Of a DNA stretch of 64,000 nt, positions 1-64,000 are shown piece by piece (within the stretch, counting starts at the first letter, position 1; every line of letters begins with the position of its first letter). Source of the stretch: Spiroplasma endosymbiont of Clivina fossor (GTDB taxonomy: Bacteria > Bacillota_I > Bacilli_A > Mycoplasmatales > Nriv7); the NCBI RefSeq assembly GCF_964031115.1, contig NZ_OZ035006.1, positions 1,178,001-1,242,000 on the forward strand. Direction: 5' to 3'. The translations under genes and the position numbers were made by a program. The notes beneath the pieces were generated by a model that saw only the letters and a list, made by a program, of their open reading frames with translations, ran no database searches and had not been told where the DNA came from.

Positions 1-235
1 TAAAATACGATTTTCTAATGATAATTTATTGGTTCTTCCGCGACGAAATCTCTTTTTTAATTCTTCTATTTTTAAAATTTCTAGCATTTTATTAAAAGTA
101 GTATGTTTAATACCAGTTAATCTTAAAAAATTTTTATCACTTATTTGATTATTTTTTTTAAATTTCATTTAAATTCCACCTTTTTATTAAAAACAACAAT
201 TCAATTATATTTTAAATTAATTTTGCAAGAAGTCT
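1..235 (-). mobile_element. IS-B (IS5 family) 5' end, cut by window start
   Basis: This is the 5' portion of an IS-B copy on the minus strand. It holds the terminal repeat (216-235) and the first ~56 codons of transposase ORFA (start codon at 168-166); the rest lies outside the window. It is followed by AAT (236-238) and then by the interior of another IS-B in plus orientation. The host IS-B reads ACACAAT then AAAAACAC at that point in intact copies. This copy therefore appears to have transposed into another IS-B at an AAT target. Confidence 0.9.
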
Positions 236-800
236 AATAAAAACACAAGTTATAATTGAAAAAGATAGTAAAAAAATTATTAGTTCTGATTTTTCTTATG
301 GTAAAAACCATGACTTTAAAATTTTAAAAGATTCAAAAATTAAATTTTTACCAGAAACAACTGTTTTAGTGGATTTAGGTTATCAAGGCATACAAAAAAT
401 TAATCATAATGTTTTAATTCCTAAAAGAAAATCAAAGAAAAACCCTTTAAATAAAGAAGAAAAGCAAAATAATGAGCGAATTTCAAAAATGAGAATTGTT
501 ATTGAAAATGTTTTTGCTATACTTAAAAAATTTAAAATTATTAGTGAAAAATATCGAAATCGTAGAAAAAGATTTGCTTTAAGATTTAATTTAATAGCTT
601 CAATTTATAATTTACAACTATTAGTTTAAATATATTTGATAATTTAAAATTTCAGTCTTTTTTTATTGTAAATAATAATTTTTATTATGTTTTAATGACA
701 AAATATTTGTAAAAATAATCTAAAAATTATTTTAATAACACTTTTATATTTATTTTAAATTTAAAAATTATAATTATCATATTAATTTTGCAAGAAGTCT
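236..800 (+). mobile_element. IS-B 3' portion, interrupted by another IS-B
   Basis: This is the second half of an IS-B (transposase ORFB up to stop 627-629, then the right terminal repeat ending at 800). Its first half is upstream of the window because the IS-B at 1-235 was inserted in it. The right end is followed by ATT and then by the 3' end of an IS-A, so this IS-B itself lies inside IS-A. The ORFB part encodes the C-terminal DDE region of the IS5-family transposase. Confidence 0.88.
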
Positions 801-1754
801 ATTAAAATATAATACCGCTGTTTGTTGGTTTGGAGTTAAACCCTTATGTTGGTATTTTCATTTTCAGAGATTTAAATAATTTTGAATATTAGTAAAACCT
901 AAACCATGATAATGAATTAAGGCTTCTTTAAGACTAGATTGTAATTTACTGATTTTATTTAAGTTACGATAACTAGCTTCAGGATTAATTGTTGTTTTAG
1001 TTACACATAAAGTAGAATTTGTTTGTTTTGCTACTAAAAAATATAATTTTTGCATATCAGAAGTAATAATTGAATTTTCATTAATTAATTCTTTGTTCAT
1101 ATTTTCAATAACTCATTGTTTTTGTAAACGTTTGGTGTTTGTGGATTTAACATAAATATTGTTATTATTATCAATTGCCATTTGAATACAGCATTTAGTA
1201 TTAGTTGCGAATGGGTCAAGGTGAATTCTTCGTGGATCAGTTTTATATTTGAAATTTCCTTTATGGATTTCTTTAATAAATGTTTCATCGATTTGGATTT
1301 TACCAGATAATTTTTTAAATTTTAATTGGGTATTTTCTAATTGTTTTGATTTCATTAATTTTTGACGATTATATCAAGCAGTTTTTAATGTAGTTTTAAT
1401 AAAACGAGAAATTGTTTTACTAGATTGCCCCAGCAATGAAATTTGAATCAATAAATTTCATTGTTCATAATTTAAATGACTTCAATAAATAAAATGATTA
1501 CGAAAAGCGTCAAAACTTGCACGGCAATTTTTACATAAATATTTTTGTTTTCCTTCTGAATTATGTCCATTTTTAACGCAATGGTAAGATTCACATTTAG
1601 GACATTTAATACCTTGCGCTCTAAATTTTTGATCAATTTCATTTAAACGTTTTTGTTTTTTTATTAATTCTGCTTGTTGTTTAACTTTTTCATAAAATTC
1701 TAAAAATTGATCATCTGTTAAAGTATTTACTAGTTCTTGAATTATTTTTTCCAT
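801..1754 (-). CDS. IS-A transposase, last codons lost
   Basis: Transposase of the IS1595/ISXO2-like group. An N-terminal zinc ribbon (CPKC near residue 51, CKNC near residue 74) is followed by a DDE domain with the IDETFI motif near residue 152. The frame is open under code 4 from the ATG at 1754, with TGA read as Trp at several points. Intact copies encode 319 aa; this one loses only the last few residues to the adjacent IS-B. A GAGGTGG ribosome-binding site precedes the start. Confidence 0.85.
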
Positions 1755-1840
1755 AATTATTATCCACCTCTATCATATTAAAAATATACCTAAAATTAAG
1801 TATATTCAATAAATATCAAGAGTTTTCGACAAAATTAAAA
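801..1840 (-). mobile_element. IS-A (IS1595-like), 3' end cut by IS-B
   Basis: A nearly complete IS-A. The 5' terminal repeat ends at 1840. The 3' ~110 bp are missing because IS-B (236-800) is inserted three codons before the transposase stop. A fragment that would fit the missing end, also ending at the same ATT beside IS-B, lies at 6677-6786. The two may be halves separated by recombination between IS-B copies, although their outer flanks do not match as a target duplication. Confidence 0.9.
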
Positions 1841-1841
1841 A

Positions 1842-1949
1842 TTAATTTCATTTTTTGTTGTATTTTGGAGCCGGAGCGTTTCCAACAAGTCCCGCCATTC
1901 CGCTTCCTGCTATTGTGATTGTTCCTAAGAATCCTAGTATTTTTTTCAT
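1842..1949 (-). CDS. truncated secreted protein, signal peptide only
   Basis: A 35-aa frame beginning MKKILGFLGTITIAG, followed by GMAGLVGNAPAP. This is the signal-peptide style of many spiroplasma surface proteins; no lipobox Cys is seen. It ends in a stop three bases from the IS-A terminus at 1840, so the mature domain was probably lost when IS-A landed or during a later rearrangement. It is divergent from the lipoprotein at 3882 and shares its upstream sequence. Function unknown. Confidence 0.5.
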
Positions 1950-2223
1950 ATTAATTAACTTCCTTTTTGTGAATTTTTACTAATTAATAAAATTTATAAC
2001 ACCTTTACCTTTCTCCAAAAATTAATCTACAGTCTTTTTGGTTTGGAATTTAATTATAAATTATTTTTAAGAAATTCCTGCTTTATTTTATAATTTTCGT
2101 CCCTTTTTTAAAAAACCGCTTGTACTTGTCATAAGTCTGTGGTATATTACATAGATAATTTGGTTGTAAAATACCACAGATGTTTTGCACAATCAAGAAA
2201 AATATTAAAAAAGGAGAAAGTTT
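1950..2223. promoter_or_regulatory. divergent intergenic region with duplicated promoter and hairpin
   Basis: About 120 bp upstream of the gene at 1949 (1950-2073, minus strand) is clearly homologous to 3766-3881 upstream of the lipoprotein at 3882, including the shared block AATTCCAAACCAAAAAGACT and the AGTAAAAATTCA leader. A 10-bp inverted repeat (TCTGTGGTAT near 2135, ATACCACAGA near 2171) lies between them and could be a terminator-like hairpin or an operator. No other gene is seen here. Confidence 0.5.
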
Positions 2224-3739
2224 TTTTAATTTTGTCGAAAACTCTTGATAAAATAAAAAAAATCATCAACTTGATAATTTTAAAAGGCTTTTATGTAAAA
2301 TTACTATTTTTACTTTAACTTTTTTATACATTAAAATATAATACCGCTGTTTGTTGGTTTGGAGTTAAACCCTTATGTTGGTATTTTCATTTTCAGAGAT
2401 TTAAATAATTTTGAATATTAGTAAAACCTAAACCATGATAATGAATTAAGGCTTCTTTAAGACTAGATTGTAATTTACTGATTTTATATTTAAGTTACGA
2501 TAACTAGCTTCAGGATTAATTGTTGTTTTAGTTACACATAAAGTAGAATTTGTTTGTTTTGCTACTAAAAAATATAATTTTTGCATATCAAAAGTAATAA
2601 TTGAATTTTCGTTAATTAATTCTTTGTTCATATTTTCAATAACTCATTGTTTTTGTAAACGTTTGGTGTTTGTGGATTTAACATAAATATTGTTATTATT
2701 ATCAATTGCCATTTGAATACAGCATTTAGTATTAGTTGCGAATGGGTCAAGGTGAATTCTTCGTGGATCAGTTTTATATTTGAAATTTCCTTTATGGATT
2801 TCTTTAATAAATGTTTCATCGATTTGGATTTTACCAGATAATTTTTTAAATTTTAATTGGGTATTTTCTAATTGTTTTGATTTCATTAATTTTTGACGAT
2901 TATATCAAGCAGTTTTTAATGTAGTTTTAATAAAACGAGAAATTGTTTTACTAGATTGCCCCAGCAATGAAATTTGAATCAATAAATTTCATTGTTCATA
3001 TTTTCAATAACTCATTGTTTTTGTAAACGTTTGGTGTTTGTGGATTTAACATAAATATTGTTATTATTATCAGTTGCCATTTGAATACAGCATTTAGTAT
3101 TAGTTGCGAATGGGTCAAGGTGAATTCTTCGTGGATCAGTTTTATATTTGAAATTTCCTTTATGGATTTCTTTAATAAATGTTTCATCGATTTGGATTTT
3201 ACCAGATAATTTTTTAAATTTTAATTGGGTATTTTCTAATTGTTTTGATTTCATTAATTTTTGACGATTATATCAAGCAGTTTTTAATGTAGTTTTAATA
3301 AAACGAGAAATTGTTTTACTAGATTGCCCCAGCAATGAAATTTGAATCAATAAATTTCATTGTTCATAATTTAAATGACTTCAATAAATAAAATGATTAC
3401 GAAAAGCGTCAAAACTTGCACGGCAATTTTTACATAAATATTTTTGTTTTCCTTCTGAATTATGTCCATTTTTAACACAATGGTAAGATTCACATTTAGG
3501 GCATTTAATACCTTGCGATCTAAATTTTTGATCAATTTCATTTAACCGTTTTTGTTTTTTTATTAATTCTGCTTGTTGTTTGACTTTTTCATAAAATTCT
3601 AAAAATTGATCATCTGTTAAAGTATTTACTAGTTCTTGAATTATTTTTTCCATAATTATTATCCACCTCTATCATATTAAAAATATACCTAAAATTAAGT
3701 ATATTCAATAAATATCAAGAGTTTTCGACAAAATTAAAA
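2224..3739 (-). mobile_element. IS-A with internal 368-bp tandem duplication
   Basis: An IS-A flanked by the direct repeat GAAAGTTT (2216-2223 and 3740-3747), which gives the 8-bp target duplication directly. The element is ~1.5 kb rather than 1.15 kb because a 368-bp internal segment occurs twice in tandem (starting near 2628 and 2996). The copies meet at the short repeat TTGTTCATA. They differ by a base at 3072, so the duplication is not brand new or one copy has been converted. Confidence 0.92.
2345..3653 (-). pseudogene. broken IS-A transposase
   Basis: The frame starts normally at 3653 with the zinc ribbon but is shifted by the 368-bp duplication (not a multiple of three). It is shifted again near 2488 by a 2-bp insertion (GATTTTATATTTAAG instead of GATTTTATTTAAG). 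It cannot make an intact transposase. Confidence 0.88.
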
Positions 3740-3881
3740 GAAAGTTTTTTTAATTTAATTTTAAAGATAGTTTATAATTAAATTCCAAACCAAAAAGACT
3801 GTAGATTAAAATTTGGAGAGGATGTTAATTGTTCAATAAATTTATAAATAAGTAAAAATTCATAAAGGGAGTTTAATTAAT

Positions 3882-5135
3882 ATGAAAAAATTATTGAATG
3901 TTTTAAGTACAATTACTTTAACTATAGAACTAAGCAGTATTGTTGCTTGTGAAAATAGTGCACAAAAACAAATAGCGATTAATAAACCGGTAATTAATAA
4001 ACCCCGACAACCACCAAAAAACGTTCAAAGAAGTAAAAGAAATATTAATTTTGAAAAAGAATTAGAAATTTATAAAAAATATCAAAAACCAATAATTAAT
4101 TTTAATAAAGTAGAAAATAATATTATTTCATTTTTTAAAGACAATTATAACGAGAATTATTTTATAACAAATAATGGTTTATATGTTTTAAAACAAAAAA
4201 ATAATGAAATAATAAAAATTAATAATATAAATAACTCTAACATTTGATTTGTAAATTTTGATTCAGAAAATAATATGTATTTTGGTGTATATAGCACTTC
4301 GTTCGGGTCTAGTGGTGGAGAAGTATATTTTTTAAAAAATGGTGAAACAACAGCAATTAAGATAAATGGAATAAATGAACGTATTTTTAATACTAGTATT
4401 GATAATAAAAATAATGTTTATTTTGACTCTGATAATGGTTTATATGTTTTAAAAAAAGGTGAAACAACCGCGACCTTAAATAAAAAACTTCAAAAATATG
4501 GTTTTTATAAAAAAACATTAGGATTTAATGATAAAAATGATTTATACTTCACAACTTCAAATAGTACATATGTTTTAAAAAATAATGAAATTGAACCAAA
4601 CAAAATAGATGAATTAAATGGAGAAGTTAATTCAATAGTTATTAACAAAAATAAAATTTATTTTGCTACTAATAATGGTGCTTATATTTTAAAACAAGGC
4701 CAAACAAAACCAATAAAAATAAATGAAATAAGTTTTTTGAATAAAGACAATAAAATAAACTATTTTTTATTTGATAATAATAAAATTTATATTGGTTCCT
4801 TATTTAATACTTATATTTTAGATTTTAATTATAAAATTATAAAAACACTATATTTTGATTCACATTGTTTTAATTATGACAATAAAGGTAATATTTATTT
4901 TGGTTCTGGTAGAGGAATATATAAATTTGATATATACACAAAAGATTACCAAAAAATAAAAATTAATAAAAATAATAATTTATATTATAGCGATGATGAA
5001 ATTATGGATATTTATGTTAACAACAATAATGATGTATATTTTAAGGAATATACACGCAAAAGTATTAATTTTTATAAAATAAAAATAAATAATATTGCAG
5101 AAAAAGTAGAAAAATTTAGCAAAATATGAATTTAA
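3882..5135 (+). CDS. beta-propeller-like surface lipoprotein
   Basis: A 417-aa protein. The signal peptide ends in a lipobox (SSIVAC, Cys23), so it should be anchored on the outer face of the membrane. After a basic linker (residues ~25-60) come repeated ~45-residue units of the type NNVYFDSDNGLYVLKKGET, as in bacterial two-component-sensor-style or kelch-like beta-propellers. TGA Trp codons are at 4245 and 5127. The start is fixed by AAAGGGAG upstream. Such lipoproteins are commonly surface-exposed and often bind host or phage ligands; the specific role is unknown. Confidence 0.8.
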
Positions 5136-5199
5136 TAAAAGAAAATTAAAATATGAAAAAAACTATTATTTATTTTATAAGCAATTAGTTTAATAAAAG

Positions 5200-6157
5200 G
5201 GACTGTACGGAACTGTACAATTAACTGTGTCTCTAAGTAATTAACTTAAATTCACTCTGTCTTCAAATTTTATCATTAAATGTGAAATTGCACTACCCCA
5301 ATTTTGAATTGGCATCGTTCATTTCTTAACCATATTTTGAAATGCTAAATAAAATATTTTAAAAACTGATGCGTCATTAGAAAAAATCTTTTTATTCTTA
5401 ATGACTTTTCTTAATTGACTATTAACAGATTCAATCGCATTAGTTGTGTAAATAATTCTTCTAAATTCCTGAGGATATTCAAGAAAAATTATTAAATTAT
5501 TTCAGTTATTTTTTCATGATTTAGTAATTTGTGGATACTTTTTATTTCATTTTTCTGAAAAATGATCTAAAGCAATTAACGCTATTTCTCATTAATTGCT
5601 GTATAAATTGATTTTAAATCATTAGCTACAAGTTTGCGATCTTTGTAAGGAACAAATTTTAAACTATTGCGAATTTGATGAACAATGCATAATTGATGCT
5701 GTGTTTTTGGGAAAACAGCTTCTATTGCATCAGACATTCCAGTTAAATTATCACTACAAGCAACAAGAATATTTTGTAACCCACGATTTTTCATTTCCGT
5801 AAGATTATTAAGTCAAAATTTGGCTCCCTCATTCTCACTAATTCACATTCCTAAAATATCTTTTAAACCATCTAAATTAATTCCTAAGGCAAGATAAACT
5901 GCTTTATTTATTATTCGTTTATCTTGCTTTACTTTAACAACAATACAATCAAAATAAACAATCGGATAAATCTTCTCTAAAGGTTTAGTTTGTCACATTT
6001 TAACTTCTTCAATAACATCATCAGTTATTTGACTAATTAAACTTTCTGAAATTTCTGCTCCGTGATAGAATTCTTGCAATTGTGCTTTGATATCAGAAAT
6101 TGTCATTCCTCTTGCATATAAAGAAATTACTTTTTGATCAAAGTTATCAAATCTTCT
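5200..6157 (-). pseudogene. IS-C (IS256-family) transposase, 5' truncated and frameshifted
   Basis: The C-terminal two thirds of a Mutator/IS256-type transposase (stop at 5241). The family segment with CIVHQIRNSLK and the C-terminal NAIESVN region are readable. The 5' end is cut by IS-A at 6158, and a one-base deletion near 5589 breaks the frame compared with the copy at 17 kb. The outer end carries GGGACTGTAC twice, a small duplication of the terminal repeat. Confidence 0.88.
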
Positions 6158-6676
6158 TTTTAATTTTGTCGAAAACTCTTGATATTTATTGAATATACTT
6201 AATTTTAGGTATATTTTTAATATGATAGAGGTGGATAATAATTATGGAAAAAATAATTCAAGAACTAGTAAATACTTTAACAGATGATCAATTTTTAGAA
6301 TTTTATGAAAAAGTCAAACAACAAGCAGAATTAATAAAAAAAAAAAAACAAAAACGGTTAAATGAAATTGATCAAAAATTTAGAGCGCAAGGTATTAAAT
6401 GATCTAAATGTGAATCTTACCATTGCGTTAAAAATGGACATAATTCAGAAGGAAAACAAAAATATTTATGTAAAAATTGCCGTGCAAGTTTTGACGCTTT
6501 TCGTAATCATTTTATTTATTGAAGTCATTTAAATTATGAACAATGAAATTTATTGATTCAAATTTCATTGCTGGAGCAATCTAGTAAAACAATTTCTCGT
6601 TTTATTAAAACTACATTAAAAACTGCTTGATATAATCGTCAAAAATTAATGAAATCAAAACAATTAGAAAATACCC
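6158..6676 (+). mobile_element. IS-A 5' fragment
   Basis: The left end and first ~145 codons of IS-A, inserted into IS-C. The transposase start is at 6244, but the A-run near 6340 is five bases longer than in intact copies, shifting the frame, and CPKC has become WSKC, losing a zinc ligand. At 6677 it is interrupted by the end of an opposite-strand IS-A, and its remainder is absent. Confidence 0.88.
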
Positions 6677-6786
6677 TTTTAATTTTGTCGAAAACTCTTG
6701 ATAAAATAAAAAAAATCATCAACTTGATAATTTTAAAAGGCTTTTATGTAAAATTACCATTTTTACTTTAACTTTTTTTATACATT
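6677..6786 (-). mobile_element. IS-A 3' end fragment
   Basis: Only the terminal 110 bp of a minus-strand IS-A, ending at the ATT where IS-B (6787) begins. The same ATT position in IS-A adjoins IS-B at 800/801, which suggests that IS-B-mediated recombination split one interrupted IS-A. Confidence 0.85.
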
Positions 6787-7854
6787 AGACTTCTTGCAAA
6801 ATTAATTTAAAATATAATTGAATTGTTGTTTTTAATAAAAAGGTGGAATTTAAATGAAATTTAAAAAAAATAATCAAATAAGTGATAAAAATTTTTTAAG
6901 ATTAACTGGTATTAAACATACTACTTTTAATAAAATGCTAGAAATTTTAAAAATAGAAGAATTAAAAAAGAGATTTCGTCGCGGAAGAACCAATAAATTA
7001 TCATTAGAAAATCGTATTTTAATGACTTTAGAATATTGAAGAGAATATAGAACTTATTTTCATATTGCAAAAAGTTATGATATTAGTGAAAGTAGTTGTT
7101 ATAGAAATATCAAATGAATTGAAGACACTTTAATAAAACACCCTAATTTTCAACAACTTACTGGTCAAAAATCACTATTAAAAGATTATTTCAAAGATAA
7201 GACTGTTATAATTGATGTAACTGAAAGCCAAATCCAACGCCCAAAAAAAGACAAAAACAGCACTACTCAGGAAAAAAGAAAAAACACACAATAAAAACAC
7301 AAGTTATAATTGAAAAAGATAGTAAAAAAATTATTAGTTCTGATTTTTCTTATGGTAAAAACCATGACTTTAAAATTTTAAAAGATTCAAAAATTAAATT
7401 TTTACCAGAAACAACTGTTTTAGTGGATTTAGGTTATCAAGGCATACAAAAAATTAATCATAATGTTTTAATTCCTAAAAGAAAATCAAAGAAAAACCCT
7501 TTAAATAAAGAAGAAAAGCAAAATAATGAGCGAATTTCAAAAATGAGAATTGTTATTGAAAATGTTTTTGCTATACTTAAAAAATTTAAAATTATTAGTG
7601 AAAAATATCGAAATCGTAGAAAAAGATTTGCTTTAAGATTTAATTTAATAGCTTCAATTTATAATTTACAACTATTAGTTTAAATATATTTGATAATTTA
7701 AAATTTCAGTCTTTTTTTATTGTAAATAATAATTTTTATTATGTTTTAATGACAAAATATTTGTAAAAATAATCTAAAAATTATTTTAATAACACTTTTA
7801 TATTTATTTTAAATTTAAAAATTATAATTATCATATTAATTTTGCAAGAAGTCT
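6787..7854 (+). mobile_element. IS-B (IS5 family), full length
   Basis: A complete 1068-bp IS-B with 20-bp near-perfect terminal inverted repeats (AGACTTCTTGCAAAATTAAT). ATT occurs on both sides (6784-6786 and 7855-7857), but the flanks are different sequences (IS-A on the left, prophage P1 on the right). This is a junction element rather than a simple insertion. Confidence 0.93.
6854..7683 (+). CDS. IS-B transposase, -1 frameshift fusion (~276 aa)
   Basis: IS5-family transposase in two frames. ORFA (6854-7294) carries an N-terminal helix-turn-helix and the first catalytic Asp region (VIIDVTESQIQRP). ORFB (to 7683) carries the rest of the DDE domain (LVDLGYQGI, then NNERISKMRIVIENVF with the likely Glu). 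The frames overlap at A7 (7243-7249), where a -1 slip on A-AAA-AAA gives the family's YSGKKKKHT junction. GGTGGAA precedes the start. Full-length product is inferred. Confidence 0.88.
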
Positions 7855-8049
7855 ATTATCATTTGCATAATGCTATTAGCATATTTTGCTTATAAAATTT
7901 ATGCCAAAATAAAAATTAGAATTAAATATAAAAATGCCATTAAAAATAATGCTGGTAATTTTACAAAAGATGAAAAAGTGTTTATTGCCCGCTTTGAAGA
8001 ATGAGTTAAAGCTCCTAATTCAAAAGAAAATAACGCAGATAAAAAATAA
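7855..8049 (+). pseudogene. phage small membrane protein, 5' truncated
   Basis: The last ~64 codons of the 73-aa membrane protein found complete at 32664-32885. The N-terminal few residues and start codon were removed at the IS-B junction. The remaining TM helix and basic/acidic tail (KNAIKNNAGNFTKDEKVFIARFEEWVK, shown as family text) match P2. Confidence 0.75.
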
Positions 8050-8210
8050 TGTTTTGAGAAATTATTATGGAATTCTTAAAACTGTTTATTCCGATAGAAA
8101 AAATGCCTGCACAGGTTGCGTTTATTGCCGGATTAATTATTATTATTACTTTTCTTTTCGCATTAATTTCAATTATGTATTTACCAATAAAAATGATTTT
8201 TGGGAGATAA
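8049..8210 (+). CDS. phage small membrane protein (53 aa)
   Basis: The start overlaps the previous stop (TAATG), implying translational coupling. One strong TM helix (residues ~22-45, VAFIAGLIIIITFLFALI). Same size and order in P2, P3 and P4. A virion or assembly membrane protein of the plectrovirus by position; exact role unknown. Confidence 0.75.
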
Positions 8211-8213
8211 AAA

Positions 8214-8444
8214 ATGACAATAAACTTAAAAGAATTTAATTGAGAACAAATTAAACAAACTTTCTGAGATTTATTTATTCAAATTACAACTATTCCGGCC
8301 CACATTACTGGTGGTAAAGAAATTAAATTAACCGAAGCACCACTTTGACTTTTAATAGCAAACATTGCTTTTTGACTCCTAACAGCGATTATGGTGTGAT
8401 TTATTTTAATGCTACTTTGAAAAACCATATCAGTATTTAGATAG
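8214..8444 (+). CDS. phage small membrane protein (76 aa)
   Basis: Begins MTINLKEFNWEQIKQTFWDLF with an amphipathic, Trp-rich N-terminus, followed by a TM helix (residues ~45-72). Many TGA Trp codons. Conserved in all four prophage copies, 3 nt after the preceding stop. Probably a minor virion or assembly component. Confidence 0.75.
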
Positions 8445-8455
8445 AGACAAAATTA

Positions 8456-8590
8456 ATGTCAAGAAGTTACATTGTGATGCATTCCCAAAGAAATTCAAAA
8501 TTAATTAGAAAAAAATACAATCGTGTTAAGGTTAATCGTGGTTTTAACAAATTTAATAAAAACTTTGAATATAAATGATGAATGTTTTAA
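8456..8590 (+). CDS. phage small basic protein (44 aa)
   Basis: Rich in Arg and Lys (SKLIRKKYNRVKVNRGFNKF) and ending WWMF, net strongly positive. It sits directly before the coat gene, as nucleic-acid-binding or minor coat proteins do in filamentous phages. DNA binding is inferred from charge only. Confidence 0.7.
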
Positions 8591-8609
8591 AAAGAAAGGG
8601 GGTGATTAT

Positions 8610-8852
8610 ATGATTGGAACTTTCTTAACAGAGGCACCAGCAGTAACAAAGATAACAGCTAGTGACGCGATGACTAAATTATGAAATGCGATTATAACAG
8701 CGTTTACTAAAATGTGAGAAATTATTGCTGTTAATATGCCACAAGTCGGTAACTTCTTTGCTGACTACTGAATCTTCATTTTTCCATTTATTTTGGCAAT
8801 ATTCTTTATTTGCTTTAAAATGTTTGAAAAATTACTTGGAGCAGTCCGCTAA
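8610..8852 (+). CDS. plectrovirus major coat protein (80 aa)
   Basis: Small amphipathic protein with an acidic/polar N-terminus (TEAPAVTKITASDAM), a central helix and a C-terminal TM helix (YWIFIFPFILAIFFICFKMF) ending in basic residues KLLGAVR. This is the layout of inovirus major coat proteins. A very strong AAAGGGGGTG Shine-Dalgarno precedes the start, as expected for the most abundant virion protein. Confidence 0.82.
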
Positions 8853-8876
8853 CAAAAAAATAAAGTGAGGTGCAAG

Positions 8877-9863
8877 ATGAAATTTTGCAAATGAATAATA
8901 GAAAAAAATAACCATTTTATTGAATTAAATCGCACCTCATTTTTAATTTTATGACATTGGGGGGCAATTTGATACATTTACAACGGTTATTTTAAAGACA
9001 TTGTAAGCTATTTATTTTTAGCGGGTTGTATTTTAATTTTCCTTTTTAAAATCGGTAATTTAACACAAATTAACAAAGTTATTAATTTCTTAAAAAACTC
9101 ACCATTAAATATTGTGATTGGTTCATTAGGAACTGGAAAAACTGCTTTTCTAGTATACGCATCAAAATTACTAAAAAAGAAAAAATATCATATTGCATCA
9201 ACCTTCCCATTACTAGAAACTCAAAAATTAAGTTTGGGACATATGGGATTATTAGACTTTGATTATCCGGTATTGCCAGACAAAACCTTACTTTTATGAG
9301 ATGAAACCAATTTATTTCTTGAAGGTACTGATTGAGAAAAAAATAATACCAAAAACGAGGAAACCGGTATCCAAGAATATTTCGCTCTGGCACGCCATTT
9401 TGGTCATATTGTGTTAGCTAGCGGTCAAAGAGATAAACATATTTGAGTTAAAGTTCGCGATATTGCTAATAATGTGATTGTGGGCATTCGCAAAAAACCT
9501 GTTAATATTTTTCGCCCCTATTTAAAAGTCATCTATGGTACCTTTACTAGTATTGAAGAATATGAACGCTGACGAAACACCTTAATTGATGCTAAAAATA
9601 GCAAAAAAGGTCGTCGCATTAAATACCGTGATATCCCTGAACTTGATATTTATTTTTTTAAATTAAAAATTCCTTTACCAATACTTAACATTTACAATTC
9701 TTTTTACCTAGCATTTTTAAGAGATTACTTAAATTCAAAAGTAAATCCTGATTATGAAGATAAATACTATAATGACACAGCAATTGATTTAGAAGATTTG
9801 GAATACTTAAAAATGGATAAATTTAGCAAATTTTTAAGAAAAATGAAAGAAAAGGAACAATAA
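8877..9863 (+). CDS. Zot/pI-like phage assembly ATPase (328 aa)
   Basis: Walker A GSLGTGKT near residue 84 and Walker B LLLWDE near residue 142. An N-terminal hydrophobic segment (SYLFLAGCILIFLF) precedes the ATPase domain. This matches the filamentous-phage pI/zonula-occludens-toxin-like morphogenesis family, which drives extrusion at the membrane. The start lies inside a conserved hairpin (TGAGGTGC at 8866, GCACCTCA at 8932) that could mask its ribosome-binding site. Confidence 0.88.
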
Positions 9864-9866
9864 AAA

Positions 9867-10151
9867 ATGGAAAATCTCGCAAAAATGGCCGACTTTCTCG
9901 CCCAAATGCTTTATAAAGTTTTTGATTTAATTTGAAGTTTAGAAGTGCCAGGAACGAAAATTCAATTAATATTTCCTTTATTCTTAACGCTTGCTGTAGA
10001 ATTTCTTATGGCAATTATTCTCGGTTTTGGTAGTCAACAAGTTAATTTAGAAAAACAACGCCAATATGCGGTTAAAAATAAGGGTCGATTAAGTGCGTGA
10101 GGAAAAACTAAAAAACAAATAAAACCAATAAAAACAAATCAAGGTAACTAA
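9867..10151 (+). CDS. phage membrane protein (94 aa)
   Basis: Begins MENLAKMADFLAQMLYKVF, with a TM helix (FPLFLTLAVEFLMAIILGF) and a basic C-terminal tail. It starts 4 nt after the ATPase stop. The P2 copy is 106 aa with a longer basic tail, and the P3 copy ends in another frame, so the tail is variable. Probable minor virion or assembly protein. Confidence 0.75.
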
Positions 10152-10153
10152 CA

Positions 10154-10402
10154 ATGTTTAAACTAATTATTATTTTTATCTTAATAACTGTTCTTGGATT
10201 ATTAGCTGGTAGTCATTTTGAAACTTTAACGAACTATATTAGCGAGGGTCTTGCCAATTTTAAAAAGTTTATTACTAGCAATTTAACAATTTTAGAACTA
10301 TTTAAACCAATGGCACGAACATTTTCGCAACACCCAATTTTTACCATTCTTGGTGTTACTTGTGTACTTATTGCCTTATTTATTGTAATTAAAGGACAAT
10401 AA
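10154..10402 (+). CDS. phage two-helix membrane protein (82 aa)
   Basis: Two TM helices (residues 2-20 and 62-79) around an amphipathic middle. Nearly identical in P2 and P3. It follows the preceding gene by 2 nt in an apparent operon. Role unknown. Confidence 0.75.
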   Translation: MFKLIIIFILITVLGLLAGSHFETLTNYISEGLANFKKFITSNLTILELFKPMARTFSQHPIFTILGVTCVLIALFIVIKGQ

Positions 10403-10424
10403 AAAATATGAAAGGAGAATTAAA

Positions 10425-10817
10425 ATGAAAAAAATTTTAGTAAAATTATTTAAAAAAGATAATTCAAAAGAAAAAATGTCATTAAAATTAAGAATTAAAA
10501 ATTCTTTTAAAAAGCAGTGGTTAAAAATAGTATTAAGTATCATTTTCGTTTTTATAAGCTTATTAATTTGTGCATTAACAGCAATCGATACTAAATGAGT
10601 AACTGGAACAAGTAACGAATTTAATGATTTTATGAATAAACAGATGGTTGATTTCTTCGGCAAGTTCAATAGTGGTATTATGCTAGCGGGAATATTTGTT
10701 TTTTGATGAGGCGGAGCAATATACTTTGCAATTAAATTTGAAAAATTAATCCGCTTTATTATTCAAAAAATTAAAGCAAAAAGAGCCTTTAAAAATGAAA
10801 TCAAACAAACTCATTAA
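10425..10817 (+). CDS. phage two-TM protein (130 aa)
   Basis: A basic N-terminus (KKILVKLFKKDNSKEK) followed by two TM segments (VLSIIFVFISLLICAL and MLAGIFVFWWGGAIYF) and a basic tail. GGAG precedes the start. The P2 homologue is interrupted by IS-B; the P3 homologue has an extra in-frame coiled-coil N-terminus. A likely assembly or exit-complex membrane protein. Confidence 0.75.
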
Positions 10818-11061
10818 TTCTTTAAAAAAATATTGATGGAGAATCTTGCCTTACATTTTTATGATTATTATCTTTTTCGCTCCATTTTTAAAATTGGAAA
10901 TTAATGATTTGAAATTATTATTGAAATTATTATATGAAAAATTTGAAGTATTAGTTTCACTTATGATACTGGGATATTTAGATATATGCATTACAATAGC
11001 GGTAATTATAAACTGTAGCATTGAGTGACTTATTAAAAAATCAAAACCAAAAGAACAATAA
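10795..11061 (+). CDS. phage membrane protein (88 aa)
   Basis: Overlaps the previous gene by 23 nt. Two hydrophobic segments (YIFMIIIFFAPFL and LMILGYLDICITIAVII). The homologue in P2 (36742-37014) keeps the same N-terminal 16 residues but a divergent middle, so this gene is variable between phages. Confidence 0.7.
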
Positions 11062-11093
11062 AAAATAAAATATTTTAAAAAGGAGTGATAAAA

Positions 11094-11191
11094 ATGTTTA
11101 TGAAAATATTTACCGTGTTAATTATTAGTTTCAATAACATTTTTACCATTCCGCAAAACATTAACAATGACAAAACAACAACAAATTCATT
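11094..11191 (+). pseudogene. adsorption gene 5' fragment
   Basis: The first ~33 codons (signal peptide MFMKIFTVLIISFNNIF and the start of the mature protein) of the adsorption gene seen whole at 37030-38907. Cut off by IS-B at 11192, so P1 lacks a receptor-binding protein and a partner lipoprotein. Confidence 0.85.
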
Positions 11192-11638
11192 AGACTTCTT
11201 GCAAAATTAATATGATAATTATAATTTTTAAATTTAAAATAAATATAAAAGTGTTATTAAAATAATTTTTAGATTATTTTTACAAATATTTTGTCATTAA
11301 AACATAATAAAAATTATTATTTACAATAAAAAAAAACTGAAATTTTAAATTATCAAATATATTTAAACTAATAGTTGTAAATTATAAATTGAAGCTATTA
11401 AATTAAATCTTAAAGCAAATCTTTTTCTACGATTTCGATATTTTTCACTAATAATTTTAAATTTTTTAAGTATAGCAAAAACATTTTCAATAACAATTCT
11501 CATTTTTGAAATTCGCTCATTATTTTGCTTTTCTTCTTTATTTAAAGGGTTTTTCTTTGATTTTCTTTTAGGAATTAAAACATTATGATTAATTTTTTGT
11601 ATGCCTTGATAACCTAAATCCACTAAAACAGTTGTTTC
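11192..11638 (-). mobile_element. IS-B 3' fragment
   Basis: The 3' ~447 bp of IS-B on the minus strand, with transposase ORFB readable from 11638 to stop 11363. Its 5' half is missing where IS-A (11639) begins. The outer flank ends in ATT. Confidence 0.88.
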
Positions 11639-11871
11639 TTTTAATTTTGTCGAAAACTCTTGATATTTATTGAATATACTTAATTTTAGGTATATTTTTA
11701 ATATGATAGAGGTGGATAATAATTATGGAAAAAATAATTCAAGAACTAGTAAATACTTTAACAGATGATCAATTTTTAGAATTTTATGAAAAAGTCAAAC
11801 AACAAGCAGAATTAATAAAAAAACAAAAACGGTTAAATGAAATTGATCAAAAATTTAGAGCGCAAGGTATT
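11639..11871 (+). mobile_element. IS-A 5' fragment
   Basis: Terminal repeat and first ~49 codons of the transposase (start 11725), ending at GGTATT where IS-B (11872) starts. The element resumes at 12940 at a different internal position, so about 440 bp of IS-A is missing across the IS-B. Confidence 0.88.
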
Positions 11872-12939
11872 AGACTTCTTGCAAAATTAATTTAAAATAT
11901 AATTGAATTGTTGTTTTTAATAAAAAGGTGGAATTTAAATGAAATTTAAAAAAAATAATCAAATAAGTGATAAAAATTTTTTAAGATTAACTGGTATTAA
12001 ACATACTACTTTTAATAAAATGCTAGAAATTTTAAAAATAGAAGAATTAAAAAAGAGATTTCGTCGCGGAAGAACCAATAAATTATCATTAGAAAATCGT
12101 ATTTTAATGACTTTAGAATATTGAAGAGAATATAGAACTTATTTTCATATTGCAAAAAGTTATGATATTAGTGAAAGTAGTTGTTATAGAAATATCAAAT
12201 GAATTGAAGACACTTTAATAAAACACCCTAATTTTCAACAACTTACTGGTCAAAAATCACTATTAAAAGATTATTTCAAAGATAAGACTGTTATAATTGA
12301 TGTAACTGAAAGCCAAATCCAACGCCCAAAAAAAGACAAAAACAGCACTACTCAGGAAAAAAGAAAAAACACACAATAAAAACACAAGTTATAATTGAAA
12401 AAGATAGTAAAAAAATTATTAGTTCTGATTTTTCTTATGGTAAAAACCATGACTTTAAAATTTTAAAAGATTCAAAAATTAAATTTTTACCAGAAACAAC
12501 TGTTTTAGTGGATTTAGGTTATCAAGGCATACAAAAAATTAATCATAATGTTTTAATTCCTAAAAGAAAATCAAAGAAAAACCCTTTAAATAAAGAAGAA
12601 AAGCAAAATAATGAGCGAATTTCAAAAATGAGAATTGTTATTGAAAATGTTTTTGCTATACTTAAAAAATTTAAAATTATTAGTGAAAAATATCGAAATC
12701 GTAGAAAAAGATTTGCTTTAAGATTTAATTTAATAGCTTCAATTTATAATTTACAACTATTAGTTTAAATATATTTGATAATTTAAAATTTCAGTCTTTT
12801 TTTATTGTAAATAATAATTTTTATTATGTTTTAATGACAAAATATTTGTAAAAATAATCTAAAAATTATTTTAATAACACTTTTATATTTATTTTAAATT
12901 TAAAAATTATAATTATCATATTAATTTTGCAAGAAGTCT
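11872..12939 (+). mobile_element. IS-B, full length
   Basis: A complete 1068-bp copy, to all appearances identical to that at 6787. The left flank is ATT and the right flank AAT, so the two sides are not one target duplication. The flanks are two separate positions in IS-A, indicating deletion by recombination between two IS-B insertions. Confidence 0.92.
11939..12768 (+). CDS. IS-B transposase, -1 frameshift fusion
   Basis: ORFA 11939-12379 and ORFB to 12768, joined by a -1 slip at A7 (12328-12334). Sequence appears the same as the copy at 6854. Confidence 0.86.
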
Positions 12940-13405
12940 AATATTTATGTTAAATTCACAAACACCAAACGTTTACAAAAACAATGAGTTATTGAAAATA
13001 TGAACAAAGAATTAATTAACGAAAATTCAATTATTACTTCTGATATGCAAAAATTATATTTTTTAGTAGCAAAACAAACAAATTCTACTTTATGTGTAAC
13101 TAAAACAACAATTAATCCTGAAGCTAGTTATCGTAACTTAAATAAAATCAGTAAATTACAATCTAGTCTTAAAGAAGCCTTAATTCATTATCATGGTTTA
13201 GGTTTTACTAATATTCAAAATTATTTAAATCTCTGAAAATGAAAATACCAACATAAGGGTTTAACTCCAAACCAACAAACAGCGGTATTATATTTTAATG
13301 TATAAAAAAGTTAAAGTAAAAATAGTAATTTTACATAAAAGCCTTTTAAAATTATCAAGTTGATGATTTTTTTTATTTTATCAAGAGTTTTCGACAAAAT
13401 TAAAA
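12940..13405 (+). mobile_element. IS-A 3' fragment
   Basis: The 3' third of IS-A, from AATATTTATGTT to the right terminal repeat. The transposase tail is open to its stop at 13303-13305. It lies immediately before the C-terminal part of IS-D. Confidence 0.88.
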
Positions 13406-13751
13406 AAAAAAATTAATTTTATTCACAATAAAAAATATTTAATTCAAAATTAACCAAATTAAAACATTTTTCACGAGTTTCTATTATTTTTTAAATAATT
13501 ATTTTGCAATAATAAATTTATTTAAAGTTTCAAATGGAGTTTTGTAATTCAAGCTTTTATGTTTTCGTTTGAAATTATAAAATGTGTACCACTCATTCAA
13601 ATGAATTTGTAATTGTTTAACATCAAATTTTATTTCAAAACCACATTTTTTAAACCAAAATAAACTTTTAATTTTGTCGAAAACTCTTGATATTTATTGA
13701 ATATACTTAATTTTAGGTATATTTTTAATATGATAGAGGTGGATAATAATT

Positions 13752-14711
13752 ATGGAAAAAATAATTCAAGAACTAGTAAATACTTTAACAGATGATCAAT
13801 TTTTAGAATTTTATGAAAAAGTCAAACAACAAGCAGAATTAATAAAAAAACAAAAACGTTTAAATGAAATTGATCAAAAATTTAGAGCGCAAGGTATTAA
13901 ATGCCCTAAATGTGAATCTTACCATTGCGTTAAAAATGGACATAATTCAGAAGGAAAACAAAAATATTTATGTAAAAATTGCCGTGCAAGTTTTGACGCT
14001 TTTCGTAATCATTTTATTTATTGAAGTCATTTAAATTATGAACAATGAAATTTATTGATTCAAATTTCATTGCTGGGGCAATCTAGTAAAACAATTTCTC
14101 GTTTTATTAAAACTACATTAAAAACTGCTTGATATAATCGTCAAAAATTAATGAAATCAAAACAATTAGAAAATACCCAATTAAAATTTAAAAAATTATC
14201 TGGTAAAATCCAAATCGATGAAACATTTATTAAAGAAATCCATAAAGGAAATTTCAAATATAAAACTGATCCACGAAGAATTCACCTTGACCCATTCGCA
14301 ACTAATACTAAATGCTGTATTCAAATGGCAATTGATAATAATAACAATATTTATGTTAAATCCACAAACACCAAACGTTTACAAAAACAATGAGTTATTG
14401 AAAATATGAACAAAGAATTAATTAACGAAAATTCAATTATTACTTCTGATATGCAAAAATTATATTTTTTAGTAGCAAAACAAACAAATTCTACTTTATG
14501 TGTAACTAAAACAACAATTAATCCTGAAGCTAGTTATCGTAACTTAAATAAAATCAGTAAATTACAATCTAGTCTTAAAGAAGCCTTAATTCATTATCAT
14601 GGTTTAGGTTTTACTAATATTCAAAATTATTTAAATCTCTGAAAATGAAAATACCAACATAAGGGTTTAACTCCAAACCAACAAACAGCGGTATTATATT
14701 TTAATGTATAA
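13752..14711 (+). CDS. IS-A transposase (319 aa), intact
   Basis: A complete code-4 frame. The N-terminal helix (residues 1-45) is followed by a zinc ribbon (CPKC...HC...CKNC, residues ~51-78). A DDE domain begins near residue 145 (IDETFI), with DNNNNIYVKSTNT around the second acidic residue. It ends TAVLYFNV. Five or more TGA codons are read as Trp. RBS GAGGTGG. Assignment to IS1595/ISXO2-like is from domain layout, end sequence and 8-bp duplication. Confidence 0.88.
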
Positions 14712-14799
14712 AAAAGTTAAAGTAAAAATAGTAATTTTACATAAAAGCCTTTTAAAATTATCAAGTTGATGATTTTTTTTTTATTTTATCAAGAGTTTT

Positions 14800-15945
14800 T
14801 TTTAATTTTGTCGAAAACTCTTGATATTTATTGAATATACTTAATTTTAGGTATATTTTTAATATGATAGAGGTGGATAATAATTATGGAAAAAATAATT
14901 CAAGAACTAGTAAATACTTTAACAGATGATCAATTTTTAGAATTTTATGAAAAAGTCAAACAACAAGCAGAATTAATAAAAAAACAAAAACGTTTAAATG
15001 AAATTGATCAAAAATTTAGAGCGCAAGGTATTAAATGCCCTAAATGTGAATCTTACCATTGCGTTAAAAATGGACATAATTCAGAAGGAAAACAAAAATA
15101 TTTATGTAAAAATTGCCGTGCAAGTTTTGACGCTTTTCGTAATCATTTTATTTATTGAAGTCATTTAAATTATGAACAATGAAATTTATTGATTCAAATT
15201 TCATTGCTGGGGCAATCTAGTAAAACAATTTCTCGTTTTATTAAAACTACATTAAAAACTGCTTGATATAATCGTCAAAAATTAATGAAATCAAAACAAT
15301 TAGAAAATACCCAATTAAAATTTAAAAAATTATCTGGTAAAATCCAAATCGATGAAACATTTATTAAAGAAATCCATAAAGGAAATTTCAAATATAAAAC
15401 TGATCCACGAAGAATTCACCTTGACCCATTCGCAACTAATACTAAATGCTGTATTCAAATGGCAATTGATAATAATAACAATATTTATGTTAAATCCACA
15501 AACACCAAACGTTTACAAAAACAATGAGTTATTGAAAATATGAACAAAGAATTAATTAACGAAAATTCAATTATTACTTCTGATATGCAAAAATTATATT
15601 TTTTAGTAGCAAAACAAACAAATTCTACTTTATGTGTAACTAAAACAACAATTAATCCTGAAGCTAGTTATCGTAACTTAAATAAAATCAGTAAATTACA
15701 ATCTAGTCTTAAAGAAGCCTTAATTCATTATCATGGTTTAGGTTTTACTAATATTCAAAATTATTTAAATCTCTGAAAATGAAAATACCAACATAAGGGT
15801 TTAACTCCAAACCAACAAACAGCGGTATTATATTTTAATGTATAAAAAAGTTAAAGTAAAAATAGTAATTTTACATAAAAGCCTTTTAAAATTATCAAGT
15901 TGATGATTTTTTTTATTTTATCAAGAGTTTTCGACAAAATTAAAA
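14800..15945 (+). mobile_element. IS-A, inner complete copy
   Basis: A complete ~1146-bp element with both terminal repeats, inserted in the right end of the IS-A that starts at 13666. Confidence 0.92.
14886..15845 (+). CDS. IS-A transposase (319 aa), intact
   Basis: The same intact code-4 frame as at 13752-14711, with no difference in the parts compared. Two adjacent identical transposases imply very recent transposition. Confidence 0.88.
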
Positions 15946-17029
15946 GAGTTTTCGACAAAATTAAAAAAATAAACTATTATAATTACGGTGAAACCGTTCA
16001 ATCTTTCCGTTGCTCTGAGGAGAACGGATTGGTGTGGTTTCATGGATAATTCCATTTTTTGAAAGAAAGGTTGTAAAAGGTCTTTCTTTTACTTTGTATG
16101 CTTTTTTATTACTTCAATTAGTAGTAGTGAATTCCGGAGCATTATCAGTGCGAAGGCGTTTAATTGTTATGCCAAGTTCGCCAAAATCTTTCATTGCTCT
16201 TTGCATGGCATTAATGGCATTATTGGTTCCTAAACTATCATACACATATCCAAAAGCAATTCTTGTTATTTCGTCAATGAAATCATAAACATATAATCTA
16301 TGCTTAGCAATAGGAAAATTTTTATCAGTAAACACTTTAGCATCCATTTGCAGTAGTCCAATATCTGAAACTTCATAACGCTTAAAATGGCGTTTTGCTT
16401 TTTTCATTTGCGTTTTTATTTCTCCATAGCGTTTGTCTTGTTTAATTCAACGATAAAAAGTATTAATTGATTTGGGGACATTATTTGTATCGATATCATG
16501 CACATTTTTTTGATGAATATTATGATAAAGCGATAATACACCGCCCGCACCTACAAATTTGTAATCAAAGTAATAATCACAAATTTGTTTTCTGGTTTCT
16601 AATGAAAATTGATATTTAATATTTTTTGGTGTTGTTGATTTGAATTGCAATTCATAAAAGTTGTCTTGATAATAACCATTAATAATTTTTTTAGCTCAAA
16701 TATAAAATGTCATTTTACTACCACGAAAATATTTTTTAATCAATTTATTTACAGATATGTTATCTGTATTATTCATATATAAGTTGGTACATAAATTGAG
16801 ATATTTACTTACTCATTTTTTTACTTTATGATAATATTTTTCATGATAAATCGTAGTCATTCAAGATTGTAATTTAGCTTTTAAATCTGCTAAATCATTT
16901 TTAGGCACAATATACTTCATTTTGTACTATAGCACAGACATATGTTAGTTTCAAGAGGTTTTTAAAAGTTTATTTAGAAAATTGAATGGTGTATCTTTTA
17001 TTGTTCAATGATTTCTTTGGAAGGTTATA

Positions 17030-18354
17030 GGGACTGTACAATTAACTGTGTCTCTAAGTAATTAACTTAAATTCACTCTGTCTTCAAATTTTATCATTAA
17101 ATGTGAAATTGCACTACCCCAATTTTGAATTGGCATCGTTCATTTCTTAACCATATTTTGAAATGCTAAATAAAATATTTTAAAAACTGATGCGTCATTA
17201 GGAAAAATCTTTTTATTCTTAATGACTTTTCTTAATTGACTATTAACAGATTCAATCGCATTAGTTGTGTAAATAATTCTTCTAAATTCCTGAGGATATT
17301 CAAGAAAAATTATTAAATTATTTCAGTTATTTTTTCATGATTTAGTAATTTGTGGATACTTTTTATTTCATTTTTCTGAAAAATGATCTAAAGCAATTAA
17401 CGCTATTTCTTCATTAATTGCTGTATAAATTGATTTTAAATCATTAGCTACAAGTTTGCGATCTTTGTAAGGAACAAATTTTAAACTATTACGAATTTGA
17501 TGAACAATGCATAATTGATGCTGTGTTTTTGGGAAAACAGCTTCTATTGCATCAAACATCCCAGTTAAATTATCACTACAAGCAACAAGAATATCTTGTA
17601 ACCCACGATTTTTCATTTCCGTAAGATTATTAAGTCAAAATTTGGCTCCCTCATTCTCACTAATTCACATTCCTAAAATATCTTTTAAACCATCTAAATT
17701 AATTCCTAAGGCAAGATAAACTGCTTTATTTATTATTCGTTTATCTTGCTTTACTTTAACAACAATACAATCAAAATAAACAATCGGATAAATCTTCTCT
17801 AAAGGTTTAGTTTGTCACATTTTAACTTCTTCAATAACATCATCAGTTATTTGACTAATTAAACTTTCTGAAATTTCTGCTCCGTGATAGAATTCTTGCA
17901 ATTGTGCTTTGATATCAGAAATTGTCATTCCTCTTGCATATATAAGAAATTACTTTTTGATCAAAGTTATCAAATCTTCTTTGTCTTTTCGGAATAATTA
18001 CTGGTTCAAAAGTACTATTTCGATCTCTTGGTACATCAATTGCGATTGAACCATTTTTAGTAATAATGGTTTTTTGTGTGTTGCCATTTCTTTTATTATG
18101 ATTCTCATCAGTTTCAAGATAATCTTTAATTTCCGTATTTAACATTCGTTCAGTTAATTTTTTGGTAAATTCCTGAAAAATAGTATTGCCTTTAAATAAA
18201 TCTTGTGGATTATCAATATTTTCTAAAAAATAATCAACAACTTTATCAATTGCATCAGGTTCTTTTTTTATTTTTTTTTTTGTCATTTTCTGTTCTCCTT
18301 CGTTTAAGTATAATTCAGAATGAATTATCGAGACACAGAATTTTGGACAGGCTC
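17030..18354 (-). mobile_element. IS-C (IS256 family), full length
   Basis: A near-complete element. The 3' end is GGGACTGTAC next to AATTAACTGTGTCTC, and the 5' end GAGCCTGTCC next to CTGTGTCTCGATAATTC. No convincing direct repeat flanks it, so its surroundings may have been rearranged. It interrupts nothing obvious and lies just upstream of IS-D. Confidence 0.85.
17062..18286 (-). pseudogene. IS256-family transposase, one frameshift
   Basis: The frame starts MTKKKIKKEPDAIDKV at 18286 and matches Mutator-type transposases (FDNFDQKVISLYARGMT, then DCIVVKVKQD, CSDNLTGM, NAIESVN). An extra TA near 17940 (GCATATATAAG against GCATATAAAG) shifts the frame in the middle. The expected product is ~410 aa. 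Confidence 0.86.
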
Positions 18355-18411
18355 TTAAAAACAAGCCCAACAAGTTTAAATTTCTTGTGATAAAATAAGA
18401 ATAATATTTAC

Positions 18412-18445
18412 ACCAGTAATTTTAATTAATTACTGGTTTTTATTT
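18412..18445. terminator. hairpin terminator at P3 right edge
   Basis: A perfect 10-bp stem (ACCAGTAATT at 18412-18421, AATTACTGGT at 18428-18437) followed by a T-rich run and a second small palindrome ATTTTGACAAAAT. The ATTTTGACAAAAT element also occurs at the end of P2 (39524-39536), suggesting a shared phage end. Confidence 0.65.
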
Positions 18446-18488
18446 TGACAAAATAAAAAGGATAAAAAATGAAAAAAGTTGAACTGCC

Positions 18489-18607
18489 CAAATGAACGAT
18501 GTCAATTCAAAATCGAGGTAGTGCAATTTCACATTTAATGATAAAATTTGAGGACAAAGTGAATTTAAGTTAATTACTTAGAGACACAGTTAATTTTGTA
18601 CGAGCCC
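18489..18607 (+). mobile_element. IS-C 3' remnant
   Basis: The last ~40 codons and end of an IS-C copy on the plus strand, with several substitutions against the other copies. An old fragment between the terminator and the P3 lipoprotein gene. Confidence 0.75.
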
Positions 18608-18618
18608 CCTTTCGTATT

Positions 18619-19122
18619 TTAATTTGTTTCTGATTGTGCATTAAATTCTATCATTTTTCACCAGTTTCATGTTACGCCAGCAAAAGTATCTTTTTGATAC
18701 TCAAATTTTATTTTAATATTTTTTATTTTAATATTTTGTTTTTGTTCTTTTTCAATTTCTGTTCATTTTGTATTTATTTGTAATTCGTTAAGTTTTTTAA
18801 TAATATTAACTTGATTTTGATTTATATAACTTTGAATTCGTCCTTTATTGTTCCATAATTCTTCTATAGGATTTATGGGTTTTATTCCTGATTGCTTCTC
18901 TATATCATTTAATAAAAATTGTAATTCTGTTTTTCACGCCGATGCAGGTTTATAAGGAGTTTCATTTTTTCATATTGTAAATTCTGCTTTTGTTAAGTTA
19001 ATTTCAGACACTTGATTACTTTTTTTACTGTCTGAGAGCGTTGGTTTATTTATTTTTTTAGAGCACGCAGTTACGGGCAATATTGTTAATCCTAAAATAG
19101 CCATTATACTTAAAATTTTCAT
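18619..19122 (-). CDS. lipoprotein carrying the P3 adsorption-protein head domain
   Basis: A 167-aa lipoprotein: signal peptide MKILSIMAILGLTILPVTAC with lipobox Cys20, a short linker, then ~125 residues from NQVSEINLTKAEFTIWKNE to the WNWWK region. These are almost the same as residues ~41-165 of the P3 adsorption protein (20239-22122), with only about seven changes noted. It should be anchored on the cell surface. In P2 a lipoprotein at the same place matches P2's own, different head. I infer receptor blocking that excludes related phages; no function has been shown. AAAGGAG precedes the start. Confidence 0.85.
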
Positions 19123-19146
19123 TTTTTAACTCCTTTATTTTTTTCA

Positions 19147-19168
19147 ATATATATATATATATATATAT
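19147..19168. repeat. (AT)11 tract upstream of P3 lipoprotein
   Basis: Eleven AT/TA units in the leader of the lipoprotein gene, directly next to the IS-B at 19170. The same-length tract stands at the same place in P2 (38909-38930). Dinucleotide tracts of this kind change length easily and can switch expression. Confidence 0.85.
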
Positions 19169-19169
19169 T

Positions 19170-20237
19170 AGACTTCTTGCAAAATTAATTTAAAATATAA
19201 TTGAATTGTTGTTTTTAATAAAAAGGTGGAATTTAAATGAAATTTAAAAAAAATAATCAAATAAGTGATAAAAATTTTTTAAGATTAACTGGTATTAAAC
19301 ATACTACTTTTAATAAAATGCTAGAAATTTTAAAAATAGAAGAATTAAAAAAGAGATTTCGTCGCGGAAGAACCAATAAATTATCATTAGAAAATCGTAT
19401 TTTAATGACTTTAGAATATTGAAGAGAATATAGAACTTATTTTCATATTGCAAAAAGTTATGATATTAGTGAAAGTAGTTGTTATAGAAATATCAAATGA
19501 ATTGAAGACACTTTAATAAAACACCCTAATTTTCAACAACTTACTGGTCAAAAATCACTATTAAAAGATTATTTCAAAGATAAGACTGTTATAATTGATG
19601 TAACTGAAAGCCAAATCCAACGCCCAAAAAAAGACAAAAACAGCACTACTCAGGAAAAAAGAAAAAACACACAATAAAAACACAAGTTATAATTGAAAAA
19701 GATAGTAAAAAAATTATTAGTTCTGATTTTTCTTATGGTAAAAACCATGACTTTAAAATTTTAAAAGATTCAAAAATTAAATTTTTACCAGAAACAACTG
19801 TTTTAGTGGATTTAGGTTATCAAGGCATACAAAAAATTAATCATAATGTTTTAATTCCTAAAAGAAAATCAAAGAAAAACCCTTTAAATAAAGAAGAAAA
19901 GCAAAATAATGAGCGAATTTCAAAAATGAGAATTGTTATTGAAAATGTTTTTGCTATACTTAAAAAATTTAAAATTATTAGTGAAAAATATCGAAATCGT
20001 AGAAAAAGATTTGCTTTAAGATTTAATTTAATAGCTTCAATTTATAATTTACAACTATTAGTTTAAATATATTTGATAATTTAAAATTTCAGTCTTTTTT
20101 TATTGTAAATAATAATTTTTATTATGTTTTAATGACAAAATATTTGTAAAAATAATCTAAAAATTATTTTAATAACACTTTTATATTTATTTTAAATTTA
20201 AAAATTATAATTATCATATTAATTTTGCAAGAAGTCT
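19170..20237 (+). mobile_element. IS-B, full length, inside P3
   Basis: A 1068-bp copy with ATT on both sides (19167-19169, 20238-20240), the expected 3-bp duplication. It separates the adsorption gene from the lipoprotein but leaves both frames intact, since the insertion point is at the adsorption stop codon and the AT tract. Confidence 0.94.
19237..20066 (+). CDS. IS-B transposase, -1 frameshift fusion
   Basis: ORFA 19237-19677 and ORFB to 20066, slip site A7 at 19626-19632. Apparently identical to the other intact copies. Confidence 0.86.
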
Positions 20238-20238
20238 A

Positions 20239-22122
20239 TTATATAAAAATTCTTAATATCATTAGAAAGATGGCAAAACCGATTAAAAATTGAAAGGTAT
20301 AGTAAAAAGCTGGTACCGTTTTAAAAATTGGAAAAATAGCAGTTGAAAAGTTAACTGTTGCTTTTGCAATAATTGCTAACGGTCGCAAAATCGTGATGAT
20401 TTGTGAGGCGGTGAGTATTCAGTTTATCATTTTGATACCAGCATTCTGAATGGCACATCCAATATCATTAAAAGTTGGTATTCATCGTCCGGAATATTTG
20501 CAATTTGCCGGCGGAATTAAATCGTCTCATTCACTGTTATTTAAACCATCAGGGATAAAGGCTGTTGAATTTAAGACATTAAAGTCATAAATTTTAAAAT
20601 TGTAGTTAGAGATATTACCTTTGTGATAAAGCGGAAAAGTTAAGGTAAAAATATTAATACCATAACGAATATCAATATCGGTATTGAGATAATTAATACT
20701 GTTAGCGGTTTTGTTGGTTGGCAAGGTAATCAGTTTATTATCATAAGATTTAAGGACATTAAAATCAATTTGATAAATACTATTGGTGTTGTTAATAGCA
20801 TTGTAATTATCTTGGTGCATTTTTTTGTCAAAAGTAAAGAAATAACTTCTTAGTAATAATTCTGAGTTTCCTATAATATTTACTAAGTATTTTTTGGGAT
20901 AAAAGGTAATTAATGAACGATAAAAGAAACCGATTTGAATAAAGTAATCCTTCTTATAGTTTTCTATACCCTTAAAATCAATTTCAGTATGAGTTTTTTC
21001 GTCCATATCAAAAGTCGCATAAAATAAACTAGCAAAGAAATTGCCGAGAATTTCATAGATTTCATCAAAAACATTTTTGTAATCGCTGTCGTTAATACTA
21101 GGAATGTTATTTTTAAAATATAAGTAAATATCATTTTTTAAATCGGGGTCATAGCGCAAAAAACTAAATCTAACATTGAGGTAATTTAAGGTACCAAAAA
21201 GATACTTAATTAGGTAATAATCGTTAGTACTTTTGGTATCATATTTTCAGATTTCGGTTTCACCGTGTAGTAATTGCAAATAGTTATTACCTGCGATTAA
21301 GGTTTTATTAAAAGCTTTAATTTTTAAAATATTCTTATTAATTTCATCTTCACTACTAGAAGTCTTATGATAAAAATAGCTTTCATTTTTAAAGCCGTGG
21401 TTTTTAATTGTGAATTCTTTATAGTAACCTTTTTCTAAGGTGTCAATAAAATTAAATACTGGTGTTCAATAAAGATAAGAGTAATTAAATTTGTCAAAAT
21501 CACCACGATGAATCATTAAATAGTCAAGGTTCTCAATGACATCGTTATAGTTGTGGTTGCCATCAAAGTTAGTGGTTGTTTCTGGTAAATCAATATCAGT
21601 CGTAGGTTTGGCTTTCAATTGTGCATCAAGTTCTAGAATTTTTCACCAGTTTCATTTTACACCGGCAAAAGTATTTTTTTGATACTCAAATTTTATTTTA
21701 ATATTTTTTATTTTAATATTTTGTTTTTGTTCTTTTTCAACTTCTGTTCATTTTGTATTTATTTGTAATTCGTTAAGTTTTTTAATAATATTAACTTGAT
21801 TTTGATTTATATAACTTTGAATTCGTCCTTTATTGTTCCATAATTCTTCTATAGGATTTATGGGTTTTATTCCTGATTGCTTCTCTATATCATTTAATAA
21901 AAATTGTAATTCTGTTTTTCACGCCGATGCAGGTTTATAAGGAGTTTCATTTTTTCATATTGTAAATTCTGCTTTTGTTAAGTTAATTTCAGACACTTGA
22001 TTGTTTTGTCTTTTGTTTCTAATTAGTGATTGTGTTGTTATTTCGTCATTGTTAATGTTTTGGAGAATGGCAAAAATGTTATTGAAACCAATAATTAACA
22101 CGGTAAATATTTTCATAAACAT
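20239..22122 (-). CDS. plectrovirus adsorption (pIII-like) protein, 627 aa
   Basis: A signal peptide (MFMKIFTVLIIGFNNIF), then a head domain (~41-165) unlike that of P2, then a body (from TTDIDLPETTTNFDGNHNYND) nearly identical to P2. The C-terminal region has hydrophobic helices (ILTASQIITILRPLAII and FYYTFQFLIGFAIFLMI). This is the layout of an inovirus receptor-binding/minor coat protein anchored at its C-terminus. The stop lies at the IS-B junction. The head domain recurs in the lipoprotein at 18619-19122. Confidence 0.85.
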
Positions 22123-22137
22123 TTTTATCACTCCTCT

Positions 22138-22410
22138 TTAAAATATTTTATTTTTCATTGTTCTTTTTTCTTTAATTTTTTTAATAAGCCACTCAATGCT
22201 ACAATTTATAATTACCGCTATTGTAATGCATATATCTAAATATCCTAGTATCATAAGTGAAATTAATGCTTCAAATTTTTCATATAATAATTTCAAATCA
22301 TTAATTTCCAATTTTAAAAATGGAATGAAAAAGATAGTAATCATAAAAATGTAAGGTAAGATTCTCCATCAATATTTTTTTAAAGAATTAATGAGCTTGT
22401 TTGATTTCAT
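22138..22410 (-). CDS. phage membrane protein (90 aa)
   Basis: Same position as 10795-11061, close to it in sequence over the first ~75 residues (KYWWRILPYIFM, then LMILGYLDICITIAVII). It lacks a 4-residue stretch and has the C-terminus KRTMKNKIF, as in P2. Overlaps the upstream gene by 23 nt. Confidence 0.72.
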
Positions 22411-23008
22411 TTTTCAAGGCTCTTTTTGCTTTGATTTTTTGAATAATCAAGCGGATTAATTTTTCAAATTTAATTGCAAAATATATTGCGCCGCCTCATC
22501 AAAAAACAAATATTCCTGCTAGCATAATACCACTATTGAACTTGCCAAAGAATTCAACCATCTGTTTATTCATAAAATCATTAAATTGGTTACTTGTTCC
22601 AGTTATTCATTTAGTATCCATTGCTGTTAATGCACAAATTAATAAACTTATAAAGATGAAAATGATACTTAATACTATTTTTAACCACTGCTTTTTAAAA
22701 GAATTTTTAATTCTTAATCTTAATGGTGTTTTTTCTTTTGAATTATCTTTTTTAAATAATTTTCCTAAAAGTTTTTTCATTTTAATTCTCCTTTCGTGTT
22801 TAAAAATTTTTAATTTTTGGTTTTTAATTATTAAGTCTGATTTTTGATTAATATGAATAGTATTTCACTTTTCTAATTCTAAAATTTCTTTATTTTTTTC
22901 CATTATTATGTATTTAAGAATATTAACACTATTTTCTAATATGACATTAGCAATTTTTAATTTGTCATTCTCTGTTTCTAATTCTTGTTTTTTAGTTCAT
23001 TTTTCCAT
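22388..23008 (-). CDS. phage two-TM protein with coiled-coil extension (206 aa)
   Basis: The C-terminal 130 residues (from ATG 22780) equal the two-TM protein of P1 (10425). In P3 the frame is open for 76 more codons upstream, from an ATG at 23008. That extension encodes a heptad-rich coiled coil (KKQELETENDKLKIANVILE and so on) and is absent from P1 and P2. GGTAAA precedes 23008 and GGAG precedes 22780, so either a fusion or two starts are possible. Confidence 0.6.
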
Positions 23009-23012
23009 TTTT

Positions 23013-23261
23013 TTACCTACCTTTAATTACAATAAATAAGGCAATAAGTACACAAGTTACACCAAGAATCGTAAAAATTGGGTGTTGCGAAAATGTTCGT
23101 GCCATTGGTTTAAATAGTTCTAAAATTGTTAAATTGCTAGTAATAAACTTTTGGAAATTGGCAAGCCCTTCGCTAATATAATTCGTTAAAGTTTCAAAAT
23201 GACTACCAGCCAATAATCCAAGAACAGTTATTAAGATAAAAATAATAATTAGTTTAAACAT
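23013..23261 (-). CDS. phage two-helix membrane protein (82 aa)
   Basis: Copy of the protein at 10154-10402 with a Lys/Gln change near residue 37. Two TM helices. Part of the assembly gene cluster. Confidence 0.75.
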   Translation of the reverse strand: MFKLIIIFILITVLGLLAGSHFETLTNYISEGLANFQKFITSNLTILELFKPMARTFSQHPIFTILGVTCVLIALFIVIKGR

Positions 23262-23267
23262 TTTTAG

Positions 23268-23549
23268 TTACCTTGTTTTGTTTTTATTGGTTTTATTTGT
23301 TTTTTTAGCTTTTCCTCACGCACTTAAACGCCCCTTATTTTTAACCGCATATTGGCGTTGTTTTTCTAAATTAACTTGTTGACTACCAAATCCGAGAATA
23401 ATTGCCATAAGAAATTCTACAGCCAGCGTTAAGAATAAAGGAAATATTAGTTGAATATTCGTTCCCGGCACTTCAAGACTTCAAATTAAATCAAAAACTT
23501 TATAAAGCATTTGGGCGAGAAAGTCGGCCATTTTTGCGAGATTTTCCAT
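23268..23549 (-). CDS. phage membrane protein (93 aa), altered tail
   Basis: Homologue of 9867-10151. An extra A in the run near 23306 shifts the last ~15 codons, so the protein ends in KTNKTNKNKTR instead of the usual tail. The TM helix is intact, so it may still work. Confidence 0.7.
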
Positions 23550-23555
23550 TTTTTA

Positions 23556-24539
23556 TTATTCCTTTTCTTTCATTTTTCTTAAAAATTTGCTAAATTTATC
23601 CATTTTTAAATATTCCAAGTCTTCTAAATCAATTGCTGTGTCATTATAGTATTTGTCTTCATAGTCAGGATTCACTTTTGCATTTAAGTAATCTCTTAAA
23701 AACGCTAGGTAAAAAGAATTGTAAGTGTTTAATATCGGTAAAGGAATTTTTAGTTTAAAAAAATAAATATCAAGTTCAGGAATATCGCGATATTTAATGC
23801 GACGACCCTTTTTACTATTTTTAGCATCAATTAAGGTGTTTCGTCAGCGTTCATATTCTTCAATGCTCGTAAACGTACCATAGATGACTTTTAAGTAGGG
23901 GCGAAAAATATTAACGGGTTTTTTACGAATGCCCACAATCACATTATTGGCAATATCACGAACTTTAACTCAAATATGTTTATCTCTTTGACCACTAGCG
24001 AGAACAATATGACCAAAATGGCGTGCCAGAGCGAAATATTCTTGAATACCGGTTTCTTCGTTTTTGGTATTATTTTTTTCCCAATCCGTTCCTTCTAAAA
24101 ATAAGTTCGTTTCATCTCATAACAGTAAGGTTTTGTCTGGTAATACCGGATAATCAAAGTCTAACAATCCCATATGTCCTAAACTTAATTTTTGGGTTTC
24201 TAGTAATGGAAAGGTTGATGCGATGTGATATTTCTTCTTTTTTAATAATTTTGATGCGTATACTAGAAAAGCAGTTTTTCCAGTTCCTAATGAACCAATA
24301 ACAATATTTAATGGTGAGTTTTTTAAGAAATTAATAACTTTGTTAATTTGTGTTAAATTACCGATTTTAAAAAGGAAAATTAAAATACAACCCGCTAAAA
24401 ATAAATAGCTTACAATGTTTTTAAAATAACCGTTGTAAATGTATCAAATTGCTCCCCAATGTCATAAAATTAAAAATGAGGTGCGATTCAATTCAATAAA
24501 ATGGTTATTTTTTTCTATTACTCATTTGCAAAATTTCAT
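23556..24539 (-). CDS. Zot/pI-like phage assembly ATPase (327 aa)
   Basis: Same Walker A (GSLGTGKT) and Walker B (LLLWDE) as in P1 and P2, with an N-terminal hydrophobic segment. The frame is open with TGA as Trp. The start is again enclosed by TGAGGTGC/GCACCTCA (24543-24550 and 24477-24484). Confidence 0.87.
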
Positions 24540-24563
24540 CTTGCACCTCACTTTATTTTTTTC

Positions 24564-24809
24564 TTATCGTACTGCCCCAAGTAATTTTTCAAACATTTTA
24601 AAGCAAATAAAGAATATTGCCAAAATAAATGGAAAAATGAAGATTCAGTAGTCAGTAAAGAAGTTACCGACTTGTGGCATATTAACAGCAATAATATCTC
24701 ACATTTTAGTAAACGCTGTCATAATTGCATTTCATAATTTAGCCATCGCATCACTAGCTGTTATTTTTTCTGCTGTTGCTGGTGCATCGGCCAAGAAAGT
24801 TCCAATCAT
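24564..24809 (-). CDS. plectrovirus major coat protein (81 aa)
   Basis: Homologue of 8610-8852 (LADAPATAEKITASDAM, then the TM helix and KLLGAVR). The IS-B at 24815-25882 lies between its strong Shine-Dalgarno and the start codon, so normal translation of the coat gene is probably lost in P3. Confidence 0.82.
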
Positions 24810-24814
24810 ATAAT

Positions 24815-25882
24815 AGACTTCTTGCAAAATTAATATGATAATTATAATTTTTAAATTTAAAATAAATATAAAAGTGTTATTAAAATAATTTTTAGATTAT
24901 TTTTACAAATATTTTGTCATTAAAACATAATAAAAATTATTATTTACAATAAAAAAAGACTGAAATTTTAAATTATCAAATATATTTAAACTAATAGTTG
25001 TAAATTATAAATTGAAGCTATTAAATTAAATCTTAAAGCAAATCTTTTTCTACGATTTCGATATTTTTCACTAATAATTTTAAATTTTTTAAGTATAGCA
25101 AAAACATTTTCAATAACAATTCTCATTTTTGAAATTCGCTCATTATTTTGCTTTTCTTCTTTATTTAAAGGGTTTTTCTTTGATTTTCTTTTAGGAATTA
25201 AAACATTATGATTAATTTTTTGTATGCCTTGATAACCTAAATCCACTAAAACAGTTGTTTCTGGTAAAAATTTAATTTTTGAATCTTTTAAAATTTTAAA
25301 GTCATGGTTTTTACCATAAGAAAAATCAGAACTAATAATTTTTTTACTATCTTTTTCAATTATAACTTGTGTTTTTATTGTGTGTTTTTTCTTTTTTCCT
25401 GAGTAGTGCTGTTTTTGTCTTTTTTTGGGCGTTGGATTTGGCTTTCAGTTACATCAATTATAACAGTCTTATCTTTGAAATAATCTTTTAATAGTGATTT
25501 TTGACCAGTAAGTTGTTGAAAATTAGGGTGTTTTATTAAAGTGTCTTCAATTCATTTGATATTTCTATAACAACTACTTTCACTAATATCATAACTTTTT
25601 GCAATATGAAAATAAGTTCTATATTCTCTTCAATATTCTAAAGTCATTAAAATACGATTTTCTAATGATAATTTATTGGTTCTTCCGCGACGAAATCTCT
25701 TTTTTAATTCTTCTATTTTTAAAATTTCTAGCATTTTATTAAAAGTAGTATGTTTAATACCAGTTAATCTTAAAAAATTTTTATCACTTATTTGATTATT
25801 TTTTTTAAATTTCATTTAAATTCCACCTTTTTATTAAAAACAACAATTCAATTATATTTTAAATTAATTTTGCAAGAAGTCT
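24815..25882 (-). mobile_element. IS-B, full length, splits the coat gene from its RBS
   Basis: A 1068-bp copy with AAT on both sides (24812-24814, 25883-25885). P2 and P1 show the undisturbed sequence, which confirms the 3-bp duplication. The AAAGGGGGTG ribosome-binding site is left on the far side of the element. Confidence 0.94.
24986..25815 (-). CDS. IS-B transposase, -1 frameshift fusion
   Basis: ORFA from 25815 to 25375 and ORFB to 24986, slip site at 25420-25426. Intact like the other copies. Confidence 0.86.
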
Positions 25883-25899
25883 AATCACCTCCTTTCTCT

Positions 25900-26034
25900 T
25901 TAAAACATTCATCATTTATATTCAAAGTTTTTCTTAAATTTGTTAAAACCACGATTAACCTTAACACTATTGTATTTTTTCCTAATTAATTTTGAATTTC
26001 TTTGGGAATGCATCACAATGTAACTTCTTGACAT
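25900..26034 (-). CDS. phage small basic protein (44 aa)
   Basis: Same as at 8456-8590, with one Arg to Ser change (KYNSVK). Lies just upstream of the IS-B that cuts off the coat gene. Confidence 0.7.
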
Positions 26035-26045
26035 TACTTTTGCCT

Positions 26046-26276
26046 CTATCTAAATACTGATATTGTTTTTCAAAGTAACATTAGAATAAATCACACCATA
26101 ATCGCTGTTAGGAGTCAAAAAGCAATGTTTGCTATTAAAAGCCAAAGTGGTGTTTCGGTTAAATCAATTTCTTTACCACCAGTAATGTGAGCCGGAATAG
26201 TTGTAATTTGAATAAATAAATCTCAGAAAGTTTGTTTAATTTGCTCTCAATTAAATTCTTTTAAATTTACCGTCAT
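26046..26276 (-). CDS. phage small membrane protein (76 aa)
   Basis: Homologue of 8214-8444 starting MTVNLKEFNWEQIKQ, with an amphipathic N-terminus and a C-terminal TM helix. Confidence 0.73.
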
Positions 26277-26279
26277 TTT

Positions 26280-26441
26280 TTATTTCCCAAAAATCATTTT
26301 TATTGGTAAATACATAATTGAAATTAATGCGAAAAGAAAAGTAATGATAATAATTAATCCGGCAATAAACGCAACTTGTGCAGGCATTTTTTCTATCGGA
26401 ATAAACAGTTTTAAAAATTCCATAATAATTTCTCAAAACAT
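26280..26441 (-). CDS. phage small membrane protein (53 aa)
   Basis: Homologue of 8049-8210 with one TM helix; the start overlaps the previous stop. The last residue is Lys instead of Arg. Confidence 0.73.
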
Positions 26442-26662
26442 TATTTTTTATCCGCGTTATTTTCTTTTGAATTAGGAGCTTTAACTCATTCTTCAAAGCG
26501 AGCAATAAATACTTTTTCGTCTTTCGTGAAATTACCAGCATTATTTTTAATGGCATTTTTATATTTAATTCGCATTTTTATTTTGGCATAAATTTTATAA
26601 GCAAAATATGCCAATAACATTATGCAAATAATAGTAAATATTATTCCAATCGCAATATTCAT
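26441..26662 (-). CDS. phage small membrane protein (73 aa)
   Basis: One N-terminal TM helix, then a basic stretch and an acidic tail ending NADKK. Starts 2 nt after the 108-aa gene. Confidence 0.73.
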
Positions 26663-26664
26663 TT

Positions 26665-26991
26665 TTAAACTCCTTTAAAATAGTTATAATTTGTATCTTT
26701 TTTATTGTTTTCTTTTTCGGCAATGAAAAAACCTAATAATTCTTGTCCCTTAATTAATTTGGTTTCTTTTTCTTTTTGATTAATCGAAATTACTTGATAT
26801 TTACTATCTTTTATTATTCCAATGCAAATTGAATTTTCATATTTTCCTTTATAAACAAATCGCTTTGGAAACCAAATGCCGATTTGTTCATTAAATCATG
26901 GAATTTTTGGTGCTTTAATAAGCATTGCGTTTTGTGTTTCTTTTAAAAGATATTTCTTAGTATTTAAGAAAATGTTTTCAATGTTTTTCAT
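26665..26991 (-). CDS. phage early protein (108 aa)
   Basis: Begins MKNIENIFLNTKKYLLKETQ; soluble, mixed alpha/beta, with FPKRFVYKGKYE and ETKLIKGQELLGFF. It is the first gene after the origin region and has a homologue as the first gene of the unrelated phage T (54846). Position suggests a replication or single-strand DNA-binding role, which I cannot show. Confidence 0.75.
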
Positions 26992-27472
26992 AATAAATTA
27001 CCTTTCTTATGAATAAACTAAGTTATATTAACTAAGTTTTAGTTAACTTAGTTTTTTAAACACTTATATATCGCAGATTTAAGTGTTTAACAAGCTTTGT
27101 TAGTAAATTTTGTTTTTTTAATTAGATAAAGATTTTAATAATTTTAAACTTAGTATATCCCTATATAGAAATTTCTACACTTTAATGTCCGCATCCTACC
27201 CTTGGAACTAATTTAATAGCGTGTATATTTTTAGGAAATCCACCCATTCATTTTTTTATTGCAAAACGAAACAAATTGCTATAGCTAATAGGATGTTATC
27301 TATTAACTGGTAAACTTCTTTTGGTTATGGCGACCACCCACAATTTATCGTGCTTTAATACATACCAACATTATTAACTCACTTGTATTTAATTTTCAAA
27401 GAACAAATTTTTAACATCTTATAAAATAAAAAGACAATCATTGCTGACTGTCTTAATACTTATTCAAATCTT
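26992..27472 (-). other. P3 origin/intergenic region
   Basis: About 480 bp without genes, collinear with 31854-32334. Contains the stem-loop AAACACTT...AAGTGTTT (27059-27089), repeats of AACTTAGTTAA next to the first gene, and a terminator-like hairpin (27431-27454). Proposed replication origin and early promoter region by analogy with other inoviruses. Confidence 0.6.
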
Positions 27473-27500
27473 TTCCCACCTAACAAAACTTTATGCGTCC
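27473..27500 (-). other. dif-like 28-bp motif at P3 left end
   Basis: Minus-strand arm GGACGCATAAA, centre GTTTTG, arm TTAGGTGGGAA. This is the 11-6-11 layout of XerC/D sites. P3 homology ends exactly at its first base, where an IS-A fragment begins. Confidence 0.5.
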
Positions 27501-28360
27501 AGAAAAACAAAAATATTTATGTAAAAATTGCCGTGCAAGTTTTGACGCTTTTCGTAATCATTTTATTTATTGAAGTCATTTAAATTATGAACAATGAAAT
27601 TTATTGATTCAAATTTCATTGCTGGGGCAATCTAGTAAAACAATTTCTCGTTTTATTAAAACTACATTAAAAACTGCTTGATATAATCGTCAAAAATTAA
27701 TGAAATCAAAACAATTAGAAAATACCCAATTAAAATTTAAAAAATTATCTGGTAAAATCCAAATCGATGAAACATTTATTAAAGAAATCCATAAAGGAAA
27801 TTTCAAATATAAAACTGATCCACGAAGAATTCACCTTGACCCATTCGCAACTAATACTAAATGCTGTATTCAAATGGCAATTGATAATAATAACAATATT
27901 TATGTTAAATCCACAAACACCAAACGTTTACAAAAACAATGAGTTATTGAAAATATGAACAAAGAATTAATTAACGAAAATTCAATTATTACTTCTGATA
28001 TGCAAAAATTATATTTTTTAGTAGCAAAACAAACAAATTCTACTTTATGTGTAACTAAAACAACAATTAATCCTGAAGCTAGTTATCGTAACTTAAATAA
28101 AATCAGTAAATTACAATCTAGTCTTAAAGAAGCCTTAATTCATTATCATGGTTTAGGTTTTACTAATATTCAAAATTATTTAAATCTCTGAAAATGAAAA
28201 TACCAACATAAGGGTTTAACTCCAAACCAACAAACAGCGGTATTATATTTTAATGTATAAAAAAGTTAAAGTAAAAATAGTAATTTTACATAAAAGCCTT
28301 TTAAAATTATCAAGTTGATGATTTTTTTTATTTTATCAAGAGTTTTCGACAAAATTAAAA
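27501..28360 (+). mobile_element. IS-A, 5' truncated at prophage end
   Basis: IS-A from the middle of the zinc ribbon to the right terminal repeat; the 5' ~280 bp are missing at the P3 boundary. The right end is just upstream of the secG promoter. Confidence 0.9.
27505..28260 (+). pseudogene. IS-A transposase lacking N-terminus
   Basis: The frame is open from the KQKYLCKNC half of the zinc ribbon to the normal stop, but start and first zinc ligands are gone. Confidence 0.85.
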
Positions 28361-28388
28361 TAATTGTCATAAAACATATATGATAGAT

Positions 28389-28399
28389 TATGATATAAT
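28389..28399 (+). promoter_or_regulatory. secG operon promoter (extended -10)
   Basis: TGATATAAT near 28391-28399 gives an extended -10 about 45 bp before secG. No good -35 is present at normal spacing (TTGTCA is too far upstream at 28364). It lies just beyond the IS-A end. Confidence 0.55.
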
Positions 28400-28443
28400 T
28401 TATAAGGTAATTATTAAAATTTATAAAAGTAGAGGTTTAATAT

Positions 28444-28698
28444 GTGAGTAAACAAAATATTTTATTAATCTTTGAGATTATTCTTTTAATTATTGGTTTT
28501 GCAATGATTGTTATTGGACTATTACAGCCAAAGAAAACGCAAGCAGGATTAGGAGCATTAAGTGGTGGTAATCAAGAGCTTTTTGCACAAACTAAAGAGC
28601 GAGGACTTTCACGAACTTTGTCATTAATGATGTTAGGTTGTGGATCTTGTTTATTTGTTCTTTCAATGATTATTAGAATTTTAGAAAATTTTTTATAA
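28444..28698 (+). CDS. secG: protein translocase subunit SecG (84 aa)
   Basis: Small two-TM subunit of the SecYEG membrane channel. TM helices lie at residues ~6-26 and ~58-80, with the family motif GLGALSGGNQELFAQTKERG between them. The start is GTG at 28444 (the ATG two bases upstream is in another frame); AGAGG lies at normal distance. It is followed by rnr, the usual secG-rnr-smpB-ssrA order of Firmicutes and Mollicutes. Confidence 0.92.
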   Translation: MSKQNILLIFEIILLIIGFAMIVIGLLQPKKTQAGLGALSGGNQELFAQTKERGLSRTLSLMMLGCGSCLFVLSMIIRILENFL

Positions 28699-28758
28699 TT
28701 TTTATTTAAACTATTAGTTTTTGAAAGTGCTAATAGTTTAATGACTGATGGAGAGTAT

Positions 28759-30906
28759 ATGAAGCAAAAAATTTTAAATATTTTAAAAAATGAAAAACGA
28801 ACCCTTTCAAAGTTAGAAATTAGTAATTATCTTGAAATTACTAATAAAGAACAATATGAATTAATGGTGTTGGAACTTAAGGAATTAATAATTAATGATG
28901 TTTTAAAAGTTAATAGTGATAATAAATATTCCTTAAATTTACAAAATCAATTACTTACTGGTATTATTCAACTGCATTCTAAGGGTTTTGGTTTTATTAA
29001 AACTAAGGATAATCAAGAGTATTTTGTTAAATCACAAGACTTAAATGGCTGTTTAGATATGGATGAAGTTTTATTTGCTACTAAAAATATTAAGCAAAAT
29101 GATGCCCGACACTTTGAGGCTCGAGTAATTGAAGTATTAAAAAGGCTTTTAACGACTGTTGTTGCTACTGTTTGTTTTAATGAAGCAAATAAAACAAAAT
29201 TTTTAAAAATTAATAATATTAAATTGCAACATTTAGTTCTTGTAGTTACTAATTTAAATATTGCAATTGTTGATACGATTGTTATTGCTAAAATAGTGTC
29301 TGTTAGTAAAAATCAATTGGTATCATTAGAAATTCAGGATATTATTGGTAATATTAATACCCCGGGAATTGATGTCATCGCTGTTGTTCACGAGTTTTTT
29401 GTTAAGACAAAATTTGATGATGCGACATTAAATGAAGTAAAAAAAATTTCTCCGTTGGTAATGGCTGAAGAATTAATTGGTCGGAGAGATTTACAAAATA
29501 ATTTATTTATTACTATTGATGGTAGTGATGCTAAAGATTTAGATGATGCTATTAGTGTTGTTAAGTTGGATAATGGAAATTATAAATTATTTGTTGCGAT
29601 TGCTGATGTGGCACAGTATGTTACTGAGAATAGTGCTTTAGATAAAGAAGCTTTTATTCGTGGGACTTCTGTTTATTTAGTTGATCGTGTTATTGCGATG
29701 TTACCACCACAATTATCAAATGGTATTTGTTCTTTAAATGAAAATGAGATGCGGTTAACGATAGTTTGTGAAATGGAAATTAATTCTGTTGGTGGAACTA
29801 TTAGTAATGAAATATATCCAGCAGTTATTAAAACTAAGCGAAGAATGTCGTATGATGAAGTAAATTTAGCTTTTAGTAATCAAAATTCAGATTTTATTAA
29901 AACTCATCCTGAAATTTATCAAATGCTTTTAATTGGTCGTGATTTACATCATATTTTAAGAAAATATAAAGAGCAAGCTGGGGTTATTGATTTTAATTTA
30001 AATGAAGCTAAATTAATTTTTAATCAAAATGGCAAAATTAGTGATATTACTTTGAGAAATCGGGCAACAGCAGAAATGTTAATTGAAGATTTTATGATTC
30101 GTGCTAATGAAACTGTTGCTAGCACTATTTATTGAATGAATTTGCCATTTATTTATCGCATTCATGATAAACCAAAAATTAAAAAATTAAGAGAAGTGTA
30201 TAATGTATTAAAAATAATGGGTTATAACATTAAGGGTAAAGTTGAGAATGTTTATGCTAAAGATTTACAATTAACTTTGGAAAATATTAAAGATAAACCT
30301 TGATTTCAAGTTGTTGCTACTTTGTTTTTACGAAGTATGGAAAAAGCGCGTTATGATATTAATAATATTGGGCATTTTGGTTTAGCAAGTGACTGTTATA
30401 CTCATTTTACATCACCAATTCGTCGTTATCCAGATTTAGTTGTTCATCGGATGCTAAGAAAATATCTTTTTGAAAAACAAATTAATAATGTTATTGTTGA
30501 TAAGTATACAGCGGTTTTACAAAATCAAGCTGAACAGTCTAGTATTTCTGAGTTGAAAGCATTAGAATGTGAAAGAGCAGTAGAACAAATGAAAAAAGCT
30601 GAGTATATGGAAACACAAATTGGAAAAAGATTTTTGGGAATTGTTAGTTCAGTTACTAATTTTGGGATTTTTGTAGAATTAGAAAATACTATTGAAGGAT
30701 TGGTTCGTGTTAGTGATATGCGAAATGATTATTATAACTATAATGAAAAAACAATGCGCTTAGTTGGTGAAAGAACAAGAAAAGAATATTATCTTGGACA
30801 AATTGTTAATATTGAGGTTAAGCACGCTAGTAAGTTAGAAAGAAAAATTGATTTTATCCTTAAAGATCCTAAAAATGGTAATGGTAGGGTTAAACAATGA
30901 AAATAA
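28759..30906 (+). CDS. rnr: ribonuclease R (715 aa)
   Basis: 3'-5' exoribonuclease that degrades structured RNA and, with tmRNA, faulty messages. N-terminal winged-helix and cold-shock parts are followed by the RNB catalytic domain with [15 protein letters not shown] (metal-binding Asp cluster, residues ~253-267). [16 protein letters not shown] comes near residue 550 and a C-terminal S1 domain at ~620-710. Start at 28759 chosen for the GGAG upstream. TGA Trp codons at 30133, 30301 and 30898; the last means the gene ends at TAA 30904-30906, inside smpB. Confidence 0.93.
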
Positions 30907-31334
30907 TTGCTTCAAATCGTAAAGCACGATTTAATTATGAATTAATAGATAGTTATGAAGCTGGCATTGAATTACAAGGTTCTGAGGTTAAATCTTTAAG
31001 GGAATCTAATGTATCATTACAAGAAAGTTATGTTTTGATTAGAAATCAAGAAGCCCTAATTTTAAATTTACATATTAGTACTTATGCTTATGCATCAAGT
31101 GCTAAACCGGATCCTAATCGTTCAAGAAAGTTATTATTGCATAAAAAACAGATTTTAAAGTTGGAAGCGAAAATGAAATTGCAAAATTTACAATTAGTTC
31201 CTACTAAAATATATTTTAATAGTAAGGGTTTAGTTAAAATTGAAATTGCGTTAGCAAAAGCTAAGAAACTTTATGATAAAAGAGAGACTATTAAAAAACG
31301 CGATATGGAACGAAAAATTCAAAAGATTTCATAA
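30897..31334 (+). CDS. smpB: SsrA-binding protein SmpB (145 aa)
   Basis: Partner of tmRNA in ribosome rescue. The OB-fold core has [20 protein letters not shown] and GSEVKSLRE, and the basic C-terminal tail ([21 protein letters not shown]) reaches the decoding centre. Full length for the family. Overlaps rnr by 10 nt and directly precedes the tmRNA gene it serves. Confidence 0.95.
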
Positions 31335-31346
31335 ATTTGATATAAT
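31318..31346 (+). promoter_or_regulatory. ssrA promoter
   Basis: TATAAT at 31341-31346 with an upstream TG, 8 nt before the mature tmRNA 5' end; weak -35 TTCAAA near 31318. Confidence 0.6.
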
Positions 31347-31354
31347 ATACTTAT

Positions 31355-31761
31355 GGGGGTGCACTGGATTCGACAGAAATAACAAACAATTAACTGCAGT
31401 GGTGTGGTAAACCTTATCTACTTCGAGGTGTTATAACCGGAAATAAAAAAGAACATCAAGCTATTCCAACATATATGTTAAATCATAACTTTGTTGGGGC
31501 AACATTAGTTGCTTAATTCAACCTTTTAAAGGATATAATAAATAGCACATTATTTTAGTTATCTAGGCTAGTTTAATGTTGATACTTGATAAACTAGATA
31601 TTGTGATGTTAATAAGCAATGTTGAAATTCTATTAACTAGTTAGAGATATTACTTGTTTATTCATATTTTTCTTTAATGAACTTTTCTTGAATAAAATAA
31701 ACTGTAGATGTTAATTGGGACTTATTTTTGGACGTGGGTTCAATTCCCACCATCTCCACCA
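31355..31761 (+). ncRNA. ssrA: transfer-messenger RNA (tmRNA)
   Basis: The 5' GGGGGTG pairs with 3' CATCTCC, followed by encoded ACCA. The T-arm GTGGGTTCAATTCCCAC and the D-arm segment CTGGATTCGACAG are typical. The tag frame runs from about GGA 31439 to TAA 31514-31516 and encodes GNKKEHQAIPTYM followed by LNHNFVGATLVA, a long mollicute-type degradation tag ending in Val-Ala. Rescues stalled ribosomes with SmpB. Confidence 0.95.
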
Positions 31762-31777
31762 TAAATGTAAATATAAA

Positions 31778-31812
31778 TAAAAAGTAAACTTATTGTTTAC
31801 TTTTTATTTTAT
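31778..31812 (+). terminator. ssrA terminator
   Basis: Stem AAAAAGTAAAC / GTTTACTTTTT with a TTATT loop and a T-rich tail, 17 nt after the tmRNA 3' end. Sequence is symmetrical and could serve both strands. Confidence 0.8.
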
Positions 31813-31825
31813 TGTTAAATAACAA

Positions 31826-31853
31826 GGACGCATAAAGTTTTGTTAGGTGGGAA
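31826..31853 (+). other. dif-like 28-bp motif at P2 left end
   Basis: Arm GGACGCATAAA, centre GTTTTG, arm TTAGGTGGGAA. P1-P4 homology starts at the first G. Compare E. coli dif, whose left arm is GGTGCGCATAA. Related motifs at 27473, 42049, 53373, 61912 and 62188. Confidence 0.5.
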
Positions 31854-32334
31854 AAGATTTGAATAAGTATTAAGACAGTCAGCAATGATTGTCTTTTTAT
31901 TTTATAAGATGTTAAAAATTTGTTCTTTGAAAATTAAATACAAGTGAATTAATAATGTTGGTATGTATTAAAGCACGATAAATTGTGGGTGGTCGCCATA
32001 ACCAAAAGAAGTTTACCAGTTAATAGATAACATCCTATTAACTATAGCAATTTGTTTCGTTTTGCAATAAAAAAATGAATGGGTGGATTTCCTAAAAATA
32101 TACACGCTATTAAATTAGTTCCAAGGGTAGGATGCGGATGTTAAAGTGTAAAAATTTCTATATAGGGGTATGCTAAGTTTAAAATTATTAAAATCTTTAT
32201 CTAATTAAAAAACAAAATTCAGTAACAAAGTTTGTTAAACACTTAAATCTGCGATATATAAGTGTTTAAAAAACTAAGTTAACTAACAACTTAGTTAATA
32301 TAACTTAGTTTATTTATAAGAGAGGTAATTTATT
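31854..32334 (+). other. P2 origin/intergenic region
   Basis: 480 bp without genes. It contains a terminator-like hairpin (31872-31905, AAGACAGTCA/TGATTGTCTT then Ts) and the stem-loop AAACACTT...AAGTGTTT (32237-32267). Direct and inverted copies of AACTTAGTTAA (32275-32312) lie just before the first gene. Highly conserved in P3 and P4. A plausible replication origin and early promoter. Confidence 0.6.
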
Positions 32335-32661
32335 ATGAAAAACATTGAAAACATTTTCTTAAATACTAAGAAATATCTCTTAAAAGAAACACAAAACGCA
32401 ATGCTTATTAAAGCCCCAAAAATTCCGTGATTTAGTGAACAAATCGGTATTTGGTTTCCAAAGCGATTTGTTTATAAAGGAAAATATGAAAATTCAATTT
32501 GCATCGGAATAATAAAAGATAGTAAATATCAAGTAATTTCAATTAATCAACAAGAGCAAGAAACCAAGTTAATTAAAGGCCAAGAATTATTAGGCTTCTT
32601 CATTGCCGAAAAAGAAAACAACAAAAAAGATATAAATTATAACTATTTTAAAGGAGTTTAA
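32335..32661 (+). CDS. phage early protein (108 aa)
   Basis: Homologue of 26665-26991 with a few changes (AMLIKAPKIPWFSEQ). AGAGGTAA ribosome-binding site. Related to the first gene of phage T, which is otherwise unlike SpV1. No recognised domain. Confidence 0.75.
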
Positions 32662-32663
32662 AA

Positions 32664-32885
32664 ATGAATATTGCGATTGGAATAATATTTATTATCATTT
32701 GCATAATGCTATTGGCATATTTTGCTTATAAAATTTATGCCAAAATAAAAATGCGAATTAAATATAAAAATGCCATTAAAAGTAATACTGGTAATTTTAC
32801 AAAAGACGAAAAAGTATTTATTGCTCGCTTTGAAGAATGAGTTAAAGCTCCTAATTCAAAAAACAATAACGCGGATAAAAAATAA
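32664..32885 (+). CDS. phage small membrane protein (73 aa)
   Basis: N-terminal TM helix (IAIGIIFIIICIMLLAYFAY), then a basic stretch and a charged tail. AAGGAG lies at the end of the previous gene. Overlaps the next start (TAATG). Confidence 0.75.
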
Positions 32886-33046
32886 TGTTTTGAAAAATTA
32901 TCATGGAATTCTTAGAACTGTTTGTTCCGATAGAAAAAATGCCTGCACAAGTTGCGTTTATTGCCGGATTAATTATTATCATTACTTTTCTTTTCGCCTT
33001 AATTTCAATTATGTATTTACCAATAAAAATGATTTTTGGGAGATAA
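32885..33046 (+). CDS. phage small membrane protein (53 aa)
   Basis: Coupled to the previous stop. One TM helix, ending MIFGR. Confidence 0.75.
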
Positions 33047-33049
33047 AAA

Positions 33050-33280
33050 ATGACAATAAACTTAAAAGAATTTAATTGAGAACAAATTAAACAAACTTTC
33101 TGAGATTTATTTATTCAAATTACAACTATTCCAGCTCATATTACTGGTGGTAAAGAAATTAATTTAACTGAAGAGCCACTTTGACTTTTAATAGCAAACA
33201 TTGCTTTTTGATTCTTGACAGCAGTTATGGTGTGATTTATTCTAATGCTACTTTGAAAAACCATATCAGTATTTAGATAG
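33050..33280 (+). CDS. phage small membrane protein (76 aa)
   Basis: Trp-rich amphipathic N-terminus (FNWEQIKQTFWDLF) and C-terminal TM helix; all copies agree closely. Confidence 0.75.
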
Positions 33281-33312
33281 AAGCAAAAGTAATGTCGCGA
33301 AGCTAAATTGTG

Positions 33313-33426
33313 ATGCATTCACAAAGAAATTCAAAATTAATTAGGAAAAAACACAATCGTGTTAAGGTTAATCGTGGTTTTAACAAATTTAAGAAAAACT
33401 TTGAATATAAATGATGAATGTTTTAA
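33313..33426 (+). CDS. phage small basic protein, shortened start (37 aa)
   Basis: In P1, P3 and P4 this protein starts MSRSYIVMHSQ. Here the Tyr codon is TAA (33304-33306), so the upstream ATG at 33292 gives only four residues. The next ATG (33313) would give a 37-aa protein with the basic core intact, but without an obvious ribosome-binding site. It may be inactive. Confidence 0.5.
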
Positions 33427-33445
33427 AAAGAAAGGGGGTGATTAT

Positions 33446-33691
33446 ATGTTTGGAATTTTCTTGGCCGATGCACCAGCAACAGTAGAAAAAATAACAGCTA
33501 GTGACGCGATGACTAAATTGTGAAATGCAATTATAACAGCGTTTACTAAAATGTGAGAAATTATTGCTGTTAATATGCCACAAGTCGGTAACTTCTTTGC
33601 TGACTACTGAATATTCATTTTTCCATTTATTTTGGCAATATTCTTTATTTGCTTTAAAATGTTTGAAAAATTACTTGGAGCTGTACGCTAA
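33446..33691 (+). CDS. plectrovirus major coat protein (81 aa)
   Basis: Begins MFGIFLADAPATVEKITAS; the C-terminal TM helix and KLLGAVR are the same as in P1. Very strong AAAGGGGGTG ribosome-binding site. Expected to be the helical capsid subunit. Confidence 0.83.
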
Positions 33692-33704
33692 CAAAAAAAT
33701 AAAG

Positions 33705-33778
33705 TGAGGTGCAAGATGAAATTTTGCAAATGAATAATAGAAAAAAATAACCATTTTATTGAATTAAATCGCACCTCA
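33705..33778 (+). promoter_or_regulatory. hairpin enclosing the ATPase start codon
   Basis: TGAGGTGC (33705-33712) contains the ribosome-binding site of the ATPase gene, and GCACCTCA (33771-33778) lies 53 nt into the coding sequence. They can form an 8-bp stem. Both halves are unchanged in P1, P2 and P3. The stem could lower ATPase translation relative to coat, or serve as a packaging hairpin on single-stranded DNA. Confidence 0.5.
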
Positions 33779-34702
33779 TTTTTAATTTTATGACATTGCG
33801 GAGCAATTTGATATATTTACAACGGTTATTTTAAAAACATTGTGAGCTATTTATTTTTAGCGGGTTGTATTTTAATTTTCCTTTTTAAAATTGGTAATTT
33901 AACACAAATTAACAAAGTTATTAATTTCTTAAAAAATTCACCATTAAATATTGTGATAGGTTCATTGGGAACTGGAAAAACCGCTTTTCTAGTATACGCA
34001 TCAAAATTACTAAAAAAGAAGAAATATCACATCGCCTCAACCTTTCCATTACTAGAAACTCAAAAATTAAGTTTAGGACATATGGGATTATTAGACTTTG
34101 ATTATCCGGTATTGCCAGACAAAACCTTACTTTTGTGAGATGAAACCAATTTATTTTTAGAAGGAACTGATTGAGAAAAAAATAATACCAAAAATGAAGA
34201 AACCGGTATTCAAGAATATTTCGCTCTGGCACGGCATTTCGGTCATATTGTGCTTGCTAGCGGTCAAAGAGATAAACATATTTGAGTTAAAGTTCGTGAT
34301 ATTGCCAATAATGTGATTGTGGGCATTCGTAAAAAACCCGTTAATATTTTTCGACCCTACTTAAAAGTCATCTATGGCACCTTTACTAGCATTGAAGAAT
34401 ATGAACGCTGACGAAACACCTTAATTGATGCTAAAAATAGTAAAAAGGGTCGTCGCATTAAATACCGGGATATTCCTGAACTTGATATTTATTTTTTTAA
34501 ACTAAAAATTCCCCTACCAATACTTAATACTTACAATTCTTTTTACCTAGCATTTTTAAGAGATTACTTAAATTCAAAAGTAAATCCTGATTATGAAGAT
34601 AAATACTATACTGATACGGCAATTGATTTAGAAGACTTAGAATACTTAAAAATGGATAAATTTAGCAAATTTTTAAGAAAAATGAAAGAAAAGGAACAAT
34701 AA
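33716..34702 (+). CDS. Zot/pI-like phage assembly ATPase (328 aa)
   Basis: Walker A GSLGTGKT (~residue 84), Walker B LLLWDE (~142), an internal hydrophobic segment (SYLFLAGCILIFLF), and conserved HIVLASGQRDKHIWVKVRDI near a sensor region. Filamentous-phage morphogenesis ATPase that acts at the membrane during extrusion. TGA Trp codons throughout. Confidence 0.88.
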
Positions 34703-34705
34703 AAA

Positions 34706-35026
34706 ATGGAAAATCTCGCAAAAATGGCCGACTTTCTTGCCCAAATGCTTTATAAAGTTTTTGATTTAATTTGAAGTCTTGAAGTGCCGGGAACAAAAAT
34801 TCAACTAATATTTCCCTTATTCTTAACGCTTGCTGTAGAATTTCTTATGGCAATTATTCTTGGTTTTGGCAGTCAACAAGTTAATTTAGAAAAGCAACGC
34901 CAATATGCCGTTAAAAATAGTGGTCGTTTAAGTGCGTGAGGAAAAGTTAAAAAACAAATAAAACCAATAAATCCAAATAAAATTAATTGAAAACAAAGAA
35001 ATAAAAAAATAAAACAAGGTAACTAA
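34706..35026 (+). CDS. phage membrane protein (106 aa)
   Basis: TM helix at ~35-55 and a long basic tail (KVKKQIKPINPNKINWKQR). Longest of the three copies; the tail differs among prophages. Confidence 0.75.
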
Positions 35027-35028
35027 CG

Positions 35029-35277
35029 ATGTTTAAACTAATTATTATTTTTATCTTAATAACTGTTCTTGGATTATTAGCTGGTAGTCATTTTGAAACT
35101 TTAACGAACTATATTAGCGAAGGCCTTGCCAATTTTAAAAAGTTTATTACTAGCAATTTAACAATTTTAGAACTGTTTAAACCAATGGCACGAACATTTT
35201 CACAACATCCAATCTTTACCATTCTTGGCGTTACTTGTGTACTTATTGCCTTATTTATTGTGATTAAAGGACGATAA
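35029..35277 (+). CDS. phage two-helix membrane protein (82 aa)
   Basis: As 10154-10402, two TM helices; ends FIVIKGR. Confidence 0.75.
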   Translation: MFKLIIIFILITVLGLLAGSHFETLTNYISEGLANFKKFITSNLTILELFKPMARTFSQHPIFTILGVTCVLIALFIVIKGR

Positions 35278-35299
35278 AAAATATGAAAGAAGAATTAAA

Positions 35300-36764
35300 A
35301 TGAAAAAACTTTTAGTAAAATTATTTAAAAAAGATAATTCAAAAGAAAAAGCGCTGTTAAAATTAAGAATTAAAAATTCTTTTAAAAAGCAATGGTTAAA
35401 AATAGCATTAAGTATCATTTTCATCTTTATAAGCTTATTAATTTGTGCATTAACAGCAATCGATACTAAATGAATAACCGGAACAAGTAACGAATTTAAT
35501 AATTTTATGAATAGACTTCTTGCAAAATTAATATGATAATTATAATTTTTAAATTTAAAATAAATATAAAAGTGTTATTAAAATAATTTTTAGATTATTT
35601 TTACAAATATTTTGTCATTAAAACATAATAAAAATTATTATTTACAATAAAAAAAGACTGAAATTTTAAATTATCAAATATATTTAAACTAATAGTTGTA
35701 AATTATAAATTGAAGCTATTAAATTAAATCTTAAAGCAAATCTTTTTCTACGATTTCGATATTTTTCACTAATAATTTTAAATTTTTTAAGTATAGCAAA
35801 AACATTTTCAATAACAATTCTCATTTTTGAAATTCGCTCATTATTTTGCTTTTCTTCTTTATTTAAAGGGTTTTTCTTTGATTTTCTTTTAGGAATTAAA
35901 ACATTATGATTAATTTTTTGTATGCCTTGATAACCTAAATCCACTAAAACAGTTGTTTCTGGTAAAAATTTAATTTTTGAATCTTTTAAAATTTTAAAGT
36001 CATGGTTTTTACCATAAGAAAAATCAGAACTAATAATTTTTTTACTATCTTTTTCAATTATAACTTGTGTTTTTATTGTGTGTTTTTTCTTTTTTCCTGA
36101 GTAGTGCTGTTTTTGTCTTTTTTTGGGCGTTGGATTTGGCTTTCAGTTACATCAATTATAACAGTCTTATCTTTGAAATAATCTTTTAATAGTGATTTTT
36201 GACCAGTAAGTTGTTGAAAATTAGGGTGTTTTATTAAAGTGTCTTCAATTCATTTGATATTTCTATAACAACTACTTTCACTAATATCATAACTTTTTGC
36301 AATATGAAAATAAGTTCTATATTCTCTTCAATATTCTAAAGTCATTAAAATACGATTTTCTAATGATAATTTATTGGTTCTTCCGCGACGAAATCTCTTT
36401 TTTAATTCTTCTATTTTTAAAATTTCTAGCATTTTATTAAAAGTAGTATGTTTAATACCAGTTAATCTTAAAAAATTTTTATCACTTATTTGATTATTTT
36501 TTTTTAAATTTCATTTAAATTCCACCTTTTTATTAAAAACAACAATTCAATTATATTTTAAATTAATTTTGCAAGAAGTCTAATGAAGAGATGGTTAAAT
36601 TCTTTGGAAAGTTCAATAGTGGTATTATGCTGGCAGGAATATTTGTTTTTTGATGAGGCGGAGCAATATATTTTGCAATTAAATTTGAAAAATTAATCCG
36701 CTTTATTGTTCAGAAAATTAGAGCAAAAAGAGTCTTGAAAAATGAAATCAAACAAACTCATTAA
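35300..36764 (+). pseudogene. phage two-TM protein interrupted by IS-B
   Basis: Codons 1-71 (35300-35512) and the rest (36582-36764) flank an IS-B; AAT is duplicated. Removing the element restores the 130-aa protein seen in P1. This membrane protein is therefore lost in P2 unless it is supplied by another prophage. Confidence 0.85.
35513..36581 (-). mobile_element. IS-B with frameshifted ORFA (1069 bp)
   Basis: Flanked by AAT (35510-35512, 36582-36584). One extra T at the run near 36500 adds an A to the KKNN stretch, so ORFA stops within a few codons of its start at 36514. ORFB (to 35684) is intact. The only full-length copy in this window that is clearly dead. Confidence 0.92.
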
Positions 36765-37014
36765 TTCTTTAAAAAAATATTGATGAATAATACTTAATTA
36801 CATTATATTCATATCTTTAAGTATAGTTTTATTGTTACATACAGATATTGAAAATTTGCAACAATTTATTAAAAATTTTGGAGCAATTGGTAAGTTAATG
36901 ATTATAGGTTATTCATTAGTGTGAGTAACCACAACAGAAATAGTAAACTGCTTAATTCGTTTTATATTAAAAAAGATTAAAACTAAAAGAATAATGAAAA
37001 ATAAAATATTTTAA
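36742..37014 (+). CDS. phage membrane protein (90 aa), variant
   Basis: Shares MKSNKLINSLKKYWW and the tail KRIMKNKIF with P1/P3, but the middle (YIIFISLSIVLLLHTDIENL) is different. A variable two-TM protein next to the variable adsorption gene. Confidence 0.7.
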
Positions 37015-37029
37015 AAAGGAGTGATAAAA

Positions 37030-38907
37030 ATGTTTATGAAAATATTTACCGTGCTAATTATTAGTTTCAATAACATTTTTACCATTTCCCAAAACATTAA
37101 CAATGCCAAAACAACAACACAATCACTAATTAGAAGTAAAAGGCAAAATAATGAATCATACGAATTAAACTTAAAAAAATCAAAATTAACACTTAAATCA
37201 TCAAAAAATGACAACAGCAAGTGAAATCAAAAATGAGAAATAAAAGTTAATGTAGAAAATGAATTTATGCCCAAAAACTTGCCTCCGCGAATGAAACTTA
37301 ATGATTGAGAATTTTATGTTGATAAAAATGACAAGATTACACTACCAATATTAAAATCATTAGAATATGATTTAAATTGAGAAAAAAACAGTGAACCAAG
37401 ATATTGAGAAAATAAAGATTTATTATCATATCAAAATAAAAAATTAAAAAACATAAAAATGAAAGTACAAGAATGAGATAAAAATGAAAGATATGCCAAA
37501 TGAAAAATATTAGAATTTGACGCACAATCAGAAATTAAACCCTCGACTGATATTGATTTACCAGAAAAAACCACCAAATTTGATGGCAACCATAACTATA
37601 ACGATGTTGTTGATAATCTTGATTACTTAATGATTCACCGTGGTGATTTTGATAAATTTAATTACTCGTATCTCTATTGAACGCCCGTATTTAATTTCAT
37701 TGACACCCTAGAAAAAGGTTATTACAAAGAATTTACGATTAAAAATCACGGCTTTAAAGACGAGAGCTATTTTTATCATAAAACTTCTAGTGATAAAAAT
37801 GTAGTAAATGAGAATGTTTTGAAAATTAAGGCATTTAACAAAACTCTAATTGCTGGAAATAAGTATTTACAATTGCTACACGGTGAAAATGAAATCTGAA
37901 AATATGGCACTACGAATTCTAACGATTATTACCTAATTAAATATCTTTTTGGTACCCTAAATTACCTCAATGTTAGATTTAGTTTTCTACGCTATGACCC
38001 CGATTTAAAAAATGATATTTACCTTTATTTTAAAAACAACATTCCTAGTATCAACAATAGCGATTACAAAAATGTTTTTAACGAAATCTATGAAATTCTT
38101 GGCAATTTCTTTGCTAGTTTATTTTATGCGACTTTTGATATGGACGAAAAAACTCATACCGAAATTGATTTTAAGGGTGTAGAAAACTATAAGAAGGATT
38201 ACTTTATTCAAATCGGTTTCTTTTATCGTTCATTAATTACCTTTTATCCCAAAAAATACTTAGTAAATATTATAGGAAACTCAGAATTATTACTAAGAAG
38301 TTATTTCTTTACTTTTGACAAAAAAATGCACCAAGATAATTACAATGCTATTAACAACACCAATAGTATTTATCAAATTGATTTTAATGTCCTTAAATCT
38401 TATGATAATAAACTCATTGCCTTGCCAACCAACAAAACCGCTAACAGTATTAATTATCTAAATACCGATATTGATATTCGTTATGGTATTAACATTTTTA
38501 CCTTAACTTTTCCACTTTATCACAAAGGGAATATCTCCAACTACAATTTTAAAATTTATGACTTTAATGTATTAAATTCAACAGCCTTTATCCCTGATGG
38601 CTCAAATAACAGTGAATGAGACGATTTAATTCCACCAGCAAATTGCAAATATTCTGGACGATGAATACCAACCTTTAATGATATTGGTTGTGCCATTCAA
38701 AATGCTAGTATCAAAATGATAAACTGAATACTCACAGCTTCACAAATCATCACGATTTTGCGACCGTTAGCAATTATTGCAAAAGCAACAGTTAACTTTT
38801 CAACCGCCATTTTTCCAGTTTTTAAAACGGTACCAGCTTTTTACTATACCTTTCAATTTTTAATCGGTTTTGCCATTTTTCTAATGATATTAAGAATTTT
38901 TGTATAA
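37030..38907 (+). CDS. plectrovirus adsorption (pIII-like) protein, 625 aa
   Basis: Signal peptide (MFMKIFTVLIISFNNIF), head domain at residues 41-163 (from NESYELNLKKSKL to KWKILEF) and a body conserved with P3 from TDIDLPE onward. Two C-terminal hydrophobic helices probably anchor it in the virion or membrane. AAGGAG ribosome-binding site. The head is repeated almost exactly in the next gene. Function as receptor-binding protein is inferred from position, size, secretion signal and modular variation. Confidence 0.85.
37150..37518 (+). repeat. 369-bp head-domain repeat, first copy
   Basis: Direct repeat of 39058-39426 within the adsorption gene. I count about five base differences and no indels. 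The coding frame is kept in both, and the similarity stops sharply at both ends. Confidence 0.92.
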
Positions 38908-38930
38908 TTATATATATATATATATATATA
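38903..38930 (+). promoter_or_regulatory. lipoprotein promoter with (TA)11 tract
   Basis: TATAAT (38903-38908, with upstream TG) overlaps the adsorption stop codon and runs directly into eleven TA units (38909-38930). The tract lies in the leader 32 bp before the lipoprotein ATG. Length changes could alter promoter strength or leader structure. Confidence 0.5.
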
Positions 38931-38961
38931 CTTGAAAAAACAAAATGAAGGAGTTAAATTT

Positions 38962-39450
38962 ATGAAAATTTTAAATATAATAGCTCTTTTGGGGATGACA
39001 ACATTGCCAATAGTTGGGTGTTCTAAAAAAGAAAATAAACCAATATTACAAATTAAGAATGAGTCATACGAATTAAACTTAAAAAAATCAAAATTAACAC
39101 TTAAATCATCAAAAGATGACAACAGCAAGTGAAATCAAAAATGAGAAATAAAAGTTAATGTAGAAAATGAATTTATGCCCAAAAACTTGCCTCCGCGAAT
39201 GAAACTTAATGATTGAGAATTTTATGTTGATAAAAATGACAAGATTACACTACCAATATTAAAATCATTAGAATATGATTTAAATTGAGAAAAAAACAGT
39301 GAACCAAGATATTGAGAAAATAAAGATTTTTTATCATATCAAAATAAAAAATTAAAAAACATAAAAATGAAAATACAAGAATGAGATAAAAATGAAAGAT
39401 ATGCCAAATGAAAAATATTAGAATTTAAAACTGAATTTAAAAATAATTAA
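38962..39450 (+). CDS. lipoprotein carrying the P2 adsorption-protein head domain
   Basis: A 162-aa lipoprotein: signal peptide MKILNIIALLGMTTLPIVGC with Cys20, a short linker, then residues ~33-155 matching residues 41-163 of the P2 adsorption protein with about three changes. It ends with FKTEFKNN instead of continuing into the phage body. The N-terminus (MKIL..ILPV/GCSKK) resembles the P3 lipoprotein, while the domain matches only its own phage. GAAGGAG ribosome-binding site. Proposed superinfection-exclusion factor. Confidence 0.87.
39058..39426 (+). repeat. 369-bp head-domain repeat, second copy
   Basis: Partner of 37150-37518, inside the lipoprotein gene. Confidence 0.92.
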
Positions 39451-39540
39451 ACTGTTAAAATCGCTACCCCAAAATGTAGCTTTATATGACGATACTGCTC
39501 TTAAACAATTTTTTCATTTTTTCTATTTTGACAAAATAAA

Positions 39541-39580
39541 AAAGCAGTATTTAAGTTTAAATACTGCTTTAGTAAAAATA
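39541..39580. terminator. bidirectional terminator between P2 and OTU gene
   Basis: AAAGCAGTATTTAA and TTAAATACTGCTTT form a long stem with A- and T-rich flanks, between the rightward lipoprotein and the leftward OTU gene. The region 39581-39702 holds nothing I recognise. Confidence 0.7.
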
Positions 39581-39702
39581 TTTTTAATCTTAATTTAAAT
39601 TAGATAATTAACAAATATATTAAAATTAAAATTTGAAGTCAGGTTATTTCTGCATAACACATATAAGAAATATTTTAATTTTTTAATTAATAATGTTAAA
39701 TT

Positions 39703-41907
39703 TTATTCTACTCCTAGTCAATCGCCTTCAGTGTTGGTTATAATGACAAAACCATCATTTTCATTATCTAATATTTCAAAATAACCATTTATTTGTTCGA
39801 AATGAAGTACTATTACTTTTACAAAAGTGTTGAAATCTTCATTTGTGACACTTCCGCCTCAACCAGAATGGTCATTTATAACAAATTTATTTTTAATAAT
39901 TTTTATAATGTTTGCTGGTGAATTTTTATTTTGTTTGATTTCATTTCATGTGTTTTTGTTAATTTTAATTTTTAATTTATCATGGGCTAGAAATTTATAT
40001 CATTTTTCAATGTTATCATAAACATTATGATGAATTGAAGTTGGCAACGCAATATCAGATGTTGCATGATGATGAAAAGCAAAATATATTCATGTTCCTG
40101 CAATTGCTAATCCTCCGATTACTAAGGATAGCCCTAGAGTTTCCGGAGCCAGAGCGGCAGCGGTACCAGTTTCTACAGCTATAACTCCACCTTCAACTGC
40201 TGCTGTTTCGGCCACAGTAATTGTTTCTGCAGCGGCTAAGCTTTCTGTTGTACTTGTTGATAAGAGTGGGGTCATTTCGATTGCTTCTGCATTTGTGGCA
40301 CCAGTAGTAGCAGTACCACTAACAGTCATTTTTGTTCCATAAGCTGTTAATGTGCCCCCACTTAAAGCTGCTAATCCAGTATTTGTTAATTTTTCTTTAA
40401 AAGCTTTTTTATCATTTTCAGATAATGTTTGATAATAACGATTAATTTCATTTAATTTTTTTAATTTTTCTTCTTTTGAAAGAGCGTTGTATTGATTTAT
40501 TGCCTTAGCGGTTGTTGTTTGTAAATTTTCCATATTTGTATTGATGGGTTGATTTCCTGCCGGGGCATTTTGTTTTATTTCGTCTTTATTGTTTTTAATT
40601 AAGTTAATTTCTAAATTTTCATCATTTTTTAAACTATCATCTTCTGTTTTTTTATCCACAAAATGATATTTATCTTTTTGTAATGATGTTATTGTTGGTT
40701 CTGGTACATTGGCAATATTATTGCCTTGATGAGCATCATCGTCCTCGTTATTGTTAGTCGGAATGGCGCGGTGTTGAGCATGATCATCAACCGGTAATTT
40801 AATTGGTTTTACCTCTGGTTTTGGGGTGGTTGTTGGGAAATTATCTGGTCTCTTGGTTATATCAATTACCGGGACATTTTCCTGATTGTCATTAATAGCA
40901 ATAGGCTGATTTGGCCGATCTTCTTCTGGTGTTAAAGCAAAATTATAATGATTGTGAATACCCGAACCTTTTTCAAGCTCAACATAAGATATCGCGATGT
41001 TATTATTATTTGAATTTTGATTAACTGGTTGATAAGAGCCATTATTATTTACACTAATATTAGCATTTAAAAGATTGCTCATTGCTATTATTTCTGGTGT
41101 TCCCCCTCATGTTGAAAATTGTCGCATTATTTCTAAGTAATTAGTATCAATATCATTATTATCTTGAATAAGACTTCTAAATGTTAATTCGCCATTGCGA
41201 TTTGGAATTGTCTCTAAATTTGATTGTATATAATCAACAACGCGATTACGAAAGAAATTTATAACTAGATTATTTGCTGTTTGATCTTGATATCATAATT
41301 GATTTAGATTTCTATTATTTTCTAAATCATGTTGTTGTAGTAATTTTTGAATATATAATAAATATTTTAAATTTTCTTCACCAAATAATTGGATAAATCG
41401 GTTTCTAAATTCTTCATTATTATTTCTCGCTGGCAATAAGTAAGATGTTGATACCGACCAAAACAAACAACTATTATCTGCTGGCACATCATACAAATTA
41501 TTGTGATTTGTTGGCTCATCTGAATTATTTTGTTGTATGCGGTTACTAGCTTGTGTTTGACTTCCGTCAGCATTTGTATTACTGTTATCGGATTGTTTTA
41601 AAGTTACTGTACTTCCTTTAGGCCGTGTTCCCTGTTTTTTAGATTCATCTTCTGTAATTATTTTTTGTGCATCATTTGGTTTTCTTGCTTTTTTAGCAAG
41701 TGTAAATATAACTTTGACTGCACCATCAGAATATACACTTTGATCAATTGATTCAATAGTTGCCGCAGTATCAGTAATGCTATTTTTTTGTACTTTAACT
41801 TGATCAATATCTAAGCCAAAATTTAATTCTCTAACACGATTTAAAATTGTCTGTTCTTGCTTATCTGATATTTCTTCTAACTTAGTTTGTCTAATAACAT
41901 CTGACAA
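39703..41907 (-). CDS. OTU-domain deubiquitinase-like protein, possible effector (734 aa)
   Basis: Code 4 joins the frames into one protein. Residues ~1-135 are polar. An OTU cysteine-protease domain follows, with VPADNSCLFWSVS (Asp144, catalytic Cys147) and the closing YVELEKGSGIHNHYNFAL (catalytic His320 by position). Residues ~326-560 are low-complexity and acidic, with Pro/Asn-rich stretches. A hydrophobic helix (LGLSLVIGGLAIAGTWIYFAF, ~590-612) and a ~120-residue C-terminal domain follow. No signal peptide is visible, and the TTG start at 41907 has no clear ribosome-binding site. The frame is open to ~41997, so the true N-terminus is uncertain. OTU domains occur in spiroplasma toxins such as Spaid; bacteria lack ubiquitin, so a host target is likely. 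Confidence 0.8.
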
Positions 41908-42048
41908 TTCAATTTTTAATAATTTTTTATTGTGTAAAAATTCAATAATATGATAAAATGGTAACGAATAAAAATGACAATAACAAGAAAGGCAGGCTTA
42001 GTTTAGTAATTAAATAATATAATTAGCTGATTGTTTTACTTTTTCAAA

Positions 42049-42076
42049 GTAATACCTAAGAAAACTAAACGCGACC
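42049..42076 (-). other. orphan dif-like motif
   Basis: Minus strand: arm GGTCGCGTTTA, centre GTTTTC, arm TTAGGTATTAC. The left arm is the same as at 53373. No prophage adjoins it now; it sits between the OTU gene and mgtE and could be a vacated or ancestral site. Confidence 0.45.
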
Positions 42077-42156
42077 AAATAACAAAAGACTTTTATTGTT
42101 AAACAAGATATAATTAATATTACATAAATAGTAAAATAACATTGTTGTGAGGTAAA

Positions 42157-43593
42157 ATGCTAGTGTCTATTAATAATAAGTCGTTATTGCAAATAAATAT
42201 TAGCAATTTGCAAAAATTAATTAATATTAATGATAAGAAAAGTTTAGAAAAAATTTTAAAAAATTTGCATAGTGCTGATTTAGCTGATGTAATTAATAAA
42301 ATGGAAAATCTTAGTGAAGTTTTATATTTAGTACGGTTGTTGGATTCAAAAATAGCTAGTGAAGTTTTTATTAATCTTGATATGGAAATGAAAATGATGT
42401 TACTAAATGAATTAAGTAATACGGAAATAACGCAAATTGTTAATCAATTATATGCTGATGATATTGTTGAATTATTGGAACAAATACCTGAAGAAGTTAT
42501 TAAAAAGCTTATTATCAATGCATCGCGTGATAAAAGAAAAGAAATTAATCTTTTATTAAATTATGAAGAAAATAGTGCTGGTTCAATTATGTCAGTTGAT
42601 TTTGTGCAGTTATTTCAACATGAAAAAATTGGTCAAGCATTAGAAAAAGTGAAACAACTGGGTGAAAGAGCAGAAAATAGTGATAAGTATTATGTTACTG
42701 ATAGTAAGAATAAGTTATTAGGAGTTATTAGTTTAAGAAATTTAGTTTTTGCTAATAGCAAAGAAGAAGTTAATAGTGTAATGGAAACTAATGTTGTTAG
42801 TGTTGATGCTCATAGTGATCAAGAATTAGTTGCTAATATTGTTCAAAAATATGATTTAAATGAAGTTGCTGTTGTTAATAAGCAAAATGTGTTAATTGGA
42901 ATTATTACTGTTGATGATATTTTAGATGTTATGGAAGAAGAAGCGACAGAAGATATTGAAAAGTTAGCTGCAATTAAACCAACTGAGATGTTATATTTAA
43001 AAACTCCAGTTTGAAGAATTGTTCGTTCGCGAATATTTTGATTGTTATTTTTATTAGTATCAGCTACTTTTTCAGAATTAGTTATTGATGCTTTTTTACC
43101 TTTATTTGGTGCTAATAAAAATAGTAGTGATTTATCTAATAAGTTTTTAACTTTATTAGTACCATTATTACCAATTATTGCTGATACGGGAGGAAATTCT
43201 GGAAGTCAAGCCTCAACAACTATTGTGCGTGCTTTATCATTAGGTGATGTTACAATTAAAGATTATGGGCAAGTTGTTTGAAAAGAGTTAAGAATATCTT
43301 TTTTTGTTGGTTTAATTTTAATTTGCTTTAACTTTATTAGAATGATTATTATTAATCTTATTAAATATGATGGTGTTTTATATTGAGATCAGTGAGCTTC
43401 AATGATTACAATTTCAATATCTTTATGAATTGTTATTATTATTTCTAAAGTAGCGGGGGGAATTTTACCAATTGTTGCAAAATTATTAAGAATGGATCCA
43501 GCTGTTATGGCTGCTCCTTTGGTAACAACGATTATTGACTGTGTATCAACAACAATCTTTTTTTCTATCGCTTTACTATTTTTTGTTACTTAA
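42157..43593 (+). CDS. mgtE: magnesium transporter MgtE (478 aa)
   Basis: Mg2+ channel of the cytoplasmic membrane. N-terminal helical domain (HSADLADVINKMENLSEVLYLVRLL), two CBS domains (residues ~135-255), a linking helix, and five TM helices from ~290. The conserved pore segment ADTGGNSGSQASTTIVRALSLGD is near residue 345. Full length; TGA Trp codons at 43012 and after. GAGG precedes the start. Adjacent to a leftward OTU gene and followed after 17 nt by trmB. Confidence 0.93.
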
Positions 43594-43716
43594 TAGATAG
43601 GAGAATAATATGAGATTACGAAATAATCCGCAAGCAAAAATATTTTTAGAAAATAATTATCAAATTGTTATTCAAGAACCCCACACTTATCAAGGTAATT
43701 GAGCATCAAAAATTTT

Positions 43717-44861
43717 TTTTAATTTTGTCGAAAACTCTTGATATTTATTGAATATACTTAATTTTAGGTATATTTTAATATGATAGAGGTGGATAATAAT
43801 TATGGAAAAAATAATTCAAGAACTAGTAAATACTTTAACAGATGATCAATTTTTAGAATTTTATGAAAAAGTCAAACAACAAGCAGAATTAATAAAAAAA
43901 CAAAAACGTTTAAATGAAATTGATCAAAAATTTAGAGCGCAAGGTATTAAATGCCCTAAATGTGAATCTTACCATTGCGTTAAAAATGGACATAATTCAG
44001 AAGGAAAACAAAAATATTTATGTAAAAATTGCCGTGCAAGTTTTGACGCTTTTCGTAATCATTTTATTTATTGAAGTCATTTAAATTATGAACAATGAAA
44101 TTTATTGATTCAAATTTCATTGCTGGGGCAATCTAGTAAAACAATTTCTCGTTTTATTAAAACTACATTAAAAACTGCTTGATATAATCGTCAAAAATTA
44201 ATGAAATCAAAACAATTAGAAAATACCCAATTAAAATTTAAAAAATTATCTGGTAAAATCCAAATCGATGAAACATTTATTAAAGAAATCCATAAAGGAA
44301 ATTTCAAATATAAAACTGATCCACGAAGAATTCACCTTGACCCATTCGCAACTAATACTAAATGCTGTATTCAAATGGCAATTGATAATAATAACAATAT
44401 TTATGTTAAATCCACAAACACCAAACGTTTACAAAAACAATGAGTTATTGAAAATATGAACAAAGGATTAATTAACGAAAATTCAATTATTACTTCTGAT
44501 ATGCAAAAATTATATTTTTTAGTAGCAAAACAAACAAATTCTACTTTATGTGTAACTAAAACAACAATTAATCCTGAAGCTAGTTATCGTAACTTAAATA
44601 AAATCAGTAAATTACAATCTAGTCTTAAAGAAGCCTTAATTCATTATCATGGTTTAGGTTTTACTAATATTCAAAATTATTTAAATCTCTGAAAATGAAA
44701 ATACCAACATAAGGGTTTAACTCCAAACCAACAAACAGCGGTATTATATTTTAATGTATAAAAAAGTTAAAGTAAAAATAGTAATTTTATATAAAAGCCT
44801 TTTAAAATTATCAAGTTGATGATTTTTTTTATTTTATCAAGAGTTTTCGACAAAATTAAAA
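43717..44861 (+). mobile_element. IS-A, complete, in trmB
   Basis: A 1145-bp element with both ends and the 8-bp duplication AAAATTTT (43709-43716, 44862-44869) within the start of trmB. Confidence 0.94.
43802..44761 (+). CDS. IS-A transposase (319 aa), intact
   Basis: Same frame as 13752-14711 with one Glu to Gly change near residue 222 (MNKGLINEN). Confidence 0.87.
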
Positions 44862-45374
44862 AAAATTTTTAATAATACTCAACCTTGTCATTTAGAAATT
44901 GGATGTGGTAAAGGAGACTTTATTATTGCTATGGCACATAAATATTCAATGATAAATTTTATTGCCATTGAAAAATCGGAAGTAGTATTAATGGCAGCAG
45001 TAAAGAAAGTGGTAGCATTAGAAAAAATTCCTACTAACTTAAAATTTGTTCAAATTGATGCTAATAATATTTTAAATATATTTGCTATTAATGAAATTAC
45101 CGAAATATATCTTAATTTTTCTGATCCATGACCAAAGAAAAAACACTATATAAAGAAGGTTAACGCATCCTAAATTTTTATTAGCATATAAAAATATTCT
45201 TGTTAATGCTGGTAGAATTTTAATTCGTACTGATAATGCGATATTGCTTGACTTTACTATTAATAGTTTGAGGAGTGATTCTCATTGAGAATTATTAGTT
45301 CAAGAGCAAGATAGTTTATCTAGTATGTTTTTAACAGAGTATGAGAAGAAATTTATTAAACAAAATAAAGTAAT

Positions 45375-46442
45375 AGACTTCTTGCAAAATTAATATGATA
45401 ATTATAATTTTTAAATTTAAAATAAATATAAAAGTGTTATTAAAATAATTTTTAGATTATTTTTACAAATATTTTGTCATTAAAACATAATAAAAATTAT
45501 TATTTACAATAAAAAAAGACTGAAATTTTAAATTATCAAATATATTTAAACTAATAGTTGTAAATTATAAATTGAAGCTATTAAATTAAATCTTAAAGCA
45601 AATCTTTTTCTACGATTTCGATATTTTTCACTAATAATTTTAAATTTTTTAAGTATAGCAAAAACATTTTCAATAACAATTCTCATTTTTGAAATTCGCT
45701 CATTATTTTGCTTTTCTTCTTTATTTAAAGGGTTTTTCTTTGATTTTCTTTTAGGAATTAAAACATTATGATTAATTTTTTGTATGCCTTGATAACCTAA
45801 ATCCACTAAAACAGTTGTTTCTGGTAAAAATTTAATTTTTGAATCTTTTAAAATTTTAAAGTCATGGTTTTTACCATAAGAAAAATCAGAACTAATAATT
45901 TTTTTACTATCTTTTTCAATTATAACTTGTGTTTTTATTGTGTGTTTTTTCTTTTTTCCTGAGTAGTGCTGTTTTTGTCTTTTTTTGGGCGTTGGATTTG
46001 GCTTTCAGTTACATCAATTATAACAGTCTTATCTTTGAAATAATCTTTTAATAGTGATTTTTGACCAGTAAGTTGTTGAAAATTAGGGTGTTTTATTAAA
46101 GTGTCTTCAATTCATTTGATATTTCTATAACAACTACTTTCACTAATATCATAACTTTTTGCAATATGAAAATAAGTTCTATATTCTCTTCAATATTCTA
46201 AAGTCATTAAAATACGATTTTCTAATGATAATTTATTGGTTCTTCCGCGACGAAATCTCTTTTTTAATTCTTCTATTTTTAAAATTTCTAGCATTTTATT
46301 AAAAGTAGTATGTTTAATACCAGTTAATCTTAAAAAATTTTTATCACTTATTTGATTATTTTTTTTAAATTTCATTTAAATTCCACCTTTTTATTAAAAA
46401 CAACAATTCAATTATATTTTAAATTAATTTTGCAAGAAGTCT
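45375..46442 (-). mobile_element. IS-B, full length, in 3' end of trmB
   Basis: 1068 bp, AAT on both sides (45372-45374, 46443-46445). Immediately followed by IS-A at 46450. Confidence 0.94.
45546..46375 (-). CDS. IS-B transposase, -1 frameshift fusion
   Basis: ORFA 46375-45935, ORFB to 45546, with the A7 slip site at the usual place (~45980-45986). Intact. Confidence 0.86.
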
Positions 46443-46449
46443 AATATAT

Positions 46450-47595
46450 TTTTAATTTTGTCGAAAACTCTTGATAAAATAAAAAAAATCATCAACTTGA
46501 TAATTTTAAAAGGCTTTTATGTAAAATTACTATTTTTACTTTAACTTTTTTTATACATTAAAATATAATACCGCTGTTTGTTGATTTGGAGTTAAACCCT
46601 TATGTTGGTATTTTCATTTTCAGAGATTTAAATAATTTTGAATATTAGTAAAACCTAAACCATGATAATGAATTAAGGCTTCTTTAAGACTAGATTGTAA
46701 TTTACTGATTTTATTTAAGTTACGATAACTAGCTTCAGGATTAATTGTTGTTTTAGTTACACATAAAGTAGAATTTGTTTGTTTTGCTACTAAAAAATAT
46801 AATTTTTGCATATCGGAAGTAATAATTGAATTTTCGTTAATTAATTCTTTGTTCATATTTTCAATAACTCATTGTTTTTGTAAACGTTTGGTGTTTGTGG
46901 ATTTAACATAAATATTGTTATTATTATCAATTGCCATTTGAATACAGCATTTAGTATTAGTTGCGAATGGGTCAAGGTGAATTCTTCGTGGATCAGTTTT
47001 ATATTTGAAATTTCCTTTATGGATTTCTTTAATAAATGTTTCATCGATTTGGATTTTACCAGATAATTTTTTAAATTTTAATTGGGTATTTTCTAATTGT
47101 TTTGATTTCATTAATTTTTGACGATTATATCAAGCAGTTTTTAATGTAGTTTTAATAAAACGAGAAATTGTTTTACTAGATTGCCCCAGCAATGAAATTT
47201 GAATCAATAAATTTCATTGTTCATAATTTAAATGACTTCAATAAATAAAATGATTACGAAAAGCGTCAAAACTTGCACGGCAATTTTTACATAAATATTT
47301 TTGTTTTCCTTCTGAATTATGTCCATTTTTAACGCAATGGTAAGATTCACATTTAGGGCATTTAATACCTTGCGCTCTAAATTTTTGATCAATTTCATTT
47401 AAACGTTTTTGTTTTTTTATTAATTCTGCTTGTTGTTTGACTTTTTCATAAAATTCTAAAAATTGATCATCTGTTAAAGTATTTACTAGTTCTTGAATTA
47501 TTTTTTCCATAATTATTATCCACCTCTATCATATTAAAATATACCTAAAATTAAGTATATTCAATAAATATCAAGAGTTTTCGACAAAATTAAAA
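46450..47595 (-). mobile_element. IS-A, complete, adjoining IS-B in trmB
   Basis: 1146 bp with the duplication TAATATAT (46442-46449, 47596-47603). The left copy includes the last base of IS-B, so IS-A came second. Confidence 0.93.
46551..47510 (-). CDS. IS-A transposase (319 aa), intact
   Basis: Complete code-4 frame with zinc ribbon and IDETFI motif. Confidence 0.87.
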
Positions 47596-47832
47596 TAATA
47601 TATTATTTAAAAGTAGTAAAAAATTCGTTTTAATAAAATTATTTTTTAATTTTGTCGAAAACTCTTGATAAAATAAAAAAAATCATCAACTTGATAATTT
47701 TAAAAGACTTTTATGTAAAATTACTATTTTTACTTTAACTTTTTTTATACATTAAAATATAATACCGCTGTTTGTTGGTTTGGAGTTAAACCCTTATGTT
47801 GGTATTTTCATTTTCAGAGATTTAAATAATTT

Positions 47833-48979
47833 CTTTAATTTTGTCGAAAACTCTTGATAAAATAAAAAAAATCATCAACTTGATAATTTTAAAAGACTTT
47901 TATGTAAAATTACTATTTTTACTTTAACTTTTTTTATACATTAAAATATAATACCGCTGTTTGTTGGTTTGGAGTTAAACCCTTATGTTGGTATTTTCAT
48001 TTTCAGAGATTTAAATAATTTTGAATATTAGTAAAACCTAAACCATAATAATGAATTAAGGCTTCTTTAAGACTAGATTGTAATTTACTGATTTTATTTA
48101 AGTTACGATAACTAGCTTCAGGATTAATTGTTGTTTTAGTTACACATAAAGTAGAATTTGTTTGTTTTGCTACTAAAAAATATAATTTTTGCATATCAGA
48201 AGTAATAATTGAATTTTCGTTAATTAATTCTTTGTTCATATTTTCAATAACTCATTGTTTTTGTAAACGTTTGGTGTTTGTGGATTTAACATAAATATTG
48301 TTATTATTATCAATTGCCATTTGAATACAACATTTAGTATTAGTTGCGAATGGGTCAAGGTGAATTCTTCGTGGATCAGTTTTATATTTGAAATTTCCTT
48401 TATGGATTTCTTTAATAAATGTTTCATCGATTTGGATTTTACCAGATAATTTTTTAAATTTTAATTGGGTATTTTCTAATTGTTTTGATTTCATTAATTT
48501 TTGACGATTATATCAAGCAGTTTTTAATGTAGTTTTAATAAAACGAGAAATTGTTTTACTAGATTGCTCCAGCAATGAAATTTGAATCAATAAATTTCAT
48601 TGTTCATAATTTAAATGACTTCAATAAATAAAATGATTACGAAAAGCGTCAAAACTTGCACGGCAATTTTTACATAAATATTTTTGTTTTCCTTCTGAAT
48701 TATGTCCATTTTTAACGCAATGGTAAGATTCACATTTAGGGCATTTAATACCTTGCGCTCTAAATTTTTGATCAATTTCATTTAAACGTTTTTGTTTTTT
48801 TATTAATTCTGCTTGTTGTTTGACTTTTTCATAAAATTCTAAAAATTGATCATCTGTTAAAGTATTTACTAGTTCTTGAATTATTTTTTCCATAATTATT
48901 ATCCACCTCTATCATATTAAAAATATACCTAAAATTAAGTATATTCAATAAATATCAAGAGTTTTCGACAAAATTAAAA
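47833..48979 (-). mobile_element. IS-A, inner complete copy
   Basis: Duplication AATAATTT at 47825-47832 and 48980-48987. The first base of its end is C instead of T. Confidence 0.93.
47934..48893 (-). CDS. IS-A transposase (319 aa), intact
   Basis: Open frame with minor changes (HYYGLGF for HYHGLGF, ILNVVFKW region, LLEQSS for LLGQSS). Confidence 0.86.
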
Positions 48980-49860
48980 AATAATTTTGAATATTAGTAA
49001 AACCTAAACCATGATAATGAATTAAGGCTTCTTTAAGACTAGATTGTAATTTACTGATTTTATTTAAGTTACGATAACTAGCTTCAGGATTAATTGTTGT
49101 TTTAGTTACACATAAAGTAGAATTTGTTTGTTTTGCTACTAAAAAATATAATTTTTGCATATCGGAAGTAATAATTGAATTTTCGTTAATTAATTCTTTG
49201 TTCATATTTTCAATAACTCATTGTTTTTGTAAACGTTTGGTGTTTGTGGATTTAACATAAATATTGTTATTATTATCAATTGCCATTTGAATACAGCATT
49301 TAGTATTAGTTGCGAATGGGTCAAGGTGAATTCTTCGTGGATCAGTTTTATATTTGAAATTTCCTTTATGGATTTCTTTAATAAAAGTTTCATCAATTTC
49401 AATGATGCCACTAAGTTTCTTAAAGTATTTTTGAGTTTTTGCTAATTGTTTTGATTTCATTAATTTTTGACGATTATATCAAGCAGTTTTTAATGTAGTT
49501 TTAATAAAACGAGAAATTGTTTTACTAGATTGCCCCAGCAATGAAATTTGAATCAATAAATTTCATTGTTCATAATTTAAATGACTTCAATAAATAAAAT
49601 GATTACGAAAAGCGTCAAAACTTGCACGGCAATTTTTACATAAATATTTTTGTTTTCCTTCTGAATTATGTCCATTTTTAACGCAATGGTAAGATTCACA
49701 TTTAGGGCATTTAAATACCTTGCGCTCTAAATTTTTGATCAATTTCATTTAACCGTTTTTGTTTTTTTATTAATTCTGCTTGTTGTTTGACTTTTTCATA
49801 AAATTCTAAAAATTGATCATCTGTTAAAGTATTTACTAGTTCTTGAATTATTTTTTCCAT
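48980..49860 (-). pseudogene. outer IS-A transposase, frameshifted and mosaic
   Basis: An extra A near 49712 (GCATTTAAATACC) breaks the zinc-ribbon frame, and the C-terminal part is split by the inner IS-A. The segment KSKQLAKTQKYFKKLSGIIEIDETF replaces KSKQLENTQLKFKKLSGKIQIDETF (family text abbreviated), suggesting exchange with a diverged relative. Confidence 0.85.
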
Positions 49861-50013
49861 AATTATTATCCACCTCTATCATATTAAAAATATACCTAAA
49901 ATTAAGTATATTCAATAAATATCAAGAGTTTTCGACAAAATTAAAAAAATTATTTGATATACATAAATAATAATAAATGTTAAAATAAGATAAAAGTTAA
50001 AGAGGTGGCTTTA

Positions 50014-50995
50014 ATGATTAAAATTAAGTTAAATGATTTACCAAGTAAATATGGTACTATTAAGCAAATTTTAGTTGAACAAGGGAGTCATGTTAAAGCC
50101 TTTCAAAATATTTTGCTTATTAACCCCTAACTGTGAAGGTCAAGAGATTCCGGTTAGTACTTTATTTGATGGTGATATTGAAAAATTATTTGTTTGCCCT
50201 GAGGGTGATAGTGTTAAACGCGGTGATGTTGTTGTTAAAATGAAGATTATGTTGAAAGAAACTGTTTCTGAAAAATCAGTAAAACCAATAAAATCGTCAT
50301 CAAAAAAGCCATTTTCTAATTGAGAAGAATTAGAAGAACAAGAGCAAGAATTAAAGTTTAATTTATCAGAAAATCAATCACATTTAGAAAAGGATTTTAC
50401 AGCAAAATTTGAAAAAAAAGTTATTAATGAAAAATTATCGCCAATGCCAAAACTTAAAACTCCAAATCAAGTAATTGAAAAAAAACAAAGTATTATTAAT
50501 TCTAATAGTGTTATTAATGATATGCAAGAAAAAACTCCATTGTCTGAAAATAATTTAAGTTCAAAAACAACTTCAGAAGAGTTAATAAAGAAAAATGAAA
50601 AACCGTTATCATTTCGGGAAATAATTATGAAGCGAATGAATAATTTGCAAGAACAAGTTGTTACCGTTAAAGAAAGTAAAACGCAATCAAGTGATGCCAA
50701 TGCTTCTGTTGTTGATAATGTTCGGAATACTATTTATAAAAAAATTGATTTAATTCAAAAAGGTAAAATTAATAACGATAGTAATATTGAAGAAATTAAT
50801 AAAATAATTTCTGAAGAAGTAGATGATAAATTAGAAACTATAGAAACTATTAAAAGTCAATATCAACCATTAGGATATCAAGAAAAGAATACTGAGCAAG
50901 ACAAAGTTATTGTTTCTAAGTCGGAAGTAAATTTAAAAGAATTAATTGATGAAGTAACTGATGAAAATATAAATACTCTTAAATTTTATAGATAA
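50014..50995 (+). pseudogene. lipoyl/biotinyl-fold protein, frameshifted
   Basis: The first ~80 residues look like a lipoyl-type beta-barrel (IKQILVEQGSHVKAFQ, then EIPVSTLFDGDIEKLFVCPEG, DSVKRGDVVVKM), with no clear modified Lys. A charged, probably unstructured region follows to the stop at 50993. One extra C in CCCC at 50123-50126 creates a TAA at 50128; skipping one base restores INPNCEGQEIP. This is a pseudogene or, less likely, +1 frameshifting at CCC-TAA. Resembles E2-type or HlyD-like lipoyl domains; function not assigned. Confidence 0.6.
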
Positions 50996-50996
50996 G

Positions 50997-51030
50997 TATT
51001 GATAAAATAAAAAAAATCATCAACCTGACT
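50997..51030 (+). repeat. possible IS-A end remnant
   Basis: TTGATAAAATAAAAAAAATC matches the subterminal sequence of the IS-A 3' end (reverse), directly after the stop of the lipoyl-like gene. Likely an old IS-A fragment that may have cut the gene's C-terminus. Confidence 0.5.
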
Positions 51031-51113
51031 TTTAAAAATTAATTTTATTAAATTTTAGAATTAATGGTTATAAATTAAAATACAACAAGCTTGATTGTTG
51101 ATAAGGATTTAAA

Positions 51114-52450
51114 GAGCCTGTCCAAAATTCTGTGTCTCGATAATTCATTCTGAATTATACTTAAACGAAGGAGAACAGAAAATGACAAAAAAAAAAAAAA
51201 AATAAAAAAAGAACCTGACGCAATTGATAAAGTTGTTGATTATTTTTTAGAAAATATTGATAATCCACAAGATTTATTTAAAGGCAATACTATTTTTCAG
51301 GAATTTACCAAAAAATTAACTGAACGAATGTTAAATACGGAAATTAAAGATCATCTTGAAACTGATGAGAATCATAATAAAAGAAATGGCAACACACAAA
51401 AAACCATTATTACTAAAAATGGTTCAATCGCAATTGATGTACCAAGAGATCGAAATAGTACTTTTGAACCAGTAATTATTCCGAAAAGACAAAGAAGATT
51501 TGATAACTTTGATCAAAAAGTAATTTCTTTATATGCAAGAGGAATGACAATTTCTGATATCAAAGCACAATTGCAAGAATTCTATCACGGAGCAGAAATT
51601 TCAGAAAGTTTAATTAGTCAAATAACTGATGATGTTATTGAAGAAGTTAAAATGTGACAAACTAAACCTTTAGAGAAGATTTATCCGATTGTTTATTTTG
51701 ATTGTATTGTTGTTAAAGTAAAGCAAGATAAACGAATAATAAATAAAGCAGTTTATCTTGCCTTAGGAATTAATTTAGATGGTTTAAAAGATATTTTAGG
51801 AATGTGAATTAGCGAGAATGAGGGAGCCAAATTTTGACTTAATATAATCTTTTCTTACGGAAATGAAAAATCGTGGCTTACAAGATATTCTTGTTGCTTG
51901 TAGCGATAATTTAACTGGAATGTCTGATGCAATAGAAGCTGTGTTCCCAAAAACACAGCACCAATTATGCATCGTTCATCAAATTCGTAATAGTTTAAAA
52001 TTTGTCCCTTACAAAGATCGCAAACTTGTAGCTAATGATTTAAAATCAATTTATACAGCAATTAATGAAGAAATAGCGCTAGTTGCTTTATTTCATTTTT
52101 CAGAAAAATGAAATAAAAAGTATCCACAAATTACTAAATCATGAAAAAATAACTGAAATAATTTAATAATTTTTCTTGAATATCCTCAAGAATTTAGAAG
52201 GATTATTTACACAACTAATGCGATTGAATCTGTTAATAGTAAACTAAGAAAAGTTATTAAGAATAAAAAGATTTTTCCTAATGACGCATCAGTTTTTAAA
52301 ATATTTTATTTAGCATTTCAAAATATGGTTAAGAAATGAACGATGCCAATTCAAAATTGGGGTAGTGCAATTTCACATTTAATGATAAAATTTGAGGACA
52401 GAGTGAATTTAAGTTAATTACTTAGAGACACAGTTAATTGTACAGTCCCC
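51114..52450 (+). mobile_element. IS-C (IS256 family), full length
   Basis: From GAGCCTGTCC (51114) to GTACAGTCCC (52450). The right flank is an IS-A fragment; no clear target duplication. Confidence 0.88.
51182..52417 (+). pseudogene. IS256-family transposase, broken
   Basis: The A-run after ATGAC is 16 long against 11 in the 17-kb copy, giving an immediate stop. A few extra bases near 51845-51853 (ACTTAATATAATCTTTTCTT) break the middle. The rest (DCIVVKVKQD, NAIESVN, then EDRVNLS) is well kept. Homopolymer slippage during transcription could restore some product. Confidence 0.87.
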
Positions 52451-52451
52451 T

Positions 52452-53202
52452 AATTTCATTGCTGGGGCAATCTAGTAAAACAATTTCTCGTTTTATTAAA
52501 ACTACATTAAAAACTGCTTGATATAATCGTCAAAAATTAATGAAATCAAAACAATTAGAAAATACCCAATTAAAATTTAAAAAATTATCTGGTAAAATCC
52601 AAATCGATGAAACATTTATTAAAGAAATCCATAAAGGAAATTTCAAATATAAAACTGATCCACGAAGAATTCACCTTGACCCATTCGCAACTAATACTAA
52701 ATGCTGTATTCAAATGGCAATTGATAATAATAACAATATTTATGTTAAATCCACAAACACCAAACGTTTACAAAAACAATGAGTTATTGAAAATATGAAC
52801 AAAGAATTAATTAACGAAAATTCAATTATTACTTCCGATATGCAAAAATTATATTTTTTAGTAGCAAAACAAACAAATTCTACTTTATGTGTAACTAAAA
52901 CAACAATTAATCCTGAAGCTAGTTATCGTAACTTAAAATAAAATCAGTAAATTACAATCTAGTCTTAAAGAAGCCTTAATTCATTATCATGGTTTAGGTT
53001 TTACTAATATTCAAAATTATTTAAATCTCTGAAAATGAAAATACCAACATAAGGGTTTAACTCCAAACCAACAAACAGCGGTATTATATTTTAATGTATA
53101 AAAAAGTTAAAGTAAAAATAGTAATTTTACATAAAAGCCTTTTAAAATTATCAAGTTGATGATTTTTTTTTATTTTATCAAGAGTTTTCGACAAAATTAA
53201 AA
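52452..53202 (+). mobile_element. IS-A, 5' truncated
   Basis: From AATTTCATTGCTGGGG to the right terminal repeat; the 5' third was lost at the IS-C junction. An extra A near 52936 shifts the transposase frame. Confidence 0.9.
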
Positions 53203-53225
53203 GAATATTTTAATTTAAATAAAAA

Positions 53226-53302
53226 TGGGGCGACTGATGGGAATTGAACCCACGAATGTTGGTTCCACAAACCAATGCGATAACCATTACGCCACAGTCG
53301 CC
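53226..53302 (-). tRNA. tRNA-His (anticodon GTG)
   Basis: Encodes the extra G at -1 (53302) opposite C73, the identity mark of tRNA-His. Acceptor stem GCGACTG/CAGTCGC, anticodon loop TTTGTGG, T-arm GTGGG-TTCAATT-CCCAT and an encoded CCA. Sits between IS-A and phage T, as tRNA genes often do beside integrated elements. Confidence 0.93.
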
Positions 53303-53372
53303 ATATATAATGGTTTTTATTAACCGATAAAATTATATAACTATTTTAAAAGAATGTAAACTCATTAAAAAA

Positions 53373-53400
53373 GGTCGCGTTTAGTTTTGTTATGTAAGGT
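53373..53400 (+). other. dif-like motif at left end of phage T
   Basis: Arm GGTCGCGTTTA, centre GTTTTG, arm TTATGTAAGGT. This is the closest of all to canonical dif (TTATGT in the right arm). Located 70 bp past tRNA-His. Confidence 0.5.
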
Positions 53401-53725
53401 AACACAGACATTTTAGACCAGTAAGAATGTTCCTCTTAACAATAATTTTTTAAAGGAGATAGGTATTTTAATTAATAAAATTAAACTAACTTTATTAATT
53501 TATTAACTTGTTCGAACAAAAACTAAATTATATTTAAAAAGTTGTGTTGTAAATATGAAAACACTTTTTAGGTGTGCCAAAAAATGCTTTTTGGTAATTT
53601 CGAGCATTTCTCGCACCTAGTTAGCTAACATAACTTAGTTAAACATAAGAGAAATAACATAGATTTCTTAGATAGTTAACTATGTTAGCTAACTAGGAAA
53701 TTGCATATAAGGAAGGATATATATT

Positions 53726-54793
53726 AGACTTCTTGCAAAATTAATATGATAATTATAATTTTTAAATTTAAAATAAATATAAAAGTGTTATTAAAATAAT
53801 TTTTAGATTATTTTTACAAATATTTTGTCATTAAAACATAATAAAAATTATTATTTACAATAAAAAAAGACTGAAATTTTAAATTATCAAATATATTTAA
53901 ACTAATAGTTGTAAATTATAAATTGAAGCTATTAAATTAAATCTTAAAGCAAATCTTTTTCTACGATTTCGATATTTTTCACTAATAATTTTAAATTTTT
54001 TAAGTATAGCAAAAACATTTTCAATAACAATTCTCATTTTTGAAATTCGCTCATTATTTTGCTTTTCTTCTTTATTTAAAGGGTTTTTCTTTGATTTTCT
54101 TTTAGGAATTAAAACATTATGATTAATTTTTTGTATGCCTTGATAACCTAAATCCACTAAAACAGTTGTTTCTGGTAAAAATTTAATTTTTGAATCTTTT
54201 AAAATTTTAAAGTCATGGTTTTTACCATAAGAAAAATCAGAACTAATAATTTTTTTACTATCTTTTTCAATTATAACTTGTGTTTTTATTGTGTGTTTTT
54301 TCTTTTTTCCTGAGTAGTGCTGTTTTTGTCTTTTTTTGGGCGTTGGATTTGGCTTTCAGTTACATCAATTATAACAGTCTTATCTTTGAAATAATCTTTT
54401 AATAGTGATTTTTGACCAGTAAGTTGTTGAAAATTAGGGTGTTTTATTAAAGTGTCTTCAATTCATTTGATATTTCTATAACAACTACTTTCACTAATAT
54501 CATAACTTTTTGCAATATGAAAATAAGTTCTATATTCTCTTCAATATTCTAAAGTCATTAAAATACGATTTTCTAATGATAATTTATTGGTTCTTCCGCG
54601 ACGAAATCTCTTTTTTAATTCTTCTATTTTTAAAATTTCTAGCATTTTATTAAAAGTAGTATGTTTAATACCAGTTAATCTTAAAAAATTTTTATCACTT
54701 ATTTGATTATTTTTTTTAAATTTCATTTAAATTCCACCTTTTTATTAAAAACAACAATTCAATTATATTTTAAATTAATTTTGCAAGAAGTCT
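53726..54793 (-). mobile_element. IS-B, full length, in phage T leader
   Basis: 1068 bp with ATT on both sides (53723-53725, 54794-54796). Confidence 0.94.
53897..54726 (-). CDS. IS-B transposase, -1 frameshift fusion
   Basis: ORFA 54726-54286, ORFB to 53897, usual A7 slip site (~54331-54337). Intact. Confidence 0.86.
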
Positions 54794-54845
54794 ATTATCT
54801 TTTTACAAAAACCAAAAAATTATTGATATGAGGAGTTAATAAATA

Positions 54846-55223
54846 ATGACTAACTTAAAAAATTTATTTTTGAATAAAAAATATATTGTTGCTGAAACAA
54901 CAAATGCGATTTTACTATCAATTCCCAATAGTGGTGGTGGTTCTTGAGTTCCTAGAAAACTAGTATACCCATCAATTAAATATGCAAATCAGATGGTGAT
55001 CGGTATTTTTCCAGAAAATGATTATGAAGTTATTAAGTATGATGCCAACGGTGCACAGAAAATTACAACCATTAAGGGGCAAGAAATTATTAATTTGTAT
55101 GAAGAAGTTAAAATTAAAAATCGACAAAAATTTTTAGAAAATATTAAAAAATCTGAAGCTGATAAAGATATTAATTTTAATTATATTATTCCCGAATGAC
55201 TAAAAGAAACTGATTTAAATTAG
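54846..55223 (+). CDS. phage early protein (125 aa), related to SpV1 108-aa protein
   Basis: Begins MTNLKNLFLNKKYIVAETTN and aligns with the SpV1 early protein (MKNIENIFLNTKKYLLKETQ), including WVPRKLVYPS against WFPKRFVYKG and TTIKGQEIINLYEE against TKLIKGQELLGFF. It is the first gene after the leader in both elements. Shared early function, possibly DNA binding or replication control; not known. Confidence 0.7.
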
Positions 55224-55248
55224 TTATTAAATCTTGAACAAGTACGAA

Positions 55249-55473
55249 ATGGCTAAAAAATATTGTTATGTTATATATTCTTGCGAAACCAATGAGTTAG
55301 TCGGTGTTTATGATAGTGTTGCCGAAATTGTAGAACGCTATTATGGACTTTCGCGTAATAATCCTAATTTTAAAAGAAAAGTACACTCATTAGAAACTGT
55401 AATTTATTACAAGAAAAAAGCCATTCGTCCGCGGAAATGAATTATTTATAAAGAAATAATTGAGGAAGATTAA
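55249..55473 (+). CDS. phage T small protein (74 aa)
   Basis: Begins MAKKYCYVIYSCETNELVGVYDSVAEI, similar to small phage DNA-binding-like domains that recognise host context (GIY/NUMOD-like N-terminus), but too short to classify. Start ATG chosen over upstream TTG 55234. Basic C-terminus KKKAIRPRKWIIYK. Confidence 0.55.
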
Positions 55474-55476
55474 TTA

Positions 55477-55722
55477 ATGGAAAACAAACATTTTTATTGA
55501 CTTAAAGCGTTACGCCAAAAATATTCTTATAAAGAATTAATTACAGCGTTAAAAGCAGTTAATTATCAATTAAAAGAAAAATCATTGCAATGTGAGTTTA
55601 AAAGAATAGAAAATTATTGTAAGCGAAAAACTAAAAAAAATTATGATTATCAAAATTGCTGTGTGCCCCAAGAAAAATGTACTCATTTTCTTTGCTGACA
55701 ACACATAAGGAGAAAAATATAA
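55477..55722 (+). CDS. phage T Cys-rich small protein (81 aa)
   Basis: Starts 3 nt after the previous stop. Helical and basic, with a C-terminal cluster of Cys/His (QNCCVPQEKCTHFLCWQH) that could bind zinc. Function unknown. Confidence 0.55.
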
Positions 55723-55723
55723 T

Positions 55724-55798
55724 ATGTCTAAATCTTTATTGAGGCGTGGTTCACCGCTTCCGATTACTCAACGAAAAAATGTAGTTGTCATAAGGTAA
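55724..55798 (+). CDS. possible 24-aa peptide
   Basis: A short basic frame (MSKSLLRRGSPLPITQRKN...) with GGAG upstream at the right distance, overlapping the previous stop. Coding status uncertain. Confidence 0.3.
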   Translation: MSKSLLRRGSPLPITQRKNVVVIR

Positions 55799-55809
55799 GT
55801 ATTTATTTT

Positions 55810-56253
55810 ATGAATTATATAATTGGAATCGACCCCGCAGGAATTGGTTCTACTGGTATTGTTCTTTGGAATTTTGAAAATTCATGCATTGAATTTAACG
55901 AAACAATAATTTCTGAAAGCGTTGAACAAGCAATTTTTAAAATTAAAAAATTATTTGATAATTTTAAAAGAATAGAAAATTTTAAGCCATTGTTTATTAT
56001 TGAAAATTTTTTCTTAACTAAAGGTAGAACGATTACCAATCCTTTAGCAACCTCAGAACTTATTGGAGCAATAAGCAGTCTTTTAAGGTTTAAATATCAT
56101 TGGCACTTTCTTAGACAAGAGCCTTCTAAAAAGAAAGGATTTTTTTACAAAGGAAACTTAAAACTTACCAAACACGAGCACGATGCGTGAAAGCATATTC
56201 AATACTTTTTGGGTAATGAGGTAAAACAAAATGTTAAAAGCACTAAAAACTAA
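55810..56253 (+). CDS. RuvC-like Holliday junction nuclease (147 aa)
   Basis: RNase H-fold resolvase: first acidic strand IIGIDPAGIGSTGIVLW (Asp8), central FIIENFF (Glu), and C-terminal KHEHDAWKH with acidic residues at the expected place. Size fits phage RuvC-like enzymes. Such enzymes resolve branched DNA during replication or packaging. Overlaps the next gene by 23 nt. Confidence 0.72.
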
Positions 56254-56596
56254 AAAAGAAAATGAAGTAATTGACTATGTTAATTTTGTAAATTTGACAG
56301 TTATTTTAAAAGATATTCCCAAAATCACAGAATTTAAGCAAAAAATAGCTATTAGTAGTGTTGTTGTTAAAGTTGTTAATGTTCAAGTTAGTTGAGCGGG
56401 TCTTAACTACACAACGCTCTCTATTTATGAAGAAAAGTTGCAAAAAGGATTCTTAAAATTAAAAGAACACGATATTATTTTAATTGAGGGAAAATTACAC
56501 AATCGTTATTATCCAAATAAGACCACCCACAAAACATTTTTTAGCATTGAGGTTGAAAAATTTAAAAAAATTGGAAAAAAAAGAAAAAATAAATAG
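56231..56596 (+). CDS. SSB-like OB-fold protein (121 aa)
   Basis: Beta-rich protein with features of a single-strand DNA-binding OB-fold (VNFVNLTVILKDIPK, then LNYTTLSIYEEKLQKG, DIILIEGKLHNRYYPN) and a basic tail. The EGKLHNR strand is like SSB VEGRLRTR. Paired with the RuvC-like gene as a small replication/recombination module. Confidence 0.6.
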
Positions 56597-56615
56597 CTAA
56601 AAACTCAATAATTAG

Positions 56616-56656
56616 AAAAACTCATTAGATAATTAGAATATCAAATGAGTTTTTTA
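56616..56656 (+). terminator. terminator between early and structural genes
   Basis: Stem AAAAACTCATT / AATGAGTTTTT with a ~17-nt loop and a T tract. Confidence 0.8.
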
Positions 56657-56679
56657 TTTGAAAAAGGAGTACACACCAA

Positions 56680-57189
56680 ATGAAAATTAGAGATAAAAAA
56701 ATCGTCTTTATTGGTGAAGACGGACAACCCGAAAAAAATGCTGATGGAACTTTTAAGGTGAAAAATTTATATCGTGGCTTCACTGAGCAAAATGACTATA
56801 CTGCTAATTTTCAGGAAAAAGCAAAAAATCTGTTACAAAGAGAAACGGATGCACTAAAAAAATTTGCCGACAAAGAAAAAGAATATTTAACTTTTAAAAA
56901 AGAACAAGAAATTAATAAATTAATTCAAGATGCTAATATTGATAATCAATTTATTAATTTTGTGAAAAACTCAATTAATTTTGAAAATGATATTGAAGTA
57001 ATTAAAAATGATATTAATAATTTTGTGGCCACGATGCCAAAAATTAAACACACATTAGACACAGGAGGCGTTCCAAATAAGGCTGATGATAAAAATACTA
57101 ACCCTTCTTCTAACTCAGAAGAAATAATTTTTTCATCAGATGCTTTAACCCCTCAAGAGTTAATGTTTAAAAGAAAGGAAGATAAATAA
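56680..57189 (+). CDS. scaffold-like phage protein (169 aa)
   Basis: Coiled-coil, charged middle (EKAKNLLQRETDALKKFADKEK) and a disordered C-terminus ahead of the capsid gene, typical of phage scaffolding proteins. GGAG ribosome-binding site. Confidence 0.65.
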   Translation: MKIRDKKIVFIGEDGQPEKNADGTFKVKNLYRGFTEQNDYTANFQEKAKNLLQRETDALKKFADKEKEYLTFKKEQEINKLIQDANIDNQFINFVKNSINFENDIEVIKNDINNFVATMPKIKHTLDTGGVPNKADDKNTNPSSNSEEIIFSSDALTPQELMFKRKEDK

Positions 57190-57191
57190 TA

Positions 57192-58081
57192 ATGGCGTTT
57201 TTTATTAATGTTGACCAATTAAGAACATTGGTTTCAAGCAAATGAAGACCCGAATTTCCACGAACAGGAAGTTTAATTCACCAACTTTTTGCAAATGAAA
57301 TAGCTTTTACCGAATTTGAATATGGTGAGAAAGTAGTTATTCCACTTGCGACGGACGGAACTATTAATAGAACATGAGACCCAAATACTGGTTCCAAATC
57401 TAACTATGCAACGAGAAAAAAATAGAAGCTACCTTGGACAAAGTAATTGATATTCAAGAACGCATAGGGCGTTTAGAAAGTAAAGCAGTAGGTCCCAAAT
57501 TCATTGAAAGTAAAATTATTCGTCTTCGCCAACAAATGGCTGAAATTTATGACAAATACGATGCTGAACAATTAGTGGCTGGCGGTACAGCAATTGCAAC
57601 CGCAAAACCGATTACTAAAAACACAATTCTTGAAGAAATGGCAAAAATGCGAATTGCTGTTGTCAATTCTGAAAATGAGTGGACAAGTGGTTTCTTGCTC
57701 GCGACGGCTGATGTAGTGACCGAAGCTACTTATGCGAAATTGGTAACCGCTTCTCCTGATGGTGTGCTAGGTATGGTTAACGGAGTTGTCGGTGTTGTTA
57801 ATGGTTGTATAACTATTGAAGTGCCTAAATCTCGCTTGCCCGAGAATGTTAATATGATATGAGTTAATACTTTGGCATATGCGACATTTACAGGTATTGA
57901 TTTGCCTATGGATGTAGGTATGTATACAGACGAAAAATATATGGGGCAAGTTTATATCGCTGAACGAGAATTTTTTACTGGTAAAGTTGCTGTAGCAAAA
58001 ATGGTTCATTATCACAAATCAACACCAGACCCAGATAAATCAAAACCAGTATCGGGTGCCGGTTCAGGTCAAGGTGGTTAA
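57192..58081 (+). CDS. capsid-like protein in two frames (-1 shift at A7)
   Basis: Frame 1 (57192-57425, 77 aa) begins MAFFINVDQLRTLVSSKWRPE. Frame 2 continues IEATLDKVIDIQERIGRL to 58081 and includes ITIEVPKSRLPENVNMIWVN. They join by a -1 slip at A7 (57416-57422), giving 296 aa. Position after a scaffold gene suggests major capsid. Either programmed frameshifting or a one-base mutation. Confidence 0.6.
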
Positions 58082-58119
58082 AAAGAAAATTAGGCTATAG
58101 TATAGGTGGTTTTTAGATT

Positions 58120-59769
58120 ATGCCCATCGGAACTAATATAACTGCTTTGCAGTTGCGAGTTATTAAAACTACTACGCGGTTGCCTCACAAACAAGAAAAT
58201 GATTTTTTACTGGAATTATTAAAATTTGTTGGTGTGCAAGTCATTGGTATTTTATTAGCAAAATTTACTGCTGGTCTGTCGCTAAAATTTTCTCTAAGTG
58301 CTGGATTATCAAATTTAACATCCCAATTAATTGCTTCAAGTGTGCGTGTTGTAACTGATTTTACAATTAATCAAGTCTATGATATTTATAAAGAACAAAG
58401 TAATACAATAAGCACTTTACTTAATTTAACACCAGCTATTGGTGAAATTAGTAAGATATCAAGAGCTTATAAAACAACAAAGTTTTTTAATCTAGCGAAA
58501 GAAAATAAAATTATTAATCACTTAGGAATAACAACGGCTAATAATTTAGAGCAGGTTATGTACCAAGTCTATAATAAAAAAATTATTCTTGACAAATATA
58601 AAACTTGATTTGATTATACTAAAAAACCAACTAAAGAAACTATGCTAAATCATTTAGGATTTTTGGCACGAAAACAATTTGTTAAGAATTATAAAAGTGC
58701 AAATGTAACAACATTAGGTCAACTTTTGGAAATGGAAACATTACTAAGAAAAATTAATCCTAATCTTGTAACTAAAACAAAGATATTTAAAGAAAAATGA
58801 GGTAATCAATTTTTAAATCGTTACGGAACAAACATTAATGAAATTTCAAAAATGCCAACAGAAAATTGATTTAATTTAATTACCCAAATGCAAAAATCAG
58901 GAATTCGTCAAGGTACATTATTATCACTAAATACTTTACGAGCAGAAAATGTTTTTCGTTCTCAATTTCTTAAAAGATTTAATAAAATTATGGAAAAAAC
59001 AAAAAAATTGAAAAAATTATCGCCAACATATCAAATTCAAAAAGGTTTAAATAAAGTGTTTGAGCCTGTAAGAGAAACGATTAAAGAGATAGAATTAAAG
59101 ACTACAACCAAAATTCAAGAATATACAAATTTTAAGAACATTATTTCAAGAGTGCAAAAGAAAATAATTACCGATGGTACTTTATTGCCATTAATATCTG
59201 ATGTCTTTTTTGCAGTCAAAGTTAAACCAACAGGAATACTAACAGATATTGCGATTACAATTTACTACCAAAATCCTGAATATCAACCAATAGGGCCGAT
59301 AATTACTACCCCCTTAAAATTACAACAATTAATAACTGCTTCTAGTCCTTTTAAATTTTATATGTATGAAAGTGGTTGATCAATTGGTTGGGGTAAAACT
59401 AAAGGTAACATATTATCTTTAATGCCATTTTTACCAGCAAATGTTCAAGAATTTTACATCAATAGCATAAAGTTATATCGAGTTTTAACTCCGCTTTTAA
59501 AAATAACTTATGACCGTTATAAAGAAGGAAATTTATTTAAAGTTAAAGAAAATTTTAATCAAGTTTTTAATAAAGACAACTATGTTAATTGAGCCGTTGA
59601 TAGTGTTTTGGGTAAGGGAATTGTTGGACGAAATGTTAAAAACCGCTTTGTTAGACCACTTGTTAAAAACAAAAATATTAATTTGAAAATTAATGCTAAA
59701 AATATGATCCAAAAACAAATAACTAAAAAAATTACTACTATCAATAAAAAACTAAATCGGAAGTGATAA
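58120..59769 (+). CDS. large phage T structural protein (549 aa)
   Basis: Hydrophobic, amphipathic N-terminal region (LLELLKFVGVQVIGILLAKF...LSAGLSNLTSQLIA) and a long helical, basic remainder. Resembles phage internal virion or membrane-interacting proteins in composition. Not recognised. Stop at TAA 59767 after TGA Trp codons. Confidence 0.6.
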
Positions 59770-59772
59770 AAA

Positions 59773-60780
59773 ATGCTCTTAAAAGAACTTTGACCAAATA
59801 TAACCATTAATGGTTATCATACTATCAAACCACTTACTGGAACTTTAGATGCTATACCATCTAAATATAAAGATTTAAATTTTGCTAATTTTGATGATTG
59901 ATTTAAAACTTTCGCTTTAAGAGCTCAAAATGATTGCAACATGTATCTTGACTTTATTTTTAACAAGTGAGAATTTACTACTTTTCCTGATGAAATTAAA
60001 GAAACCGTTATGGACATGATTTATATTTTGATTGAGCATTGAGTGTTTAACAGAGTTCCAGTTGAATTTTTTGTTGATGCAACAAAAAATTTGAATACTT
60101 CTAGTACAAGTTATATTGCCTCTACTCTAGCAAATAATACTCAAGATATGATTCCACAAAGAGTTAAAGCATTAGCTAATTTTACAGAATTAAAAAATTT
60201 TTTAATTCCTTATAATGATGAAAATACAGTTGATGCTAATATGATTGATTTAGGTTTGTATTACAGTAAATTTGTTGTTGATAAGTTATTAGAAAAAGAA
60301 AAAAATGAACGATTAAAAAAACAATTAAAATTTTTTCAAAGTCGCTGTCAGGATTACACATGCCCCCAAAATCCTAATCTTAGAGGGCCTGTAACTAATT
60401 TAGTTATTGAGGAATATGCAAGTTTTGATTATGAACATGAAACAGAAACTTTAACGGTATCTTTCCCTAAACAAATTGGCACTTTACCACCAAATGCTTT
60501 ACAACCTAATCCTCAAGAGGGCGATTATACGCACGCTACAACAGCTGATTTTTCTGCCAAATTACAAAAGCAACTAAATTTGATTTTTCAAAATTTTCAA
60601 AATATCCAAAAATCGTTAATTGGAGCGATTGCTTGATTTTCTCAATTAAAAAATTGGAAGAGGGTTGACTGCCACTTTCAGAAAAGGCATACACCGTCAT
60701 TCTTGCCGACGGCAGTCAATTGGTGACGCCTAGTCTTCGCGAGGGCGATTTTGTGCGACACAAAAAAGACAATCCTTTAA
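59773..60780 (+). CDS. phage T structural protein (335 aa by code 4)
   Basis: Begins MLLKELWPNITINGYHTIKP; internal REKEKNERLKKQLKFF coiled coil and RCQDYTCPQNPNLRG. Under code 4 the frame runs past TGA 60634 to TAA 60778, overlapping the next gene by ~150 nt. The real C-terminus may be near 60636 by function. Unrecognised; collar or portal-proximal structural role possible. Confidence 0.55.
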
Positions 60781-61120
60781 ACGCAGAAAATGACAATGTC
60801 GGTCACCACATTCATTCGATTTATGTGGCTCCGAAATTAGACAAACCCAATTCTTCTTTTGTTTTCAAATGAAAAAAAATTATTTTTTTACAACAACAGG
60901 GTGAAATGTGGGCACAATGCCCCACACGCCGGAAGATTCTGACATTGTTATGCAGTCCTCACTTATTTTGGATGCTTGACCAAAAGAGGTCCCGGAAGAA
61001 ATTTATTTATTTTTTTCAGCCGAAACAGAAAAAAATGAAACTGATATTTTAGAAACCCGCCCACAAAATACTAGTTTAATAGCTCACATTTATGTGGGCC
61101 TAGGGGCTAAAATTAAATAA
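60633..61120 (+). CDS. phage T protein in two frames, higher GC
   Basis: TTG start at 60633 with GGAG 8 nt before it. Frame 1 (DGSQLVTPSLREGDFVRHKKD, up to FKWKK) joins frame 2 (NYFFTTTGWNVGTMPHTPED to GLGAKIK, stop 61118) by a -1 slip in the A-run 60872-60879. About 162 aa. The region is visibly richer in G and C than its neighbours. Function unknown. Confidence 0.5.
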
Positions 61121-61138
61121 GAGAGGAGAAAGTATCAT

Positions 61139-61411
61139 ATGAATTCAGAAACAGTAGCAAGTGTTTTTACAGCAATTATTGGCGGTTTGGGTGGAACGGC
61201 TGGCATTACGGGAATAATCTCGGCTTTAAAAACAAAAAAGGAGGCGAAAAAAATGGAGCAAGAAAATAAAGAAGCGTTAAATAAAATTGATACTAAATTA
61301 ATGATTATAAATAATAAGATTGATATGGTTATTGCTATCAAAAATAATAACGCTAATAAAAACGAGATTAATATTAACAAACCAAAACGAGGAGCTAAAA
61401 ATAATGGCTAA
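61139..61411 (+). CDS. holin-like protein (90 aa)
   Basis: N-terminal glycine-rich hydrophobic helix (VFTAIIGGLGGTAGITGIISAL), then a long charged coiled coil and basic tail. Fits small phage holin/membrane proteins with one TM. GAGGAG ribosome-binding site. Confidence 0.55.
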   Translation: MNSETVASVFTAIIGGLGGTAGITGIISALKTKKEAKKMEQENKEALNKIDTKLMIINNKIDMVIAIKNNNANKNEININKPKRGAKNNG

Positions 61412-61544
61412 AAAATTATTTTGATTGAAAATGTTAATTTACTTTTTAAACTTTATTACTCTAGGACTTGTACCTTTGGGGAAATTAATTTCTGAAAAAA
61501 TTGAAATTTTAAAAAAACAAGTTGAAGAATTGGAAAGTAAATAA
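61404..61544 (+). CDS. phage T small membrane protein (46 aa)
   Basis: Overlaps the holin-like gene by 8 nt. One TM helix (MLIYFLNFITLGLVPLGKL) and a heptad tail KIEILKKQVEELESK. Confidence 0.5.
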
Positions 61545-61921
61545 TGCCATTACGATTTACTAAAAAATGATTTAGTGATAAAGATGATAATGTAGTAGTT
61601 AAAAAACGCGAAATTGAAAAATCAATTTTGCGAATGTATGGTTTTGCTCCTTTTGGTCATGAAGATTATTATAAATCGTATGTGTCCGACACTATGGCTA
61701 ATGCATTAACTCCTAAGAAGTTGGAAATTAATATTAGTCAACAAGATTTATCACCAAAAATAATGGCATGACTTTATAAAAATGATTTTCAAAGTAAAAA
61801 CTGGATTAATGAGAAACGAGCTAGCGATATTGGTATTTCAGCATTTCTAATTTTTTTAAATCAAGGAATTATGAATTTTCAACCCATACGAGTAGCAGAG
61901 CGAGAATATGAGGACGCGTAA
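61544..61921 (+). CDS. phage T protein, probably cut at the element end (125 aa)
   Basis: Coupled start (TAATG). Encodes MPLRFTKKWFSDKDDN...QPIRVAEREYEDA; the stop TAA is formed by the adjoining dif-like sequence GGACGCGTAAA at 61912. The gene looks truncated by the junction; it resembles the N-terminus of a portal or connector protein only in a general way. Confidence 0.5.
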
Positions 61922-61939
61922 AGTTTTGTTAGGTGGAAA
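61912..61939 (+). other. dif-like motif at right end of phage T
   Basis: Arm GGACGCGTAAA, centre GTTTTG, arm TTAGGTGGAAA, matching the SpV1-type end. From 61940 to 62104 I see nothing recognisable. Confidence 0.5.
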
Positions 61940-62104
61940 AATATTTGATTAATTTTGAAAGAAAAGTAACTACAATTTAATTATCGTTTTATTTGAAAAA
62001 TAAGTAATAAAACAAAATATTTAATATTAACAAACATAATCTCAATAAAATTCTATAGAAACTAAGTAAAATGCTTATAAAAACAACATTAAAATAATTT
62101 TTTA

Positions 62105-62187
62105 TTTTAATTTTGTCGAAAACTCTTGATAAAATAAAAAAAATCATCAACTTGATAATTTTAAAAGGCTTTTATGTAAAATTACTA
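62105..62187 (-). mobile_element. IS-A terminal fragment
   Basis: The last 83 bp of IS-A, cut exactly where the P4 dif-like motif begins. Confidence 0.85.
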
Positions 62188-62695
62188 GGACGCATAAAGT
62201 TTTGTTAGGTAGTAAAATATTTGAATAAGTATTAAGGCGGTCAGCAATGATTGTCTTTTTATTTTATAAGGTGTTAAAAATTTGTTCTTTGAAAATTAAA
62301 TACAAGTGAATTAATAATGTTGGTATGTATTAAAGCACGATAAATTATGGGTGGTCGCCATAACCGAAAGAAGTTTACCAGTTAATAGATAACATCCTAT
62401 TAGCTATAGCAATTTGTTTCGTTTTGCAATAAAAAAATGAATGGGTGGATTTCCTAAAAATATACACGCTATTAAATTAGTTCCAAGGGTAGGATGCGGA
62501 TATTAAAGTGTAGAAATTTCTATATAGGGGTATGCTAAGTTTAAAATTATTAAAATCTTTATCTAATTAAAAAACAAAATTTACTAACAAAGCTTGTTAA
62601 ACACTTAAATCTGCGATATATAAGTGTTTAAAAAACTAAGTTAACTAAAACTTAGTTAATATAACTTAGTTTATCTATAAGAAAGGTAATTTATT
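62188..62695 (+). other. P4 origin region with dif-like end
   Basis: Motif GGACGCATAAA-GTTTTG at 62188-62204, then the same noncoding region as in P2 (hairpin AAACACTT/AAGTGTTT near 62599, AACTTAGTTAA repeats). The terminator-like hairpin is weakened by substitutions (AAGGCGGTCA). Confidence 0.65.
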
Positions 62696-63022
62696 ATGAA
62701 AAACATTGAAAACATTTTCTTAAATACTAAGAAATATCTTTTAAAAGAAACACAAAACGCAATGTTTATTAAAGCACCAAAAATTCCATGATTTAATGAA
62801 CAAATCGGCATTTGGTTTCCAAAGCGATTTGTTTATAAAGGAAAATATGAAAATTCGATTTGCATCGGAATAATAAAAGATAGTAAATATCAAATAATTT
62901 CAATTAATCAAAAAGAAAATGAAACCAAATTAATTAAGGGGCAAGAATTATTAAGTTTCTTCATTGCCGAAAAAGAAAACAACAAAAAAGATATAAATTA
63001 TAACTATTTTAAAGGAGTTTAA
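62696..63022 (+). CDS. phage early protein (108 aa)
   Basis: Homologue of 32335-32661 with a few substitutions (AMFIKAPKIPWFNEQ, INQKENETK, ELLSFF). Confidence 0.75.
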
Positions 63023-63024
63023 AA

Positions 63025-63246
63025 ATGAATATTGCGATTGGATTAATATTTATTATTATCAGCATCATGCTATTAGCATATTTTGCTTATAAAATTTATG
63101 CCAAAATAAAAATTAGAATTAAATATAAAAATGCCATTAAAAATAATACTGGTAATTTCACGAAAGACGAAAAAGTATTTATTGCTCGTTTTGAGGAATG
63201 AGTTAAATCTCCTAATTCAAAAGAAAATAACGCGGATAAAAAATAA
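63025..63246 (+). CDS. phage small membrane protein (73 aa)
   Basis: As 32664-32885 (IAIGLIFIIISIMLLAYF). Confidence 0.74.
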
Positions 63247-63407
63247 TGTTTTGAGAAATTATTATGGAATTCTTAAAACTGTTTATTCCGATAGAAAAAA
63301 TGCCTGCACAAGTTGCGTTTATTGCCGGATTAATTATTATCATTACTTTTCTTTTCGCATTAATTTCAATTATGTATTTACCAATAAAAATGATTTTTGG
63401 GAGATAA
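63246..63407 (+). CDS. phage small membrane protein (53 aa)
   Basis: As 32885-33046; start overlaps the previous stop. Confidence 0.74.
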
Positions 63408-63410
63408 AAA

Positions 63411-63641
63411 ATGACAATAAACTTAAAAGAATTTAATTGAGAACAAATTAAACAAACTTTCTGAGATTTATTTATTCAAATTACAACTATTCCGGCTCAC
63501 ATTACTGGTGGTAAAGAAATTAAATTAAACGAAGCGCCACTTTGACTTTTAATAGCAAACATTGCTTTTTGATTCTTAACAGCGATTATGGTGTGATTTA
63601 TTCTAATGCTCCTTTGAAAAACCATATCAGTATTTAGATAG
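63411..63641 (+). CDS. phage small membrane protein (76 aa)
   Basis: As 33050-33280, minor changes (KLNEAPLWLL). Confidence 0.74.
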
Positions 63642-63652
63642 GGAAAAAATTA

Positions 63653-63787
63653 ATGTCAAGAAGTTACATTCTGATGCATTCCCAAAGAAATTCAAAATTA
63701 ATTAGGAAAAAATACAATCGTGTTAAGGTTAACCGTGGTTTTAACAAATTTAAGAAAAACTTTGAATATAAATGATGAATGTTTTAA
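63653..63787 (+). CDS. phage small basic protein (44 aa)
   Basis: As 8456-8590 (MSRSYILMHSQRNSKLIRKK); intact start. Confidence 0.7.
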
Positions 63788-63806
63788 AAAGAAAGGGGGT
63801 GATTAT

Positions 63807-64000
63807 ATGATTGGAACTTTCTTAACAGAAGTACCAGCAGTAACAAAGATAACAGCTAGTGACGCGATGACTAAATTATGAAATGCGATTATAACAGCGT
63901 TTACTAAAATGTGAGAAATTATTGCTGTTAATATGCCACAAGTCGGTAACTTCTTTGCTGACTACTGAATCTTCATTTTTCCATTTATTTTGGCAATATT
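63807..64000 (+). CDS. major coat protein, cut by window end
   Basis: First 64 codons of the coat protein (MIGTFLTEVPAVTKITAS), strong AAAGGGGGTG ribosome-binding site. Confidence 0.8.

What the first reader, a model, noticed from the sequence alone, without database searches (positions are those of the whole stretch)
37030..39450. P2: lipoprotein carrying a copy of its own phage's receptor-binding head (candidate superinfection exclusion)
Seen: 369 bp (37150-37518) of the adsorption gene recur at 39058-39426 inside the next gene, with ~5 base differences. There it is fused to a lipoprotein signal peptide (Cys20) and stops where the phage body would begin. Known: expression of inovirus pIII N-domains makes cells resistant, and some phages use lipoproteins (T5 Llp) to block receptors. 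Inference: the anchored domain occupies the host receptor so that related virions cannot attach.
Basis: partly seen in the sequence, partly recalled or inferred. Interest (0 to 1): 0.95.

Follow-up and report, generated by a model that had tools for sequence, protein, structure and literature searches.

The report
Phage adhesin head copied onto lipoprotein
In spiroplasma bacteria, phage genes for a predicted adhesion protein are usually paired with a neighbouring gene that carries a matching copy of that same phage's variable tip on a predicted membrane lipoprotein, which likely blocks the cell's docking sites so that phages of the same tip type cannot attach.

Summary
37150-37518 recurs at 39058-39426 with 4 differences in 369 bases, inside an ORF with a lipoprotein signal (Cys20). 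In the host genome and four congeners, 64 of 71 near-full-length adhesin ORFs are followed by a lipoprotein ORF carrying that adhesin's own head: 49 unique pairs, 27 head types. A lipoprotein-first survey, which could have shown mismatches, found 89 of 90 testable lipoproteins matched. Tails are about 92% identical whatever the head. SpV1-type phages show the same pairing with the lipoprotein antisense: 24 of 26 loci match their own ORF1 best. SVTS2 and SVGII3, whose shorter ORF1 lacks the head, show no copy. Both head copies are under purifying selection and travel together although the tail between them differs. Best explanation: type-specific superinfection exclusion by receptor occupancy, as Ff pIII does, but from a dedicated lipid-anchored copy. 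Expression, binding and protection are untested, and one genomic test of exclusion was not significant. No description was found in the open papers searched; two phage records annotate the DNA repeat only.

The parts
37030..38907 (+). adhesin (ORF1/CoaA-like), 625 aa, code 4; N-terminal hydrophobic segment, head, conserved tail, C-terminal helix
   Evidence: ORF; tail similar to SVTS2 ORF1, E 2e-6 pairwise, whose g1 ICTV labels adhesion protein
37150..37518 (+). head of the adhesin (residues 41-163): hypervariable, predicted receptor-binding domain
   Evidence: repeat; 27 head types on tails about 92% identical; function inferred
38909..38930 (+). (TA)n tract between adhesin stop and lipoprotein ribosome-binding site
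   Evidence: sequence; n = 2-19 in 46 window-type spacers
38947..38955 (+). GAAGGAGTT, ribosome-binding site of the lipoprotein gene
   Evidence: sequence; by eye
38962..39450 (+). lipoprotein carrying the head copy, 162 aa
   Evidence: ORF; matched partner at 64 of 71 loci
38962..39021 (+). signal peptide with lipobox ending at Cys20
   Evidence: sequence; conserved in the lipoprotein alignment; no NCBIfam hit for this protein, hits for the SpV1-type ones
39058..39426 (+). head copy in the lipoprotein (residues 33-155)
   Evidence: 4 of 369 bases differ from the adhesin head
20239..22131 (-). adhesin of the second phage in the window, a different head type (type 9)
18619..19122 (-). lipoprotein matched to the second adhesin (90% aa), 1.1 kb away behind an ORF that reads as a transposase

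Best explanation
The second gene encodes a predicted lipoprotein that carries a copy of the predicted receptor-binding head of its own phage's adhesin and likely occupies the cell's receptor, so that virions with the same head type would not attach. Shown by sequence: the copy, its lipoprotein signal, its place beside the adhesin, the one-to-one match of head types across phages, and purifying selection on both copies. Inferred: that the head is the receptor-binding part, that the lipoprotein is made and reaches the outer face of the single membrane, that it binds the same receptor in cis, and that this excludes same-type phages and keeps released virions from sticking to their producer. Each phage would thus carry its own type-specific immunity, and the pair must be exchanged together when a phage changes its head.
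For: (1) Pairing: 64 of 71 near-full-length adhesin ORFs in five genomes have the matched lipoprotein; 62 of the 64 lie between -7 and +72 bp of the adhesin stop. Because these pairs were chosen by match, the fair test is lipoprotein-first: of 111 lipoprotein ORFs, 90 have a head upstream and 89 of these match at 73-99%. (2) Specificity: 49 unique pairs, 27 types, 49 of 49 best matches to own type against a shuffle mean of 2.5, maximum 12. (3) Same design with the lipoprotein antisense and the head internal in SpV1-type phages: 24 of 26 loci; NCBI already names one such gene 'lipoprotein', and NCBIfam LP_plasma scores 34-35 against a cut-off of 24 in the two tested. (4) SVTS2 and SVGII3, whose ORF1 lacks the head, show no copy. 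(5) Selection: omega 0.28 among adhesin heads and 0.33 among lipoprotein heads of a type. (6) Adhesin and lipoprotein heads keep fixed differences (3-28 per type, 12 types), so they are separate lineages; in 8 of 12 types some loci share both heads (distance up to 0.05) while the tail between them differs more (examples). (7) Precedent in the same order: endogenous Ff pIII saturates TolA and blocks superinfection (PMC7070036, passage).
Against: No expression, localisation, binding or infection data. Independent same-type loci within one genome are 4 against 7.35 expected, P = 0.09, so exclusion leaves no significant mark. Mismatches exist: R8A2B's lipoprotein matches another phage's head better (62% against 33%) and one decayed locus pairs different types at 41%. 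Partners differ by replacement changes (omega 0.59), so the copy is not kept identical. 7 of 71 adhesins have no partner. The head models are weak (pLDDT 44.7 and 63.5) and no fold match is significant.
Confidence: 0.7

Rival explanations
1. Decoy or self-recognition: the lipoprotein head binds the head of virions (head to head) rather than the host receptor, and traps or misdirects phages of its own type, or helps dock the adhesin at the assembly site.
For: Explains type matching equally well. Both proteins are predicted to sit in the same membrane before assembly.
Against: No sign of self-assembly of the head was tested. A copy of a ligand more simply competes for the ligand's target, and pIII has that precedent (passage).
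Confidence: 0.13
2. DNA-level element: the copy is a repeat or silent cassette for recombination, replacing or varying the adhesin head.
For: Heads do vary by modular exchange. C74 and SkV1 records annotate the copy only as a repeat.
Against: The copy keeps a signal peptide, a ribosome-binding site and omega 0.33; it is direct in one group and inverted in another yet reads as a lipoprotein in both; fixed differences between partners speak against regular conversion; a cassette identical in type to the expressed head would bring no new type.
Confidence: 0.06
3. Virion or assembly part: the lipoprotein is a second tip protein of the virion, matched to the adhesin because the two pack together.
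For: Adjacent genes, type matching.
Against: Tails, which would mediate packing in the virion, are shared between types while only heads match; SpV1-type phages encode it on the strand opposite to the other annotated genes.
Confidence: 0.06
4. Host-directed adhesin or surface coat: the displayed head serves the spiroplasma, for example in binding insect cells, and the phage is only the carrier.
For: 10 lipoprotein ORFs stand without any adhesin ORF within 3 kb.
Against: Does not explain why the type must match the neighbouring adhesin.
Confidence: 0.05

Closest known systems
Ff phage pIII superinfection immunity (saturation of TolA)
   Same: Same virus order (Tubulavirales, recalled; Plectroviridae stated); the adsorption protein's own domain in the infected cell blocks the receptor (PMC7070036, passage)
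   Different: Ff uses the virion protein itself; here a separate gene gives only the head, with a lipoprotein signal, and in dozens of matched allelic types
Phage T5 Llp
   Same: Small phage lipoprotein encoded next to and downstream of the receptor-binding protein gene, blocks the receptor (PMC9586334, passages)
   Different: Llp acts from the periplasm by changing FhuA (same passages); the passages describe no copy of pb5 in it. Here the lipoprotein is a copy of the adhesin head
MAV1 Vir lipoprotein of Mycoplasma arthritidis
   Same: Phage-encoded surface lipoprotein of a wall-less bacterium that gives resistance to superinfection (PMC7466169, passage)
   Different: Different kind of phage (recalled); whether Vir copies a MAV1 adhesin is not said in the passage and was not tested; the primary paper is not held
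Repeat regions annotated in SpV1-C74 and SkV1_CR2-3x
   Same: The very same head copies, seen as DNA repeats
   Different: In these records the repeat carries no annotated lipoprotein gene and no function
Resistance of S. citri lines with integrated SVTS2 DNA
   Same: Integrated plectrovirus sequence goes with virus resistance (as cited in PMC8140453, passage)
   Different: SVTS2 has no head copy, so that resistance must rest on something else; primary paper not held

Membership tests
Plectrovirus adhesion protein (ORF1/CoaA) | homologous tail | tested here: met
   pairwise blastp to SVTS2 ORF1 E 2e-6; weak to SpV1 ORF1, E 0.2-0.7
Plectrovirus adhesion protein (ORF1/CoaA) | Pfam PF12461 (Spiroplasma phage ORF1-like) | tested here: not met
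   no such hit for the window protein; SkV1 ORF1 hits at 2e-259. So it is a relative, not a PF12461 member
Plectrovirus adhesion protein (ORF1/CoaA) | binds the host cell | not testable with these tools
   needs an adsorption assay
Mollicute lipoprotein | signal peptide with lipobox cysteine near residue 20 | tested here: met
   Cys20 by sequence; cysteine invariant in 15 window-type and 11 class B lipoproteins aligned
Mollicute lipoprotein | NCBIfam LP_plasma (NF038029) | tested here: inconclusive
   no hit for the window and class B proteins; 34.0 and 35.3 bits against cut-off 24 for two SpV1-type ones
Superinfection exclusion by the adsorption domain (Ff pIII type) | domain of the phage's own adsorption protein is present in the infected cell | tested here: met
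   as coding capacity only: copy of the head in 64 of 71 loci
Superinfection exclusion by the adsorption domain (Ff pIII type) | carried by the virion protein itself | tested here: not met
   a separate ORF
Superinfection exclusion by the adsorption domain (Ff pIII type) | saturates the receptor and blocks adsorption | not testable with these tools
   needs infection assays; the genomic depletion test gave P = 0.09
T5 Llp-type exclusion lipoprotein | small lipoprotein gene directly downstream of the receptor-binding protein gene | tested here: met
   62 of 64 pairs within -7 to +72 bp, same strand; antisense in SpV1-type phages
T5 Llp-type exclusion lipoprotein | sequence homology to Llp | not tested
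   not compared; the protein is a copy of the adhesin head
MAV1 Vir lipoprotein | sequence homology to Vir | not tested
   not compared

The most novel reading that the evidence does not exclude
Spiroplasma plectroviruses form dozens of immunity groups: each phage carries a hypervariable head twice, once as the key on the virion and once as a lipid-anchored block on the cell it lives in, and the two are swapped as a set, so that a cell is closed to its own phage type but open to others. The (TA)n tract before the lipoprotein gene may switch or tune this immunity.
Probability: 0.5. Interest if true: 0.9.

Novelty: new variant of a known kind. Interest (0 to 1): 0.86.

Why it matters
If true, these phages carry matched attack and immunity copies of one domain, a self/non-self code with at least 27 types in five genomes that can be read from sequence alone. 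It would explain how one spiroplasma genome holds many phages of different types, give a way to predict which phages exclude each other, and turn the head into a probe for the unknown plectrovirus receptors. It also makes a long-visible but unexplained repeat in SpV1 genomes testable.

Tried and rejected

Considered and rejected: gene conversion as the cause of matching (fixed differences between partners); a single exchanged block including the tail (tails differ more than both heads); repeat with DNA function only. Depletion of same-type loci within a genome, expected under exclusion, was not significant (4 against 7.35, P = 0.09; 44 loci after dropping near-identical copies).

Limits of the counts: one search scored the best 21 candidates per genome and the best 4, so the samples are capped. 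One search took ORFs of at least 590 aa and pairs at E < 1e-15, so mismatched lipoproteins could not enter it; some searches were run to mend that (ORFs of at least 120 aa with a signal part, not cut by the fetched edge). For one search I gave 26 of 35 loci of the SpV1 type (L199-L201, L215-L244, L245, L246); the 9 left out are 8 without a head-bearing ORF1 (L223-L225, L231-L234, L241) and L242, the same place as L222. A hit of G003 1230936 (26% over 72 residues to the tail) was spurious and dropped.

Papers: whole text of PMC8295915; passages of PMC7466169, PMC8140453, PMC9586334, PMC6813254, PMC11436027, PMC7070036; all others as search listings with abstract starts. That the pairing is not in print rests on these nine searches of an open-access library only; subscription papers on SpV1 were not seen.

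Full report
WHAT IS THERE. The window is G000:C1:1178001-1242000 of a 2,045,693-base genome. Read with code 4, 37030-38907 encodes a 625-aa protein and 38962-39450 a 162-aa protein with a lipoprotein signal. Residues 41-163 of the first recur as residues 33-155 of the second, with 4 of 369 bases and 3 of 123 residues different. The first protein follows small membrane proteins and an ATPase-like ORF typical, by my reading, of a filamentous phage; its tail resembles ORF1 of Spiroplasma phage SVTS2 (pairwise E 2e-6), whose g1 ICTV labels adhesion protein (PMC8295915, whole text). I call it the adhesin and its variable part the head; that the head binds the receptor is inferred.

IS THE PAIRING GENERAL? 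A protein search of the host genome gave 92 matches; among 59 genomes searched for relatives, clear matches lay only in the same genus. I fetched stretches around the matches in G000-G004. Of 71 adhesin ORFs of at least 590 aa, 64 have downstream a lipoprotein ORF that matches the head of that adhesin: 47 of class A (the window's) and 17 of class B (tails about 45% identical to class A). In 62 of the 64 it lies -7 to +72 bp from the adhesin stop; in two it lies about 1.1-1.2 kb away, in the window's second pair behind an ORF that reads as a transposase. Of the 7 without partner, 4 have an ORF that reads as a transposase directly downstream (by eye), 2 have a lipoprotein stretch with stops (G002 33273-33710 and 1188527-1188979), and G003 1230936 is unresolved.

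SPECIFICITY. The 64 pairs reduce to 49 unique ones and 27 head types at 70% identity. Each lipoprotein's best adhesin head is of its own type in 49 of 49; shuffled labels give a mean of 2.5 and a maximum of 12 in 100,000, or within classes a mean of 4.6 and a maximum of 14 in 20,000. Other types score near background, about 20 bits, against typically 200 or more. Because these pairs were chosen by match, I also went from the lipoproteins: of 111 lipoprotein ORFs, 90 have an upstream ORF with a similar head, none faces a full-length adhesin of another type, 11 lie beside adhesin remnants without head and 10 have no adhesin ORF within 3 kb. Of the 90, 89 match at 73-99%; one, in a decayed locus of G002, pairs different types at 41%. 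62 of the 90 were already in the first set and 28 are new.

A SECOND GROUP WITH THE OPPOSITE ORIENTATION. SkV1_CR2-3x and C74 records annotate a repeat inside ORF1 and behind it. In SkV1 the second copy is read on the opposite strand as a 155-aa lipoprotein. A search of 248 genomes with SkV1 ORF1 found matches in 11, nine of them in one genus. The exceptions are S. citri D4 (L246), whose lipoprotein is split, and R8A2B, whose lipoprotein is 33% identical to its own ORF1 but 62% to that of L226. NCBI already calls one such gene 'lipoprotein' next to DUF3688. SVTS2 and SVGII3 have shorter ORF1 proteins that align only with the tail region; no lipoprotein copy was found in them, apart from a 23-residue match of E 8e-4 in SVTS2 that I take as chance.

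SELECTION AND HISTORY. Between partners omega is 0.59 (one pair per type, 27 types); among adhesin heads of one type 0.28, among lipoprotein heads 0.33, among tails 0.10 (36 locus pairs each). The lipoprotein head is thus kept as a protein about as strictly as the adhesin head. In 12 types with two or more unique loci, adhesin and lipoprotein heads carry 3-28 fixed differences, and same-locus distances resemble cross-locus ones, so the two are separate lineages that stay together. In 8 of these 12 types some loci have tails 0.06-0.14 apart while both heads are at most 0.05 apart. Example of one type on two backbones: adhesin head 97.5%, tail 86.9%, lipoprotein head 100%. Example of two types on one backbone in the same genome: adhesin head 63.9%, tail 96.7%, signal and spacer 98.2%, lipoprotein head 62.4%. 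The tail lies between the heads, so this history suggests that both heads are replaced and mismatched intermediates are lost. R8A2B and the G002 locus may be such intermediates (inference).

HOW IT LIKELY WORKS. Shown: the copy, the lipoprotein signal, the type match, the selection. Inferred: surface display, receptor binding in cis, exclusion. A copy of a ligand held on the cell competes for the ligand's target. Ff phages do this with pIII itself (PMC7070036, passage). T5 uses a small lipoprotein encoded downstream of its receptor-binding protein (PMC9586334, passages), and phage MAV1 of Mycoplasma arthritidis a surface lipoprotein (PMC7466169, passage). None of these passages describes a lipoprotein that copies the phage's own binding domain, nor type-matched sets. 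The same block would stop progeny from re-adsorbing to their producer; sequence cannot separate the two benefits.

AGAINST. There are no functional data. Independent same-type loci in one genome are fewer than expected, but not significantly (4 against 7.35, P = 0.09). Partners have diverged by replacement changes. The head model is moderate and its fold unresolved. A head-to-head decoy remains open.

NOVELTY. Nine literature searches in an open-access library returned no listing that describes this; older subscription papers on SpV1 were not available. The proteins are named hypothetical where named, or lipoprotein in S. citri. I rate it a new variant of a known kind, superinfection exclusion by receptor occupancy.

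Noticed in passing
window 38909-38930 and the same place in other class A loci: A (TA)n tract spans the adhesin stop and the lipoprotein ribosome-binding site; n is 2-19 in 46 spacers and differs among copies with identical heads, for example 9/11/11, 10/10/8/8/10 and 15/14/10. The 7 class B spacers printed have no such run. It may make the lipoprotein's expression variable.
   Followed up: partly
adhesin residues 35-38 (window 37132-37143): A basic R-x-K-R stretch just before the head is nearly invariant in classes A and B (R35, K37, R38), although the head after it is hypervariable; it might be a cleavage site. The lipoprotein lacks it.
   Followed up: no
L199 (X51344) 3039-3440: R8A2B's antisense lipoprotein head resembles that of another SpV1-type phage (L226, 62%) more than its own ORF1 (33%): a possible head-swap intermediate or a block against a rival.
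   Followed up: partly
G000 441639, 985308, 1341936 and others: 10 lipoprotein ORFs of this family stand without an adhesin ORF within 3 kb, several next to ORFs that read as transposases. They may be relics or retained immunity genes.
   Followed up: partly
window 39703-41907 (-): A 734-aa ORF with an OTU-like cysteine protease domain (E 3e-8) lies next to the lipoprotein, convergent with it; antisense ORFs of the same gene also show up downstream of several other lipoproteins. A cargo gene or effector by appearance; described only.
   Followed up: no
window 35684-36525 (-): ORFs that read as a transposase lie inside the phage ahead of the adhesin; a phage ORF that is 206 aa in the second phage (22388-23008) appears here only in pieces.
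   Followed up: no
G000 505683, 839980; G004 175843 and similar: Some class A adhesins are about 700-734 aa because of an insertion near residue 258-287, part of which seems duplicated.
   Followed up: no
lipoprotein profiles A3 and A4: Profiles made from the lipoproteins also find adhesin heads of many types, so the types seem to be divergent members of one domain family.
   Followed up: no
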